From Prevotella sp. (GTDB lineage Bacteria > Bacteroidota > Bacteroidia > Bacteroidales > Bacteroidaceae), in NCBI GenBank assembly GCA_017467535.1, contig JAFUST010000084.1, positions 1 through 59,626 on the forward strand: a DNA stretch of 59,626 nt. The letters run 5' to 3'. Shown here one piece after another: positions 1 through 59,626 of the stretch (positions are counted from its first letter, which is position 1; each line of letters starts with the position of its first letter). Under the pieces are notes generated by a model that did no database searches, was not told where the DNA came from, and saw only the letters and a list, made by a program, of their open reading frames with translations. Made by a program: the position numbers and the translations under genes.

Positions 1-226
1 ACAAATATGTACCTAATAATAACAAATTTGGTAACAATAGGAAAGGGATAATTTTTCTTTTGTTGATTATAAAGTATTTATTATTAGTCATTTACATTTC
101 TTTTTCTTTCTTTTATTTTCTTTAGTTAGGGTTATTGGCGATGACTGGACATCTGCGGCACAGTTTGTCAATGAGCACCGTGCAGCGTGGAAACTTGTTT
201 TTGACGAGTTCGGCGTTGATGCCCGT

Positions 227-745
227 TTGGCTGAATCTGTTGTGTTTCCTGAACTGATCCGCTATTCTAAGTGGCAGGATGAGATAGAGACGGCTGCCGT
301 CAACGGTCTCTATGTACAGCATGGCACATCAGGAGCCAACTTCTCGATAGGCCGTTTCCAGATGAAGCCCTCATTCGCTGAGGAGGTGGAAACGGCCTGG
401 AACCAATCCGCTCTTTCCAAGGAATATGGTTTCGTCTTCAATCTCCAGGATGGGGTGGAGGCACGCCGCTCCCGCATTCGACGGCTTGGTACGTTGGAAG
501 GCCAATGCCGTTACTTGGCCATTTTCATACGACTGCAATTCTTGTGCCATCCACAACTTCAGCCATTGCCATTGAAGGAACAGGCAGGGATGTTAGCGAC
601 CATCTACAACTGTTCTTTTTCAATATCTTGGGAACAAGCCTGCCGTCTGCGCCATCAGAGGACTTTCCATACAGATATGATTGCCACCCGCCATACCAGG
701 AAGTATTGCTATGCCGATATTGCCCGAGCCTTTATTGACTCGTGA
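227..745 (+). CDS. Hypothetical probable secreted protein, 5' end unresolved
   Basis: I do not recognise a named family with confidence. The reading frame with good coding character is open from about base 41 to the TGA at 743-745. Before the TTG at 227 it reads a hydrophobic Phe/Leu-rich stretch (about 98-139) followed by GDDWTSAAQFVNEHR, which looks like a signal peptide and the start of a mature protein, so the real gene probably begins upstream of 227. There is no in-frame ATG, GTG or TTG between 41 and 227, so either the start is unusual or the poly-T tract (91-122) hides a frameshift. The segment FSIGRFQMKPSFAEEVE resembles proteins of unknown function conserved in Bacteroidales, and the G-x-FQMKPS pattern is loosely reminiscent of lytic transglycosylases. 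Function is not assigned. Confidence 0.6.
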   Translation: MAESVVFPELIRYSKWQDEIETAAVNGLYVQHGTSGANFSIGRFQMKPSFAEEVETAWNQSALSKEYGFVFNLQDGVEARRSRIRRLGTLEGQCRYLAIFIRLQFLCHPQLQPLPLKEQAGMLATIYNCSFSISWEQACRLRHQRTFHTDMIATRHTRKYCYADIARAFIDS

Positions 746-800
746 GTTTGTGGATATGTGAGATGGGTAGGGGTTATTCCTGGCACTCGTTTAAACGGCA

Positions 801-840
801 TCAAGGAGAAAACTCCATTAAAATTTGGTTTTCTCCTTGA
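801..840. repeat. 13-bp perfect inverted repeat around the vor promoter
   Basis: The arms 801-813 (TCAAGGAGAAAAC) and 828-840 are exact reverse complements, separated by 14 nt. The -33 TTTG (824-827) lies in the loop, and the right arm fills most of the -33/-7 spacer. It could be a terminator of the upstream gene, although no T-run follows on the plus strand, or an operator able to block the vor promoter. Position favours an operator, but this is inference. Confidence 0.6.
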
Positions 841-855
841 TTATTGCTACCTTTG
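824..855 (+). promoter_or_regulatory. Bacteroides-type promoter of the vor operon
   Basis: TTTG at 824-827 and TACCTTTG at 848-855 are 20 nt apart, matching the Bacteroidota primary sigma consensus (TTTG, about 19-21 nt, TAnnTTTG). Transcription should begin a few bases after 855, giving a short leader before the ATG at 894, which has TAAGG just upstream. Confidence 0.75.
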
Positions 856-893
856 CACCTGATTTTCGAAAATTATCATTATTAATAAGGTAT

Positions 894-1121
894 ATGGCAA
901 AAATGAAAGGTGCCATCGTGGTGGATACCGAGAGGTGCAAGGGATGCCAGTTGTGCATCATCGCTTGTCCCCAGAAGGTTATCGCCCTGGCCAACAAAGT
1001 GAATCTGCACGGCTACCCCTACGTGGAGGCTGTCAACGAGGAGGCCTGCGTGGGCTGTGCCTCGTGCGGCATTGTCTGCCCCGACGGATGTATCACCGTG
1101 TATCGTAAAAAAGTGGAATAA
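894..1121 (+). CDS. 4Fe-4S ferredoxin subunit of 2-oxoacid:ferredoxin oxidoreductase
   Basis: A 75-residue protein with two complete [4Fe-4S] motifs: CKGCQLCIIACP (Cys15, 18, 21, 25) and CVGCASCGIVCP (Cys52, 55, 58, 62). It is the delta (KorD/VorD-like) subunit that passes electrons from the TPP site of the oxidoreductase to external ferredoxin in the cytoplasm. A longer frame is open back to a TTG at 825, but that lies inside the promoter; the ATG at 894 has an SD-like TAAGG and gives the usual family start. It heads an operon with the alpha (1182), beta (2317) and gamma (3208) subunits. The substrate (branched-chain 2-oxoacids or 2-oxoglutarate) cannot be read from this subunit. Confidence 0.9.
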   Translation: MAKMKGAIVVDTERCKGCQLCIIACPQKVIALANKVNLHGYPYVEAVNEEACVGCASCGIVCPDGCITVYRKKVE

Positions 1122-1124
1122 AGC

Positions 1125-1151
1125 CCACCCCCGCCCTCCCAAAGGGAGGGT
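1125..1151 (-). repeat. C/G-rich palindromic element, copy A (intergenic)
   Basis: Directly after the ferredoxin stop codon, CCCTCCC-AAA-GGGAGGG (1134-1150) preceded by CCCCCG. Read on the minus strand it is a G-stem, two bases, then a G-run, the layout shared with the copies at 1210, 3080, 3166, 17159 and 54094. Confidence 0.65.
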
Positions 1152-1181
1152 GTACTAAGTGAGTTTAAAAAAGTGAAAACA

Positions 1182-2201
1182 ATGGAAACAAACAGTAAAA
1201 GTAATCAAACTCCCTTCCCTTCGGGAGGGGATGGGGGTAGGCCGGAGGCCATATTGATGAAAGGCAACGAGGCTATTGCCCATGCTGCTATTCGTTGCGG
1301 ATGCGACGGCTATTTCGGCTATCCTATTACTCCGCAGAGTGAAGTCATCGAGACGCTGGCAGAACTGAAGCCCTGGGAGACCACTGGTATGCAGGTGGTG
1401 CAGGCCGAGAGCGAGTTGGCCTCTATTTACATGGTCTATGGTGCTGCCGGTGCCGGCAAGCGTGCCATGACATCTTCAAGTTCTCCCGGCATCGCCCTGA
1501 TGCAGGAGGGTATCACCTACATGGCTGGTGCCGAGGTGCCGGGCGTGTTTGTCAACGTGCAGCGCGGCGGTCCCGGCCTGGGTACCATCCAGCCTTCGCA
1601 GGGCGACTATTTCCAGGCTACGCGCGGTGGCGGTAATGGTGACTACAAGGTGATTGTGCTGGCGCCGAACTCGGTGCAGGAGATGGCCGACTTCGTGGAT
1701 CTGGCTTTCGAGTTGGCCTTCAAGTATCGCAACCCGGCCATGATCCTGAGCGACGGTGTGATCGGTCAGATGATGGAGAAGGTGGTGCTGCCGCCGCAGA
1801 AGCCCCGTCGCACCGACGAGGAGGTCATCCGTGAGTGCCCCTGGGCCTCTACGGGTAAGCCCAAGAACCGTGAGCGGGTGGTCATCACCTCGCTGGAACT
1901 GAAGCCCGAGGAGATGGAGAAGCGCAATATCGCCCTGCAGGAGAAGTACCGCAAGATACAGGAGAACGAGGTGCGCTATGAGATGCAGCAGTGCGACGAT
2001 GCCGACTACGCCATCGTGGCCTTTGGCTCGGCTGCCCGCATCGCCGAGAAGTCGGTGGAGTTGGCCCGTGCCGAGGGTATCAAGGTGGGACTGTTCCGCC
2101 CCATCACGCTGTGGCCGTTCCCCACGAAAGAGATTGCCGCCCTTGCTCAGGGCAAGAAGGGCATCCTGGTGGCCGAGATCAACGCCGGACAGATGGTGTA
2201 G
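1182..2201 (+). CDS. vorB: 2-oxoacid:ferredoxin oxidoreductase alpha subunit (VorB/KorA), interrupted by in-frame TAG
   Basis: Alpha subunit of the enzyme that oxidatively decarboxylates a 2-oxoacid to the acyl-CoA, reducing ferredoxin. The pyrimidine-binding domain starts with YPITPQSE (residues 47-54), followed by QAESELASIYMVYGA and the GGPGLGTIQPSQGDY region; a C-terminal transketolase-like domain follows. I chose the ATG at 1182 over the GTG at 1175's frame start (1173). Two oddities. Residues about 10-20 (TPFPSGGDGGR) are encoded by a copy of the C/G-rich palindromic element, an in-frame insertion before the conserved PEAILMKGNEAIAHAAI start. And the frame stops at TAG (2199-2201) inside the conserved INAGQMV(E)DVRLAV, where GAG is expected; the same frame runs on for 37 codons to TAA at 2313. 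Annotations of this family use VorB (3-methyl-2-oxobutanoate) as well as KorA (2-oxoglutarate). Confidence 0.88.
   Translation: METNSKSNQTPFPSGGDGGRPEAILMKGNEAIAHAAIRCGCDGYFGYPITPQSEVIETLAELKPWETTGMQVVQAESELASIYMVYGAAGAGKRAMTSSSSPGIALMQEGITYMAGAEVPGVFVNVQRGGPGLGTIQPSQGDYFQATRGGGNGDYKVIVLAPNSVQEMADFVDLAFELAFKYRNPAMILSDGVIGQMMEKVVLPPQKPRRTDEEVIRECPWASTGKPKNRERVVITSLELKPEEMEKRNIALQEKYRKIQENEVRYEMQQCDDADYAIVAFGSAARIAEKSVELARAEGIKVGLFRPITLWPFPTKEIAALAQGKKGILVAEINAGQMV
1210..1241 (+). repeat. C/G-rich palindromic element, copy B (inside vorB)
   Basis: TCCCTTCCCTTCGGGAGGGG followed by AT and GGGGG. It is in the opposite orientation to copy A, which lies about 70 bp away, so A and B form an inverted pair across the ferredoxin/vorB junction. 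It is read in frame as TPFPSGGDGGR near the N-terminus of VorB. Confidence 0.7.
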
Positions 2202-2315
2202 GATGTGCGCCTGGCCGTCAACGGCAGCGTCAAGGTGGAGCAGTTCGGCCGTCTGGGCGGCATCGTGCCTGATCCGGAGGAAATCGTTGAAGCATTGAAA
2301 ACTAAATTGATGTAA
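2202..2315 (+). pseudogene. vorB: C-terminal remainder of VorB beyond the TAG
   Basis: In frame with vorB after TAG, 37 codons (starting DVRLAVNGSVKVEQFGRLGG, ending KTKLM) lead to TAA at 2313-2315, two bases before the next gene. This is the normal C-terminus of VorB, so the TAG is a single-base change (GAG to TAG) in an otherwise intact gene, either a real nonsense mutation or a sequence error. TAG terminates other genes in this window, which argues against recoding. Confidence 0.8.
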
Positions 2316-2316
2316 G

Positions 2317-3081
2317 ATGGATAGAAATCAGATTGTTCAACCAGAGAATATCGTCTGCAAGAAGCCGACGCTGATGAACGACAATAATATGCACTACTGC
2401 CCGGGCTGCTCGCACGGTGTGGTGCATAAACTCATTGCCGAGGTCATCGAGGAGATGGGTATGGAAGACAAGGCCGTGGGTGTATCGCCCGTAGGCTGTG
2501 CCGTCTTCGCGTACAACTATATAGACATCGACTGGCAGGAGGCTGCCCACGGTCGTGCTCCCGCACTGGCCACGGGTATCAAGCGCTGCTGGCCCGACCG
2601 TCTGGTCTTCACTTACCAGGGCGACGGTGACTTGGCTTGTATCGGCACCTGCGAGACCATCCACGCCCTGAATCGTGGCGAGAACATCGTGATCATCTTT
2701 GTCAACAATGCCATCTACGGCATGACGGGCGGACAGATGGCTCCCACGACGCTTATCGGTCAGAAGACGTCGACCTGCCCCTATGGTCGCGACCCGGAGA
2801 TTCACGGCTATCCGCTGAAGATGGCCGACATCGCCGCCCAGTTGGAGGGCACGTGCTACGTGACCCGTCAGTCGGTGGAGAGCGTGGCCAGCATCAAAAA
2901 GGCCAAGAAGGCGCTGCGCAAGGCGTTTGAGGCTTCAATGGCCGGCAAGGGCTCGAGCCTCGTGGAGTTTGTTTCTACTTGTAACAGCGGCTGGAAACTG
3001 ACGCCCGCCAAGGCTAATGAGTGGATGAAGGAGAATATGTTCCCGTTCTATCCGAAGGGTGACCTCAAAGATACAATCTAA
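2317..3081 (+). CDS. korB: 2-oxoacid:ferredoxin oxidoreductase beta subunit (TPP-binding)
   Basis: 254 residues, the thiamine-pyrophosphate subunit. The family features are visible: HYCPGCSHG with Cys28 and Cys31 near the N-terminus, the Mg-TPP motif GDGDLACIG at 102-110 ending in VNNAIYGMTGGQ (129-140), and KTSTCPYGRD. It binds TPP and catalyses decarboxylation together with the alpha subunit. The ATG follows the full-length vorB stop by one base, so the two genes would be translationally coupled if the vorB frame were intact; the premature TAG may weaken that coupling. The stop codon is immediately followed by palindromic element C. Confidence 0.92.
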   Translation: MDRNQIVQPENIVCKKPTLMNDNNMHYCPGCSHGVVHKLIAEVIEEMGMEDKAVGVSPVGCAVFAYNYIDIDWQEAAHGRAPALATGIKRCWPDRLVFTYQGDGDLACIGTCETIHALNRGENIVIIFVNNAIYGMTGGQMAPTTLIGQKTSTCPYGRDPEIHGYPLKMADIAAQLEGTCYVTRQSVESVASIKKAKKALRKAFEASMAGKGSSLVEFVSTCNSGWKLTPAKANEWMKENMFPFYPKGDLKDTI

Positions 3082-3115
3082 GCCCCCTAAGTTAGGGGGG
3101 GATGGGGGTCTGAAC
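3080..3115 (+). repeat. C/G-rich palindromic element, copy C
   Basis: CCCCCTAA-GT-TTAGGGGG-type stem (AGCCCCCTAAGTTAGGGGGG) followed by GATGGGGGTCTGAAC. It starts on the last base of the korB stop codon. It pairs with copy D at 3166-3200, which is an inverted copy; the unit between them is 50 nt of unremarkable sequence. Confidence 0.75.
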
Positions 3116-3165
3116 AGGCGCAGATGCCCTTAGAGTATAATCATCAAATGGGTCTGATTCACGCT

Positions 3166-3200
3166 TGTTCAGACCCCCAACCCCCTAACTTAGGGGGCTT
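3166..3200 (-). repeat. C/G-rich palindromic element, copy D (inverted partner of C)
   Basis: The reverse complement reads AAGCCCCCTAAGTTAGGGGG then TTGGGGGTCTGAAC, nearly identical to copy C. The two together could fold into a hairpin of about 34 bp between korB and korC. This could attenuate or protect the transcript, or the pair could be one small mobile unit. Confidence 0.75.
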
Positions 3201-3207
3201 GTAAGTT

Positions 3208-3753
3208 ATGAAGAAAGAGATAATCATATCAGGTTTTGGTGGTCAGGGTGTGCTCTCAATGGGTAAGATTCTGGCCTACTCGGGATTGATGGAGGACAAG
3301 GAGGTGACCTGGATGCCAGCCTATGGACCGGAGCAGCGCGGCGGTACGGCCAACGTGACGGTCATCGTGAGCGATGAGCGCATCTCGTCGCCCATCCTTT
3401 CGAAGTACGACATCGCCATCGTGCTCAACCAGCCCTCGCTGGAGAAGTTTGAGCCGAAGATCAAGCCGGGCGGCATTCTGATCTACGACAGTTACGGCAT
3501 CATCAACCCGCCGACACGCAAGGACATCACCGTCTACAAGATTGACGCTATGGACAAGGCTGCTGAGATGAAAAACGGCAAGATCTTCAATATGATCGTG
3601 CTGGGCGGCCTGCTGAAGGTTTGTCCTGTGGTGGGCACCGGCGGTGTGGAAAAGGCTCTCTATAAGACCCTGCCCGAACGTCACCATGCGCTTATCCCTC
3701 TGAATATGCAGGCCATAGAAGAGGGCGGCAAGATTATTGAGGAAATGAAATAA
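3208..3753 (+). CDS. korC: 2-oxoacid:ferredoxin oxidoreductase gamma subunit
   Basis: 181 residues, the gamma (catalytic-domain, pyruvate/ketoisovalerate oxidoreductase) subunit. It begins with the glycine-rich ISGFGGQGVLSMGK and has the hallmark MPAYGPEQRGGTANVTV; the rest (VLNQPSLEKF, GGILIYDSYGI) fits the family end to end, at normal length. It completes the four-subunit enzyme with the genes at 894, 1182 and 2317. It is separated from korB by 126 nt containing the inverted pair C/D, and is followed by a strong bidirectional terminator. A separate start in the gap is not evident. Confidence 0.92.
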   Translation: MKKEIIISGFGGQGVLSMGKILAYSGLMEDKEVTWMPAYGPEQRGGTANVTVIVSDERISSPILSKYDIAIVLNQPSLEKFEPKIKPGGILIYDSYGIINPPTRKDITVYKIDAMDKAAEMKNGKIFNMIVLGGLLKVCPVVGTGGVEKALYKTLPERHHALIPLNMQAIEEGGKIIEEMK

Positions 3754-3770
3754 AACAGAAATGAGCAATA

Positions 3771-3807
3771 AGAAAATGGCAGGAATCTCAAATTCCTGCC
3801 ATTTTCT
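3771..3807. terminator. Bidirectional terminator between korC and the phosphatase operon
   Basis: A perfect 16-bp stem (AGAAAATGGCAGGAAT at 3771-3786, complement at 3792-3807) with a 5-nt loop and T-rich ends in both directions. It lies between two convergent operons. Confidence 0.85.
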
Positions 3808-3810
3808 TGT

Positions 3811-5310
3811 TTATCTGGCCACCTCGGTGATTGGCTCACCTGAGCAGGCACTGGGCTGCTGGATGCGGAGCATCTGGCAGACGGTGGGGGCGATGTCGGT
3901 GATGTGCACCTCGCGACTGGTGGCTCCGTGCTCTACCTGCCAGCCGAAGAACAGCAGGGGGATGTGGGCATCGTAGGGGTTCCACGAGCCGTGAGTGGTG
4001 TGGGTGGGCGAGTTGTCGTCCCACCAGGCGTAGTAGTGGGGCTTCAAGATGGCAATCACGTCGCCCGAGCGGCCGGGATAGTAGCCCATCAGCACGCGCT
4101 CCAGTTGCAGTGGCGGCAGGGCGGAGAGGCGGGCCTGCTCGAAGTCGACGGCCGTGACCACCTCGGGCATGGCCTTCAGACACTCGACCACGGCCTCCTT
4201 CACCTGCTGTAGCGAGAGGCCCTGTTCGGCGATGGACTGGTGGTTGAGGAACACGCGATAGTCGAGCATGTCGTTCACCACGCTCTTCGTGGCACCCAGT
4301 TTGCGGGCCACGTGGTCCTCGATGGCCTTCACCGTGTTCTGAATCATCAGCGGGCCGCCGGGCAGGTGGTGCTCCTGCAGGAAGCGCCAGTTGTGCGACG
4401 CCCCGTGGTCGGCCGTCAGGAAGAGCAGGTAGTTGCCGCGGCCCACCTGCCGGTCGAGGGCCTTCAGCAGCCGGTCGATGTCGCGGTCGAGGACCAGGTA
4501 GGCCTCGTCGGTATGGTCGCCGCGGGTGCCCCATTCGTGGCCGATGACGTCGGTCTCCGAATAACTGATGCAGAGCATATCGGTGGCCTCGCCTTGCCCC
4601 AGACGCTCACCCTGCAGGGCAGCGATGGCCATATCGGTGGTGATGGTGCCGCAAAGCGCGGTGTAGCCGATGCGGCTGCCGGCCTGCTGCACCTCCTTGT
4701 TTTTCTTCAGCGCGGCGTTCACCTCCTTCACGTAGTCGGGCAACTGCTGCATGTAGTAGGTGCTGGTGATGAAGCAGAGGTTCTTCGTGTCCAGCCAGTA
4801 GGCGGCGTTGGCCGAGTGGCCGGCGGGGAAGATGGCGGCACGGTCCTTGTAGGACACGCCGACGACCTTCGAACGGAAGTCGGTGTGCAGGCGCAGTTGG
4901 TCGCCGATGGTCGTGGCCAGCAGGTTGCGCGGCGAGCGGTTGCCGTTGGCGAGGTTGCTGCCCACGGCCTTCTCGCTGTCGTCCTGACAACTGACCACGC
5001 GCCGGCCGTCGATGTAGAAGGTGTTGCCGCAGATGCCGTGATAGGCGGGGCTGGTGCCGGTGTAGGCCGAGGTGTGGCCGATGGCCGTCACGGTGGGCAC
5101 GTAGTTGATCAGGCAGTTGTTGCACGAGTAGCCCTCGTCGACCAGCCGGTTGAAGCCGCCGTCGGTGAACTGGCTGCGGTAGCGGTCCAGGTAGTCCCAG
5201 CGCATCTGGTCGACCACGATGCCGACCACGAGGCGGGGGCGGGCGGTCTGGGCCAGCGCGAACTGCAGGGCGCAGACGAGCAGCGACAGTGTGAATGCAA
5301 GTCTTTTCAT
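3811..5310 (-). CDS. Secreted PafA-like alkaline phosphatase family protein
   Basis: 499 residues with a signal peptide (MKRLAFTLSLLVCALQFALA). It resembles the phosphate-irrepressible alkaline phosphatase PafA. Residues that fit its active site: Asp34 (VVDQMRWDY), nucleophile Thr75 (VPTVTAIGHTS), Asn96 (HGICGN), Lys155 and Arg157 (SYKDR), the ETDVIGHEWG Asp/His pair, TADHGASHN, and a late His in TTHGSWNP. It should hydrolyse phosphate monoesters in the periplasm or outside the cell. It starts 16 nt after the stop of the histidine phosphatase gene on the same strand, so the two are co-transcribed and probably serve phosphate scavenging. A phosphodiesterase (NPP-type) specificity cannot be excluded; the Lys-x-Arg motif favours monoesterase. 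Confidence 0.88.
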   Translation of the reverse strand: MKRLAFTLSLLVCALQFALAQTARPRLVVGIVVDQMRWDYLDRYRSQFTDGGFNRLVDEGYSCNNCLINYVPTVTAIGHTSAYTGTSPAYHGICGNTFYIDGRRVVSCQDDSEKAVGSNLANGNRSPRNLLATTIGDQLRLHTDFRSKVVGVSYKDRAAIFPAGHSANAAYWLDTKNLCFITSTYYMQQLPDYVKEVNAALKKNKEVQQAGSRIGYTALCGTITTDMAIAALQGERLGQGEATDMLCISYSETDVIGHEWGTRGDHTDEAYLVLDRDIDRLLKALDRQVGRGNYLLFLTADHGASHNWRFLQEHHLPGGPLMIQNTVKAIEDHVARKLGATKSVVNDMLDYRVFLNHQSIAEQGLSLQQVKEAVVECLKAMPEVVTAVDFEQARLSALPPLQLERVLMGYYPGRSGDVIAILKPHYYAWWDDNSPTHTTHGSWNPYDAHIPLLFFGWQVEHGATSREVHITDIAPTVCQMLRIQQPSACSGEPITEVAR

Positions 5311-5326
5311 AGTTTCTTTTCCTTTT

Positions 5327-6628
5327 TTATTTCTGGTTACGTTTGAAGTCGTCGAGTTTCTTCTTCCAGTAGGCCCTCACGTCCGCCCACTTATAATAAT
5401 AAGGTGTGGCGGTGGCACCGGCGGGCAGCGTGGCCTCACGCTCGTTGAGCAGGGCTTTCACCAGCACGGGGCCGTCGCCCTTCTTGGGCTTGTAGAAGAT
5501 GAGTTGGATGTTGCAGGCCATGGGGAATATCTTGTAGTTCTGCCAGTGCAGGTCCAGTTCGTCCAGGTTGTCCACGCTCACGCCGCAGGAGTCGAGTTCC
5601 ATCAGACAGGCCAGCGGCAGCACGCACACCTCGTGGCCGAAGCGCATCGTGGCCTGCGTCTTGCCGAGGGCCACGCAGGTGTCGGCCGTCTCGATGAAGT
5701 TGGTCAGCAGGTTGAACTGGCTGAAGGGCATCACGCCCCCCGTCTGCGGGGCGGCGCCGTAGTTCACGTACCAGTTCTGGTTGGCAATGCGCCAGAGGTC
5801 GTACAGTTCGTCGTTGGTGAAGAGGCGCATCAGGTCGGGAGCGTCGTCGTGGCTCTGCATGTTGACCGCCACCTTGAACAGGTCGCGCATCAGCGCCTTG
5901 CGGTCGAGACTGTCGGCCGCCCACTGCTGGTCGTTGAACAGCACCTCCGACAGCCGCTGCGGATGGGTGTTGCGGTCGGCAAACTCGGCGCGCAGCCGGC
6001 GCGTCTTGTCGCCGTTCTCGCGCACCGGCCCTTCCCACTCTTGGTTCAGGTAGTACTGCAGCGACTTGCTCACGTCGTTGTGGATGCGGGCCGTCGGGTT
6101 GGCCGCCATCAGTTCCTCGCACTCGGCCATCATAGACAGGATGCAGCGCTCCACGTTGGTCGAGCGGGCGTCGATGGGCAGGCCCTTGGTCTTGACGAAT
6201 ATCTCGGGGAAGTGCTCGGCAATGCGCCGGCCGATGCCGTGGTGCTGACGTTCGCCCACGGTGGTCAGGTCGCCCAGCCGCTTGTCGGTGGTCTTGTGGA
6301 ACTGCTCCAACTGCCGCAGCGCCTCCTGTCCGTCGCGGCTCAGTTTGCCCTGCTGCCGGGCCTTGCGCAGCGGCTGGAGCACGTGCATATAGTCGTTCTT
6401 GCCGATCAGCCAGCGCGACCCGTGTCGACCATAGTGTGAGAAGTAGAACGGCACGTAGCCCTTCGGTGCCTTGGTGTAGCGGAAGTCAGGCAGTTGGCGG
6501 TTGTAGTCCACGTAGTTGGACCCGGCCAGAAAGGGGGTCTCTCTGATTTCCTCGCGAGCCGTCTTCGTCTGTGCCGAGACGATGGCGACCGCCGTGCAGA
6601 GGGTCAGGGTGGCAAGGATTCTTTTCAT
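5327..6628 (-). CDS. Secreted histidine acid phosphatase (clade 2, phytase/MINPP-like)
   Basis: 433 residues from the ATG at 6628; a TTG 9 nt upstream is also in frame but less likely. The signal peptide is MKRILATLTLCTAVAIVSAQ. The catalytic motif is SHYGRHGSRW (RHGxR, with the phospho-accepting His), and the distal acid motif appears as MRFGHEVCVLPLACL, with His-Glu where many family members have His-Asp or His-Ala-Glu. Conserved RSTNVERCILSMMAE lies between. The family includes phytases and multiple inositol polyphosphate phosphatases, so inositol phosphates or sugar phosphates are plausible substrates. It is first in a two-gene phosphatase operon driven by two tandem promoters. Confidence 0.85.
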   Translation of the reverse strand: MKRILATLTLCTAVAIVSAQTKTAREEIRETPFLAGSNYVDYNRQLPDFRYTKAPKGYVPFYFSHYGRHGSRWLIGKNDYMHVLQPLRKARQQGKLSRDGQEALRQLEQFHKTTDKRLGDLTTVGERQHHGIGRRIAEHFPEIFVKTKGLPIDARSTNVERCILSMMAECEELMAANPTARIHNDVSKSLQYYLNQEWEGPVRENGDKTRRLRAEFADRNTHPQRLSEVLFNDQQWAADSLDRKALMRDLFKVAVNMQSHDDAPDLMRLFTNDELYDLWRIANQNWYVNYGAAPQTGGVMPFSQFNLLTNFIETADTCVALGKTQATMRFGHEVCVLPLACLMELDSCGVSVDNLDELDLHWQNYKIFPMACNIQLIFYKPKKGDGPVLVKALLNEREATLPAGATATPYYYKWADVRAYWKKKLDDFKRNQK

Positions 6629-6655
6629 ATTTTCCAAGATTTAATGTTCTCGGTG

Positions 6656-6686
6656 CAAAGTTACGGAAAGTTGAGAGCAAAACAAA
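6656..6686 (-). promoter_or_regulatory. Proximal promoter P1 of the phosphatase operon
   Basis: On the minus strand, TTTG (complement of 6683-6686), 19 nt, then TAACTTTG (complement of 6656-6663), a very good match to the Bacteroides consensus, 28 nt upstream of the ATG at 6628. Confidence 0.75.
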
Positions 6687-6738
6687 AAGAATTTATTCTT
6701 TTTTTGCCGAGACGGAGTAAGTTCGCGCTCACAGAGCG

Positions 6739-6769
6739 CAAAGTTACGGAAAAATGAGAGAAATGCAAA
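6739..6769 (-). promoter_or_regulatory. Distal promoter P2 of the phosphatase operon, near-duplicate of P1
   Basis: TTTG (complement of 6766-6769), 19 nt, TAACTTTG (complement of 6739-6746). The -33, spacer length and -7 are as in P1, and the sequence around both (GCAAAGTTACGGAAA on the plus strand) is duplicated 83 bp apart. Its -33 element lies in the arm of the upstream terminator. Confidence 0.7.
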
Positions 6770-6797
6770 AGAAAAGCACGCTTTTCTTTTGCATTTC
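6760..6797 (-). terminator. Terminator of the TonB receptor-aldo/keto reductase operon
   Basis: A perfect 17-bp stem (6760-6776 with 6781-6797) and a CACG loop, 30 nt after the reductase stop codon, followed on the minus strand by a T-rich stretch. It overlaps the -33 box of promoter P2 of the next operon. Confidence 0.75.
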
Positions 6798-6827
6798 CAA
6801 GACGAAGTCGTTTCAAACCGTCCCCCC

Positions 6828-8183
6828 TCAGCCACGGGGCTTGCGCAGTGTCTCGACGATGCGCGCCATTTGATTGGGAATGCGAATCTGCTGAGGACAC
6901 TTGGGCAGACACTCCTCGCAGTCCTGACACTGATAGGCCCACGCTTGACGGTCGGGGAGCGCCTGCTGATAGCCGTCAATGAATTGTTGCTTACGCTCCA
7001 TGAAGTCGGCAGACGATCTGTCGGGCAGGGGGAGCAGGTGGCTGTTGACGGCCTCGTTGTAGTAAGCGAAGTTGGCGGGAATGTTGACACCGTAGGGGCA
7101 GGGCATGCAATACTGACAGGTGGTGCAGGGTATGGTGGGGAAGCCAGACATCTGATCGGCGATCTCGGCCAACAGTTGGTTCTCTGCACTGGTGCAGGCT
7201 TCGAGCGGCGAGAAGGTCTCGATATTGTCCTGCAAGTGGTCCATGCGGTTCATGCCGCTCAGCGTGGTCAGAATGTTGGGGTAGGAACCCACCCAGCGGA
7301 AAGCCCAGCGGGCAGTGCTGTCGTTGGGGCGTACGGCCTTGAGACGATCGGTCAGTTCCTGTGCCATGCGGCCAAAGGCTCCGCCGCGCAGAGGCTCCAT
7401 GATGACGCACTGCACCCCTTTCTTCTCACATTTCTCATAGAGGTATTCTGCATCGGCATCGTGCTTGCGGCCCAAGGTGGCGTGACGCCAGTCGAGGAAG
7501 TTCATCTGGATTTGACAGAAGTCCCAGTGGTACTCCTCCTGACGGTCCAGAAGCCAGTCGAAGTCGGCTACGTTGCCATGATACGAAAAACCTAAATGCC
7601 TGATGCGGCCTGCCTCGCGCTCTTTGAGCAGGAACTCGAGGATGCCGTTGTCGAGGAAGCGCCCTTTCAGCGTATCCATGCCACCGCCGATGCTGTGGAG
7701 CAAGTAGTAGTCGATGTGGTCGACCTTCAGTCGTTCGAACGACTGCTCGTAGAGCCGCTTCGACTCGTTGAACGGCCACAGCCGGCGGTTTTGGTTAGAC
7801 ATCTTGGTGGCTATATAATATTGTTCGCGTGGATGGCGTGAGAGAGCGTTGCCCGTGAGCACCTCCGACTGTCCGCCCATGTACATCGGTGCGGTGTCGA
7901 AATAGTTGACACCGTGTTCGATGGCATAGTCCACCAGGCGGTTCACTTCGTCCTGCTCGCGTGGCAGTCGCATCATGCCGAAGCCCAGGAGAGATATCTG
8001 CTCGCCTGAGCCGTGCTGGACGCGATAGGTCATGCGATGGTTGCTGTCAGGCTGGGCCTGTGGCCTCTTGTCGGCCAGGGCAGTGAATGGCTCCAGGGCC
8101 ATCATGGCCAGGGCAGAGCCTGTGCCGATGCCGAGATGCCGCAGGAAGTCGCGGCGGCTTATGTTTGCTCTCTTGTCGTCCAT
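6828..8183 (-). CDS. Tat-exported aldo/keto reductase with C-terminal 2[4Fe-4S] domain
   Basis: 451 residues from the ATG at 8183; upstream codons to 8252 lie inside the TonB receptor gene. The N-terminus has a twin-arginine signal, ISRRDFLRHLG plus a hydrophobic run, so it is probably exported folded. The aldo/keto reductase barrel has YFDTAPMY (catalytic Asp and Tyr), IATKMS (Lys) and LLHSIGGG (His). The C-terminal part is ferredoxin-like: CTTCQYCMPCP and CQDCEECLPKCP, two cluster motifs, as in the YdhL/ferredoxin-fused aldo/keto reductases of anaerobes. The substrate is unknown. The start codon is one base after the TonB receptor stop (TGATATG on the minus strand), implying translational coupling and a shared task, possibly reduction of an imported compound. 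Confidence 0.88.
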   Translation of the reverse strand: MDDKRANISRRDFLRHLGIGTGSALAMMALEPFTALADKRPQAQPDSNHRMTYRVQHGSGEQISLLGFGMMRLPREQDEVNRLVDYAIEHGVNYFDTAPMYMGGQSEVLTGNALSRHPREQYYIATKMSNQNRRLWPFNESKRLYEQSFERLKVDHIDYYLLHSIGGGMDTLKGRFLDNGILEFLLKEREAGRIRHLGFSYHGNVADFDWLLDRQEEYHWDFCQIQMNFLDWRHATLGRKHDADAEYLYEKCEKKGVQCVIMEPLRGGAFGRMAQELTDRLKAVRPNDSTARWAFRWVGSYPNILTTLSGMNRMDHLQDNIETFSPLEACTSAENQLLAEIADQMSGFPTIPCTTCQYCMPCPYGVNIPANFAYYNEAVNSHLLPLPDRSSADFMERKQQFIDGYQQALPDRQAWAYQCQDCEECLPKCPQQIRIPNQMARIVETLRKPRG

Positions 8184-8184
8184 A

Positions 8185-10062
8185 TCAGAAGTTGCAGTTA
8201 ATGCCTGCCATGAAGGTGGCGTGGGGCATGGGGTATCCGAGGTTGATCTCATAACTCTGCGCCAGCAGATTCTCGCCGCGCAGCCAGAGGTTGAGCGAGT
8301 TGCTCACGGCATAGGTGACGGCGGCATTGAGCAGACAGACGTTCTCCTTTTGCTCAGTGGCGCCTACAAGCGTGTACAGGCCGTTGAGATACTGCAAGCC
8401 TGCGTTGACCGTCCACCGCTGGCAGCGGTAGTCGGCTCCGAGGAAACCTTTATAGGTGGGGGCGGCGACGACGGGATGCTGCATGTGGAGCCAGGAGTGG
8501 TTGGTGTTGAGGCGCCAGTGATTGTTGATGCGCCAGGCGGCTTCAAGTTCGACGCCGTAGTTCTCTATCTCGCCCGTGTTCACGTTCTTGCCGGCAACAG
8601 TCTGAATCATGTTGTCGCCCTTGATGTAGAAGAGGTTGGCACCGTAGTTGATGTCGCCGATGCGATGCTGCCACGACAGTTCGTAGTTCCACAGACGTTC
8701 GGCCCGCAGAGAGTCGTGATTGGCAGTGCCGTACAAGTACATCTCCTTGGTATTCGGGTTGCGGAAGCCCTTGCTGGCCATGGCCCTCAGGTCGCCATGT
8801 TCCGTGAGTCGGGCAACTGCTCCAATCTGGGGAATCCATTCGCCGCCAGCGGTAGAGTGGTGGTCGTAGCGCAGGCCGGCGTCGACGGTCAGCCATGTGG
8901 CCAGATCTTGGCGGAAGTCCAAGTAGCCGGCAATCTCGTTCTCGTGGGTATGAGCGCTCTGCATGAGTCGGCGCGGTGTGGTCACAACCGCACCCGTCTG
9001 CCGGTCGGTGTAGTAGGCACGGCCATAGATATGCTGATAGTCGACGCCGACAGTGACGCGGTTACCCTCGAAGAACTGGGCACTCTGATACCACGAAACA
9101 CCGGCAACGGCGTCCTTCGAGCGGAACAGGTCGGTCTGAGGCGTGGCGACACCGTCGTTATTGTAGCCGTCGTTGATCTTATGGCGACCGAAGTTGTCGT
9201 AGATGCTCAGTGCGCCGATGGTGTGTTCGTAGTGGTTCTCAATGACCAGGCTGGCAGCGCCACGGGTGATCCACTGGTCGTTCTCCAGTTTGGGCTGGCT
9301 CACGGTGCCGGGATTGCTCGCATTGAAGTGGGTGAGGTCAAGGTCGGCATAGACATCCCAGTTGGGGGTGAGGTCGTAAGCCAGTTTCAGATAGCCGCCA
9401 TACTGTTCGAATCCCATGTTTGCACGATGGTTGTCCGTGCGGCTGTATTGGGCAGCAACGGTCGAAGAGAACTTGCCGGCACGCACCTGATTGGAGACTT
9501 CTGCCTGAGTGGAGCCATAACTGCCTGCGCCGAGGTTGATATGGGTCTTGACACCATCGTCGTGCATCGAACGCGTGACAATATTCATCACGCCGCCCAT
9601 CGCGTTGGAGCCATAGAGCACGGAAGCCGGGCCGCGCAGCACTTCCACGCGATCGGCCATCAGTGTCTGGTAACTGTCGCTGATGGGATGGCCGAAGACA
9701 CCACTGTACTGCGGGTGTCCGTCGATAAGTACCAGCATCTGGCCGGCACCACCGGCAAGGCCACGCACGCTGATGCCGCCAGCGGCACCTGTGGATACGC
9801 CGTAGCCCATCATCGAACGACTCGTGATCATCACTCCTGGCACCTGCTGCATGACGGTGGGCAGGACGGAGATTTGGTTTTGTTGGGTCAGGACATCGCG
9901 TCCCACGACACTCACCGTCATGGCCAGATGGCGGGCGTCTACGGCATTGCGCGTACCGGTTACTACAACTTCCTGCAAAGACAGGGAATCGGCCGTCTCT
10001 TCTGCGTACATCGTAGTGCTTGCCAGACCGCACAAAAGTGCTAAAAAAGATTTATAATACAT
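8185..10062 (-). CDS. TonB-dependent outer-membrane receptor
   Basis: 625 residues with a signal peptide (MYYKSFLALLCGLASTTMYA). The TonB-box region and plug domain follow: LQEVVVTGTRN, QVPGVMITSR, GISVRGLAGGAGQMLVLIDG, VEVLRGPASVLYGSNAMGG. The remainder is a beta-barrel ending in aromatic NCNF, as expected for outer-membrane proteins. There is no CarboxypepD or SusD-type partner, so it belongs to the siderophore/vitamin class rather than SusC. Size and plug style resemble BtuB-type receptors, and cobUTS lies 1-3 kb away, so a corrinoid is one candidate; no cobalamin riboswitch was found in its short leader, so the ligand stays open. It is first in an operon with the Fe-S aldo/keto reductase. 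Confidence 0.9.
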   Translation of the reverse strand: MYYKSFLALLCGLASTTMYAEETADSLSLQEVVVTGTRNAVDARHLAMTVSVVGRDVLTQQNQISVLPTVMQQVPGVMITSRSMMGYGVSTGAAGGISVRGLAGGAGQMLVLIDGHPQYSGVFGHPISDSYQTLMADRVEVLRGPASVLYGSNAMGGVMNIVTRSMHDDGVKTHINLGAGSYGSTQAEVSNQVRAGKFSSTVAAQYSRTDNHRANMGFEQYGGYLKLAYDLTPNWDVYADLDLTHFNASNPGTVSQPKLENDQWITRGAASLVIENHYEHTIGALSIYDNFGRHKINDGYNNDGVATPQTDLFRSKDAVAGVSWYQSAQFFEGNRVTVGVDYQHIYGRAYYTDRQTGAVVTTPRRLMQSAHTHENEIAGYLDFRQDLATWLTVDAGLRYDHHSTAGGEWIPQIGAVARLTEHGDLRAMASKGFRNPNTKEMYLYGTANHDSLRAERLWNYELSWQHRIGDINYGANLFYIKGDNMIQTVAGKNVNTGEIENYGVELEAAWRINNHWRLNTNHSWLHMQHPVVAAPTYKGFLGADYRCQRWTVNAGLQYLNGLYTLVGATEQKENVCLLNAAVTYAVSNSLNLWLRGENLLAQSYEINLGYPMPHATFMAGINCNF

Positions 10063-10096
10063 CTTATTGGTAGTTAGTTAGTTTATTTGTTGCCTG

Positions 10097-10104
10097 CAAA
10101 TATA
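10097..10104 (-). promoter_or_regulatory. -7 element for the TonB receptor operon
   Basis: TATATTTG on the minus strand, 35 nt upstream of the receptor ATG. No clear TTTG at the expected -33 distance, so this is a partial match. Confidence 0.45.
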
Positions 10105-10157
10105 CACATTATTTGTGAAATATATGCGCTGTAGGAGTTTTTTTTCGAAAAAATGTG

Positions 10158-10165
10158 TATCTTTG
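10158..10165 (+). promoter_or_regulatory. -7 element for the lipoprotein gene at 10254
   Basis: TATCTTTG about 90 nt before the ATG at 10254. A T-rich run occupies the -33 position without an exact TTTG. It leaves a leader of about 80 nt. Confidence 0.45.
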
Positions 10166-10253
10166 CATCCGTGAAGGATAGATTGGCGCGAGTTCTTTCT
10201 GTTTTTCACTTTGACGGGAGTCGGATTAACGGTGATATTAATATAGATTGAAC

Positions 10254-11012
10254 ATGAAAATGAACAAACAGCGAATTGTAACGTGGATGACCATGCTCAG
10301 CGTTGTCGGCATGGTGATGTTGGCCACTTCTTGTATGGACAAGTTGCGCAAGTTGACAGGGAACGACCAGGAATGGGTAGAGACAACGGACCCGCCTTGT
10401 GTGCAGGCTGATACCAGAGAGGAGCCGGAACCTCTGTATATAGAGAGTGTGGAAGGTGACAGCGAGGATGATGGCTATACGCCGGTGGTCAATGCCATCA
10501 AGGCTGGTAGCGACGGGGGCGAGTTTCGCCAACTGGAGTCGGGGGAGATTGTCTACATCTATCCTGTGAGCGAGATATTTGCTCGCAATATATGGGTGGA
10601 GGACACCGATGGGACCGTGTACTACATGGATGTTTCGGGATGTCGTATGCCGAGCAGTCAGGCTCCCGATGGCTTCTTTACTGACGGCCGCGGGGCTTGG
10701 GATCAGCAGCGCCAGCCCGTGAAGCAGCAAATCGGTGCTACGGCTATGAACCACACCTACAACGACTCCCGGCAGGGCATGGAGTCGGATCAATGGATCT
10801 TCCACGTCAGCGAAGATGGCAGTGGTACGGCCGAGCATCGCTATTCGTTTGGCAGCGAGGAACGCTTCAACTGCGCTTCGTCTGGTGTCAACACGTTCAC
10901 GCTGGTTCGTGAGAACGACGACTTCGTGCAGTGCCACGTGGTGTTGATGGAGCAGGGCCGTCAGGTGCGTATTTCCGGTGGTGGACAGTCAAAGACATTC
11001 TATGCCGAATAG
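10254..11012 (+). CDS. Lipoprotein of unknown function
   Basis: 252 residues from the ATG at 10254 (a TTG two codons upstream is also in frame). The N-terminus has a lysine followed by a hydrophobic stretch and the lipobox MLATSC, so the mature protein would be lipid-anchored at a Cys near residue 27. The rest is acidic in its first third and then beta-rich, ending in GGGQSKTFYAE. I recognise no family. Its last 13 bases overlap the last bases of cobS on the opposite strand, so the two transcripts are convergent without room for a terminator. Confidence 0.8.
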   Translation: MKMNKQRIVTWMTMLSVVGMVMLATSCMDKLRKLTGNDQEWVETTDPPCVQADTREEPEPLYIESVEGDSEDDGYTPVVNAIKAGSDGGEFRQLESGEIVYIYPVSEIFARNIWVEDTDGTVYYMDVSGCRMPSSQAPDGFFTDGRGAWDQQRQPVKQQIGATAMNHTYNDSRQGMESDQWIFHVSEDGSGTAEHRYSFGSEERFNCASSGVNTFTLVRENDDFVQCHVVLMEQGRQVRISGGGQSKTFYAE

Positions 11013-11788
11013 GTAATAACCAGGTAAACGCTCAGTTCGATGAGCAGGAAGAAGGCGCCGCAGCAGTCGCCGGTATAGCCGCGCAGCCGGCGCCATACGA
11101 AGAGATAGAGGAAATACATGGTCAGGCAGGGCACGAACAGCAGCCACTGCCAGTCGATGCGGTCGTGCAGCAGATAGACATAGATGCCCATCGGCAGCAG
11201 GCCCTGAACGGCCAACAGAATACCAGACAGAAGGCTCATGCGGCGATAGACCGTGTGGGCCTTCGATGTTTCTTCGGTGCGGGCGTAGGGCATCATCTGT
11301 GTCATCTGGGCTCCCAGCATCTTGGCGTAGGGGTCGGCGGCCAGCACGGTCAGCGCGGCCATCTTTGGCGGCAGGTTGAGCAGGCAGAGGTAGAGCAGGG
11401 CGACATAGAGGATGAGGCCCAGCACGCCGTAGGTGCCGATGTGCGAGTCCTTCATGATGGCCAGTATGCGCTGTCGGTCGCTGCCGCCTCCGCCGAAGCC
11501 GTCGAAGAAGTCAGCCAGCCCGTCTTCATGCAGGGCACCCGTCAGCAGGATGCGGGCGACGATGGCCAGCAGCACAACGACAGACCAGGGCAACAACTGC
11601 GGCCCGAAGAAAAGCACGGCTGCCATCACGCCACCGGTGAGCCAGCCCGTCAGCGGCCACCATTCCACGACCGATGAATAGCACTGGCGGGGCGGCTGGT
11701 GCAGTCGCCAAAAGGGCAGGCGGGTGAAGAAGATGAAGGCCGCCCAAGGGCGGTCGTACCACTTAAAAATATTTAGTGATGTTTGCAT
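11000..11788 (-). CDS. cobS: Adenosylcobinamide-GDP ribazoletransferase CobS
   Basis: 262 residues, an integral membrane protein with several hydrophobic segments. Family signatures are FFTRLPFW near the N-terminus, GALHEDGLADFFDGFGGG (the acidic metal-binding motif) and ILAIMKDSHIGTYGVLGL. It joins adenosylcobinamide-GDP to alpha-ribazole (phosphate) to give cobalamin, the last step of nucleotide-loop assembly. Its start lies 26 nt inside the 3' end of cobT, so the genes are coupled. CobC, often next in this operon in Bacteroidales, does not follow: the gene ends against a convergent lipoprotein gene. Confidence 0.93.
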   Translation of the reverse strand: MQTSLNIFKWYDRPWAAFIFFTRLPFWRLHQPPRQCYSSVVEWWPLTGWLTGGVMAAVLFFGPQLLPWSVVVLLAIVARILLTGALHEDGLADFFDGFGGGGSDRQRILAIMKDSHIGTYGVLGLILYVALLYLCLLNLPPKMAALTVLAADPYAKMLGAQMTQMMPYARTEETSKAHTVYRRMSLLSGILLAVQGLLPMGIYVYLLHDRIDWQWLLFVPCLTMYFLYLFVWRRLRGYTGDCCGAFFLLIELSVYLVITYSA

Positions 11789-12782
11789 TCTGGAAGTTAT
11801 TCATTTCGTTGATCATACGCACAGCAGAGTCGACAATGGGGTAGGCACAGAGGGCGCCCGTTCCCTCGCCCAGTCGCAGGCCCAGGTTGAGCAGCGGCTT
11901 GGCGCCGAGGGCATCGAGCATGCGCTTGTGGCCGCTCTCGTCGCCGCAATGACAGAAGATCATGTTGGCCTTCGCCTCTGGTTGCAATTGGCAGGCGGCC
12001 ATTGCGCAGGCCGTCATGATGAAGCCGTCTATTAATATAATAAGGTGTAGTTCGGCCGCACGGAGCATCGCCCCGATGGCCGCCACCATCTCGAAGCCGC
12101 CGAAGTAGCGGATGAGCGAGTGGGCGCTGGGGGGGAAGTCGCTGCGGGAGAGAAAGCGTGATACGCTTTCGGACAGGACGATCTTTTTGTGGCGGATGCC
12201 GGCATCGCTGAGGCCTGAGCCGGCTCCGATGCAGTCTTCGAGCGGGATGTGGCAGAAAAGGTGCATCCAGATGCTGGATGGCGAGGTGTTGCCGATGCCC
12301 ATCTCGCCGATGCTCACGATGTTGCAGCCCTTGACTGCACAGCCGTCTATCAGGTCGGCCCCCACGCCGAGGGCTTGTTCGTATTCCTGCTCGCTCATGG
12401 CCGGTTCGTAGCGGAAGTTCCTCGTGCCGCGGGCTATCTTGCGGTCGATGATGCCCGGCGTGGACGAGAGATCATGATCCACGCCCACATCGACGATGCT
12501 GAGGTCGAAGCCGTGCTGGCGGCAGAACATATTCACGCCGCCGCCGCCACGGGTGAAGTTGATCATCTGTTGCCAGGTCACTTCACGGGGACTGACACTC
12601 ACGCCTTCGCGTTCGATGCCGTGGTCGCCGCCCAAGAGCAGGTGGCAGGGGTGTTCCAGCCGGGGTTCCAGCGTCTGCTGGATCATGCAGATCTGCATGG
12701 CCAGTTCCTCCAGCCGGCCCAGCGAGCCCTTCGGCTTGTTCAGATTGTCTATCTTTGCTTGTATCTCGTCTTGAAGTGTCAT
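11763..12782 (-). CDS. cobT: Nicotinate-nucleotide--dimethylbenzimidazole phosphoribosyltransferase CobT
   Basis: 339 residues. It makes alpha-ribazole 5'-phosphate from nicotinate mononucleotide and a lower-ligand base. Family motifs: LGRLEELAMQIC near the start, LLLGGDHGIEREGVS, GEMGIGNTSPSS (phosphate-binding loop) and the catalytic Glu in LRLGEGTGALCA (about residue 306). Length is normal. It is the middle gene of cobU-cobT-cobS, starting 2 nt after the cobU stop and overlapping cobS. Confidence 0.94.
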   Translation of the reverse strand: MTLQDEIQAKIDNLNKPKGSLGRLEELAMQICMIQQTLEPRLEHPCHLLLGGDHGIEREGVSVSPREVTWQQMINFTRGGGGVNMFCRQHGFDLSIVDVGVDHDLSSTPGIIDRKIARGTRNFRYEPAMSEQEYEQALGVGADLIDGCAVKGCNIVSIGEMGIGNTSPSSIWMHLFCHIPLEDCIGAGSGLSDAGIRHKKIVLSESVSRFLSRSDFPPSAHSLIRYFGGFEMVAAIGAMLRAAELHLIILIDGFIMTACAMAACQLQPEAKANMIFCHCGDESGHKRMLDALGAKPLLNLGLRLGEGTGALCAYPIVDSAVRMINEMNNFQNANITKYF

Positions 12783-12784
12783 AA

Positions 12785-13297
12785 TCAGTGTCCTTTGATT
12801 CTCACTGCGATGCCGCTGACCATCAGGATAACCTCGTCGGCCTGTTCGGCCACGTACTGGTTCATCCAGCCCTGCAGGTCGGTGAATTGGCGTTGCACCT
12901 TGTTCTCGCTCACGCCGCCGCTGCCTATCTCGTTGGTCACGAAGATAAACGTGGCGTCTTGCTGCGTGAAGCGGTCAAACTCTTCCTTGGCTGTTTGAAG
13001 CGCCTTTTCTGCGTCCTGGACATCGAAAAACAGGTTGGTCAGCCAGAGCGTGATGCAGTCGATGAGCACCACGCGGCCCTTCACGTCGTGTCTGCTCAGC
13101 CAGCGTTCTTCCTCGATATTGTTCCATTGTGGGCCTCGCCGCTGCTGATGGATGGCCACGCGGTGGCGAAATTCCTCGTCCCAGATGTGGGCCGTGGCCA
13201 GATAGACAGGCTCCTGACTCAGTGCCAGGGCCATCTCTTCGGCCTGTCGGCTCTTGCCTGAGCGTTGGCCGCCTGTTATCAAGATAATCTTTCCCAT
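12785..13297 (-). CDS. cobU: Bifunctional adenosylcobinamide kinase/guanylyltransferase CobU
   Basis: 170 residues with the P-loop GGQRSGKS at 9-16. The GMP-accepting region HQQRRGPQWNNIEEE (His in the first half) and FVTNEIGSGGVSENKVQRQF are typical. It phosphorylates adenosylcobinamide and transfers GMP to it. As the first gene of cobUTS it completes a nucleotide-loop assembly and corrinoid-salvage set; the absence of corrin-ring genes nearby suggests salvage, although such genes could be elsewhere. Confidence 0.94.
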   Translation of the reverse strand: MGKIILITGGQRSGKSRQAEEMALALSQEPVYLATAHIWDEEFRHRVAIHQQRRGPQWNNIEEERWLSRHDVKGRVVLIDCITLWLTNLFFDVQDAEKALQTAKEEFDRFTQQDATFIFVTNEIGSGGVSENKVQRQFTDLQGWMNQYVAEQADEVILMVSGIAVRIKGH

Positions 13298-13344
13298 TCT
13301 TTGCAGATTTTGGCTGATGATGTTACAGGATTGTATAGCAGTGG

Positions 13345-13376
13345 CAAAATTACGACATATTTAGGACATACGCAAA
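13345..13376 (-). promoter_or_regulatory. Promoter of cobUTS
   Basis: TTTG (complement of 13373-13376), 20 nt, TAATTTTG (complement of 13345-13352). The leader to the cobU ATG at 13297 is only about 40 nt, too short for a cobalamin riboswitch. Confidence 0.7.
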
Positions 13377-13386
13377 TAAAAGGCCT

Positions 13387-13422
13387 AAAAAATGCTGACG
13401 GTCTCGATAGGAGACCGTCAGC
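13387..13422 (-). terminator. Terminator of the XRE regulator gene
   Basis: A 12-bp perfect stem (GCTGACGGTCTC, 5-nt loop) followed on the minus strand by A then six T. It starts 6 nt after the regulator's stop codon. Confidence 0.85.
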
Positions 13423-13427
13423 AGATG

Positions 13428-13958
13428 TTACTTCTTGGAGGGCACAAAACTCTCCCAAGTCTGGTCGTCGTAGTAAACTCTTATCTCAGTAACGCGGCGC
13501 GCAGGCTTGTCAACATATTTTACCTCTTCGCGAATGATTTCGGGATGTGTGTTTCTGACACTATTATGATAAGGTGCCGCCTGCGGAGAAAATTGAGCGG
13601 GCGGGGTGGTAGGAGAGGTGGGCACATCAAAATCGAACAACGACTCTTGAGCCCCGGATGCGGAATTGGCGACTGTCGGCTTGTTGGTTTCTACGCCTCC
13701 GACGCCTCCATCACCGGCGGATGACTGATACATGGGTCCGCTGCCAAACATCAGCCAGTCGAGACTGATGTCAGGAAATTTCTTTTTGATGCTTTCAATG
13801 ATGTTGATGGTGGGGCGGGTGCGATCGTTGAAGATGCCGCTCAGGGTTGCCGGCGTCGTTCCGATGTAACTGGCGAACACCTGTTGGGTCATGTGTTGCG
13901 CCTCCATAATCTGTCTGATTCTGTCCTTCATCTTGTGATAAGTTCGTTTTGGGGGCAT
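13428..13958 (-). CDS. XRE-family helix-turn-helix protein
   Basis: 176 residues from the ATG at 13958. An upstream in-frame ATG at 13997 lies within the promoter; a third at 13931 is possible. The HTH is clear: MKDRIRQIMEAQHMTQQVFASYIGTTPATLSGIFNDRTRPT, shown here only by its parts (MTQQVFASYIG helix 2, TTPATLSGIFN helix 3), followed by ISLDWLMFGSGPM, the usual linker of Bacteroidales Cro/CI-like proteins. The C-terminal half is low complexity and then ends in a basic/aromatic tail. It probably represses or activates a small set of genes; its own promoter and a 0.7-kb region full of TTAAA palindromes lie directly upstream. Confidence 0.88.
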   Translation of the reverse strand: MPPKRTYHKMKDRIRQIMEAQHMTQQVFASYIGTTPATLSGIFNDRTRPTINIIESIKKKFPDISLDWLMFGSGPMYQSSAGDGGVGGVETNKPTVANSASGAQESLFDFDVPTSPTTPPAQFSPQAAPYHNSVRNTHPEIIREEVKYVDKPARRVTEIRVYYDDQTWESFVPSKK

Positions 13959-13983
13959 TTTGGCCCCTTTTCGTTTCAGTTTA

Positions 13984-14015
13984 CAAAGGTAAAACAAAAA
14001 AATGAGACCTGCAAG
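13984..14015 (-). promoter_or_regulatory. Promoter of the XRE regulator
   Basis: CTTG (complement of 14012-14015), 20 nt, TACCTTTG (complement of 13984-13991). It places the start site downstream of the longest possible ATG, supporting the start at 13958. Confidence 0.6.
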
Positions 14016-14707
14016 TTTTTAAAGAAGAATTTACGCTTTTAAAGTTTAAATTTTCTGTTTTGAATTTGTGAATGCAAACCTTTAGAAGGGTGAAATGTGT
14101 GGTTTAAATTCGTAAAATTAAATATTGAGGACTTTAGTTTGTCAAAGTGAAAAGGCGCGAATTAGGGCAAAATAACTGGCTTTTAGCAACTTACGCTCTA
14201 TCGTAGAGTGCTTTAAAGCCGAAGCGTTCAGGCTTTTAAATGCCTTAAACAGCGGGGAAACCCCGATTTATAAAGGGTTTCTTATTGATTATTTGAAATT
14301 CTGGAAAAACTTGCTTCGAGCGTCTTAAATCTTCGATATTTAAATAAACGAATTGACTTTCAATAAGTTATGAAGATTAAACCGACGATGTATATTTATC
14401 GTTTTAATAATTCAAACCCGTTGGTTAAAGGTTTTAAAACTCATACATTAAACAATTTAAACCGAGGGCTCTCAGTTTTAAAACCCATAATTCCGCCCGT
14501 TAATTCGGAAACGTGAATCGTCTTTAAACTTCCGAATGAGCGGTTTGTAAACCGTAAAAATCGTTAAATGTAAATTCGGGGTAAGCGAAAAGAGCCAATT
14601 TCCTCCTCCTTGAAAAATTCTGGGCGAGCGTTCAGGACGCTCGAAATTTTCAATTCTCAGGGGTAGTTATTTTGGCTGAAAACCTTGGTTTTATGCGGGT
14701 TTCAGGC
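14016..14707. other. Gene-free region rich in TTAAA/TTTAAA
   Basis: About 690 bp without a credible gene. By hand I count 18 TTAAA between 14019 and 14568, where about two are expected for the base composition; many are in palindromes (TTTAAA, GTTTTAAAAC at 14431 and 14475, CGGTTTGTAAACCG around 14541). Two hairpins stand out: CGGGG-AAA-CCCCG at 14253-14265 and CGAGCGT-TCAGG-ACGCTCG at 14625-14643. No DnaA-box cluster or tRNA was seen. Confidence 0.6.
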
Positions 14708-14733
14708 CAAAAAAAGCACCCTTGGCGGGTGCT
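14708..14733 (-). terminator. Rho-independent terminator of holA
   Basis: On the minus strand AGCACCC-GCCAA-GGGTGCT followed by a run of T (complement of 14708-14714), 27 nt after the holA stop. Confidence 0.88.
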
Positions 14734-14759
14734 CATTCTGGGTGAAAAACAGGGTGATT

Positions 14760-15788
14760 TTAGTGCAAAATGTAAAAAATCAGTTCCTTCATTAACTCTC
14801 CTGGCGGGGTGTTTGGGTTGTCCAGACCCTTACTTTTGGCATCTATTTCGCGTAGTTTGGAGATTATCTGCATTGTTTTCAGGGCCGTGTAGTTTCTCAT
14901 GCCGGTCATGTAGTCTTTGGCAGCCCACGGAGATCTCAGATCCAGCCACTGGGCCACAGCCTCCTGGCTCTGTTTTTGCGGACAGTAATAAGCCAGCATC
15001 AGATTCTGGAAGTAGTTGAAGAGCAACGGGAGAAACGAGTAGATGCTGCCGGCCTTCGGATTCTTGTCAAAATAATTGATAATCTGATTAGCCTTGAAGA
15101 TGTTGCGATTTACGATGGCATCCCTCAGTTCGAAACCGTTGAAGTCCTTGCTCACTCCTATCTGGTCTTCCACCACTTGGGGCGTGATGCGGCGGTCGTT
15201 CTCCGGCAGCGCGATGAGCACCTTGTCCAGTTCGCTGGTCAGTCGGCTCAGGTCTGATCCGATGGCGTCGGCAATCAGTTGGGTTGATTTGGGGTCGATG
15301 CCCACACCCTTGCGCTTCAGGTAGCCCTCGATGAAGGCCGGCAGTTCGCGTTCCTTGATCTTGTTGCTCTCGAAGATGATGCCCGCCTGCTGGATGGCTT
15401 TCACGTATTCACGCTTCCGGCCGTCTATTTTGCCGTTCTTGTGGCAGATGACGAGCACGGTGCTGGCCAGTGGCTGCTTGGCATACTTCTCCAGGGCATC
15501 GGTGTTCTTGATGTTTTGTGCCTCTTTCACGATGACCACCTGTCGTTCGGCCATCATCGGGTAGCGGCGGGCCGCATCGGCTATCTGCGAGGCGTTGGCG
15601 TCGCTGCCGAAGAGGACGGTCTGGTTGAAGTCGCGCTCCTCGGGCTGCAGGGCGTGTTCGGCTATGTAGTCGCTGATCTTGTCGATGTAGTATGGCTCGT
15701 CGCCCATGAGGTAGTAGATGGGGCGGTATTTTCCCTCCATCAGTTCCTTCATGATGCTGTCGTAAGTCATATTTCTGGTCTCGGCCAT
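14760..15788 (-). CDS. holA: DNA polymerase III delta subunit HolA
   Basis: 342 residues from the ATG at 15788; codons upstream to 15872 run through the promoter. The clamp-loader delta subunit opens the sliding clamp. Family features: MTYDSIMKELMEGKYRPIYYLMGDEPYYIDKI is read here in parts (YRPIYYLMGDEPYYID near residue 20), FGSDANASQIADAARRYPMM, and SDLSRLTSELDKVLIAL in the middle domain; the C-terminal collar domain holds AKDYMTGMRNYTALKTMQII. Length is typical of Bacteroidales HolA. It is divergent from the HsdR-N gene, with overlapping face-to-face promoters, and ends in a strong terminator. Confidence 0.92.
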   Translation of the reverse strand: MAETRNMTYDSIMKELMEGKYRPIYYLMGDEPYYIDKISDYIAEHALQPEERDFNQTVLFGSDANASQIADAARRYPMMAERQVVIVKEAQNIKNTDALEKYAKQPLASTVLVICHKNGKIDGRKREYVKAIQQAGIIFESNKIKERELPAFIEGYLKRKGVGIDPKSTQLIADAIGSDLSRLTSELDKVLIALPENDRRITPQVVEDQIGVSKDFNGFELRDAIVNRNIFKANQIINYFDKNPKAGSIYSFLPLLFNYFQNLMLAYYCPQKQSQEAVAQWLDLRSPWAAKDYMTGMRNYTALKTMQIISKLREIDAKSKGLDNPNTPPGELMKELIFYILH

Positions 15789-15817
15789 TTGTTTCTCAGA
15801 TTTATTTAGTATCTTTG
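15788..15817 (+). promoter_or_regulatory. Promoter of the HsdR-N gene
   Basis: TTTG at 15788-15791, 18 nt, TATCTTTG at 15810-15817. The ATG at 15851 follows after a leader of about 27 nt. The -33 box touches the holA start codon. Confidence 0.6.
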
Positions 15818-15834
15818 CAAACGATTTCAGTCTG

Positions 15835-15842
15835 CAAAGATA
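15835..15842 (-). promoter_or_regulatory. -7 element of holA
   Basis: TATCTTTG on the minus strand. Together with the plus-strand -7 box it forms an 11-bp inverted repeat (GTATCTTTGCA at 15809-15819 and its complement at 15833-15843), so the two promoters point at each other. No clear TTTG at -33. Confidence 0.5.
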
Positions 15843-15850
15843 CAAAATAA

Positions 15851-16297
15851 ATGGAAATAAACCTACCACCATACGAAATAAAATTTCGCGAGCAGGGCGG
15901 AAAGCGTCAGATTTTCGACTTTCTGCGCCGCAAATACGTGGCGTTGACGCCAGAGGAGTGGGTGCGCCAGCATTTCGTCCACTATCTGCTGACGTGCAAG
16001 GGCTACCCCAAGGGTCTCCTGGCCAACGAGGTGGAACTGGTGGTGGGCGAAAAGAAACTGCGGTGCGACACCTTGCTATATAGCAGAGCGTTGCAACCGC
16101 AGATGATTGTTGAGTATAAGTCGCCGGAGATAGAACTGACCCAGCGCGTGTTCGACCAGATTACGGTCTACAATTTCCTGCTCCACGTCGACTATCTCGT
16201 CGTGTCCAACGGCCTTCAGCACTTCTGCTGCCGAATGGACTACGAGCGACAGGCCTATACCTTCTTGCAGGATATACCCGACTATGCTGACCTTTAG
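15851..16297 (+). CDS. Lone type I restriction enzyme R N-terminal domain protein
   Basis: 148 residues matching the HsdR_N_2-type domain throughout, a small PD-(D/E)XK-like fold. Visible core: LLANEVELVVGEKKLRCDTLLY, then MIVEYKSPEIELTQ with the E-x-K of the catalytic-type strand. Such single-domain proteins are widespread in Bacteroidota beside housekeeping genes and are not part of a restriction operon here: no methylase or specificity subunit is nearby. Role unknown; nuclease activity is possible. Its TAG stop shares bases with the TAA stop of the convergent zinc-ribbon gene. Confidence 0.85.
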   Translation: MEINLPPYEIKFREQGGKRQIFDFLRRKYVALTPEEWVRQHFVHYLLTCKGYPKGLLANEVELVVGEKKLRCDTLLYSRALQPQMIVEYKSPEIELTQRVFDQITVYNFLLHVDYLVVSNGLQHFCCRMDYERQAYTFLQDIPDYADL

Positions 16298-17151
16298 TCC
16301 ATGTCGTTGGCGTCGGTCGTCTTCTTCGACGAGGCCGTCTTGCGGGCCGTCGTTGTAGAGCGCTTGCGGGTCTTCTTCTCCTCCACCACGGGCTTCTCGG
16401 TCTTGATGCCGGCCAGTTCGGGATCGATCAGGATACGGCCGCAGTACTCGCAGACGATGACCTTCTTGTGCATCTTGATGTCCAGTTGACGCTGTGGCGG
16501 AATCTTGTTGAAGCAGCCGCCGCAGGCATCACGCTGCACGTAGACGATGCCCAGTCCGTTGCGGGCGTTCTTGCGGATGCGCTTGAAGGCGGTCAGCAGT
16601 CTTGGCTCGATCTTGGCCTCCAGGTCCTTGGCCTTGTCCTTCAGTTTCTCCTCTTCTGTGCGCGTCTCGTCCATGATCTCGTCCAGTTCGCTCTTCTTGA
16701 TCTCCAGGTCGGCCTGCTTGCCGTTCAGCACCTCCTGTGCCCCCTGCAGTTCCTCCTTTTTCTCGTCGATGCGCTTCTGGGCGTCGTTGATCTTCTTGTT
16801 GCAGAGTTCGATTTCCAGCGATTGGAACTCTATCTCCTTCGAGAGCGTGTCGTATTCGCGGTTGTTGCGCACGTCGTTCAGTTGCTGCTTGTAGCGCTCC
16901 ACGCTGTTCTGAGCCTCGATGATCTCGCCTTTCTTCTGCGAGATGGCGCGCTCAAACTCGCCTATCTCGTTCTCGATGCGCTCGATGCGGGTGGTCAGGC
17001 CTTCTATTTCGGCCTCCAGGTCTTCCACCTCCAGAGGCAGTTCGCCGCGCAGTGCTTTCTTCTCGTCGATGGCCGAGAGGGCCGTCTGCAGTTGGAAGAG
17101 GGTCTTCAGTTTCTCTTCCACTGACAAGTCTGTAGGATCTTTCTTTGCCAT
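16294..17151 (-). CDS. Coiled-coil protein with C4-type zinc ribbon
   Basis: 285 residues. The first two thirds are a long coiled coil rich in E, K, L and Q (LEVEDLEAEIEGLTTRIERI region). At about residues 208-240 comes a zinc ribbon with two CxxC pairs, CGGCFNKIPPQ and CEYCGRILIDPEL. The tail is basic and ends in serine/threonine/lysine residues. This is the conserved zf-RING_7 (CdsZ-like) family, suspected to act in nucleic-acid handling or ribosome-related processes; the role in Bacteroidota is not established as far as I know. It lies 63 nt after nif3 on the same strand, the usual pairing in Bacteroidales. Confidence 0.88.
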   Translation of the reverse strand: MAKKDPTDLSVEEKLKTLFQLQTALSAIDEKKALRGELPLEVEDLEAEIEGLTTRIERIENEIGEFERAISQKKGEIIEAQNSVERYKQQLNDVRNNREYDTLSKEIEFQSLEIELCNKKINDAQKRIDEKKEELQGAQEVLNGKQADLEIKKSELDEIMDETRTEEEKLKDKAKDLEAKIEPRLLTAFKRIRKNARNGLGIVYVQRDACGGCFNKIPPQRQLDIKMHKKVIVCEYCGRILIDPELAGIKTEKPVVEEKKTRKRSTTTARKTASSKKTTDANDMD

Positions 17152-17158
17152 GATGTTC

Positions 17159-17192
17159 AGCCCCCCTCTTGTTCCCCCGTGGGGGAAAGGCC
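17159..17192 (-). repeat. C/G-rich palindromic element, copy E
   Basis: TTCCCCC-GT-GGGGGAA stem at 17172-17187, with CCCCCC a few bases before it, lying in the 63-nt gap between nif3 and the zinc-ribbon gene. It is a diverged member: stem, short linker, G-run when read on the minus strand. Confidence 0.55.
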
Positions 17193-17214
17193 GTGGTCAG
17201 GGGCATGGGCCTTG

Positions 17215-17997
17215 TTATAAATAGATGATTGGATTCGTGGTTGTCTCGGCGATGTAGGTTGGCACGCCCGGGCAGTCGCGCCGGATGATGTCTTGGAAGA
17301 CCTCGGTGGTGAACTGCTCGCTCTCGTAGTGGCCGATGACGCATATCTGTATCTCCTGCTCGTGGCCGAAGTACTGGTGATAGTGCATCTCGCCGGTGAT
17401 GAAGGCATCGGCCTTCTGGCGGATGGCCTCGTCGAGGACGAAGTCGCCCGCTCCGCCGCAGATGGCCACCGTCCTGACGGGTCGCTGCAGCAGTTCGTTG
17501 CAGTGGGCGCACTTCACGCCGAAGCGCTCCTTCACCAGTCGGACGAAGTCCTCCGCCGCCATCGGGCAGGGTAGGGTGGCCATCACCCACTGGCTCTGCT
17601 TCGGGGCCTCGCCCATGGGCTGTATGGCCTCCGTGTTCCGTCCGACGAGTCGCTCGGCCATCTTCCAGTTGACGCCCCCCTGGGCGTTGTCCAGGTTGGT
17701 GTGCATCGATATGACGCAGATGTCGTGCTTGATGGCCCGCCGCACGGTGCGCTGCACGTCCGTCTGATCGCTCACCTGCTTCAGGCCGCGGAACAGCAGC
17801 GGATGGTGGCTCACCACCAGGTTGCAGCCCCTGCTCAGGGCCTCGTCGATGACCTTTTCGGTCACGTCCAGACACAACAATGCCCCTGAAACCTCCGCCT
17901 CTGTCAATCCAATCTGCAGGCCAGCATTGTCCCAACTTTCCTGCAGCGGCAGGGGCGCGAATCGTTCAAGGGCGCTCAGCACTTGTTCTATTTTCAC
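17215..17997 (-). CDS. Nif3-like dinuclear metal-centre hexameric protein
   Basis: 260 residues, DUF34/NIF3 family. It starts with GTG at 17997, giving the conserved KIEQVLSALERFAPLPLQESWDNAGLQIG start (read here in parts). Metal ligands: CNLVVSHHPLLFRG (His-His), MHTNLDNAQGGVN, and late TGEMHYHQYFGH and IGHYESEQF with further His and Glu. It lacks the PII-like insert found in longer members (about 365 residues), as is common. The family is annotated as a GTP cyclohydrolase I type 2 homologue or metal hydrolase; the true substrate is unclear. It is co-transcribed with the zinc-ribbon protein. Confidence 0.9.
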   Translation of the reverse strand: MKIEQVLSALERFAPLPLQESWDNAGLQIGLTEAEVSGALLCLDVTEKVIDEALSRGCNLVVSHHPLLFRGLKQVSDQTDVQRTVRRAIKHDICVISMHTNLDNAQGGVNWKMAERLVGRNTEAIQPMGEAPKQSQWVMATLPCPMAAEDFVRLVKERFGVKCAHCNELLQRPVRTVAICGGAGDFVLDEAIRQKADAFITGEMHYHQYFGHEQEIQICVIGHYESEQFTTEVFQDIIRRDCPGVPTYIAETTTNPIIYL

Positions 17998-18019
17998 GCT
18001 TCTTTTCGCTTTTAGGCTG

Positions 18020-18027
18020 CAAAGGTA
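18020..18027 (-). promoter_or_regulatory. -7 element of the nif3 operon
   Basis: TACCTTTG on the minus strand, 22 nt upstream of the GTG start. No clear TTTG at the -33 distance. Confidence 0.5.
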
Positions 18028-18092
18028 GTCATTTTCTTCCGAAAACGACCCACCCGGGCCTCATTTTAAACCATCTTTAACACTCCTGCCCC

Positions 18093-18914
18093 TCACCAGT
18101 CCCTCAGCAGTTCCTCGGCCTCTATCAGGTCCTCCACGTCATCGGGCAGGTCGGGGAAGAAGTTGTAGCCCGTCCGCTCCTCCACGTCGTCCACCGAACA
18201 GGCCCGCTCGCGCCAGGGCTGTCTGTTCCCGTCGTTGCGGAAGATGAATCCGATGGCCTTGCGCTGCGGCTTTTCGCGGTAGACCACCTTGAAGAATCCG
18301 CTGGGCACCTGCACCCTGTTGCGCCCGATGAATCTGGGCTCGCCCTCATAGATGGGGCCGCACACGACGGTCACCTCGCCATAGCGGCGGGCCCACGTGC
18401 GGCACTGCATCTCCAGCGCGTTCCAGTCCTCCTTGTTCAGCCCGTGGTTCTGCGGGCAGATGTTCGTCATCAGAAACGACTCCGTCATCGCCTGCTGGTC
18501 CCACTTGTTGTCGCCTGCGGGGCACATGTGCCCCCGGTCGTAGCGCGAGTTGTAGTAGTCCTGATAGGTGGCGCGCGGGGCCGGCACGTCCGTGTCCTCC
18601 TCGAATCGCTCGTTCTGCCGCTGCAGGTCGCCGTAGGTGTGGGCCTTCGTCAGCGTCCAGGCCACCCAGTTGGGCGTCTTCCGCTGCTTGTTGTACGAGG
18701 TCACGTAGCCCCGCCTCTCCAGCATGATCTCCGATGTGCCCCGGCCCACCCGCTGCTTCAGCAGGTTGACGGGTCTGTTGGGTGCCTGCTGCAGGGCGGG
18801 TGTGGCAGCCAGCGTCTCTATCTGTTCGGTCTCCGCCGTCTGCTGTTGCGGCTGTCCTTTGCAGGCGGCCAGCAGGAGCAGTGCCGAGAGTAGGGTGATG
18901 GAAAACTTGTTCAT
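18093..18914 (-). CDS. Lipoprotein DNA/RNA non-specific endonuclease
   Basis: 273 residues from the ATG at 18914 (an upstream ATG at 18953 lies in the promoter). The signal MNKFSITLLSALLLLAAC has a lipobox with the Cys at residue 18. The nuclease motif is YDRGHMCPAGDNKW (DRGH, catalytic His, about residue 125), followed by MTNICPQNHGLNKEDWNALE with the metal-binding Asn and Glu, then VVCGPIY and VPSGFFKVV: the Serratia-type NUC family. It probably degrades extracellular DNA or RNA at the cell surface for nutrient uptake or biofilm turnover. Confidence 0.92.
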   Translation of the reverse strand: MNKFSITLLSALLLLAACKGQPQQQTAETEQIETLAATPALQQAPNRPVNLLKQRVGRGTSEIMLERRGYVTSYNKQRKTPNWVAWTLTKAHTYGDLQRQNERFEEDTDVPAPRATYQDYYNSRYDRGHMCPAGDNKWDQQAMTESFLMTNICPQNHGLNKEDWNALEMQCRTWARRYGEVTVVCGPIYEGEPRFIGRNRVQVPSGFFKVVYREKPQRKAIGFIFRNDGNRQPWRERACSVDDVEERTGYNFFPDLPDDVEDLIEAEELLRDW

Positions 18915-18922
18915 GATGGGTG

Positions 18923-18954
18923 CAAAGGTAGTCAATTTCCTGCAATCCTGCAAG
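18923..18954 (-). promoter_or_regulatory. Promoter of the endonuclease gene
   Basis: CTTG (complement of 18951-18954), 20 nt, TACCTTTG (complement of 18923-18930). The same near-consensus form as the XRE promoter. The 22-bp repeat array begins 43 bp upstream. Confidence 0.6.
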
Positions 18955-18997
18955 TAGTTTCGCCGAAAAAGTCATGCGCGCCGCCTGCCGCTGAAGT

Positions 18998-19173
18998 GTT
19001 CCAGGGGGTGGAACATTTTGTTCCAGAGGCTGGAACATTTTGTTCCATGGGGTGGAACATTTTGTTCCGACGCTCCGAACAACCTGTTCCAAGGCCTCGA
19101 ACAACCTGTTCCAAGGCCTCGAACATTGTGTTCAGAGCCTTTGAGCACGCTGTTCAGTGGCTTCGAACGTGTG
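18998..19173. repeat. Array 1: eight 22-bp tandem palindromic repeats
   Basis: Eight consecutive units of exactly 22 bp starting at 18998, 19020, 19042, 19064, 19086, 19108, 19130 and 19152. Each has a 17-bp dyad core of the form GTTC(C/A)-N7-(G)GAAC and a 5-bp spacer (ATTTT, AACCT, ATTGT and others). Examples: GTTCCAGAGGCTGGAAC and GTTCCAAGGCCTCGAAC. A further GTTCC at 19218 is exactly in register (ten units on), so decayed units probably continue to about 19239. The unit length is not a multiple of three, and no stop-free frame here looks like a protein. Confidence 0.9.
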
Positions 19174-19339
19174 CTTCTGCCGCCCGGCACAGATGCTGCC
19201 GCCGCTTGGCTCGCCTCGTTCCACTGGCCGGCGCGTCTGCCGCGGTTTCGCGTTCTGCTGCTCCGGCGCGCTGCGCTTTTTTGCAAAAATGGCTGATTTT
19301 GACTAAAAATGAGCACTTTTTTTAGTGAAAAAATGTAAA

Positions 19340-19414
19340 ATCTATCACATCTATCACCATATCTGTCATCACTCAAACCTCGATAAACAAAGGAAAGTGA
19401 TAGATGTGACAGAT
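19340..19414. terminator. Long hairpin, possible bidirectional terminator
   Basis: ATCTATCACATCTATCAC (19340-19357) pairs with 19397-19414 at 17 of 18 positions; the loop is 39 nt. T-runs follow in both directions (six or more T after 19414; T-rich on the other strand). No gene runs into it from the left on the plus strand, so its purpose is unclear. Confidence 0.45.
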
Positions 19415-19682
19415 TTTTTTCAAAAATCTCTGTGTAGGAAAAAACGGCCTTTTCGTCCTCTGCCGACAGTCCGACGGAGTCGTCCGGCTACTTCCGTGTA
19501 TAAAACAGTTGGGCAAAATCAATGTTCTAAAAAAGCGCTCCTCATGTTCAAAAATCTGTTAAAGCAATGAAATTACCCCCCCCCTTATTTGTTAAAAAGG
19601 ATTAAATAAAGGTTTATATATTGGTGGTATTATTGTCTATTTAGGTAAAAACCATTAAATTTGTACAATATTTCTGTTCTTT
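19415..19682. other. Gene-free stretch upstream of the fimbrial operon
   Basis: No credible gene. It contains an eight-C run near 19577 and an AT-rich section from about 19590 to 19680. TTTG at 19660-19663 and TTTG-like sequence at 19679-19683 do not have proper spacing, so I cannot place the operon promoter with confidence. Confidence 0.4.
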
Positions 19683-19718
19683 GCATCTTCCTTTTCAAGT
19701 TTACTTGAAAGGCGATGC
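19683..19718 (+). promoter_or_regulatory. Hairpin in the fimbrial operon leader
   Basis: GCATC-TT-CCTTTTCAAGT, a two-base loop, then ACTTGAAAGG-C-GATGC. The stem of about 15 bp with one bulge lies 30 nt before the first start codon, upstream of a purine-rich ribosome-binding region. It could be a leader stabiliser or a regulator site. Confidence 0.45.
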
Positions 19719-19748
19719 CAGAGGAGAAGAGATAATGACGATAAAAGG

Positions 19749-21341
19749 ATGACGAAAAGTCAGAGTTGTAGAAAATTATTTGGATTATTGGTGATGCAAG
19801 TTTGCCTGTTGGCTTTCAGCAACCGCATCACTGCCCAAGGCCCCGCGGACTTGGCCTTTGTCGATTCTGTGGCACCGTCTCAGGTGGCCGTGCGCACCAA
19901 TCTGCTTTGGTGGGGCACCTTGACCCCCAACGTGGGCGTCGACTTCCGGCTCAGTCCCAAGTGGTCTCTGGGGGTCAACGCCGGCCTCAATCCCTGGACA
20001 TTCTCCGAAAACAAGAAGTGGAAGCACCTGCTCATAGCGCCCGAGTTGCGCCACTGGAACAAGCAGACCTTCCAGACCCCCTCCTCCTACTGGGGCCTGA
20101 ATGCCTTCTACAGCCACTACAACGTGGGCCACGTGAAGTTCCCCTTCGGCCTCTACCGTGAAGTGCGCGACCATCGTCTGCAGGGCGATCTCGTGGCGCT
20201 CGGCCTCTTCTATGGTCGCACCTGGCGGCTCAGCCGTCTGTTCCGCATGGAGGCAGAGTTGGGTCTCGGTGGCGGCTATACGTGGTACGACAAGTTCGAG
20301 TGTGCCGTCTGCGGCACCAAGGTCGGCGACGACCGCAAGGCCTTCCTGGTTCCCAAGTTGGCCCTCAATCTGGTGCTCGATCCCGGCAGGAAGGTTCGCA
20401 TCGGGCGGCCCGTCATCATCGAGCCGGTAGACACCGTCGTGCCGGAGAAGGTGGAGGTGCTGCCCGTGCTGAAGTCCAGGCCCCTCAAGCCGCAGACACA
20501 GGGCGACGTGCTGATGGCCGACAATGCCGTGCTGCAGGAGTTCTCACACTACAAGCCCTACGACCGGACCCGCGTCATGCGGCGTGACTCCGGTGCACTC
20601 TTCGTCCACTTCACCGTGGGCAAGGCCGAACTGGGCCGCGGCTTCCGCCAGAATGCCGAGACGCTCGACCGCATCGTCAGCATCACCCGCCAGATCATGG
20701 CCGACCCGAAGAGCAACGTGCGGCTGATCCAGATCATCGGCTTCGCCTCCATCGAAGGCCGCGTGCAGCCCAACGAGCAGTTGGCCCAGCAGCGTGCCGA
20801 GGCCCTGAAGCGCTACGTGCAGCAGCAGACCGGCGCTGCCGACTCGCTGTTTGAGTTGAACAACGGCGGCGAGGCCTGGGCCGAGTTCCGCGACCAGGTG
20901 GAAGAGATGCTGGAGCAGGGCCGCGGCGATGCCGCCCAACTGCGCCAGGTGCTGGCCGTCATCAGCGAGGAGCCCGATGCCGACCGCCGCGAGCAGCGTC
21001 TGCGCCGCTTGAACGGAGGCCGCACGTGGCAGTACATCAAGCAGAGCGTGCTGGCCGACCAGCGCAACTCCGGCTATCTGCGCATCTATTTCGACCGTGT
21101 GCCCGACCGTCAGGCCGAGCAGATCAACCGGGCCGCCGCCCTCCTGCAGCAGGAGCGCTACGACGAGGCCCTCTCTATATTAAATAAGGTACGCGAGGAC
21201 CAGCGTTCGTGGAACGCCCTCGGCGTTGCGCTCTACATGACCGGCCATCGTGCCGAGGCTCTCGACTATTTCCAGCAGGCAGCCGCCCAGGGCGATGCCG
21301 ATGCCCAGGAGAATCTGCGGCAGTTGGAGGATAAAAGATAG
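19749..21341 (+). CDS. DUF3575 / OmpA-like / TPR protein heading the fimbrial operon
   Basis: 530 residues in three parts. After a signal peptide (about 1-30) comes a DUF3575 domain (about 45-215: VRTNLLWWGTLTPNVGVDF, NPWTFSENKKWKHLLIAPE, FYSHYNVGHVKFPFG), an eight-strand barrel-like domain found beside fimbrial genes in Bacteroidales. Then an OmpA-like region (about 285-400: HFTVGKAELGRGFRQN, IQIIGFASIEGRVQPNEQLA, QQRAEALKRYV) likely to bind peptidoglycan. Last a short TPR region (about 455-525: LLQQERYDEALSILNKVR, NALGVALYMTGHRAEALDYF). It is probably an outer-membrane assembly or anchoring partner for the pilus. The start at 19749 has AAAAGG just upstream. Confidence 0.82.
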   Translation: MTKSQSCRKLFGLLVMQVCLLAFSNRITAQGPADLAFVDSVAPSQVAVRTNLLWWGTLTPNVGVDFRLSPKWSLGVNAGLNPWTFSENKKWKHLLIAPELRHWNKQTFQTPSSYWGLNAFYSHYNVGHVKFPFGLYREVRDHRLQGDLVALGLFYGRTWRLSRLFRMEAELGLGGGYTWYDKFECAVCGTKVGDDRKAFLVPKLALNLVLDPGRKVRIGRPVIIEPVDTVVPEKVEVLPVLKSRPLKPQTQGDVLMADNAVLQEFSHYKPYDRTRVMRRDSGALFVHFTVGKAELGRGFRQNAETLDRIVSITRQIMADPKSNVRLIQIIGFASIEGRVQPNEQLAQQRAEALKRYVQQQTGAADSLFELNNGGEAWAEFRDQVEEMLEQGRGDAAQLRQVLAVISEEPDADRREQRLRRLNGGRTWQYIKQSVLADQRNSGYLRIYFDRVPDRQAEQINRAAALLQQERYDEALSILNKVREDQRSWNALGVALYMTGHRAEALDYFQQAAAQGDADAQENLRQLEDKR

Positions 21342-21370
21342 AAGATAACAATAGGTATAAATGCAATAGT

Positions 21371-23152
21371 ATGTATAAGGTAAGACAGTATTTATTTTTC
21401 TTAGTGGCCATCGTCTCCGCAACCACCTTCGCCGCATGCAGCAGCGAGGAGGAAGTGTCAGGTAGCGAGGAGCGTGGCGTGGTGAAAACGGAGTTCACCA
21501 TCTCCTTCCCGCAGCAGATGTCTGGCACGACGCGTATGTCGACGACAGTGGTGCAGGGACAAGCATCTCCAGTGTTCCGCGGCATCAGTTCCATCGAATT
21601 AAGACCATTTATGGAAGCAGCAAGCGCCGTGACTTCATCCACACAATTACCCAGTCCTATTCGTTTGACTGGCGGGACGTCATATGCTAAAAGTGGCGCA
21701 AGCGGAGAGGGTGATAATATTATTGCTGCTGCTAATGCACTTTATAGTGGGAGCAATTCTCATCTTTATAAGGATATCTCTATCAATATCGGTACGAGGT
21801 CGTTCATGTTTTATGGCGTAGCGACAGATCAATCGGTGGCCTCAGGAGTCAGACCTAATGCGGTAAACGGTGCTCTGACCAGAAATACGACAACGCCAAC
21901 GGGAACTTTGACTGATATCTCTTTCTCGCCCACACAAATCTACACATCGGAAACGGAAGGCACTCAAATTGCCACTTACCTGACAGACATAGCCAATGCG
22001 ACGGTAGGTGATAAGAAGATGACTGATATTTTCCCTAACTTCACAACCCTTACTGCCGGTTCTTGGACTAATGTGAAGGTTATTGCGCAGGCCATCTATA
22101 CATCTATCAAGGACAATCAGGATGCATTGTCTACAGAAATTAAGAATAAAATATTGGTAGCCGCAACGGACGATACTGAGGGGAACCTGACCTTTAATAA
22201 GACACCCTATAACGCATTTACTTATCCCCGCAACATAGGCCTGCCTGATGGGGCGGCCCATGTTAAATGGATTGATGCAGAAAACAAATTCACCATGATA
22301 ACAACGGATAATTTGGATGAGGACATAAGTACGCTGGATTCTTATGCTTATCCCGCCTCTCTTTATTATTGGGGACTTAGCGATATCAGGACGTCAGAGG
22401 CATCAGTTACATACGGCGATGACAACAACTGGTCACAAATCTTGGCCCTATACCCCACAGGTGCAGGTGTCGTTCAGCCGAATACACGCTCCATCGCCAT
22501 TATTAAGCCTGTTGAATATGCAGTAGGAAGGTTAGATGTGACGGTTAAGACGAAAAACGGAGCAAGCACATTGCAGGATAACGCTAATCATGATATTACG
22601 GTTGGAACGAATTTCCCTGTAACAGGCATACTGATTGGTAATCAAAGAGCAGTCGACTATAAGTTCGAGACAAAGACTGGAGAAACAAAGACTTATACAA
22701 TCTATGACGGGCAGATAGAGACAACGAATAGTCCGCGTCTTTATCCTGGTACCAATCCTGATTATATTACGCATACCTTAGTATTAGAGACTCCCACTGC
22801 GACAAGCGCGGAGGATGCCAATGCCAATGTGCCTATAGCCATAGAATTCGAGAACAATTCTGATAAGATTATAGTTGGCAAGGACAATTTGCTGATATAT
22901 CCAGGTACTAAGTTCTACATGATGGGTACATTGAAGCCTTTTAATAATAATGTAGTGAAGTACACCGGTACGGAGACGCTCATTAAGAAAGCCTTTGTGC
23001 AGGACTATGTTACTAAGGCAAACTTTGTAGTCGCAGATTTCAAGAAGGCATATAATGCTTTGCCTGACATGCGCAAACCCTCGTTGGAGATTGGCCTCTC
23101 TGTCGATTTGACCTGGAAGACAGGCATCACTCAAGAGATTGACATAGAATAA
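21371..23152 (+). CDS. Fimbrillin-like lipoprotein (Mfa1/FimA type), paralogue 1
   Basis: 593 residues. Signal peptide ending in the lipobox TTFAACSS (Cys about 23), then VVKTEFTISFP and SPVFRGISSIELRPF, the N-terminal pattern of type V pilins (lipid-anchored precursor, Arg-rich cleavage zone, F-RGI). The C-terminus KAFVQDYVTKANFVVADF ... LPDMRKPSLEIGLSVDLTW is shared with the next paralogue. By analogy with FimA/Mfa1 it would be sorted as a lipoprotein, cleaved and polymerised by strand exchange. From about 21640 to 23080 the DNA is clearly more AT-rich than its neighbours, suggesting allele exchange in the exposed part. Confidence 0.8.
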   Translation: MYKVRQYLFFLVAIVSATTFAACSSEEEVSGSEERGVVKTEFTISFPQQMSGTTRMSTTVVQGQASPVFRGISSIELRPFMEAASAVTSSTQLPSPIRLTGGTSYAKSGASGEGDNIIAAANALYSGSNSHLYKDISINIGTRSFMFYGVATDQSVASGVRPNAVNGALTRNTTTPTGTLTDISFSPTQIYTSETEGTQIATYLTDIANATVGDKKMTDIFPNFTTLTAGSWTNVKVIAQAIYTSIKDNQDALSTEIKNKILVAATDDTEGNLTFNKTPYNAFTYPRNIGLPDGAAHVKWIDAENKFTMITTDNLDEDISTLDSYAYPASLYYWGLSDIRTSEASVTYGDDNNWSQILALYPTGAGVVQPNTRSIAIIKPVEYAVGRLDVTVKTKNGASTLQDNANHDITVGTNFPVTGILIGNQRAVDYKFETKTGETKTYTIYDGQIETTNSPRLYPGTNPDYITHTLVLETPTATSAEDANANVPIAIEFENNSDKIIVGKDNLLIYPGTKFYMMGTLKPFNNNVVKYTGTETLIKKAFVQDYVTKANFVVADFKKAYNALPDMRKPSLEIGLSVDLTWKTGITQEIDIE

Positions 23153-23189
23153 CCCCCTCACACTTGTATAAACAAAAGAATAAATAGAT

Positions 23190-25403
23190 ATGAAGAAGAC
23201 CCTGCAAATGGCCCTGATGGGTGCGATAGCACTGACAGGAGCAGTGGGAATGACGGGCTGCTCGAGCGACGAAGAGACTGTCAACAATCCCAACTACAAC
23301 CCCGCTACCAACGAGGTGTTGGCCAAGTTCATGTTCAACGTGTCTACGGGCAATGGCGGCACCCGCCAGTCGGCTGGACCAACCCAGGCCACGGAGAGCG
23401 AACTCTTCCGCGGCATCGACAATGCCTTCATGTATTCCTTCAAGCAGACGGCTGACGGTCGCCATCTGGCTGCCGCCACCACGGCCGACAAGCACTACGA
23501 CCTGGCGCAGGTGCTGGCACCCTATTCCGTGTCCAGCGAGAACTCGCGCCGCATCATCGAGACCTCACTCCCACTCAACACCAACACGCTGCTGTTCTAT
23601 GGCCGCGCCGTGGAGGGCAACGCCACTGGCTACGCCTATCCGGCCTACGACGTGTTCGGACATCTGGACGACTTCACGTTGCCTGTTGACAACGATGTGA
23701 ACGGGGTGACGATCACTCTGGGACAGAGGGTGACGGGTGACAATCTGACCAAGTACCGTCAGATAGAGAATCTGCTCTCAGCCATCCTGACTGCCCTGAT
23801 GAACACCAATATGGCAGGCGACAACCACGTAGCCATCTCGGCCAGCGGCAAACCTCTGGACGAGGACGACATGGCCCCTTACGGCTTCGATGTGTCTACG
23901 GCCGACTATCCTGCCGACCTGTCGTGGGCCTCTTATGCCAATGCCGACGGCAAGAGCCCGGTGGAGCCCACCATCGACCTCTATCCCCTGGAGAAGAAAC
24001 TGGCCGACATCTATCGTGAGATGACCACCATCAAGAACAACCTCGGCGAGGTGCATGCCGGATCGGGCTATGCCCTTCGCCTGACGGTTCACGACCTGTG
24101 GACGAGCATCAACGAGGTGCGCTGCGCCACACCGCTCAACAAGTCTGAGGCCGTTGCCAAGTATCTGGCCCACCGCATCACGGTGCGTCTGAAGAAATAC
24201 TTCGGCGTGACCTATCTGCCCAGCGACGGTGGAGCCGTGGAGGGCGTCACCTTCCGCGACCCGCTGGCCATCATCGCCGAGTTGGCCACCGACGAGTGGC
24301 CTGCCACTGCCGATGCCAAGCCCTCGGACTTCAGCACCATCACCAATGCTGACAGACTGAACGACTTCCCCGGCTTTTTCGACATGCCCTTCGGTGCTGC
24401 CCACCTGTCTTTCGACACCAGCAAGAAGCAGTTCGCCTATGTCAAGAACTTCAATACCAGCGCTATGGCGGGAGAGGCTGTCACCATCGAGAGTTACTGC
24501 TATCCGTCGGAGTTGCTCTACTTCGGCAACAGCCCCGTGCGTGTCAGCAACGACGACAAGAAGACCGACGGCTATCCCAAGACCGTCGCCGATTGGGACA
24601 ACGACTTGAAGTGGACCTCTGACTGGACGAAGAACAGCCACGTCACCTCGTCCACTCAGGGCGTGGCCATGCAGAACGACATCAACTATGGTACTGCCCT
24701 GCTGCGCACCACCGTGCACTATGGTGCCGACGTGCTGAAGGACAACAACCACAACATCCAGAAGGGCAAGGTTCCCACGCTCGCTGATTCTGACGAGCCG
24801 GACAAGCAGATCACCGTAGACGGCACCACCTTCCAGTTGACTGGCGTCATCGTCGGCGGCATGGCCAAGACGGTGGGCTGGAACTATCTGGCCAAGGCCG
24901 GTGAGACGTACAGCACCTGGGTCTACGACCACGCCATCGCCAGTGCAGCCATTCCTGCCTCGGGCTCGTCGGCTCCCAACTACACGCTGCTCTTCGACAA
25001 CTACCGCGATCTGGAGCATCAGGACAAGGTCTATGTGGCCCTTGAGTTTATCAACAAGTCGGGCGAGGACTTCTTCGGCGAGCACGGCATGATCCGCAAG
25101 GACAGCCACTTCTACCTGATCGGTGAACTCGATCCCGAGAAGAGCGGTCTGAACGCCATCACGTGGCCCACCCACCATCCGCTGCCTCCCTACAATGCCG
25201 ACGGCACGAGCATCAAGACGCCGCGTGTCTTCATGCAGGACTATATGACATCGGCCGACTTTGTCATCGGTGCCAACTCGCTGAAGCATGCCTACCTCAC
25301 CGTGCCCGACCTGCGCTACAGTTCGCTGACGCTGGGCCTGTCGGTAGATCTCAAGTGGTCTACGGGTCTCAACTTCGGCGATGTCATCCTGGGTGGTAAC
25401 TAA
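23190..25403 (+). CDS. Fimbrillin-like lipoprotein (Mfa1/FimA type), paralogue 2
   Basis: 737 residues. Lipobox GMTGCSSDEE (Cys about 24), VLAKFMFNVSTGNGGTRQS, then ESELFRGIDNAFMYSF, the same N-terminal plan as paralogue 1. The C-terminus RVFMQDYMTSADFVIG ... VPDLRYSSLTLGLSVDLKW aligns with paralogue 1, marking a shared end domain. It is longer, with extra sequence in the middle, and GC-rich. Several paralogues in one operon usually mean a major subunit plus accessory or tip subunits; which is which cannot be told from sequence alone. Confidence 0.8.
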   Translation: MKKTLQMALMGAIALTGAVGMTGCSSDEETVNNPNYNPATNEVLAKFMFNVSTGNGGTRQSAGPTQATESELFRGIDNAFMYSFKQTADGRHLAAATTADKHYDLAQVLAPYSVSSENSRRIIETSLPLNTNTLLFYGRAVEGNATGYAYPAYDVFGHLDDFTLPVDNDVNGVTITLGQRVTGDNLTKYRQIENLLSAILTALMNTNMAGDNHVAISASGKPLDEDDMAPYGFDVSTADYPADLSWASYANADGKSPVEPTIDLYPLEKKLADIYREMTTIKNNLGEVHAGSGYALRLTVHDLWTSINEVRCATPLNKSEAVAKYLAHRITVRLKKYFGVTYLPSDGGAVEGVTFRDPLAIIAELATDEWPATADAKPSDFSTITNADRLNDFPGFFDMPFGAAHLSFDTSKKQFAYVKNFNTSAMAGEAVTIESYCYPSELLYFGNSPVRVSNDDKKTDGYPKTVADWDNDLKWTSDWTKNSHVTSSTQGVAMQNDINYGTALLRTTVHYGADVLKDNNHNIQKGKVPTLADSDEPDKQITVDGTTFQLTGVIVGGMAKTVGWNYLAKAGETYSTWVYDHAIASAAIPASGSSAPNYTLLFDNYRDLEHQDKVYVALEFINKSGEDFFGEHGMIRKDSHFYLIGELDPEKSGLNAITWPTHHPLPPYNADGTSIKTPRVFMQDYMTSADFVIGANSLKHAYLTVPDLRYSSLTLGLSVDLKWSTGLNFGDVILGGN

Positions 25404-25429
25404 ACCCGCTCTACAGCAACGACAGATCT

Positions 25430-26488
25430 ATGCCAGCACGCAAGAAACATATCATCCTTGGCCAATGGCTTGTGGCAGCACTCATCATGGTGCTGCCCAC
25501 AGGCTGTTCCATCATCGACGATGACTTGAGCGATTGCGGCTTCGACGTAGACTACGAGTTGAGGCTGTCCACCAACATCCAGACGAAGTTGCAGTTGCAA
25601 CTGCAGACCGACATCACCCTGCAGTCCAACCTGATGCTCACCAATGCGCTCCACGGCCATCTGGGCACCATCTTCCGCGACCACGCCGACGATGTGGACC
25701 TCTCGTTCTACGACGTGCAGGGCGACTCGCTCCGCCTGGAGCACAACCAGCACGACATGAACGGCAAGGAGCAGCACTACACGCTCAACATTCCCCGCCG
25801 CCACTACATGCACCTGGCCACGGCCAACGTGAAGCGGGAGCGGGGCGTCGAGGCTTTCACCACGGGCAGTTGCCACACGGCACGTCTGGCCCAGTCGACA
25901 CTCGACACCATCCCCTCTCACACCACGGGTCTCTTCACGGCCCGCTACGACATGGACATCAAGGACAGCGTCAACCAGACCTTCAACGTGCAACTCTACA
26001 TGGCCAATGCCGCCACCGTGCTGGTGGTCGACACACTGGGCAGCGGCGTGCGCGACTTGCAGGTCTATGCCACTGGCTTTGCCACTGGCTTCCAGGTGGC
26101 CGACAGCACCTATATCTTCAGCGACGGCCCGTCGCCCATCGTGCAGGCCAACCCTGTAGAGGTGGGTGACCATCAGAACGCCTGTTTCTGCTCGGTCAAC
26201 TTCCCGTCGCGCGACAGGGTGGTCATACCGGTTGGAGCGTCCCGGCGCTTTGCTGCCGATGATGATGCGGCCAACGGCCTTTGGCAGTATCACCTCTACA
26301 TCACCACGGCTTCGGGCAGCGTGACGCGCAGTGTGCTCACCTCTTACCGGCCGCTGCTTGCAGAGCAGGTGCTGATTGTCCACGTCAAGTTGGAGCCTAA
26401 TGGCACGCCCGATACCACTGACCCCACGATAGGTGTCAGCGTAACCTTGGACTGGAACCAGGGCGGCCAGTATAATCCGGAATTCTAA
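25430..26488 (+). CDS. FimB/Mfa2-family fimbrial anchor lipoprotein
   Basis: 352 residues. The signal peptide ends at MVLPTGCSIIDDDLSDCG, where the Cys-x(2)-I-x-DDLS-x-C pattern is the mark of the FimB/Mfa2 family. Later parts (YELRLSTNI, DDVDLSFYDVQGD, YTLNIPRRHYMHLATANV, GLFTARYDMDI) fit two transthyretin-like beta domains. In Porphyromonas, Mfa2 anchors the Mfa1 pilus in the outer membrane and limits its length; the same role is inferred here. It lies 26 nt after paralogue 2. Confidence 0.82.
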   Translation: MPARKKHIILGQWLVAALIMVLPTGCSIIDDDLSDCGFDVDYELRLSTNIQTKLQLQLQTDITLQSNLMLTNALHGHLGTIFRDHADDVDLSFYDVQGDSLRLEHNQHDMNGKEQHYTLNIPRRHYMHLATANVKRERGVEAFTTGSCHTARLAQSTLDTIPSHTTGLFTARYDMDIKDSVNQTFNVQLYMANAATVLVVDTLGSGVRDLQVYATGFATGFQVADSTYIFSDGPSPIVQANPVEVGDHQNACFCSVNFPSRDRVVIPVGASRRFAADDDAANGLWQYHLYITTASGSVTRSVLTSYRPLLAEQVLIVHVKLEPNGTPDTTDPTIGVSVTLDWNQGGQYNPEF

Positions 26489-26522
26489 TGACACAAGAAG
26501 ATAGAGAGTAGAAGAAAGAGAG

Positions 26523-28178
26523 TTGAACGATAAGAGGAACATATATAATAGAATAGGTACGCGCGTGTCAGTTCTGTTGCTGGCGTTGCTGGTGGTGTCT
26601 TGTTCGGATACGGACGAGGCTCTTTTGCCTGTTTCGTCTTCTACTGTTCCTGTCGACCTGTTGCTGCAGGTGTCTTCCGCTCACGACGGATCCTCCACCC
26701 GCTCGTCGAAAGTATTGACGCAGAATGATGGTGGTTATCGAGGCATCAGCCGCATCAAGATGATACCCTTCGCGTCAGACCAGACGCCGCTGGCGTCGTT
26801 CGACTACGACATTGACAATGCAAGTTCTTATACAGCCACCAATAGCCGGCATTACTTGTCGCAGAATCAGAACCTGCAGTTAGGCACGGCTTCGTTCCTG
26901 TGTTACGGTTGGCCCCAATCATCTGCTGTTAATATGCAGTTGACGTCCGACATCGATGAAGATAATCCGCTCAACAGCACTTTCAGTCCAACGGCTATCG
27001 TAGATAATGCTTCAGCCAGCAAGGCAACGATACTCAGTTACCTGAATGCTATAGCAACAGCAGGAGGGTGGAATAACGCTACTGGAGAATTAGGAACAAT
27101 GTTTGACGAGTTCGTTAACAAGGAGGGGGCTATTTATAATCCTTTTGCCGGTTCCAGTAAGAATATCACTAAGTTGGTTCTTGAGTTAAAGGATAAGTTC
27201 AACAATAGTGTAGCGGACGGTGATGTTAAAACTGCCGTCCTATCGAAAATCGATGAAGGCTTGTCTGTGACTTACCCAGTTAATCTGCCTGACGGTTCTG
27301 CTGTTATCCAGTGGAATAATAGCACAAACAAATTCGAATATGCGTCCGTTTCTAACACGTATGCCTATCCCCTCGACCTGTGTTATTTTACCAACAGCGG
27401 TATCAAGACCTCTGACTTGAGTCAGCAGTCGTCCTATGCCGACAATAAAACCTGGGATGCTATACTGGGTGATTACTCGACAGGCGACGTGGTGTCTACC
27501 AGCACCCGCTCGGTGGCTATTACGGAGCCGCTGCGATATGGCGTAGGCTGCCTGAAAGTAACCATCAAGGCTGATCTAAATGGATTTAGTGGTCTAAGAG
27601 ATAATAGAAACGACCCCAATTATCTGTTTCCCCTGACGAATAGTAGTAATGATAATAAGCCATCCTTCCCCCTGACGGCTATCATGATAGGCGGGCAGAA
27701 TGTTCAGGGCTACGACCTGACGCCGCAGAATCCTCATGAGGTGGAGGGCGAGCCCGAATTTGTCATCTACGATCCGAACATCAAAGATGACGGGGTCTCA
27801 TTAAGTGCAGAAGTCTCTGCTCCAGTCTATTCGCTGGCCTTCCAGACCAAAGGCGACAAAGCCGTCAAGTTGGTGCTGGAGTTTGAGAACAAGAGTGGCC
27901 AGTCGTTCGAGAGCAAGAGCGGCATCATCTATCCAGATACAAAGTTCTATATGGTGGCCTCCATAGTCCCTCAGATAGGCACCGAAGACTATTATCAGCG
28001 CGTGTTCACACGCCAATATATCACGACGGCCAACCTGACCATTGGCAGCCTGGCCAATGCCTACAATGCCCTGCCCAACCTGAATAGCGACAAGATTCGC
28101 CTCTTCACCGTGGTAGCGGCAGGCGTCAAGGAATGGCAGGAAGGATGGGAAGACACCCATGAGGCCTACAACTGGTGA
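26523..28178 (+). CDS. Fimbrillin-like lipoprotein, paralogue 3
   Basis: 551 residues. No ATG lies near the start; the TTG at 26523 (purine-rich RBS AGAAAGAGAG) is the best choice, a GTG at 26565 the alternative. Lipobox LLVVSCSDTDE, then YRGISRIKMIPF, as in paralogues 1 and 2, and IYPDTKFYMVASIVP and RVFTRQYITTANLTIGSL near the end. The final 25 residues (to HEAYNW) replace the SVDLKW ending of the others. A probable minor or tip subunit. It overlaps the start codon of the next gene (GTGA). GC content is lower than that of the Mfa2 gene. Confidence 0.78.
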   Translation: MNDKRNIYNRIGTRVSVLLLALLVVSCSDTDEALLPVSSSTVPVDLLLQVSSAHDGSSTRSSKVLTQNDGGYRGISRIKMIPFASDQTPLASFDYDIDNASSYTATNSRHYLSQNQNLQLGTASFLCYGWPQSSAVNMQLTSDIDEDNPLNSTFSPTAIVDNASASKATILSYLNAIATAGGWNNATGELGTMFDEFVNKEGAIYNPFAGSSKNITKLVLELKDKFNNSVADGDVKTAVLSKIDEGLSVTYPVNLPDGSAVIQWNNSTNKFEYASVSNTYAYPLDLCYFTNSGIKTSDLSQQSSYADNKTWDAILGDYSTGDVVSTSTRSVAITEPLRYGVGCLKVTIKADLNGFSGLRDNRNDPNYLFPLTNSSNDNKPSFPLTAIMIGGQNVQGYDLTPQNPHEVEGEPEFVIYDPNIKDDGVSLSAEVSAPVYSLAFQTKGDKAVKLVLEFENKSGQSFESKSGIIYPDTKFYMVASIVPQIGTEDYYQRVFTRQYITTANLTIGSLANAYNALPNLNSDKIRLFTVVAAGVKEWQEGWEDTHEAYNW

Positions 28179-29335
28179 AAACAGAAAGAAGAAGAGTGAA
28201 GACAGAAAAGACCATCATACGCATAGCAGGCCTGTTCCTGGCACTGATGACGATCAGCACGATGCTGACCGCCTGCCAGGAAGATGCGCCGTCGGACGGC
28301 AGTCAGCACGAACTCGTCCTGATGCCCTACGCACAGCCTTATCAGGAGGCTGCAGCCAGTCTCAGCCGTGCGACAGAGTGGATGCCCACGGGCTATGCGG
28401 CCTACACCATACCTCAGGGCAGCAGCCTGATTAGCTTCATTGCCCCCCAGACAGGCACCACCGTGGCCGCCAGAATCTTTTCTGCCGGTCAGGAGGAAGG
28501 AGCCCTCTGGAAGACCAACATCACCGTCGACAACACTTCGGACCCTTACTATCTCTATGGCTTCATGCCCATCGGCAGCGAGACCTCCACGGATATTGCC
28601 ATCTCGCAGTTGGACGGGGCCGACAGTTACCAGACGGGCGCCAAACTCACCATCAGCAAGATGAAGGCGCTGACCACCCAGGACCCTTGCGTGATCGTAG
28701 GGGCCAAGGAGGGGACGCTCGAAGGAGTTGCGGACTTCCAGTTGGGGCAGTTTGCCTATCAGTTTAGCAGCGAGATCGGGCAGGACTATGTCTACCTGCT
28801 CTTCGACCACCTGTTTGGAGCACTGGAGTTCCAGATGCAGGTGGATGCGACCTACAACGAGTTGCGCCGCATCAGGCTGAAGTCCATGCAACTGACGGCC
28901 CTGACGGCCAAGACGGTGAAGGTGGAGGTCAATCTGCGGGCCACCAACGACGGCACTTCGCCCCTGTCGGGAGTGTCGCCCGTCACCTTTACCGTGACCG
29001 ACGGCGCCCAGAGCGATGCCGTCACCCTCTATCGCACGGCCAGCAGTGCCGAAGACCTGCTGCTGACCACCGACTACAGGACTGTAGGCACCTGCTATAT
29101 CCCCACCAACGTCAAGCGGTTTAAGTTGACTGCCGAATATGACGTCTACGACCGTTCTGGCACCCATCTGGTGCGCAGGGGCTGTCGGGCGGAAAACGTA
29201 TTCGACCTGGGCGTGACGGATGCCAATATGCAGCCGGGTGTCAAGCACAAGGTGAAGATGGCGGTCAACCCCACCTATCTCTATGTGCTCTCCGACCCGG
29301 ACCTGGATAACCCGACGATAACGATTGAACATTGA
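28175..29335 (+). CDS. Fimbrial (Mfa-like) lipoprotein
   Basis: 386 residues from the GTG at 28175, which overlaps the previous stop as GTGA; a second in-frame GTG at 28196 would give a neater signal peptide (IRIAGLFLALMTISTMLTAC, lipobox MLTAC). The body is beta-rich with PYYLYGFMPIG, FDHLFGALEFQMQVDATYNELRR and PGVKHKVKMAVNPTYLYVLSDPD, resembling Mfa_like_1 fimbrillin-family proteins, in which the last segment is a donor-like strand. Probably an accessory or tip-adjacent subunit linking the pilus to the giant proteins downstream. Family placement is moderate. Confidence 0.7.
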   Translation: MKTERRRVKTEKTIIRIAGLFLALMTISTMLTACQEDAPSDGSQHELVLMPYAQPYQEAAASLSRATEWMPTGYAAYTIPQGSSLISFIAPQTGTTVAARIFSAGQEEGALWKTNITVDNTSDPYYLYGFMPIGSETSTDIAISQLDGADSYQTGAKLTISKMKALTTQDPCVIVGAKEGTLEGVADFQLGQFAYQFSSEIGQDYVYLLFDHLFGALEFQMQVDATYNELRRIRLKSMQLTALTAKTVKVEVNLRATNDGTSPLSGVSPVTFTVTDGAQSDAVTLYRTASSAEDLLLTTDYRTVGTCYIPTNVKRFKLTAEYDVYDRSGTHLVRRGCRAENVFDLGVTDANMQPGVKHKVKMAVNPTYLYVLSDPDLDNPTITIEH

Positions 29336-29345
29336 AGATTGAACA

Positions 29346-32300
29346 TTGAACATTGTGACATTGAAGATCAAGTTTACCATAATAAGCGCAATGATGCTCC
29401 TGGCTGCTCTGGCAGCACAGGCGCAGATCAAGATTGGCGGCAGCGTCTATGGCGGCGGCAATGAGGGTGATGTGGAGGGTGCTACCTCCGTCACCGTGAA
29501 TGCCGGCGACCTGAACAAGATCTATGGCGGTGCCCGTATGGCCAACGTGGGCGGCTCGGCCTTCGTCAATATCGATGGCAACCACATGTCGGACGACATC
29601 ATCATCAACTACGTCTATGGCGGCAACGACATTTCGGGCACCATCGGCTCGTCCCCTGCTGTTCCCACAGGCATAGAGAAGGCAACCGAGAATGGCATCG
29701 ACGAGAGTTACAATGCCTTCCTGCGCACCAGTAAAGAGCGAGATGAATCACACGGCATCTTCATCGGCCAACTCTTCGGCGGCGGCAATGGCGAATTCAC
29801 TTCGAATTACCCGGGTAAGTCGCTACCCGTACTGGGCAAGTCGTATCTGGAAATCATGGGCGGTACCATCGCCTACCTCTATGGCGGCGGCAACAATGCC
29901 ACGGTGACCGGTGCCACCGACATCTATATCGACAATGAGAGCAAGGTGACCACCAGCATCCCTGTTGGAAAAGATGTGGAGGAGAATCTGCTGCTGATGA
30001 ACGGTGCCGAGCGTCTGGTGGCCATGGGCATTCCGGCACTCAACACCTTGGTACTCAGAGACAAGTATCAGTTCTCGCGTGTCTTCGGCGGCAACAACAA
30101 GGCCGACATGGCCATCATGCCCACCTGGCACCTGAAGAACGGCAAGATAGACAATCTCTATTCCGGCGGTAATGAAGGCCGCATGATAGGCGAGTATGGC
30201 ATACTGCTCGACATCAAAGAGCCAGATTCAGACTTCGAGGTCAACAATGTGTATGGCGGCTGCCGTAAGGCTGACGTCTGCCCAGGCGGTGACAGTGAAC
30301 ATCCGCTCGACGTCACCAATACCGCATTGAACCAGCATCTGAACATCACCGCTGCCAGCGAGCAATACAAGTTCCCCGATGGCTTCTCGGCACGTGTCAT
30401 AGTCAGAGGTGGCCAGATCAACAATGTCTATGGTGGCAACGACATCTCGGGCAAGGTCTATGGTGGCAATGCCGTTGGCGTCTATGCCAGCATCGCCGGC
30501 GATATCTATGGCGGCGGTAACGGTTCGTACCCTTATACTGATAAATCTGACCTTCAGTCGTCGCTGGAATATGGTGATTACTATTACAATCCCGGGACGA
30601 GTTCTGTAGATGCACTCAACGCCTTCCGCCCCAATGCCGAGCAGGTGAGCATCTATGTGAAGGGAAAGTCAGAAACGGAAAAGACCATCATCGGAGGCTC
30701 CATCTACTGCGGCGGCAACAGTGCCACCATCAAGAAGACGAAGGAGAATCCCACGGTTGAAATGAAGTTCGGTTCCTACGTCATTGCCGACAAGGTGTTC
30801 CTGGGCAACAACGGTGCCAACATGGTGGCCGAAGATGTCCTCAAGCAGATTGCAGGCAATGTCACCGTCAATAGCACGGAGTATGACTTCAGTCAGATGG
30901 ATCTGACGGATGAGGATGTGTTCGCCAAGTATATGGAGGGCTGTGCCATGGATATCATTCCCAGAGTGGATACCATGGATTACGTGCCCTACAGCGTGAT
31001 GATCGGTTCCTTCTATTGTGGCGGCAATGTGGGCAGCATGACCTACGCGGGCACCAACACGATGAACTTCAGTGTTCCCGCTTATATATATAAAAAGGTG
31101 GTGGGCGGCTGCAACAATGCCATCGTAGAAGCCTCTGACTGGAATGCCCGCTATGTGGGTGGCATCCTGGGAACTGCTGCTGAACAGAACTGGAGCACTG
31201 GAGTCGGCAACATTCCCAATCGCCTCGTCCTGAACTTTGGCGATCTCAGCAACACTGACCGGGCGACCAACACCGTGCAGTTCCTGCCCATGCGTTGGAA
31301 AAACGAAGCCGACAAGTCGCAGGGATTGGAGTGGAACACCGTGGATGCTAATGGAGAGGATATACCTGCTAACACTACGCTTGTTAAAGACGAAGGCAAG
31401 GAATACGAAACCAGTAAGACTGACGACCTGACGCGCCGCTTGAAGGATGGCCACATCTACGGCGGCTGCTTCGACAGCGGCGTGGTGAACGGCAATGTGG
31501 TCATCAACCTGAATGCCACGACGGTGAACCGCGATTTGCTTTTCGACGAAGTGGAAGAAGATGCACTTGGCGAAGCCAGTCTCTATGGCGATGACGTGCT
31601 GAACCAGCGGGAACAGTATCACATCAAAGAACGCCGGACGGGTGTCATCCTTGGCCGTCAGGGTATGGACGTGCTGGGCGATGCGCTCAACGTCTTTGGC
31701 GGTGGTAAGGGTAAGGGCACCGAGATATGGGGCAGCACCACCATCAACCTCAATGCCGGCTACACCTTCCAGGTGTTCGGCGGCAGCGAGGAGGGCGTCA
31801 TCGGACGCTCGGTGTCGACGACCTCCGACGACTCTGATAACTCTGATTACTCCGATTACTCCGATTACTCCGACGCCACATATAACTACAACAACAAATC
31901 CTACAAGTACGACCCGAGATACAGTTGCACCATCAACCTCCGTGGTGAGAGTAATGGCGTGTCGAAGCAGGCTGACCACAGCGAGTCGATGGCCGAGGCA
32001 GAGTTCATCTATGGTGGCGGCTTCTTTGGCCCCATCTGTGGCAATACGGTCATCAATCTGGGTAAGGGCCGCGTATTCAACACCTTCGCCGGTTCCTGTA
32101 TGGCCGACATCTTGGGACATACCGAGACCTACATCGGCCGGCAGGTGAAGGCTGACGGCACCTTCGAGGAAGGCTTCCCCTATATTCGCGACATCGTGTA
32201 TGGCGGCAATGACCTGGGTGGTCAGATCCTGGGTGAGGCAGACTTCACCGGTCGTGTCCGTACGACTGCCAACGGCGGCTATGATGCCATTGGCAAGGTG

Positions 32301-35300
32301 CACAACACGAACCTGCTGAATGCTTCGGCCTACATCGAGTACACTCAGGGCCGTGCCGATGCCATCTTCGGCGGCTGCTTTGGTACTTACAACTATGCTG
32401 ACTCTCACTACAGGACTTACTTTGATGAAACAGGCACCGCCAAGAGCGGCTACACCAAGCCCCGCATGGGCAATGCCTTTGTCAACTTCCGTCCTACGCT
32501 CACCAATGAGTTGAAGTCCAATTCCGACAATAAGGTGGGCCGCATCTATGGTGCCGGTCAGGGCTATCCCGGCGATGCCGATCGTGACATCATGCAGCGC
32601 AGCAGTTACATCCTCGTCGACATCCCGCAGGAGATGGATGGAGGCGACGTGAACCACTACCGCTACATGGAGGTGTTTGGCGGCGGTGCCTGGAGCGGTC
32701 TGGGCATGGAGGCGAATACCGAAGAAGGCGGTGTGACGCCGGCAGCCTTCAATGCCTTAGATGCAACGACAAAGGACCTCTATTCTGCCAACATCGACTT
32801 GGCTCGCGGCTACATCGGCGCAGCCTACGGTGGCAGCCTTTCTGAGGGTGTGGCACGTCGCACATGGGTCAACGTGCCCGAAGGCTCTACCATCAAGATT
32901 GGCAGCATCTTTGCCGGTGCCTATGGAACGGACACTTATTCGCCCTGCGACGTGATTGAGGGTCATGTGGAGTACCACAGCGGCGATGCCTGCCTGAAGT
33001 ACGACCCCGTGAGAACCGAGGTCAGAGTCAGTGAGCAGAACGATACCACATACGTGCAGAAGGGCAACGACCTGATGAAGGGTGCCATCTACGGTGGCAA
33101 TAACCAGCAGCGTCGCACGGTCTATGGTATCGTCAATATCGATGTGCCTGTCCAGCAGGACAATTATCAGTATGGCATGACCACCGGCACCGTCTACGGT
33201 GCAGGCTATGGTTCCCTGACCTGGAATGAGTACACTCAAGTTAACCTGGAGGACAGTGCCAAGGTCTACGAGGTCTATGGTGGTGGTGAGGCCGGCGGCG
33301 TGATGAGTGCCGAGAGCGTAGCGAAATATTATAAAGATTGGATGCCTGCTAGTCTGACCGCTGCGGAATGGAAAGCCGCATGGACATTAGGTGGCGGCTA
33401 CGATGGTGATGATATGGTCAATTATGCCTCGAACAACCTGCTTAATCTGAACAACTCCACCTTAGTGCGTCAGGCAGAGATGGACAACCGCACCGACAAG
33501 ACCTACAAGTACAACACCAACGTCATCATCAAAAAGGGCGCCTATGTTGGCAACTATGCCTACGGTGGTGGTCGTGGCTATGAGGACGAAAAGTTCTATG
33601 GTAGTGGCGACGTCTATGGCACCACCTACATTGCCCTCCTCGGCGGTCAAGTGAATAAGGACCTCTATGCAGCAGGCACGGTGGGTGCCGTCTACGACTT
33701 GTTTGGTGCCAATACTTTTACCGCCAGTGCCAATGCCTATATTGCCGGCGGTACGCTGCGCAATGTCTATGGCGGCGGATGGAAGGGCGACGTGGGCTAC
33801 ACGTCGATGAACTATACAGCCACAGGATGGAGCAATACCGATAATTCTGCAGAGCGCCCCGGCGAGACCAATGTGGTCATCGGCATTCGTCCCGACCAGG
33901 CCTACGTGCCCGCTGACTATGGTTTCCACAATGGTGTGCCTGCCATCCAGCGCAATGCCTACAGCGGCGGTGAGGGTGGTGCCGTCTTCGGAAAGGCCAA
34001 TCTGGTGCTGAACAATGGCTACATAGGCTATGTACACCTCAATGCCAACCAGGAACAGGACACTCAGGGCAATATCGTGACCGCCCAGACCGCCACAACG
34101 GAGCGTTACGAAGAGAAGATCACCGACGAAACCTACTACGTAACGATAGAAGGCGTCAGAAAGTGGGCTGGCACAGACCGTCTGAAGGACTGCGGCAATA
34201 TGTTTGGCGGCGGTTACGATGTGCGCAGTTGTGTCGACGAATCCAATGTGACGATATGGAACGGCACCATCCGCAACAGCGTGCATGGTGGCGGTGAGGT
34301 TGCCACCATCGGGCGCGGCTCCACCACGGAGGATGGGGCTAATCGCACCCTGAAGAATATCTACAGCCCGGGCAAGACCTGTGTCACCATGTACAACGGT
34401 CACGTGAAGCGCAACGTCTTCGGCGGCGGCAAGGGCTACAACGTCTGGGGCTACGGTCAGCAGGGCACGCTCTACACCGACGGCTACGTGTTCGGGCAGA
34501 CCGAGGTGCAGATACATGGTGGCAAGATAGGTACGGAAGACGGCGTGGCCGAAGGCTACGGCAACGTCTTCGGCGGCGGCGACATCGGCTATGTCTACAG
34601 TAAGGGCTACTTCAGCACCAAGACGAAGAGCGAGAAGGCTGCCAATCCCAATGGCAGCACTGGCTCTCCCAATCACTGGTATTATTATGGTGACGATAAT
34701 CATCTGACAGAAGACTGCAAGGTGGTCGTCTCGCCTTATCTGCAGGTGAAGACCGATTCAATCTCCTATGGCGGAAATACCTATAATCAGTATGACTACG
34801 TGCCGACTGATTATCTGAATACGCTTCACAAAAAGTCTGTCGGCAGTGAGACGTGGCCTGCAGAATGGAACCAGTTGGTCACCGAGGATGCACAGGGCGA
34901 GCGTGGTGTGCACATCTACAATGCCGTGTTCGCCGGTGGCAACGTGTCGTCGAACAGTGACCAGACCTATGCCAATGCCACCACCATTTACGGCAATACC
35001 ACGGCTACGCTCTACGATGTCTACCACCGCGACTTCATCACCGTGGGTACCGAGCATACGGGTGGACTCTACGGCGGTGGCAACCTGTCGCTGGTCAACG
35101 GCTATCGTGAACTGAACATCACCAACTATGGTACCGACTACTATGGCCTGGAGTCGCAGATTACCCTCGACCAATATCGTGCCCTCTCCAGCCGCGAGCG
35201 CGCCTACTTCAAATTGGAGTACATCTGTCAGTCCACCTCAGAGACTAATAGCGACGGCAAAACCGGTATCACCCTCAACGGGCAGTTCTACGAGACTAAT

Positions 35301-38300
35301 TCGCGTCTGAGTGAGGAGGACTATCTGAAACTGCTGAGGACTGTCCCCGCGGCCAAGGATGCGTTCACCCCCTATGGCTTCTGCTCCATCTATGCCGGCC
35401 GACTGCTGAACACCATTCAGCGTGCCGATATGTGTGGCGTCTATGGTAGCCGCATGGTGCTGCAAGGTGCCAAGGACCGCGTGACCGATGAGAAGGTGGA
35501 TGTGCCTTACACCATCAACCGCGTGGGCGAACTGTCGCTCAACCAGCAGCGTTCGATGGTGACAGATGACGCGGGCAAAGATCTCATTCACGGCAACTAT
35601 TTCGGCATCTATAGTCTGGTGAACTATCTGGGCAACCTGACCAGCGACGTGAGATTTGGCGACCCTTATGTAGACAAGGATGGTAATACGGCCGCAGAAG
35701 GAACTACCACCTACTATAGTTATAAGAGTAGCAACCATACCAGCAGCAGCCGCAACTACGGTCAAAGCCTCAATCAGGTGGCACTGGCCTCTGGCGTGTT
35801 CCTCGAGTTGACCACCGAGAAGAGCACCGAGGACCATAAGGACTATGGCTACATCACTGGTGTGGTAGAACTCGACCTGATCAACGTGAAGGCCGAGCAT
35901 GTGGGCGGCGGCTTCGTCTATGCCAAGAACGAGCACCTCCAGCCCTCGTATGATGAACACAAGGAGAACGTGCTGCTGTCCGAGTACAACCAGAAGAGCG
36001 GCACTAATCGCGATGATGCCATCACCTACAAGCGCTACTCATACACTGGCGACCCGGTGCCCTGGGAGACCTCCGGCAACTTCATCCACCACAGCAAGCG
36101 TATCGTTGACGACTGCTACCCGACGAACAATGCCTACGACATTAACTCACCCAACTACTCCGAGGCCCACTACTGGTACGTGAAGGGTGACGTCTACATC
36201 TACGAGCAGACAGTGTCGGCCTACACGGGTTCTGCCTCGGCCTACTCGCGTGCCGTCCACCTGCCGCTGACCATCACGGCAGCCTCTCACGGCCAACTGC
36301 AGTTGCTCAACGTGAAGCCCAACCTCTATGCCTACTATACGGTGAAGAGCAATGGCGAGAAGGTGAAGATAGGCACCATGGATGGTACCAAGGAACTGGA
36401 CAAGGTGTGGGTGAACAACGACAACGATGGCTACGGCCTCAACGAGGTGGTCACCTGGTGGGACTGGCATCAGATGTCGCCCACCGACCGCAGTTACTTC
36501 GTGGCCGACACCTATGTCAACACCGCCGCCTGCACCATCGACGGCACGGCTTATGCTGCCGGTGCCTATGTCATGCTGCCTGACGATCTGCCGTCGTTCA
36601 AGGCTGCTGGCCACACTGTCACCAACAGCGAGGGCAAGGCCATCACCGACCTGGACGACCTCTTCCGCTCGTCTAACAACATCGGCCACGATACGGGCTA
36701 TCTGCTCACCCTCGACATGGATACGCCGGGCGTGTGGGATGACCGCTTCATAGAGAAGACCGGTACCGCTCAGATTACCAAGGCTGACTATGAAGGCAAG
36801 TCAACGTCGGAGAAGTCTGACTGGATAGAAGGCCCCACCTTCACGCCTGCTGTGACAGGCATCTACGGTCAGCGCCAGATTGAGGTGGGCGATGTCGTTA
36901 CGACAGAGACCGTCGAAAGAAGCACAGCAGGAACCGGCGATCAGGCCGTGATGGAGCCTGCCTATGTCTCTGCCACCGCCCAGTCCTATACCTACGGCTC
37001 CCAGTCGAAGACCGTCAATGCCGGCTCGGCCATTCCAGAGACGGAGTGGACGGGTATTGGCAGTCCGTCGGCCTTCCAGCGTGCCTACCTCTGCACCCAG
37101 ACGGTGAAACTCGACGAAAGCCACTATCTGCTCTACGGTGAGTTGAAGACGCAGACACAGATAGACAAGATGAAGACCGACTATCCGGCTCTGGCAACTC
37201 AGATTGGCGACGCCATGAAACTGGCCAGCATCTGTACGACGGCCGGTGGCTTCGGTGGTCAGAATCTGACGGCCGGCAACAACTATAGTGCGCTGGAGAA
37301 CTGGTGTCTCTTCTCCACGGAAGACCGCATCAACAGCAATGGCACCTATAAGTTCTCGTTCAACCACGATGCCTTCGACGTCCTGTCAGACCCAGCCTAT
37401 CTGGACGGTACGAAGACCGTGGGTAGCACCAGCCACGGCGATGTCTACCAGAATCCTCCTCACGATGTGACCGTAGCGGCCTATCAGTCGCCCTATACCG
37501 ATGCTGTGGGTGTGGAGTACGTGGCCGTGTTCCATAAGAAAGGTGATGTCACCTCTGTGCAGTATAAGGATAATGGAGTAACCAAGACGGTCACCGACGG
37601 CCAGAGCCTCACCAATGCTCAGTATGAGACCGTGCGCAACGACAAGCGTCACTACACTCGCGTGGCTGTGGATGCAGGCAGCGAAACTTTCTATTTTGCC
37701 ACAGACAACTTCATGTATAATGGCGTTCCCTATGGTAAGGGTCAGGTCGTAGAAAAGGAGGTCTATGATAACAATACGTCGAAGGTGAAGGAGGTGACGA
37801 TTGCCAATGCCGGTTCGACGGCTGCCATCATGTTCTATCGTTACGAGACGTATGAAGGCGACCAATTGAATAAGGAGGTTATCAGCGAGGGTGAATACGG
37901 CCAACTGACGAACGACCAGCAGTACTTCACCATCCAGGGTAAGGAGCCCACGGAGACCACCACGCTTTATGTGAGCCGCGAGAGCGACCTGAAGGACGTG
38001 ATGAGCAACCGCGTCTATACCGTCGTCTACCAGTACACCTATTATGAGGACGAGGACGACGGCAGCATCAAGCAGACCAACGAACTGCACGTCATCAACA
38101 TTCGCATCGAACTGGAGAGCGGTGCGCCCACCATCGGTATGCTCTATCCGCCGTCAACGGTGCTGCCCGGTGCTGCCGTGGGACTGACCCGTCCTGACGT
38201 GAAGCCCGGTGTCTACGAGGTCATCACCAGCGGATGGGAACTGTTCGATGACTACAACGATGCCATCCACCACCGCAATGGTGCCGACTTCGTCAACAAC

Positions 38301-41114
38301 GGTACGCCCGTCTACTGGTATCAGAACCAGAAGAACTATGTGGCCTTCTACTCGAAGACCTATCTCGGCAAGGCCTACTCCAACCCCGTGGCACTCTCCG
38401 TGGCCAACTATCACGACCTGGATGCCGTGATGAACGACAAGGAGCACCACCTCTATGTGGATCATCCCGACGTAGACCGCGCCTCTAAGATCTATATCGA
38501 CAACCGCACCTGTCAGTCTGACAATACGAAGAGCGAACTCGACCTGCTGAAGGACTTCTACGACCTGAGTGTGGGCACCACGCTCGAAGGCCACAGTCCG
38601 CTGGACAGCCGAGTGAAGGGTGGGGCAAACCTGGAGTTCTTCCTCAGCAGCAATGTCAGCCCGAAGAAGTACGCCGCCGACTGGAAGCCCATCGGCAGCA
38701 GCACCCAGTGTTTCGAGGGCAACCTGCATGGCGACGGCTACACCGTCAGTGGACTCACCAGTTCGCTGTTCGGCAGCCTCTGCGGATCGGTCTATAATCT
38801 GGGCGTCACCGGTTCGTTCTCTTCTGCCGGTGTGGCCGATACGGGTGACGGCTTCGTGGAGAACTGCTGGGTGAGAAGTTCGGCCACGGCACTGCCGTCA
38901 GGTGTAACGCCTGTAGAGGCCGTATTCGGCAACCCCACGGCCAGCGGCTGTCTGCAGATTGTCAACTGCTACTATCCCGAGCAGAACCGGGCTCTCTATA
39001 CCGACCACACCACCACCACGCGTGCTGGCGGCAATGCCCGCATGATGGCCGACCGTGCCTTCTACAACGGCGAGGTGGCCTACAACCTGAACGGCTTCTA
39101 TTTGGCCAAGCGCTACTATCAGGGCAGCGGCCTGAGCACAGGCACCGCCTACAACTATCTGCAGCGTGCAGCCGACGGCACCCTGCCCGCCACCATGAGT
39201 ACGGGCTACTATCCTGACGGCTACGCCTACTACCGGCCCGAAGTGAAGGTGGCTGAAGGCGAGACCCTGCCCAAACTCGGCTACGTGGAGAACCGCTTCT
39301 ACGATGGCGACTTCATCTATGCCAGCGGCAGACTTCCCGAGAGCAGCGAGGTGCGCCTGAGGGTAGTGGGAGAGGGCAACGACGCCAAGACCTACTACAC
39401 CCCCATCTGGCCCGATGACTACATCTTCTTCGGTCAGGCCCTCAACTACGACCATGTGGATGGACGCTACCATCAGGACACCCCGTCGCACATCGTCAAG
39501 AGCGGTGACCGTATCCAGACCGATGCCTATGGCAACCGTGTCTATCGTGCACCGGCTTACTTCCGCGACAGCCGTATGGGCGTGGCCCACTTCAATCCCG
39601 CTGCCGTCTTCGCCAAGTCGCGTAAGGGCGCTCCGGCCCAGGTGGCCTATCAGGGCATGACTGCCATCGACTTCTCTGGCTATCAGGATGCGGGCTACAA
39701 GTCGGGCTGGAACGACGGCCATTTCTATCAGCCGCTGCTCGACGATGGCGGACTGACCAGTTTCCTCAATGCCGACCTGACCAGAAACCTCCTGGTCTAC
39801 ACCAAGACCGGCACGACGGCAGCCGAGACCACCGGTGCCGTGGTGAGCGCCTATCTGCACGATCAGGCTTACGCCGAAACCAATGCCACCTACCGCACGG
39901 TGGCCACATGGGACCGCTACTCGGGCAACGTGAACGGCCACTGGGTGCAGCGGCAGTCCAATGGCCAGTATGTGGCACCCTTCGATCATATGCTCGTCGA
40001 CGAGCAGGACTTCAATGCGCCGATTGCCTACAGAATGGGTAGCGGCCATCGAATGTGGTTCCAGCCGTTCAACGTCAAGTTTGTCGACCTCGACAAGGGA
40101 TGGGAGGCCTTCAGCCTGCCGTTCCAGACCACGATTGTCACCACCAACGTGAAGGGCGAACTGACCCACTTCTATCAGGGCAGCGAGAACGGCCACGAGT
40201 ACTGGCTGCGCGGCTTCACGGGCGATGTCCGCCAGAAGGCGGGCACGGTCTATACCGCCAACTTCAGTGCCCTGCCTGCCGGTAACAACACGAAGGCCTA
40301 TACCAACACCTTCCTCTGGGACTACTATTACAGCCAAGACACCTATCAGGACAAGAACGCCGACAAGTATCAGCAGCACTATTACAGCAACGACTATCTG
40401 AGGCGTACCTATCCTGTCGGCAACTATCCTTACGCCCAGGCCGGTGAACCCTACATCGTGGGCTTCCCGGGCAGCCGCTACTATGAGTTTGACCTCAGTG
40501 GCCAGTGGACGCCCAAGAACCGCCTCGGCAATGTGACCATCACAAGTCCTGGCCGTCAGACCATCACCTTTGCCTCGGACGAAGGTTGCCAGATTGCGGT
40601 CAGCGACACCGAGTTGCATAAGGTAGCGGCCACAGGCTCGCTCAATGGCTACAGTTTCGTGCCCTCTTACCTCAACCAGACCCTTGAGGCCGGCACCGAC
40701 AACTATGTGCTCTCTTCCGACGGCAGTGCCTTCAACAAGGTGCCGGCAACGGGCGATGCCGTGCAGGCCACGGCCTTCCGGCCCTACTTCTCCAAGACCG
40801 CAGCCTCAGCCCGTCAGGCTGATGTGCAGAGCATCCTCTTCTCTCAGAACACCTACAGTCTGGAGGGTACACTCGACCCGCGTGATGGCGGCATAGACGG
40901 AACGCTGATCATCCAGTCACAGAAGCACAAGGTGGTCGTCACCTCTGCGCTCGCAGAGTCTGCCGATGTGACGATTGTCAATGCGGCAGGCGTCACGGTG
41001 ACCACCTTCACCATCGAGCCGGGTCAGACCGTTGAAACCCGCCTGCCCGTCTCTGGCGTCTACATCGTCAGAACGGCCGACAGCCGCTATCAGAAGAAAC
41101 TGGCCATCAAATAA
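29346..41114 (+). CDS. Giant secreted repeat protein 1 with C-terminal sorting domain
   Basis: 3,922 residues. No ATG at the start: TTG 29346, GTG 29355 and TTG 29361 are candidates before the signal peptide (KIKFTIISAMMLLAALAAQA). The first half repeats IYGGGN/VYGGGN-type units (about 20-30 residues, GGG turn then a short beta-strand such as TSVTVNAGDL), likely a right-handed beta-helix. Residues about 825-843 are an SDYSDYSDYSD tract from a 9-bp DNA repeat. Near 3,130 comes a GLUG-like segment (GLTSSLFGSLCGSVYNLGV). The last 50 residues (VTIVNAAGVTVTTFTIEPGQ ... GVYIVRTADSRYQKKLAIK) fit a type IX secretion CTD. Probably a cell-surface adhesin; it starts 10 nt after the fimbrial lipoprotein gene. 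Confidence 0.85.
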   Translation: MNIVTLKIKFTIISAMMLLAALAAQAQIKIGGSVYGGGNEGDVEGATSVTVNAGDLNKIYGGARMANVGGSAFVNIDGNHMSDDIIINYVYGGNDISGTIGSSPAVPTGIEKATENGIDESYNAFLRTSKERDESHGIFIGQLFGGGNGEFTSNYPGKSLPVLGKSYLEIMGGTIAYLYGGGNNATVTGATDIYIDNESKVTTSIPVGKDVEENLLLMNGAERLVAMGIPALNTLVLRDKYQFSRVFGGNNKADMAIMPTWHLKNGKIDNLYSGGNEGRMIGEYGILLDIKEPDSDFEVNNVYGGCRKADVCPGGDSEHPLDVTNTALNQHLNITAASEQYKFPDGFSARVIVRGGQINNVYGGNDISGKVYGGNAVGVYASIAGDIYGGGNGSYPYTDKSDLQSSLEYGDYYYNPGTSSVDALNAFRPNAEQVSIYVKGKSETEKTIIGGSIYCGGNSATIKKTKENPTVEMKFGSYVIADKVFLGNNGANMVAEDVLKQIAGNVTVNSTEYDFSQMDLTDEDVFAKYMEGCAMDIIPRVDTMDYVPYSVMIGSFYCGGNVGSMTYAGTNTMNFSVPAYIYKKVVGGCNNAIVEASDWNARYVGGILGTAAEQNWSTGVGNIPNRLVLNFGDLSNTDRATNTVQFLPMRWKNEADKSQGLEWNTVDANGEDIPANTTLVKDEGKEYETSKTDDLTRRLKDGHIYGGCFDSGVVNGNVVINLNATTVNRDLLFDEVEEDALGEASLYGDDVLNQREQYHIKERRTGVILGRQGMDVLGDALNVFGGGKGKGTEIWGSTTINLNAGYTFQVFGGSEEGVIGRSVSTTSDDSDNSDYSDYSDYSDATYNYNNKSYKYDPRYSCTINLRGESNGVSKQADHSESMAEAEFIYGGGFFGPICGNTVINLGKGRVFNTFAGSCMADILGHTETYIGRQVKADGTFEEGFPYIRDIVYGGNDLGGQILGEADFTGRVRTTANGGYDAIGKVHNTNLLNASAYIEYTQGRADAIFGGCFGTYNYADSHYRTYFDETGTAKSGYTKPRMGNAFVNFRPTLTNELKSNSDNKVGRIYGAGQGYPGDADRDIMQRSSYILVDIPQEMDGGDVNHYRYMEVFGGGAWSGLGMEANTEEGGVTPAAFNALDATTKDLYSANIDLARGYIGAAYGGSLSEGVARRTWVNVPEGSTIKIGSIFAGAYGTDTYSPCDVIEGHVEYHSGDACLKYDPVRTEVRVSEQNDTTYVQKGNDLMKGAIYGGNNQQRRTVYGIVNIDVPVQQDNYQYGMTTGTVYGAGYGSLTWNEYTQVNLEDSAKVYEVYGGGEAGGVMSAESVAKYYKDWMPASLTAAEWKAAWTLGGGYDGDDMVNYASNNLLNLNNSTLVRQAEMDNRTDKTYKYNTNVIIKKGAYVGNYAYGGGRGYEDEKFYGSGDVYGTTYIALLGGQVNKDLYAAGTVGAVYDLFGANTFTASANAYIAGGTLRNVYGGGWKGDVGYTSMNYTATGWSNTDNSAERPGETNVVIGIRPDQAYVPADYGFHNGVPAIQRNAYSGGEGGAVFGKANLVLNNGYIGYVHLNANQEQDTQGNIVTAQTATTERYEEKITDETYYVTIEGVRKWAGTDRLKDCGNMFGGGYDVRSCVDESNVTIWNGTIRNSVHGGGEVATIGRGSTTEDGANRTLKNIYSPGKTCVTMYNGHVKRNVFGGGKGYNVWGYGQQGTLYTDGYVFGQTEVQIHGGKIGTEDGVAEGYGNVFGGGDIGYVYSKGYFSTKTKSEKAANPNGSTGSPNHWYYYGDDNHLTEDCKVVVSPYLQVKTDSISYGGNTYNQYDYVPTDYLNTLHKKSVGSETWPAEWNQLVTEDAQGERGVHIYNAVFAGGNVSSNSDQTYANATTIYGNTTATLYDVYHRDFITVGTEHTGGLYGGGNLSLVNGYRELNITNYGTDYYGLESQITLDQYRALSSRERAYFKLEYICQSTSETNSDGKTGITLNGQFYETNSRLSEEDYLKLLRTVPAAKDAFTPYGFCSIYAGRLLNTIQRADMCGVYGSRMVLQGAKDRVTDEKVDVPYTINRVGELSLNQQRSMVTDDAGKDLIHGNYFGIYSLVNYLGNLTSDVRFGDPYVDKDGNTAAEGTTTYYSYKSSNHTSSSRNYGQSLNQVALASGVFLELTTEKSTEDHKDYGYITGVVELDLINVKAEHVGGGFVYAKNEHLQPSYDEHKENVLLSEYNQKSGTNRDDAITYKRYSYTGDPVPWETSGNFIHHSKRIVDDCYPTNNAYDINSPNYSEAHYWYVKGDVYIYEQTVSAYTGSASAYSRAVHLPLTITAASHGQLQLLNVKPNLYAYYTVKSNGEKVKIGTMDGTKELDKVWVNNDNDGYGLNEVVTWWDWHQMSPTDRSYFVADTYVNTAACTIDGTAYAAGAYVMLPDDLPSFKAAGHTVTNSEGKAITDLDDLFRSSNNIGHDTGYLLTLDMDTPGVWDDRFIEKTGTAQITKADYEGKSTSEKSDWIEGPTFTPAVTGIYGQRQIEVGDVVTTETVERSTAGTGDQAVMEPAYVSATAQSYTYGSQSKTVNAGSAIPETEWTGIGSPSAFQRAYLCTQTVKLDESHYLLYGELKTQTQIDKMKTDYPALATQIGDAMKLASICTTAGGFGGQNLTAGNNYSALENWCLFSTEDRINSNGTYKFSFNHDAFDVLSDPAYLDGTKTVGSTSHGDVYQNPPHDVTVAAYQSPYTDAVGVEYVAVFHKKGDVTSVQYKDNGVTKTVTDGQSLTNAQYETVRNDKRHYTRVAVDAGSETFYFATDNFMYNGVPYGKGQVVEKEVYDNNTSKVKEVTIANAGSTAAIMFYRYETYEGDQLNKEVISEGEYGQLTNDQQYFTIQGKEPTETTTLYVSRESDLKDVMSNRVYTVVYQYTYYEDEDDGSIKQTNELHVINIRIELESGAPTIGMLYPPSTVLPGAAVGLTRPDVKPGVYEVITSGWELFDDYNDAIHHRNGADFVNNGTPVYWYQNQKNYVAFYSKTYLGKAYSNPVALSVANYHDLDAVMNDKEHHLYVDHPDVDRASKIYIDNRTCQSDNTKSELDLLKDFYDLSVGTTLEGHSPLDSRVKGGANLEFFLSSNVSPKKYAADWKPIGSSTQCFEGNLHGDGYTVSGLTSSLFGSLCGSVYNLGVTGSFSSAGVADTGDGFVENCWVRSSATALPSGVTPVEAVFGNPTASGCLQIVNCYYPEQNRALYTDHTTTTRAGGNARMMADRAFYNGEVAYNLNGFYLAKRYYQGSGLSTGTAYNYLQRAADGTLPATMSTGYYPDGYAYYRPEVKVAEGETLPKLGYVENRFYDGDFIYASGRLPESSEVRLRVVGEGNDAKTYYTPIWPDDYIFFGQALNYDHVDGRYHQDTPSHIVKSGDRIQTDAYGNRVYRAPAYFRDSRMGVAHFNPAAVFAKSRKGAPAQVAYQGMTAIDFSGYQDAGYKSGWNDGHFYQPLLDDGGLTSFLNADLTRNLLVYTKTGTTAAETTGAVVSAYLHDQAYAETNATYRTVATWDRYSGNVNGHWVQRQSNGQYVAPFDHMLVDEQDFNAPIAYRMGSGHRMWFQPFNVKFVDLDKGWEAFSLPFQTTIVTTNVKGELTHFYQGSENGHEYWLRGFTGDVRQKAGTVYTANFSALPAGNNTKAYTNTFLWDYYYSQDTYQDKNADKYQQHYYSNDYLRRTYPVGNYPYAQAGEPYIVGFPGSRYYEFDLSGQWTPKNRLGNVTITSPGRQTITFASDEGCQIAVSDTELHKVAATGSLNGYSFVPSYLNQTLEAGTDNYVLSSDGSAFNKVPATGDAVQATAFRPYFSKTAASARQADVQSILFSQNTYSLEGTLDPRDGGIDGTLIIQSQKHKVVVTSALAESADVTIVNAAGVTVTTFTIEPGQTVETRLPVSGVYIVRTADSRYQKKLAIK
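31832..31874 (+). repeat. In-frame 9-bp microsatellite (SDY tract)
   Basis: Nearly five copies of CTC(T/C)GATTA encode (S-D-Y)n inside giant protein 1. Nine-bp units keep the frame, so copy-number change would alter protein length without truncation. Confidence 0.8.
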
Positions 41115-41122
41115 CGAATAAT

Positions 41123-44100
41123 ATGACACAAGATATGACGAACAAGTATTCGAGAGATATAAACATTCAAAGCGCAGGCACCAAACTGCGCCTGCTTGCA
41201 GTCCTGTTCCTGCTGATGGCGGGAGTTAGCGGCGTGTGGGGACAGGATTATTCGGGAGTCTATTATATTGCGGGGCCAGGTTATAAAGAGGCAAATCCGA
41301 CAACGAACTATTATCTGTGCCCTACAGAAGAATGGTATTACTATCAATCCTCATCGCCTTACTATACAAGCACAGATAATGGCATGCCGTTCATGACCAC
41401 CTACCAGTGTAGGAATGATGCATATGATAGTAAGAAAGCAGTTTGGATAATCGAAAAACACGCGTCAGAAGAATATTATTACATCAAGCATGCCGTTGAT
41501 GGAAAATACCTGACCTTCAATGTTGCTATGGGTAATAATAGTAATGCAGGGCGTATGCGATTACACCTTGAGGCGTCTCCTTCTGATATGAATGATGCTT
41601 TGTTTGGTATAACAAAGGATGCAACCAATAGTTACTTTATAATAAGTACTAAGAAGAGTGGTGCGGATAATGTTAATAGGAAATATGTGAATGTGTCTGA
41701 CGGCAACAAAAATAAACTTGTTGCTGATGGTAAAAATGATGGTCCTGATAAGATCAATGTAGGTGGTATCATTGGTCTTTGGACTGAGAGTGGTGATGGC
41801 AATAGCAAATGGTATTTGGAGAAATGGGATCCCACTTATCCCATCATCGATATTACAAGTACAGGTAAATTACAGTTTCACTATGCTGAGGGCGCTACTG
41901 TCTATTATACAATTAACGGTTCTAATCCTACTACAGAATCAGACCAATATACCGATCCGATAGCCATTACCAAGGATAACTTTCCTTATGGCCCTACATA
42001 TACCATCAAGGCCATCGCTAATAAAGAAGATGCATTTTCGGACGTTACAACAGGAACCTTAGACAGGAGTCTGGTAGCACCAGAAATAGAACTCACGGAA
42101 AGTGAAGGAACAGCCACTGTTACCATTAGCAGTAGTCAGGATGGTGTGTCGTTTAAGTATACCACAGACGGGACAGAACCCTCTGCTGACAATGGGACAG
42201 AATATTCCATACCTTTCACCGTGGATATTAGTAGTGAAATGGTTACTGTCAAAGCCGTTGCTGTTGCCACGACTTACATATCCCCAGTGGAAGAGGTGGT
42301 TGCCGGTGCCCCTGACGTTTCGGGCCTTTGGTATATACAGAGTAATAAAGCAACAACTAATTATTTATATCCTTCTACTGAGAAGAATGCTGGAGGAGAA
42401 TTGTATGTAACTACAGCGAAAAACCAAACCCTGAGTGCCGTATGGAAGTTAGAAAAGCGTCCCGGGGGATATTATTATATCATACATTACAGCGACAATA
42501 CTTATCTGACGGCAGATCCTTCGTCCTCGACTAATTCACTTTACCTTACCGCAGCAGAATCTGAAAATGCGCTGTTTCGTATTAATTTGAGTGGAGATCA
42601 GAAAATTATAAAGCCCAAGAAAGCGAATAACGCAGGTAACGACTTTATCTTTTATTACGATGCCGACCCATTGGGACTCGGTGCGAGCACCGCGGACGAG
42701 TCAAAGTGGAATCTGGTAGATATTCCATCTGCTCCGTCGAAGCCTACAAACAACGACATTCTTGTTACGATGAGTAACCAACTGGGTGATATCCGTTACA
42801 CGATGAATATAGGGTCAGACCCCAGCGACCCGACATCGTCTTCAACCAATTACTCCGGACCGTTCTATATCAAATACGGACCAGAATACCATTTTAGTTT
42901 GATCAGTATCTATAAGGACAAAGAAAACGCGCTACACACTTCTAAAACGGTCACTAAAGGGACAATTAGGGTACCCGTTGCTAAACCACAGATCACATAT
43001 ACCTATAATGTTGCAGAGGAAAAATATGAGGTGACCCTCTCCAATGGACAGATAGATGTGCCTATCCGTTACACAATCGATGGCACGGATCCTTCTGCAA
43101 CAGTAGGAACGGAGTATACTGGATCGTTCTCTTTGCCAGTAAGCAGTAGTCATACTATCAAAGCCATCGCATATAATACGGTAGACGGTACGACCTATTC
43201 TTCTGATGTTACAACCGAAACACTCAGTATGCTGACGGTAACGCAGGTTCATTCATATTCTGACATTAGCGATCTTGCCGGATTCTATGTCTTGGCATCT
43301 GACTTTACTGCAACAGGAACTCGCCCCTCGGGAACCTTTACAGGAATGCTGGATGGGCAATATAACACCATCAGTCTTTCTGCACCATTGTTTGACCAGA
43401 TAGACGGTGCGACGATTAAGAATCTCAAAATAGAGATTTCCGGTAATATCAGCGGCGATGATGTCGGTGCCATTTGTAATGTGGCCACGGGTGCTTCGCG
43501 CATCTATAACTGCGGCGTGCTTTCAGGAAGTGTCAGCGGTACTGACTGCGTTGGCGGTCTTGTTGGAAGAATAGCATCCGGTTCCAAGGTCCGCGTGGTC
43601 AATTGCTACAACTATGCCGATGTCAGCGGTGGTGTCTATGCGGCGGGTATCGTCGGCAAGAATGAGGGCACGGTGGGCGATGTCCGCATAGCCCTGTGCA
43701 TGATGTATGGCAAGGTGTCTGATGCAACGAACATTTCACCTGTCTATGGAGGTAATCATACATCTAATGTACAGAATTTCACGGAGTACAATTATTATCT
43801 GTACAGTAATGAAAAAGATGCAGATGGGCAGCGAATCGTTCGAATACCATATACAGCGTATAATGACCAATTGGCCATTGACAAAGAAGAATATCTGACG
43901 CGCTTCCCCTTTTATCGGCATATCCTGAACACCCACCGCGAGTTGGCGGCATTGTTCCTGTTTGGAGCATCGGAAAGTACCAGTGCACGTGATATCTCGC
44001 CGGCTCAGGTCGATGAGATTGGACACTGGGCGCTACAGAAGGGTGTCGCAACTTATCCTATTGTTGAGAAATGGGAAGAGAACACCAAGAAGACGGTTGA

Positions 44101-47100
44101 CGATATTAAGAACAACCTGCCCTCTACTACAGCCAAAGGGGCAGGAAAGTTGCTGAACAATATTGGTGATGATGACTACTACAATGGCAGCGGCGAGAAA
44201 GTGACGGCTATGGGTGATGCTGGCTATCTTCATGTGAATCTCAGCATCAACGGAAGTAATTATACAGCCGACCTTCCTATCACCGATATGAACGAGGCCG
44301 AATATGACTATACTTGGGGTAAGGTGGTGTTGCCTTTTGCCAATGAGTTCAACGGATGGACACGTGACTACTCCAAGGTTTGTACGGGATGGGAGATAAC
44401 TTCTATTACTGGAGGCACAGAAGGCATATTTGCCAACTACAATGTGAACGACCGCGACTGTACAGCCAAGGACCTCTATTCTAATAGCAACTATATCTAT
44501 GCACAAGGCGGCAACTATATCGTTCCCTATGGCGTGACGGGCATCACTATAACAGCCCACTTTGCCAATGCCTTCTATTTGAGTGATGCCTCTTATGAGA
44601 TAGGTTATAATGGTGAATTTGCGGGGGCTACGGCTAAGGGTGGTAATGTGCCGACGCTTTACCATGGCCAGCCTGTATATACCAGTCTCTCTTCACTTGT
44701 GGCTGACTTAAAGAGTGCAACAAATCCGCATGATCAGGCCATCGTCCTGGTTGGCAATTTCCACTACAACATCAAGACATTGGGAGGTTCTATTTTTAAT
44801 ACGGGCAAGGCAGTCACCATCATGAGTAGCGATGAGGATAACAACCAGGAGCCTGATTATGGCTGGTATACATGTAACACCTCGGGCCGACTGGAGGTTC
44901 CGCCCTTGCGCTTCGATTTTGTTCCCAATATCGAGATGGGTATGTCCTCTCGTGTGGGAAGTTCGCTCTATCCTGGTCTCGGTATCTGGCATACTCGCGG
45001 CTGGTTTGAGTTGACAGAGACCTGTGTCAGCAACATGACACAGTGCGAAATCAATTCTTCTGATTTCGCCAAGGCCGATGATGGGAAAGGAAACAACCGC
45101 TGGATAGCCAACAGTGGCTGTTTTGTCCAGATAGTCAGGGCAAGAGATGCTAATTGCACCAAACTGAGTTACATTCAGATTGGTGGCAACGCCTATGTCA
45201 AGGAGTTGTACCCTGGCAGCCATACTGACAATAAACTGACGAGTGCGGCTGTACCTATCATCGTGAGTGGTGGTCAGGTGGACGAGTGCTACATGACCGG
45301 CTATAATGCAAGCGCTAAGATGAGTGGCAGCATGATACGCTTCTGGGGAGGTGGCGGCAAGATTGGCAAGTTCCTGGGGGCTTATCTGGAGGAGCCTACG
45401 GCTGCCGGTCTTACTGTCAAGGTGGATCATGCGCTGATAGGACGATTCTTCGGTGGCGGTACATCGTCTGCTGCCCGTATCAAGGGCAACATCGACATCA
45501 CCATGAATAACAGTCAGGTGGATTTCTATTGTGGCGGGCCTGAGTTTGGTGATATCGGACCAGTCGAGTCAGGTCAGATTCAGCATACCACCGTGACGAC
45601 TCGTGCAACGGGCACCACCTTTGGCGAGTTCTATGGTGCAGGCTTTGGCGGAACGTCCATCACGTACAACCGAGAGGCTCAAACGAATAATCTGGATATA
45701 ACAACTCCTGATACCAAGGAATTTAACATCGCATTTACAAACTACACTAATAATCGCCTGGCATATAAAGAGAACTATGGCATAGGCAACTGCTATAAGT
45801 TTGAATACATATTCCACTCTGACGGAAAACAGGGCGTCACTCGATTCTATACAGGTTATGCCCAGTTCGATCTGGCCACTACTGGCAATGTGACGAACAC
45901 GCTGCAGCATTGCACCGTGAATGGCGATTTCTATGGTGCCGGCTGTCAGGGAAAGGTGGACGGCACTGTCACCTCTCTACTTACTGATTGTGAGGTAAAA
46001 GGCAGTGCCTATGGTGGTGGCTTTAAAGCAGAGTCGAATGAAGTGGATGTCTATCCAACGGATAAACCCACCTATGCATTCTACACCAAAGAGACGGGTA
46101 TCTTCTCGGAATTTGGCAAAGTAGATCCGGTGCAATACGAATGGCGTCAGGGCGATGCTACCACTCAAAACACCTCTTCTGGCAATATCTTGTACACGAG
46201 CAAGGATATCAATATGTCGGAACTCGGCAACGTCACGGGAACCATCAGCCTCACCATTGACGGCAAGAGCATCATAGGTACTGAAGGCAGTCCTGGCAAT
46301 ATCTATGGTGGTGGCAACGAGAGCAAGTCGCTCGGTGATACAAAAGTTACCTTGAACAACAACGACGGACACGTCTATGGCAATGTCTATGGTGGCGGCA
46401 ATCAGGCTGATGTCGGCGGCAGCGTGACTGTGAACATGAGTGCAGGCACCGTGGAAAAAGATGTCTACGGTGGCGGCGCATTGGCCAGCACGAATATTAA
46501 TAATGCCACAAACTATGGCACGGAATCAGAGACTGTCACGTCGACGACTGGCAACACGACGACCGTCAACCTGACGGGCGGCACCATCAAGGGTGATGCC
46601 TATGGCGGCGGACTGGGAAGTCTTGGTACTGATCCTGTAGCGGCGATGGTCTATGGTGATGTCAATGTGGAACTGGGCAGTGAAGACGGAACAACGGCTA
46701 CGGCTTTCCATGTTGGCCACTATTCGGATGATGGCCATACTGGAGTTGTGAAGAGTGGACGTGTGTTCGGCTGTAACAATCTGAACGGCTCGCCGAAAGG
46801 CGATGTGACGGTGACGGTATGGAGTACGGATAAAGGTAATGTCGAAAAGTCTGAAACGCCAAATAAGTCAAGCGATGATGCTACCTACCATCTGGCTGCT
46901 GTCTATGGTGGCGGTAATCTGGCTAACTATACGGCTACGGGCAAGAAGACACATGTCATAATTAATAGTTGTGAGATCCCCAGCATCGAATATGTCTATG
47001 GTGGCGGTAATGCGGCTGCCGTTCCGGAGGCCAGTGTCGACATCTATGGTGCATACGAGATTGGATACGTGTTCGGCGGTGGTAACGGTGCCGACGAATA

Positions 47101-50100
47101 TACCCTTGACAACGGTACAAGTTGGAATACCAACCCGGGTGCCAATGTCAATGGAGATGCTACCACCGTGTTACATGGCGGTACAATCCACGAAGCCTTT
47201 GGCGGAAGTAACAAGAAGGGAACCATCACTGGCAGTGTCTCTATATCTACCGAGTCCGGTTCTTGCGATTTGAGCCTCGGTAAACTCTATGGCGCTGGTA
47301 AGGAAGCCGACATCGAGGGCGACCTGATTGTGACGCTCGGCTGTATGCCCGGTGATGAAAACAAGACGGATGAGGTGTATGGCGGTGCTGAGAATGCCAA
47401 TGTGAAAGGCAACGTGGAACTGACCATCACCAGTGGCAGTTTCCGCAAGGTGTTTGGCGGAAATAACCAGAGTGGTGCCATCTTCGGACATATCAAGTTG
47501 AATATCGAGGAGACGGGCTGTAATCCTATCAAGATAGATGAACTCTATCTGGGCGGCAACCAGGCGGCCTATTCGGTATATGGTTACAAGAACACAGCCG
47601 CAGAAGGTGAAGACCCAGTATATGAAAAAAGGACCTCGAAAGACGATGGCACCGCAGTGATCTTCGGTTTCAATGATCATACAACGCCCGATGCTGAGAC
47701 TGGACAATATGCCGATCCCGAGTTAAACGTCATCTCTGCCACATACATCGGTCAGGTGTTCGGTGGCGGTTTAGGTTCGGGCGCAGCACTCTATGGCAAT
47801 CCGACGGTGGGCATCAACTTGACAACGGGTGCTTTCTACAATGATGCAGAAAAGGGTGTTCCTGCTAAAATGACCGCTTTGGGGCTTACATCTACTGATA
47901 ACCCCAATAAGTTGGGTATTATCGGCGACGTGTTTGGCGGTGGTAATGAGGCAACCGTCTATGGAAACACCACGGTGAATATCGGCACAGAAACAACCGC
48001 CACCTTGACCTCTGTTGACGATGACCCAGAGACAACAGATGTTAACGAGCAAACGCCTTCAGTCCTTGGTGCCTATATCACCGGCAGTGTCTACGGTGGC
48101 GGTAATGCTGCCGACGTGACAGGTAACACGAATGTGACGATGGCTAAGGGCTTCGTCTTTGACGGTGTCTATGGCGGTGGACTCAAAGGCTCCGTGGGAA
48201 CCTTTGCCATGACGTATCATACCGGAGAGAAAGCCCATTCTGGTTGTATAGGAATACCGGGAAATCTTACTGAAGGAACTGGAACATGTAGGGTTTCCAT
48301 CAGTGGCGGACAGGTAGGTCCTTTTGAGACGGCGATGGCCGATGGCGGTATGAAGAACAGTGGTCGCCACTTCTTGAAAACTGGTGAGGAAGGTCCCGTT
48401 GACTACGGCTTCGTGTTTGGTGCAGGTCGTGGTGAGACCGTTGGTCCCGGCAATCCTGATGCTGACTACTATGCTTATGTTGGTAATACGGAGGTAACCA
48501 TCAGCGGTACGGCCCTTGTCATGGCTTCCGTCTATGGCGGTGGTGAGAACGGTCGTGTGCGTGGCAATACCAAGGTAAATATTCAAGGTGGCCAGATTGG
48601 TTGCGGTGTAGGACAGACGGCAGCATACGCTGATGATGCATTCACATTCATCAATCCTTTAGAAAACGAGGTTACTGGAACGAATGCCCTCTCCGAATGT
48701 TCGAGTTGGGATTATGGAATAGATACCGATGAAGACGATAAAGACGACACATGGTTGCCTTACGATCCTTATGCAGACAACACAGTAACCGATGCCAGCA
48801 AGACCGGTTCCGATGGTCATACCTATTATGGTAATGTGTTTGGTGGTGGTTCTGGCTACTATCCTTATGCGAAGGGACAGTGGCTTCGCTCCGCGGGCTT
48901 GGTGGAAGGAAACACCGAGGTGGAGATTACCGGTGGTCATGTCCTGACGGCCGTCTATGGCGGTAATGAGTTGACGGATGTGAGAGGCACTTGTAAGGTG
49001 AAGATCTCAGGTGGTACGGTGGGTGTACCCCGTACTTTGCAGACCATTTTGGGGCACCCCGTCACCTGTTCTGTCTATGGTGCTGGTAAGGGTGACGAGC
49101 GTACCGCCTTTAACAAGTGGACCAATGTCGGTAACGTGGAAGTAGAAATTAGCGGCGGTATCATCTATGGCTCCGTCTTTGGCGGCGGTGAGGATGGTCA
49201 CGTACTTGGTAATGTTGATATGACCATCAAGGAGGGTGCCGTGATTGGCACCTGGGGCACCAGTTTCGTTGATGGTAACGTGTTCGGTGGTGGTCGCGGC
49301 TTCGGCGGCACGGCCTACACGGCAGGAAACGTGGCTGGTAGCATCTCGCTGAACATCGAGGGCGGCAACATCCTGGGTTCTGTCTACGGCGGTGGCCGAC
49401 TGGGCTCTGTGGGCTATGGCCTCTTCGATACAGGCGAAACGGGCTATGGCCAGATGCGCGCAGACGATGACACCGAAAGTGGATTCAACACCAGTGGATA
49501 CTTTACGAAGGGTCGTGGTCACGTTGACATCACTATCACTGGCGGCACCATCGGCAACCGTTATGAGTATGTCTACAATCCTTCGGCCGATGTTAAGAGC
49601 AGCACCATGCCGCTGACAGAGTTCGACGGCAACAACCATCTGACCCACACCAAGGGCGGCAATGTCTTTGTCGGTGGCATGGGACGACGTACCAAGCAGG
49701 ACGGCGTGACTGCTATTGATATAGAAGACGACGGTATCGACTGGAAGAGTTTGGGTGCTGTCAAGAGTACCAAACTGACCATCAGTGGTGGTACGATTAA
49801 GAGTAATGTCTACGGTGGCGGTGAGTTAGGAGCCGTGGTGGGTAGCCATACTACCGGCAGCAAAGCCTGGGGTACGGAGATTTCTATTACTGGCGGCACC
49901 ATTGGTTCAGAGATTAAAGACGGAGAAACGCTGAAATACACCTTTGGCTCTGTCTACGGTGGTGGCATGGGACTCGTCTATACGATGGGGACAGGAGAAA
50001 CAACAACGTACATCCAAGAGGGTGGTAACGTGGAAAGCAACACGAAAGTTGCCATGAGCGGTAGCAGTACCAAGATCCGCGCCAGTGTGCTTGGCGGCGG

Positions 50101-53100
50101 TGAGTTGGCTCAGGTTGGCGGAAATTCTGATGTCACAATCAGCGGCGGAGAAGTCGGCCACGCAGGCATCACCGCGGGCGGTGCCGAGATTGGAAATGTC
50201 TATGGTGCAGGCAAGGGCCATCTGAATGTCAGTACGGCAGGTCGCATCTGTGGAAATGCCGATGTGACTGTCACTGGTGGTCATATATACCATAATATAT
50301 ATGGTGGCGGTGCTTACGGTACAGTGGGAACATTCACGTATGGTGGAAATTACAACACGCCCAGTGCACTCACTTCTGGTGGTACGGCTACGGTCACCAT
50401 TACGGGCGGTACCATCGGCACTGATGGTCACGACAACGGCATGGTGTTCGGCTCGTCGCGTGGTGATGTGACTGCGGCTCAAGATGGACAAGATCCTAAT
50501 AATAAACTGGCCTGGGTCTACGATGCCAATGTCACCATCGGCACTTCCGGCTCTTCGTCGGGGCCGCAAATCAATGGCTCTGTCTATGGCAGCGGTGAGA
50601 ATGGCCATACGTATCACGATACTGATGTTAAGGTGTATAGCGGAACCGTCGGCATGACCAGCGGGAACTATGAGAACCGTGGCAATGTCTATGGTGGCGG
50701 CTGCGGTACTGATACCTACGACGTGACGACGGGCACGGGCACTGATGCCGTGACCAAGACCTACTACAACCGGCTGGCAGGCATCGTGCTGGGCGATACC
50801 CGGGTGACGGTGGCCGGCGGCCACGTGGTGCGCAATGTCTATGGCGGCGGTGCCATGGGATCTGTGGGCGTGTTTGAGCGTGAATCGAGCAACGATGCCA
50901 ATATGCCGGGCGAAATCACTGGCCTTACTTCAGGCGGCAAATGCACTGTCACCATCAACGGCGGACAGATAGGCCCCGACAACATGACGATGCCTACGTT
51001 TGCCGGTATGGTGTTCGGCGCAGGCCGTGGTGAGGCGCGCGACACGCTGGTCTATCCTAACTTGCCGCGAGTGATCTACGTCAACGATACCGAAGTGAAT
51101 ATCAATGCTGGTGCTCAGATTAAAGGTTCCGTCTATGGCGGCAGCGAGAGTGGCCACGTGCTGGGTGATACCCATGTGACGGTGAACGGTGGAACGATAG
51201 GCAATGGCAACTCTGAGACTGGCACACCTTGTGCACACTGGAATTATGAGTTGGACGGATTGGCTTATGATAAGTACGCAAAAACGCTTGTGAGTGGTGA
51301 CTGGAAATATGAGAACGGTTCATCTACCGAGGGCGGTGCCACGACGGCCACCGACGGCCACACGTTCTATGGCAATGTGTTTGGTGGCGGTTCGGGCTAC
51401 ACGCCGTATGCTCCAGGTAAGTGGGTTCGTTCGGCAGGTGTCGTTCGGGGCAACACCTTGGTAGAAATCAAGGACGGCAAAGTTCTGAGCAATGTCTATG
51501 GTGGTAACGAGTGTACCGACGTGTGGGGTAGTTGTACTGTTAACATGGAGGATGGCACCATAGGTGTGCCTCGCCGTGCCGACGATGTTGCCGCACTGCC
51601 AACCATCGGTCATCTCTATGGAGGCGGTAAGGGCGACAAGCGCGTGCTCTTCAATACTTGGACCAACGTGGCCAGCACCAGCGTCAATGTGACGGGTGGC
51701 ACGATTTATGGCTCCGTCTATGGCGGCGGTGAGGATGGTCACGTGCTGGGCAATGCCGAGACGACCATCGAAGCGGCTTCGGGCAAGACCATTGTTATCG
51801 GTAACAACTATACCTCTAACGATGCTTCCCGCTGGGACGGCAATGTCTTCGGCGGTGGACAGGGATCGGCCTCGGCACTCACGGCTGGTGTCGTGGCAGG
51901 CAACGTCACGCTGAACGTGAAGAGTGGCGACATCAAGGGATCCGTCTATGGCGGTGGTCGTATGGCTTCGGTAGGCACTTACTTTACTGACCCAACAGCG
52001 ACCAATTACGGAAAACTGCATACAGATGACACAGATAAACACGGTAACATCACCGTCAACCTGACGGGTGGCACCATTGCCCGACACGTCTTCGGCGGCG
52101 GTATGGGTACGACGGACACCAAGTACGACACCGCAACCCACACCTGTGATGATCTGGGCATCTCGCGAAACACCACGGTCAAACTGAACCAGGGAGTTAG
52201 TATTGCTGAAGGAAAAGGCTGCATCGTGGGTGGCAACATTTTCGGTTGCAACAATACGAATGCTTCGCCCAAGTACACGGCAACTGTCAATATCTATGGC
52301 ACGCAGAACAATAGTAAGACCAAGACAAAAGGTTCTTACGACATTTCTGCCGTCTATGGCGGCGGCAACTTGGCGGCTTTTGTGCCTGATACGAATACGG
52401 GCACAATCCACGTCAACATCTACGGCTGCGACTACACGAGCATCCAGCAGGTCTATGGCGGCGGCAATGCGGCCTCTACACCGTCCACCCATGTCGATGT
52501 TTATGAAACCTACGAGATAGACGAGGTGTTCGGTGGCGGTAACGGTAAGGACAACATCGTGCCAGAAGGTGAAACCGTCGAATGGCCTAATCCGGGTGCC
52601 AATGTGGGCTATCTGAACTATAGCGAGTATGTAGGCACAGGAGACGATAGGGTGGTTCGCGACAAGGCCGACGCTGCTACTAAGGATTTACGTTTGGCAA
52701 GCAACTATGTCTACGGCTCTGGCGATGCCAACGTGACCATCCACGGCGGTACGGTGCACCGCGTGTATGGCGGCTCGAACACGAAGGGTAATGTGCGCAT
52801 CTCGGCTGTGACGATGCTGGAAGACGTGACGGGCTGTGAGTTCCATGTTGACGAGGCTTACGGTGGTGGCAAGAGCGCCCCGATGGATGCCACGTCGCGA
52901 CTGGACATGGCCTGCATACCGGGTCTGAAGACGGCCTACGGCGGTGCTATGGATGCCGAGATTGAGGGCGACGTGGAACTGACCATCACCAACGGCACCT
53001 ACGACCGCGTGTTTGGCGGCAATAACGTCAGCGGATTCATCAAGGGCAAGATTACGGTGAACATCGAGGAGACGGGCTGTAAGCCCCTCATCATCGGCCA

Positions 53101-53701
53101 ACTCTACGGTGGTGGCAACCAGGCTCCCTATCGTCCCACAACAGCCGATGGCATAGCCAATGGCATCAATGTGAATGTCCGCTCGTTCACCAGCATCGGC
53201 GACATCTATGGCGGCGGCTACGGCTCAACGGCCAAGGTGACCGGCGATACCCACGTGAACATCAATGTGAGCAAAGGCCGGTATGCGGCTGGAACCTACG
53301 AGTACAGCGTCGTAGAGAATAACCAGACCGTCACGAAGCATATCAACGACTACACTGGCAATAAGACCATAGAGTATAAGGAAGGTGATGAAACCAAGAC
53401 CGTCGATGTCTACTTGCCTCCCTTCACGGCCAACCATATTGGTGCCATCAACAACGTGTTCGGCGGCGGCAATGCGGCGGAAGTGGATGGCAGTACGAAC
53501 GTCAACATCGGTACGCTGTCGTCGCAGGTGTTTGTGACGCCCAAGACAAAAACCGTATCCGGCAGCGAAGTGGATACTACTGACGAGGAACGAACGAAGG
53601 CCGTTGAGGGCGTCGATATCCGCGCCAATGTCTATGGTGGCGGTAATCAGGCCAAAGTGACAGGCGATACCAACGTCGTTATCGGAAAGAGAGCAGAATG
53701 A
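41123..53701 (+). CDS. Giant secreted repeat protein 2 with CHB_HEX_C, GLUG-like and YGGG repeat regions
   Basis: 4,192 residues. A signal peptide (KLRLLAVLFLLMAGVSGVWG, cleaved near 39) leads to DYSGVYYIAGPG, a ricin-like segment. Around 240-395 and 540-700 are four chitobiase/hexosaminidase C-terminal-type domains (YYTINGSNPTTES, FKYTTDGTEPSADNGTEY, IRYTIDGTDPSATVGTEY). About 725-880 is GLUG-like (DCVGGLVGRIASGSKVRVVN). From about 1,440 to the end I count some 62 VYGGGN/VFGGGN-type units, with longer blocks duplicated. No sorting domain is visible: it ends in a repeat (VYGGGNQAKVTGDTNVVIGKR) with the stop inside a terminator hairpin. It is probably a surface adhesin or pilus-associated fibre. 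It starts 8 nt after giant protein 1; the first 3.6 kb is AT-richer than the repeat region. Confidence 0.85.
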   Translation: MTQDMTNKYSRDINIQSAGTKLRLLAVLFLLMAGVSGVWGQDYSGVYYIAGPGYKEANPTTNYYLCPTEEWYYYQSSSPYYTSTDNGMPFMTTYQCRNDAYDSKKAVWIIEKHASEEYYYIKHAVDGKYLTFNVAMGNNSNAGRMRLHLEASPSDMNDALFGITKDATNSYFIISTKKSGADNVNRKYVNVSDGNKNKLVADGKNDGPDKINVGGIIGLWTESGDGNSKWYLEKWDPTYPIIDITSTGKLQFHYAEGATVYYTINGSNPTTESDQYTDPIAITKDNFPYGPTYTIKAIANKEDAFSDVTTGTLDRSLVAPEIELTESEGTATVTISSSQDGVSFKYTTDGTEPSADNGTEYSIPFTVDISSEMVTVKAVAVATTYISPVEEVVAGAPDVSGLWYIQSNKATTNYLYPSTEKNAGGELYVTTAKNQTLSAVWKLEKRPGGYYYIIHYSDNTYLTADPSSSTNSLYLTAAESENALFRINLSGDQKIIKPKKANNAGNDFIFYYDADPLGLGASTADESKWNLVDIPSAPSKPTNNDILVTMSNQLGDIRYTMNIGSDPSDPTSSSTNYSGPFYIKYGPEYHFSLISIYKDKENALHTSKTVTKGTIRVPVAKPQITYTYNVAEEKYEVTLSNGQIDVPIRYTIDGTDPSATVGTEYTGSFSLPVSSSHTIKAIAYNTVDGTTYSSDVTTETLSMLTVTQVHSYSDISDLAGFYVLASDFTATGTRPSGTFTGMLDGQYNTISLSAPLFDQIDGATIKNLKIEISGNISGDDVGAICNVATGASRIYNCGVLSGSVSGTDCVGGLVGRIASGSKVRVVNCYNYADVSGGVYAAGIVGKNEGTVGDVRIALCMMYGKVSDATNISPVYGGNHTSNVQNFTEYNYYLYSNEKDADGQRIVRIPYTAYNDQLAIDKEEYLTRFPFYRHILNTHRELAALFLFGASESTSARDISPAQVDEIGHWALQKGVATYPIVEKWEENTKKTVDDIKNNLPSTTAKGAGKLLNNIGDDDYYNGSGEKVTAMGDAGYLHVNLSINGSNYTADLPITDMNEAEYDYTWGKVVLPFANEFNGWTRDYSKVCTGWEITSITGGTEGIFANYNVNDRDCTAKDLYSNSNYIYAQGGNYIVPYGVTGITITAHFANAFYLSDASYEIGYNGEFAGATAKGGNVPTLYHGQPVYTSLSSLVADLKSATNPHDQAIVLVGNFHYNIKTLGGSIFNTGKAVTIMSSDEDNNQEPDYGWYTCNTSGRLEVPPLRFDFVPNIEMGMSSRVGSSLYPGLGIWHTRGWFELTETCVSNMTQCEINSSDFAKADDGKGNNRWIANSGCFVQIVRARDANCTKLSYIQIGGNAYVKELYPGSHTDNKLTSAAVPIIVSGGQVDECYMTGYNASAKMSGSMIRFWGGGGKIGKFLGAYLEEPTAAGLTVKVDHALIGRFFGGGTSSAARIKGNIDITMNNSQVDFYCGGPEFGDIGPVESGQIQHTTVTTRATGTTFGEFYGAGFGGTSITYNREAQTNNLDITTPDTKEFNIAFTNYTNNRLAYKENYGIGNCYKFEYIFHSDGKQGVTRFYTGYAQFDLATTGNVTNTLQHCTVNGDFYGAGCQGKVDGTVTSLLTDCEVKGSAYGGGFKAESNEVDVYPTDKPTYAFYTKETGIFSEFGKVDPVQYEWRQGDATTQNTSSGNILYTSKDINMSELGNVTGTISLTIDGKSIIGTEGSPGNIYGGGNESKSLGDTKVTLNNNDGHVYGNVYGGGNQADVGGSVTVNMSAGTVEKDVYGGGALASTNINNATNYGTESETVTSTTGNTTTVNLTGGTIKGDAYGGGLGSLGTDPVAAMVYGDVNVELGSEDGTTATAFHVGHYSDDGHTGVVKSGRVFGCNNLNGSPKGDVTVTVWSTDKGNVEKSETPNKSSDDATYHLAAVYGGGNLANYTATGKKTHVIINSCEIPSIEYVYGGGNAAAVPEASVDIYGAYEIGYVFGGGNGADEYTLDNGTSWNTNPGANVNGDATTVLHGGTIHEAFGGSNKKGTITGSVSISTESGSCDLSLGKLYGAGKEADIEGDLIVTLGCMPGDENKTDEVYGGAENANVKGNVELTITSGSFRKVFGGNNQSGAIFGHIKLNIEETGCNPIKIDELYLGGNQAAYSVYGYKNTAAEGEDPVYEKRTSKDDGTAVIFGFNDHTTPDAETGQYADPELNVISATYIGQVFGGGLGSGAALYGNPTVGINLTTGAFYNDAEKGVPAKMTALGLTSTDNPNKLGIIGDVFGGGNEATVYGNTTVNIGTETTATLTSVDDDPETTDVNEQTPSVLGAYITGSVYGGGNAADVTGNTNVTMAKGFVFDGVYGGGLKGSVGTFAMTYHTGEKAHSGCIGIPGNLTEGTGTCRVSISGGQVGPFETAMADGGMKNSGRHFLKTGEEGPVDYGFVFGAGRGETVGPGNPDADYYAYVGNTEVTISGTALVMASVYGGGENGRVRGNTKVNIQGGQIGCGVGQTAAYADDAFTFINPLENEVTGTNALSECSSWDYGIDTDEDDKDDTWLPYDPYADNTVTDASKTGSDGHTYYGNVFGGGSGYYPYAKGQWLRSAGLVEGNTEVEITGGHVLTAVYGGNELTDVRGTCKVKISGGTVGVPRTLQTILGHPVTCSVYGAGKGDERTAFNKWTNVGNVEVEISGGIIYGSVFGGGEDGHVLGNVDMTIKEGAVIGTWGTSFVDGNVFGGGRGFGGTAYTAGNVAGSISLNIEGGNILGSVYGGGRLGSVGYGLFDTGETGYGQMRADDDTESGFNTSGYFTKGRGHVDITITGGTIGNRYEYVYNPSADVKSSTMPLTEFDGNNHLTHTKGGNVFVGGMGRRTKQDGVTAIDIEDDGIDWKSLGAVKSTKLTISGGTIKSNVYGGGELGAVVGSHTTGSKAWGTEISITGGTIGSEIKDGETLKYTFGSVYGGGMGLVYTMGTGETTTYIQEGGNVESNTKVAMSGSSTKIRASVLGGGELAQVGGNSDVTISGGEVGHAGITAGGAEIGNVYGAGKGHLNVSTAGRICGNADVTVTGGHIYHNIYGGGAYGTVGTFTYGGNYNTPSALTSGGTATVTITGGTIGTDGHDNGMVFGSSRGDVTAAQDGQDPNNKLAWVYDANVTIGTSGSSSGPQINGSVYGSGENGHTYHDTDVKVYSGTVGMTSGNYENRGNVYGGGCGTDTYDVTTGTGTDAVTKTYYNRLAGIVLGDTRVTVAGGHVVRNVYGGGAMGSVGVFERESSNDANMPGEITGLTSGGKCTVTINGGQIGPDNMTMPTFAGMVFGAGRGEARDTLVYPNLPRVIYVNDTEVNINAGAQIKGSVYGGSESGHVLGDTHVTVNGGTIGNGNSETGTPCAHWNYELDGLAYDKYAKTLVSGDWKYENGSSTEGGATTATDGHTFYGNVFGGGSGYTPYAPGKWVRSAGVVRGNTLVEIKDGKVLSNVYGGNECTDVWGSCTVNMEDGTIGVPRRADDVAALPTIGHLYGGGKGDKRVLFNTWTNVASTSVNVTGGTIYGSVYGGGEDGHVLGNAETTIEAASGKTIVIGNNYTSNDASRWDGNVFGGGQGSASALTAGVVAGNVTLNVKSGDIKGSVYGGGRMASVGTYFTDPTATNYGKLHTDDTDKHGNITVNLTGGTIARHVFGGGMGTTDTKYDTATHTCDDLGISRNTTVKLNQGVSIAEGKGCIVGGNIFGCNNTNASPKYTATVNIYGTQNNSKTKTKGSYDISAVYGGGNLAAFVPDTNTGTIHVNIYGCDYTSIQQVYGGGNAASTPSTHVDVYETYEIDEVFGGGNGKDNIVPEGETVEWPNPGANVGYLNYSEYVGTGDDRVVRDKADAATKDLRLASNYVYGSGDANVTIHGGTVHRVYGGSNTKGNVRISAVTMLEDVTGCEFHVDEAYGGGKSAPMDATSRLDMACIPGLKTAYGGAMDAEIEGDVELTITNGTYDRVFGGNNVSGFIKGKITVNIEETGCKPLIIGQLYGGGNQAPYRPTTADGIANGINVNVRSFTSIGDIYGGGYGSTAKVTGDTHVNINVSKGRYAAGTYEYSVVENNQTVTKHINDYTGNKTIEYKEGDETKTVDVYLPPFTANHIGAINNVFGGGNAAEVDGSTNVNIGTLSSQVFVTPKTKTVSGSEVDTTDEERTKAVEGVDIRANVYGGGNQAKVTGDTNVVIGKRAE

Positions 53702-53720
53702 GCATTTCTGCTCTCTTTCC
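53684..53720 (+). terminator. Terminator of the fimbrial operon, overlapping the last codons
   Basis: A perfect 15-bp stem (GGAAAGAGAGCAGAA at 53684-53698 with 53706-53720) and a 7-nt loop containing the TGA stop (53699-53701). T-richness after the stem is modest. Confidence 0.75.
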
Positions 53721-53751
53721 TTGGTCAATTCGCAAAAACTTCGTAACTTTG
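53720..53751 (+). promoter_or_regulatory. Promoter of pyrKD with flanking 9-bp dyad
   Basis: CTTG at 53720-53723, 20 nt, TAACTTTG at 53744-53751. TCAATTCGC at 53725-53733 and its exact complement at 53755-53763 bracket the -7 region, a possible operator. The start codon follows at 53777. Confidence 0.6.
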
Positions 53752-53776
53752 TCGGCGAATTGATCAATTACGTTTT

Positions 53777-54658
53777 ATGAAGAAATTTGTCCTAGACTTG
53801 AAGGTCAAGTCCGTGGAGAAGGTGCATGAGCGCTATGTGCTGATACGCCTGACCGATGACCAGCCGCTGCCGGAGATGCAGCCGGGGCAGTTCGTAGAGG
53901 TCAGGGTAGACGGTTCGCCCGCCACCTTCCTGCGCCGACCGATATCCATCAACTTCGTTGACCGTCAGGCCAACGAACTGTGGTTGCTCGTAGCCTGTGT
54001 GGGCGACGGCACCCGCCGTCTGGCCGAACTGAGGCCCGGCGACACCCTCAACTGTATGTTGCCACTGGGCAATGGGTGGACTTGTCCACAGAAGACTCTC
54101 CCCCGGCCCCTCCCTGTAAGGGAGGGGAGTGGTTACTCTCAAGCACAGTCACTATCTACTCCCCTCCCTCACAGGGAGGGGTTGGGGGAGAGTCTGTTGG
54201 GGGAGAGTCTTTTTCTCCTCATCGGTGGCGGCGTGGGCGTGGCTCCGCTGCTCTATCTGGGGGCGGTGCTGCGGCAGAGTGGGGTAGAGCCCACGTTTCT
54301 GCTGGGTGCCCGTTCGAAGAAAGACCTGCTGATGCTGCAGGAGTTTGAGAAGTATGGCCGCGTGCTGGTGACCACCGAGGACGGTTCGATGGGCGAACGG
54401 GGCTTCGTGACCAACCACAGTGTGCTGCAGCAGGAGCACTTCGACCTCATCCAGTGCTGTGGCCCCACGCCGATGATGAAGGCCGTGGCCCGCTATGCCC
54501 GCCAGAGCGGCACGGCGTGCGAGGTGTCGCTGGAGAACCTGATGGCTTGCGGACTGGGGGCCTGCCTGTGCTGTGTGGAGAAAACCACCGAGGGCAACCT
54601 GTGTGTCTGCAAGGAGGGACCTGTGTTTAACATCAATAGACTGCTATGGCAAGACTAA
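53777..54658 (+). CDS. pyrK: Dihydroorotate dehydrogenase electron-transfer subunit PyrK with in-frame repeat insertion
   Basis: 293 residues. PyrK carries FAD and a [2Fe-2S] cluster and passes electrons from PyrD to NAD. FAD-binding part: [11 protein letters not shown] and [10 protein letters not shown]; nucleotide part: [18 protein letters not shown]; cluster part: [23 protein letters not shown], split here as CGLGACLCC plus a later Cys. Between GNGWTCP and LFLLIGGG about 40 extra residues ([20 protein letters not shown], then [19 protein letters not shown]) are encoded by an inverted pair of the C/G-rich palindromic element. The frame is kept. The insert falls at a domain boundary, so the enzyme may still work. 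It overlaps pyrD by 13 nt. Confidence 0.92.
54094..54209. repeat. Inverted pair of C/G-rich palindromic elements, copy F (inside pyrK)
   Basis: Left arm 54094-54132 (GACTCTCCCCCGGCCCCTCC ... AGGGAGGGGAGTGG) and right arm 54156-54194 are near-perfect reverse complements, about 23 nt apart. A direct repeat of TGTTGGGGGAGAGTC-like sequence follows (54180-54194 and 54195-54209). The architecture equals that of the C/D pair between korB and korC, but here it lies within a gene and adds 40 codons. Confidence 0.85.
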
Positions 54659-55554
54659 ACGTACAGATAGGCGACCTGCGCCTGAAGAATCCCGTGATGA
54701 CTGCCTCGGGCACGTTCGGCTACGGACTGGAGTTCCAGGACTTCATGCCCCTGGACGGCATCGGCGGCATCATCGTGAAGGGCACCACCCTCCGTCCTCG
54801 CGAGGGCAACGACTATCCACGCATGGCGGAGACGCCGATGGGCATGCTCAACTGCGTGGGACTGCAGAACAAGGGCGTGGACTACTTCTGCGAGCACATC
54901 TATCCGCAGATCAAGGACATCGACACCAATATGATTGTCAACGTGAGCGGCTCGTCGCCGGAGGACTATGCCGAGTGTGCCGCCCGCATCGATGCGCTGG
55001 ACCGTATTCCCGCCATCGAACTGAACATCTCGTGCCCCAACGTGCACGACGGCGGCATGGCCTTCGGCGTGACCTGTGCCGGAGCCGAGAGCGTGGTCAG
55101 GGCAGTGCGCGAGCGCTACCACAAGACGCTCATCGTGAAACTCTCGCCCAACGTGACCGACATCACCGAGATTGCACGGGCCGTGGAGGCTGCCGGTGCC
55201 GACGCGGTGTCGCTCATCAACACGCTGATGGGCATGGCCGTCGACATTGAGCGGCGGTGCAAGGTGCTCTCCATAGGCACTGGCGGACTGAGCGGCCCCT
55301 GCGTGAAGCCCGTGGCCCTGCGCATGGTCTACCAGGTGGCCCACAGCGTCGGGATTCCCGTCATCGGCCTGGGTGGCATCTGCTCGGCCCAGGATGCGCT
55401 GGAGTTCATCATGTGCGGTGCCACCGCCATCGAGATCGGCACCGCCAACTTCCTCGATCCCGCCATCTCCATCAAGGTACGCGACGGCATCAACGACTGG
55501 CTCGACCAACATGGCGTGGCTTCGGTGACAGAAATTACCGGAACCATAGATTAA
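54646..55554 (+). CDS. pyrD: Dihydroorotate dehydrogenase PyrD, class 1B
   Basis: 302 residues, the FMN subunit oxidising dihydroorotate to orotate in pyrimidine synthesis. Motifs: [18 protein letters not shown] at the start, [32 protein letters not shown] with the catalytic Cys of class 1B in the Ser/Cys loop region, [29 protein letters not shown] and [19 protein letters not shown] binding FMN phosphate. The overlap with pyrK and its presence together define the NAD-linked heterotetramer. Length is standard. A secreted pectate lyase begins only 24 nt downstream. Confidence 0.95.
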
Positions 55555-55578
55555 AAACGACAACTAATTTACTAAGCA

Positions 55579-58500
55579 ATGAAAGCAAGACTATTACTCA
55601 GTACGTTGTTGCTGGCCGGCAGCATGGCTGCCTCCGCCCAGCAACTGGCCTTCCCCGGTGCGCAGGGCTTCGGTCGCTATGCTACCGGCGGACGCGGCGG
55701 TACGGTGTACCACGTGACCAACCTGAACGACAAGGGCAGCGGCTCGCTGCGCGATGCCATCAGCCAGCCCAACCGCATCATCGTGTTCGACGTGAGCGGC
55801 GTCATCCGCATCAACTCCCGCCTGGTGTTCAGCAGCAACCTGACCATTGCCGGACAGACGGCCCCCGGCGAGGGCATCACCGTCTATGGCGACGGTATGT
55901 CGTGCTCGGGTGCCTCGAACGTCATCATGCGCTATATGCGTTTCCGCATGGGCTCTGTCGGCACGAAGGATGCCGACTGTGCCGGTCTGGCCAATGGCGG
56001 CAACATGATCTTCGACCACTGCTCGTTTGCATGGGGACAGGATGAGAACTTCTCCATCAACTGGGACAAGAAGGGCGTGGAGCCTCACGACATCACCATC
56101 CAGAACAGCATCGTGGGCCAGGGCTTGATGCAGCACTCGGCCGGCGGTCTGATACAGGCCGACAACATCACCATGTATCGCGTGCTGCTCTGCGACAACA
56201 AGACGCGTAACTTCAAGGTGAAGGGCAAGCACCAGTATGTGAACAACATCGTCTACAACTGGAGCGCCTATGCCTACGAGATGGGCGGCGAGTCCAGCGG
56301 CGAGTCGTTTGCCAACGCCGTGGGCAACCTCTTCATCAACGGCAACTCCACCAGCACCTCGGCCAACGGCTTCTCGGGCGGTAACTCGGGATTCCACTTC
56401 TATGGCGACGACAACTGGCAGGACCGCAACAAGGACGGCATCTTCAACCCCGAACTCTTCACGGGCGATGGCGGCGGCGACCGTCAGAGCAAGCCCTATG
56501 ACTATCCGGCACTGGACACCTGGTCGGGCAAGGACCTGGTGGAGAAACTGCTGCCTGAGGTGGGTGCCTCGCTGCCCTATCGCGACCTGACCGATGCCTA
56601 CATGGTGAACGAGGTGCTGTCGTTCGGCAAGAAGGGCAACCTCATCACCAGCGAGAAGGATCTGCCCTACGGCACGCCTGACACCTGGAGCACCTTCAAG
56701 GGCACCAAGGCACAGGACACTGACGGCGACGGTATGCCCGATGCCTGGGAGGAGGCCAACGGCACCGACAAGACCAAGAACGACGCCATGACCATAGCCG
56801 CCAACGGCTATGCCAACATCGAGAACTACTTCAATGCCATCTCCAAGGACAGCCGCGAGTTCTTCCTGCGTGCCCCGATGCTGCTGGCCATGTCGGCTTC
56901 TACCACCAACAGCGTGACGCTCGAATGGGCCGACTTCACCGACAACGAGGAGGGCTTCATCGTGGAGATGAAGCAGGGCACCGACTTCGTGGAGATTGGC
57001 CGTACGGCAGCCAACGTGAGCACCTTCACCTATGCTAATGATGACCTGAAACCTGCCACCTCCTATGTGGTTCGCGTCTGCGCCTACGAGGGCGACAAGA
57101 AGTCGGACTACACGGCAGAACTGACGGCCAAGACGCGTCCCGAGCAGACGGACATCATCGATGCTGACAACTTCCAGGGTACGGGAGCCGGCGAATGGCT
57201 CATCGCTCCCACGGCTGACGAGACCTACACGCTGACCGAGGCTAAGGACTACACGGCAGTGGTGGTGCGCAGCGATGCCAACGTGACCATCGGCGGCACG
57301 GGCTACATCAGCGGCACGGCCTCGCTCAACAAGACCGGACGGGGCACGCTCACCGTGGCCAGCGACCAGCACTACACGGGGGCCACCGTGCTGCACGACG
57401 GCACTTACGAGTTCTCCAGTCTGAAGAATGGCGACCAGCCCAGCGGTCTGGGCATGAGCCAGGAGTTTGCACAGAACTGGGTGATGGACGGCGGCGTCTA
57501 TAAGTACACGGGGGCCACGACGGCCACCAACCGTTCGGCCCGTCTCTACAGCGACACTGAACTGAACATCGCCCGTAGCGGCACGGCCGTGACCATGAGC
57601 GGCTCGATGGAAGGTCAGGGCAACCTGACCATCGACGGCGAGGGCCAGGTGGTGGTCAACTCTACCAGTTTCTTCAACTTCGACGGCAACCTCGTGCTCA
57701 AGGGCGGCGAGGTGAGACTCAACTCGAAGGACGTATCCGACAAGGGCATCGGCAAGGCCTCGAAACTCGTCCTGCAGGGCGGAGCATTCTCGGCTGTGGG
57801 CAAAAACGAAGCCAACGTCACCTACAGTTTCCCCATCGAGGCCGTGGCAGGCACCACCTCGTCCACTTATTTCGACCTGTGGAACACCAATAAGTGTACT
57901 GTCACTGGCACTGGCACCCTGGAGTGGGGCGTCACCTATCTGCGCGAATACATCGAGGGCAACTGGGACGGCTTCACTGGCCACCTCGTCATCAAGCCCT
58001 TCGGCAGCAACGGCACCAACCGCCAGTTTGCCATCCGCAACAATGTGGGCATCCGTAACGCCACCATCTATCTGAAGAGTGGTGCTGCCATCAATGGTGC
58101 CAAGAACGAGTCTACCTACTATCTTGGCGGACTGTCGGGCGAGGCCGGTTCTATCCTGGCCGGCTTCAATGTAAAGGCTAAGGGTAGCGGCACATGGGTC
58201 GTAGGCGGAGCCAATACCGACGAGACCTTCAATGGCATCATCAACAATAACGACCAGGCCGGCAGCCATCCTGGCACTACCAACATCGTGAAGGAGGGCA
58301 CTGGCGACTGGCGCTTGACGGGCACTAATGTCTATGCCGGTACAACGAAGGTCAACGCCGGAACGCTCATCGTCAACGGCAAGCACACGGGCACCGGTGC
58401 CATCACCGTGGCCGCTGCTGCCACGCTGGCCGGACGGGGCTCGCTGGCCGGTGCCGTCACGCTCAACGGCACGCTGCAGGTGGGCGACACGCTGGCCACC

Positions 58501-59427
58501 GATGCCGGCCTGAACTTCGGTGGCGGCCTGCGTCTGGGCACTGCTGCCGTGCTGAGTCTCAACGAGGCTGCACAGGAGACTACCCACTACAATGGCGACG
58601 AGATACAGGCCTTCACGGGCACCGTCACCAGTGGCACCTTTGCCAAGATACTGCCCGAGACGCCCGGCGAGGGTCAGACCTGGGACACCAGCGACCTCTA
58701 CACCAAGGGCATCCTGCGCGTGGTGGGCGGACAGGAGAAACCCGATGACCCGCAACCCGAGCCCGAGCCGCAGAGCGAGACCAAGAAGGTCTGCATCGCC
58801 TGGGGCAACTGCACCAGAACGGGTGGCGACAGCAATTGCACGGAGTTGGTGGGCAACGAGGAGAGTCCTTCCAACAACATCGGCTTCTCTATGCACTATA
58901 CCACTGCGGACAAGACCTACTCCAAGGGTGAGAAGATGACCTACGACTTCGACGGCATGCAGCGCACGGGCATCAAACTGTCGAACGGTTCACAGAACAG
59001 CATCATGATTCCTGATGGCTACAAGGTGACCAAACTCACACTGTGGAGTATCGTGGGCACTAACAGCAGCAACCGTACCAGTTACTGGAAGGAAGTGGCA
59101 GGCAAGTCTTTCACCGAGGCTGATGGTCAGATTCTCAACCTCACCGCCACTGCCGCAGCACCCAACAAAGCCGAGTTCACGCTGAACAACGTGCAGAAGG
59201 AACTGACCTTCACCAATGCCGGCGAGCAGCAGAGCATCGTCATCGTGATGGAGTATCACACCGGTGGTGATGATACCGGCGTGGAGGCCGTCACCTATGG
59301 CGGCACCCTTCGTACCGAGTACTACACTCTTTCCGGCGAGCGTATCTCCGCTCCCTCTAAGGGCCTCTACTTGATGCGCATCTACAGCAGCGACGGCCGT
59401 GTGCAGTCCCGCAAGGTGCTCTTCTGA
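55579..59427 (+). CDS. Secreted multidomain pectate lyase (PL1 type) with C-terminal sorting-like tail
   Basis: 1,282 residues. Signal peptide MKARLLLSTLLLAGSMAASA; then a PL1-type parallel beta-helix (about 22-425): FPGAQGFGRYATGGRGGTVY, GSGSLRDAISQPNRIIVFDV, NLTIAGQTAPGEGITVYGD, and LLCDNKTRNFKVKG with a likely catalytic Arg. DTDGDGMPDAWEEANGTD (about 379) closes the domain. Next a fibronectin type III domain (430-520), autotransporter-type beta-strand repeats (LTGTNVYAGTTKVNAGTLIV near 915-930), a Pro/Glu linker (about 1,055), an unassigned beta-rich domain, and a tail (TEYYTLSGERISAPSKGLYL ... SRKVLF) resembling type IX sorting tails of Prevotella. It should cleave pectin or pectate outside the cell. 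The gap to pyrD leaves no room for a clear promoter. Confidence 0.88.
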   Translation: MKARLLLSTLLLAGSMAASAQQLAFPGAQGFGRYATGGRGGTVYHVTNLNDKGSGSLRDAISQPNRIIVFDVSGVIRINSRLVFSSNLTIAGQTAPGEGITVYGDGMSCSGASNVIMRYMRFRMGSVGTKDADCAGLANGGNMIFDHCSFAWGQDENFSINWDKKGVEPHDITIQNSIVGQGLMQHSAGGLIQADNITMYRVLLCDNKTRNFKVKGKHQYVNNIVYNWSAYAYEMGGESSGESFANAVGNLFINGNSTSTSANGFSGGNSGFHFYGDDNWQDRNKDGIFNPELFTGDGGGDRQSKPYDYPALDTWSGKDLVEKLLPEVGASLPYRDLTDAYMVNEVLSFGKKGNLITSEKDLPYGTPDTWSTFKGTKAQDTDGDGMPDAWEEANGTDKTKNDAMTIAANGYANIENYFNAISKDSREFFLRAPMLLAMSASTTNSVTLEWADFTDNEEGFIVEMKQGTDFVEIGRTAANVSTFTYANDDLKPATSYVVRVCAYEGDKKSDYTAELTAKTRPEQTDIIDADNFQGTGAGEWLIAPTADETYTLTEAKDYTAVVVRSDANVTIGGTGYISGTASLNKTGRGTLTVASDQHYTGATVLHDGTYEFSSLKNGDQPSGLGMSQEFAQNWVMDGGVYKYTGATTATNRSARLYSDTELNIARSGTAVTMSGSMEGQGNLTIDGEGQVVVNSTSFFNFDGNLVLKGGEVRLNSKDVSDKGIGKASKLVLQGGAFSAVGKNEANVTYSFPIEAVAGTTSSTYFDLWNTNKCTVTGTGTLEWGVTYLREYIEGNWDGFTGHLVIKPFGSNGTNRQFAIRNNVGIRNATIYLKSGAAINGAKNESTYYLGGLSGEAGSILAGFNVKAKGSGTWVVGGANTDETFNGIINNNDQAGSHPGTTNIVKEGTGDWRLTGTNVYAGTTKVNAGTLIVNGKHTGTGAITVAAAATLAGRGSLAGAVTLNGTLQVGDTLATDAGLNFGGGLRLGTAAVLSLNEAAQETTHYNGDEIQAFTGTVTSGTFAKILPETPGEGQTWDTSDLYTKGILRVVGGQEKPDDPQPEPEPQSETKKVCIAWGNCTRTGGDSNCTELVGNEESPSNNIGFSMHYTTADKTYSKGEKMTYDFDGMQRTGIKLSNGSQNSIMIPDGYKVTKLTLWSIVGTNSSNRTSYWKEVAGKSFTEADGQILNLTATAAAPNKAEFTLNNVQKELTFTNAGEQQSIVIVMEYHTGGDDTGVEAVTYGGTLRTEYYTLSGERISAPSKGLYLMRIYSSDGRVQSRKVLF

Positions 59428-59462
59428 GCGGTTGCAGTAGGCATGCAGGTCGCCAAGTACCT

Positions 59463-59550
59463 GTTTGGAGCCTCCAAACGCACCGTTTGGAGGCTTCAAA
59501 CGGGTAGTTTGAAGGCTTCAAACACGGTGCTTGGAGTGCCTCGGTGAAGG
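59463..59550. repeat. Array 2: 22-bp tandem palindromic repeats
   Basis: Units of exactly 22 bp at 59463, 59485 and 59507, with a decayed fourth at 59529. Cores: GTTTGGAGCCTCCAAAC, GTTTGGAGGCTTCAAAC, GTTTGAAGGCTTCAAAC; 5-bp spacers GCACC, GGGTA, ACGGT. Base changes in one arm are matched in the other (GGAG/CTCC versus GAAG/CTTC). Same 17+5 geometry as array 1. It starts 36 bp after the pectate lyase stop codon. Confidence 0.88.
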
Positions 59551-59620
59551 TCGCTTCCAGCGGCCTTATACTACCTTCTCTCTCGTAGAGAGAAGTACGT
59601 ATAGGCCCTGAAGCCTTCAC
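59543..59620. terminator. Long imperfect hairpin after array 2
   Basis: GGTGAAGG (59543-59550) pairs with CCTTCACC (59613-59620); inside, GGCCTTATACTACCTTCTCT (from 59562) pairs with bulges to the sequence ending at 59607, with a CGT loop in CTTCTCTCT-CGT-AGAGAGAAG. It may end the pectate lyase transcript or be the outer part of a mobile repeat. The window ends just after it. Confidence 0.5.
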
Positions 59621-59626
59621 CTCGGC

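Follow-up and report, generated by a model that had tools for sequence, protein, structure and literature searches.

Palindromic arrays with a strict 22-bp pitch and varied half-site sequences are dispersed through Prevotella genomes

PINSR is a 188-bp intergenic repeat of Prevotella intermedia and Prevotella nigrescens, of unknown function and thought to be non-coding; two P. intermedia strains carry 177 and 184 copies of it (PMC4755523). It is described as lacking terminal inverted repeats and was judged clade-specific by PCR and database search (PMC4755523). Pneumococcal BOX elements, dispersed in many copies, combine fixed end modules with a variable number of tandem middle modules (PMC3049150). 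REP/RAYT repeats are short dispersed palindromes that are mostly extragenic (PMC3733652, PMC12306157), and the Rickettsia palindromic elements, about 150 bp long, lie in frame inside unrelated genes (PMC10969869).

The window, which is the whole 59,626-nucleotide stretch of Prevotella sp. DNA analysed here, contains an array of eight 22-bp units at 18998..19168 (no strand assigned), established by dyad scoring, Tandem Repeats Finder and shuffles. Each unit consists of a 17-bp dyad (GTTCC/GTTC..GGAAC/GAAC) and a 5-bp spacer. The units start at 18998, 19020, 19042, 19064, 19086, 19108, 19130 and 19152, with Watson-Crick pairs at 5 to 7 of the 8 dyad positions. The eight units described in an earlier note on this DNA are confirmed, and none is expected from shuffles: the two-unit pattern occurs seven times in the window (five times in this array and twice at 59463) vs 0 in 100 dinucleotide shuffles, and the six-unit dyad score is 27 of 30, against 17 to 21 in 50 simple shuffles of the window. 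Tandem Repeats Finder scores are 95 to 144. Outer GTTC/GAAC arms had been claimed for all units; seven of the eight fit the strict GTTY-N9-RAAC pattern, while unit 7, GTTCAGAGCCTTTGAGC, does not. Past the last unit, a degenerate stretch at 19174..19239 (no strand assigned) holds weak dyads and a GTTCC at 19218, which is 18998 + 10 x 22 and hence in register with the array. That this stretch consists of decayed units, as had been suggested, is plausible; the dyad pairs at 19174 and at 19196 number 3 of 8 each, so that the intermediate units are too weak to call.

The array is not alone in its genome. Across the 2.39-Mb assembly, 74 matches to GTTY-N9-RAAC-N5-GTTY-N9-RAAC were counted, and the reversed control gave 0. 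Among the matches listed, 22 arrays were examined, from 20 fetched stretches and the window, and further ones exist beyond these; the 22 contain 2 to 8 units, fade at their ends, and are written in four dialects: A (GTTCC..GGAAC, to which the 18998 array belongs), B (GTTTC..GAAAC), C (GTTTGGACGGAGCAAAC) and D (GTTTGGAGGCTTCAAAC). A second array in the window, found by pattern search, Tandem Repeats Finder and dyad scoring, is of dialect D and has the three units GTTTGGAGCCTCCAAAC, GTTTGGAGGCTTCAAAC and GTTTGAAGGCTTCAAAC at 59463..59523 (no strand assigned), 35 bp beyond the end of a called gene and with 103 bp left to the contig end. Three D-type arrays (window 59463-59626 and the ends of contigs C18 and C36) have common flanks and lie 85-110 bp from contig ends, and for this reason they may sit inside a longer repeat that breaks the assembly.

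The recurrence of 22-bp-period arrays in relatives, which the earlier note had proposed to check, was found as well. Matches are present in 56 of 150 same-genus genomes (own included), with a maximum of 333 places in the genome G377, so the refuting condition set in the earlier note, a lack of other such arrays, does not apply. In a set of 60 relatives, 16 match (own included), among them 14 of 35 same-genus genomes besides the own; across the phylum, 11 of 296 genomes match, own included, and the ten others are two same-family genomes with 4 places each and eight with 1-3. Because the survey patterns fix the 17+5 geometry, these counts measure presence and cannot show other pitches. The reversed "control", CAAR..YTTG, is itself common in other same-genus species, with 128 matches in G403, 115 in G463 and 106 in G017. 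Among the matches listed (G403, G365, G008 and part of G027), the half-sites behind it differ: TTTTGC in G403, CAAASTCA in G365 and CAAASTA in G008. Some species thus place other arms (CAAASTCA, CAAASTA, GTTTTGC, GTCCG) on the identical 17+5 geometry. A scan of named genomes with the A-type pattern gave 12 stretches in six genomes, all Prevotella or Prevotellaceae, and at loci L083 and L089 a single array passes from one set of arms to another without leaving the 22-bp register. These two and others of L081-L092 run on into ATCC..GGAT and ATTCC..GGAAT dyads with the register unchanged, and some carry CTTC..GAAG dyads on the opposite side. Two pattern scans also recorded GTTCC or GTTTG 17+5 arrays on eleven viral contigs of varied base composition (L216-L226). 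No phage match was obtained for the window array, and a phage or plasmid origin was rejected.

While the unit sequence varies by species, the geometry is constant in the genomes looked at closely. In all four of these genomes, distances of up to 80 bp to the next unit take only two values, 22 and 44 bp: 29 and 4 pairs, respectively, in G377 (33 pairs), 32 and 1 (33) and 3 and 26 (29) for two unit forms in G403, 14 and 2 (16) in G365, and 33 and 1 (34) in G008. The 22-bp step with 17-bp dyads that had been described at this locus therefore recurs strictly, and even the diverged units of G377, at 0.69 identity, show no 21- or 23-bp step. A sequence-agnostic scan for 17-bp dyads at periods 14-39, covering 123 fetched stretches (906 kb), returned 110 arrays with period 22, and no other period gave more than 2; since many of these stretches had been picked for 22-bp arrays, the scan tests strictness and not abundance. 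The G403 consensus has AAAA at 1, 23, 45 and 67 and TTTT at 12, 34 and 56, a ladder in which the two alternate every 11 bp exactly. The CGTTT and AAACG cores of G377 follow each other mainly at 8 bp (44 of 106 steps) and 14 bp (42), and the remaining steps are mainly 22 bp between like cores; on the present authors' reading, these cores are 11 bp apart if the half-site is taken as the eight bases CGTTTYRS.

One lineage form of these arrays appears to have been published already. G403 contains a repeat of about 215 bp, built of a head, units and a tail, which recurs along its chromosome (47 copies examined). This repeat matches two P. nigrescens records, at best with 78% identity over 79% of the query and at 13 places in one 568-kb record, and the P. 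nigrescens copy has the same ladder; a plasmid search with the repeat returned the two P. nigrescens records. From these matches, G403 appears to carry PINSR or an ortholog. Like PINSR, the G403 repeat has many intergenic copies, with 0 of 32 arrays in a called gene. The own genome differs: its 74 matches are of other dialects, the window arms (GTTCC) differ as well, and 4 of 22 arrays lie in open reading frames (ORFs). The accessible part of the PINSR account concerns a 188-bp repeat of one clade and mentions neither a 22-bp pitch nor kin in other clades nor in-gene copies (PMC4755523). The earlier note's statement that no described element has this form should thus be qualified: PINSR appears to be one lineage form, but the ladder is absent from that part of its description. 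In the open-licence literature, as far as its accessible text goes, no other 22-bp-pitch array in Bacteroidetes was found, and PINSR and Prevotella are named together only in PMC4755523.

A comparison with the other known systems shows both likeness and difference. The head, units and tail of the G403 repeat resemble BOX; around the window array such end modules are not evident, with few A-type copies for comparison. BOX modules, in the accessible part of their description, are sequence families with terminal inverted repeats likened to those of insertion sequences (PMC3049150), whereas here the pitch is what stays constant. The in-frame position of the Rickettsia elements is matched by the 4 of 22 own-genome arrays in ORFs and by arrays in one linker of six other species, but those elements are single palindromes of about 150 bp as far as described (PMC10969869), and the units here are tandem and 22 bp long. 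A CRISPR array was rejected on sizes, a 17-bp unit with a 5-bp spacer as against 24-48-bp repeats with regularly sized unique spacers.

The four own-genome arrays inside ORFs have three units each. Three of these ORFs have Pfam domains: a TolC-like efflux protein (array after the first OEP match), a CbiA/CobB-like protein, and a U32 peptidase (array just after DUF3656). The fourth, an ORF without a known family that comes from ORF calling, may not be a gene. Three-unit arrays make up 12 of the 22, and the chance of four of four in ORFs is 0.07. Among 25 aligned U32 linkers, clear 22-bp arrays are found in the own genome and in G035, and one weak dyad pair in G356. Another palindromic element, at 54080-54215 of the window, has a long near-perfect stem (RNA fold z -9.5) and is read in frame as part of a gene whose domains are DHODB Fe-S and NAD-binding; it is closer to the Rickettsia palindromic elements than the ladders are. 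Its sequence is similar to that of residues 413-467 or so in the CbiA-like query, a region with matches at many other own-genome places.

The CbiA linker, in the cobyrinate synthase, offers a view of one gene position in many species. Of 21 loci fetched, 20 had a scorable linker, and with 300 shuffles per segment seven of them score 18.8-23.5, while the highest shuffle over all segments reaches 15.2. The seven are the own genome, G018, G369, G356, G025, G013 and G359. In G018, G369, G356, G025 and G013 the segment is 141 bp long with three units from base 46, and the units are all different: GTTCCCACGCTGGGAAC, GTCCGAAAGCAGCGGAC, AGTCCCAGGGAGGGAAT, ATTCCCAACGTGGGAAT and GTTCGCTCCCTACGGAC, with the weakest dyad in G356. 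One gene position thus carries arrays whose spelling differs among five species. In the own genome the segment is shorter by 15 bp and the array has a different offset, and in G359 the segment is 204 bp; G020 and G373 have 141-bp segments without an array, the segment of G355 and G035 is 68 bp with the frame broken there, and the G033 linker holds a 386-aa ORF without a Pfam family (L280 277-1434, minus strand). Apart from outliers the CbiA proteins are about 70-80% identical; their tree is poorly resolved, with array-free species interspersed with array-bearing ones. The G369 array is found at one place only in G369, and that of G356 at two other places at 75-77%, one of which has clear GTCCG units. 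Three histories would account for this: concerted rewriting of an ancestral array, repeated replacement of one array by another at one spot, or independent insertions at the same tolerant point.

These observations suggest, with slightly better than even confidence, that the window array is one copy of a dispersed class of Prevotella DNA elements, a ladder that would serve as binding sites for a dimeric protein whose specificity changes fast. Inverted half-sites in 17-bp dyads at an exact 22-bp pitch would bring alternate half-sites onto the same helix face at intervals of about 11 bp, or one helical turn, and a dimeric DNA-binding protein could occupy such a ladder side by side. The specificity of the binder may shift quickly between and within lineages, and the binder would be part of a mobile or chromosome-organising system by which the arrays are spread or maintained, rather than a regulator of the nuclease or other neighbours. 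The comparison is with lambda-type operators, which are tandem 17-bp dyads with short spacers that bind cooperative dimers; those lie at one locus, whereas the arrays are scattered through the genome. A tandem dimer-operator model is suggested by the strict pitch, the independently varying half-sites, 17-mers more alike than spacers (in C, D and G365) and the change of half-sites between species, while the spread, the in-ORF copies and the dialect changes at a fixed site suggest a mobile or self-maintaining element. Several findings count against a binder: no binding protein, transposase or other partner was found, the own-genome sets show a pairing excess, RNA folds are strong, gene context depends on the species, and the spacers of dialects A and B are more alike than their units. 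The single place of the G369 CbiA array is also unlike a dialect sweeping a genome.

A further proposal, tentative and rather doubtful, is that the geometry is inherited and the spelling is not: an ancestral array might hold on to its site, its number of units and its 22-bp pitch while every half-site in it is respelled at once in a new dialect, with the five unit sequences at one offset of the CbiA linker as the example. Such rewriting would need either an enzyme that writes arrays anew from a template or a binder that co-evolves fast, with its arrays displacing each other at the same sites, and the CbiA linker is a direct handle on this turnover at a fixed site. What is new here is the definition of a class by pitch and not by sequence, with many dialects and one gene position in different spellings; one lineage form had been published. 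Interspersed repeats are usually defined by sequence, and a class defined by helical pitch would therefore escape sequence searches; the clade-specific verdict on PINSR rested on sequence and PCR (PMC4755523, in its accessible part). Should a protein read the ladder, an abundant DNA-binding system of a major gut and oral genus would have gone undescribed.

The first alternative to a bound ladder is a neutral minisatellite, in which slippage of a local palindrome makes and homogenises units that have no function. Adjacent units are indeed alike, the unit number varies and the ends fade, as slippage would have it, and in dialects A and B the spacers (identity 0.88, n=12) are at least as alike as the units (0.79, n=18). 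Slippage would copy units and spacers equally faithfully, but spacers diverge more than units in the own-genome C and D arrays (0.47, n=15, vs 0.91, n=31, for the 17-mers) and in G365 (0.25, n=4, vs 0.89, n=14). Nor does it fit that the same pitch recurs with unrelated sequences, that the diverged G377 units keep their step, or that the head/tail repeat of about 215 bp recurs along the G403 chromosome. A minisatellite is accordingly improbable.

Little credit also goes to a structured RNA, that is, chains of hairpins in transcripts serving as terminators, 3'-UTR stabilisers or attenuators, and it is judged a shade less probable still. Nine arrays fold well: the window array has fold z values of -5.8 on the plus strand and -6.2 on the minus strand, and eight others range from -2.0 to -7.8, several as a single long hairpin. 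These folds are expected, because any ladder of alternating half-sites must fold. Of 46 elements in G403, 35 have a tail-side gene oriented towards them (binomial p 0.0005), as a transcript element would have it, while the head side is unbiased (24 of 47). Base pairing in three genomes tells against hairpins. In 81 G377 units from 29 arrays, Watson-Crick counts are 40 at pair 5-13 (36.5 +/- 4.4 in shuffles), 56 at 6-12 (51.6 +/- 3.2), 33 at 7-11 (32.6) and 17 at 8-10 (28.5), and G-T mismatches are about as frequent as A-C. The 5-13 pair is mostly G-G or C-C in G365 (9 of 13 distinct units) and often so in G008 (9 of 20). Moreover, hairpins need no invariant spacer length.

Complementarity was also compared with column shuffles in six sets and three geometries, namely within units, between adjacent units and mirrored across the array. 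Three of the six sets show no pairing excess in any geometry: G377 (z -1.5, -1.2 and -0.2, in that order), G008 (-1.3, -4.7 and -4.0) and the named Prevotella A-type arrays (-2.4, -2.5 and -6.2). G365 has one positive z (1.5) and two negative. The own-genome sets do exceed shuffles, C/D within units (z 2.6, the other two geometries near zero) and A/B in all three geometries (z 2.2-3.6; six arrays, two dialects pooled), an excess that is read as mixing of dialects and that pairing could also explain. A search at Rfam gathering thresholds placed no family on an array at 10 array loci and none in the window. Beside one PINSR-like array of G403, within about 300 bp and not on it, lies a match to the sRNA FopS (RF04319; L144 1762-1828, minus strand). 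The absence of excess complementarity in G377, G008 and the named A-type arrays favours DNA binding over structured RNA, with the own-genome sets on the other side, and the arrays are best read as putative DNA half-site ladders.

A REP/RAYT-type origin, in which extragenic palindromes are moved by a Y1 (HUH) transposase, is very improbable. The arrays are dispersed, palindromic and mostly intergenic, and the Y1 family PF01797 scores over its cut-off in the array-rich genomes G006, G391 and G463. The ORF in the G033 CbiA linker, for which Pfam names no family, has what is presumably an HUH-like motif. Yet the array-rich G017 and G008 lack PF01797 at E<=0.001, G377, G403, G452 and G454 are not among the matching genomes in the survey of 150, and a 22-bp dyad array is present at only 1 of 30 fetched Y1 loci and in 3 of 19 larger regions that surround Y1 hits and partly coincide with those loci. 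Of the two tags that mark the foot of a REP hairpin, GTAG is absent from the 10 bp flanking each of the 22 own-genome arrays and CGTC is present at one, though CGTC does occur inside C-type units. A Y1 transposase was consequently rejected as the partner, with no association in the 150-genome PF01797 survey or at Y1 loci. REP/RAYT repeats, so far as the accessible parts of their accounts describe them (PMC3733652, PMC12306157), resemble the arrays in being short and dispersed but differ from them in the association with this enzyme, in the strict pitch and in the varying arms. One six-unit A/T-rich 22-bp array lies close to a Y1 transposase gene in G459 (L119 2071 and L326 4099).

Gene context varies among species. 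Genes were called with a small hexamer model of the authors' own, which makes distances approximate, and the counts cover only arrays with a called neighbour on both sides. In G377 and G403, 0 of 50 arrays lie inside a called gene and none lies less than 174 bp upstream of a start. Nine further G377 loci include two arrays closer to a start, at 115 and 173 bp, and several own-genome, G365 and G008 arrays are likewise nearer than 174 bp, several of the own-genome ones within about 100 bp upstream of genes; a rule that arrays are never close upstream of a start was dropped after these loci. In G008, 8 of the 10 arrays with two called neighbours are in divergent gaps. No neighbour family has more than two members among 75 proteins of the 153 listed neighbours and the nuclease. 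Since the context differs by species, no single regulon or position rule holds across species.

Least probable of all is a local operator array, at which a repressor of the nuclease or of the divergent operon would bind cooperatively: the window array does lie in a divergent gap, 83 bp upstream of the called nuclease start, tandem 17-bp operators of the lambda kind are a known design, and one nuclease locus of another genome (L068, in G437) has an upstream 22-bp array with other arms, but 28 of the 29 other-genome nuclease loci have none, arrays of the same type adjoin unrelated genes or sit in ORFs, and none of the 50 arrays counted in G377 and G403 comes within 174 bp upstream of a start, though two further G377 arrays and several own-genome, G365 and G008 ones do.

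The nuclease survey on which this rests found a match in 138 of 150 genomes, and 30 loci were fetched, 29 of them from other genomes. With the array missing at 28, the idea that it is a conserved part of the nuclease locus was rejected, a local link to the nuclease is not supported, and control of the nuclease or of neighbours is unlikely as a general function of the arrays. The left-hand gene itself is as the earlier note had it, a DNA/RNA non-specific endonuclease (PF01223, E 2.1e-58; 18093..18914, minus strand), which is not thought to be part of the element. Plausible candidates for its consensus -33/-7 boxes are visible in the window sequence. The "fimbrial operon" to the right found no confirmation: the divergent neighbour, about 0.6 kb from the array and likewise not thought part of the element, is a DUF3575/TPR protein by Pfam (19749..21341, plus strand) with an OmpA match just below the cut-off, and the next four genes have no Pfam match and nothing over an NCBIfam cut-off. 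Between the array and the DUF3575 gene, at 19337-19417, lies a 21-bp inverted repeat whose arms are 95% complementary and 39 nt apart, with a fold z of -5.3.
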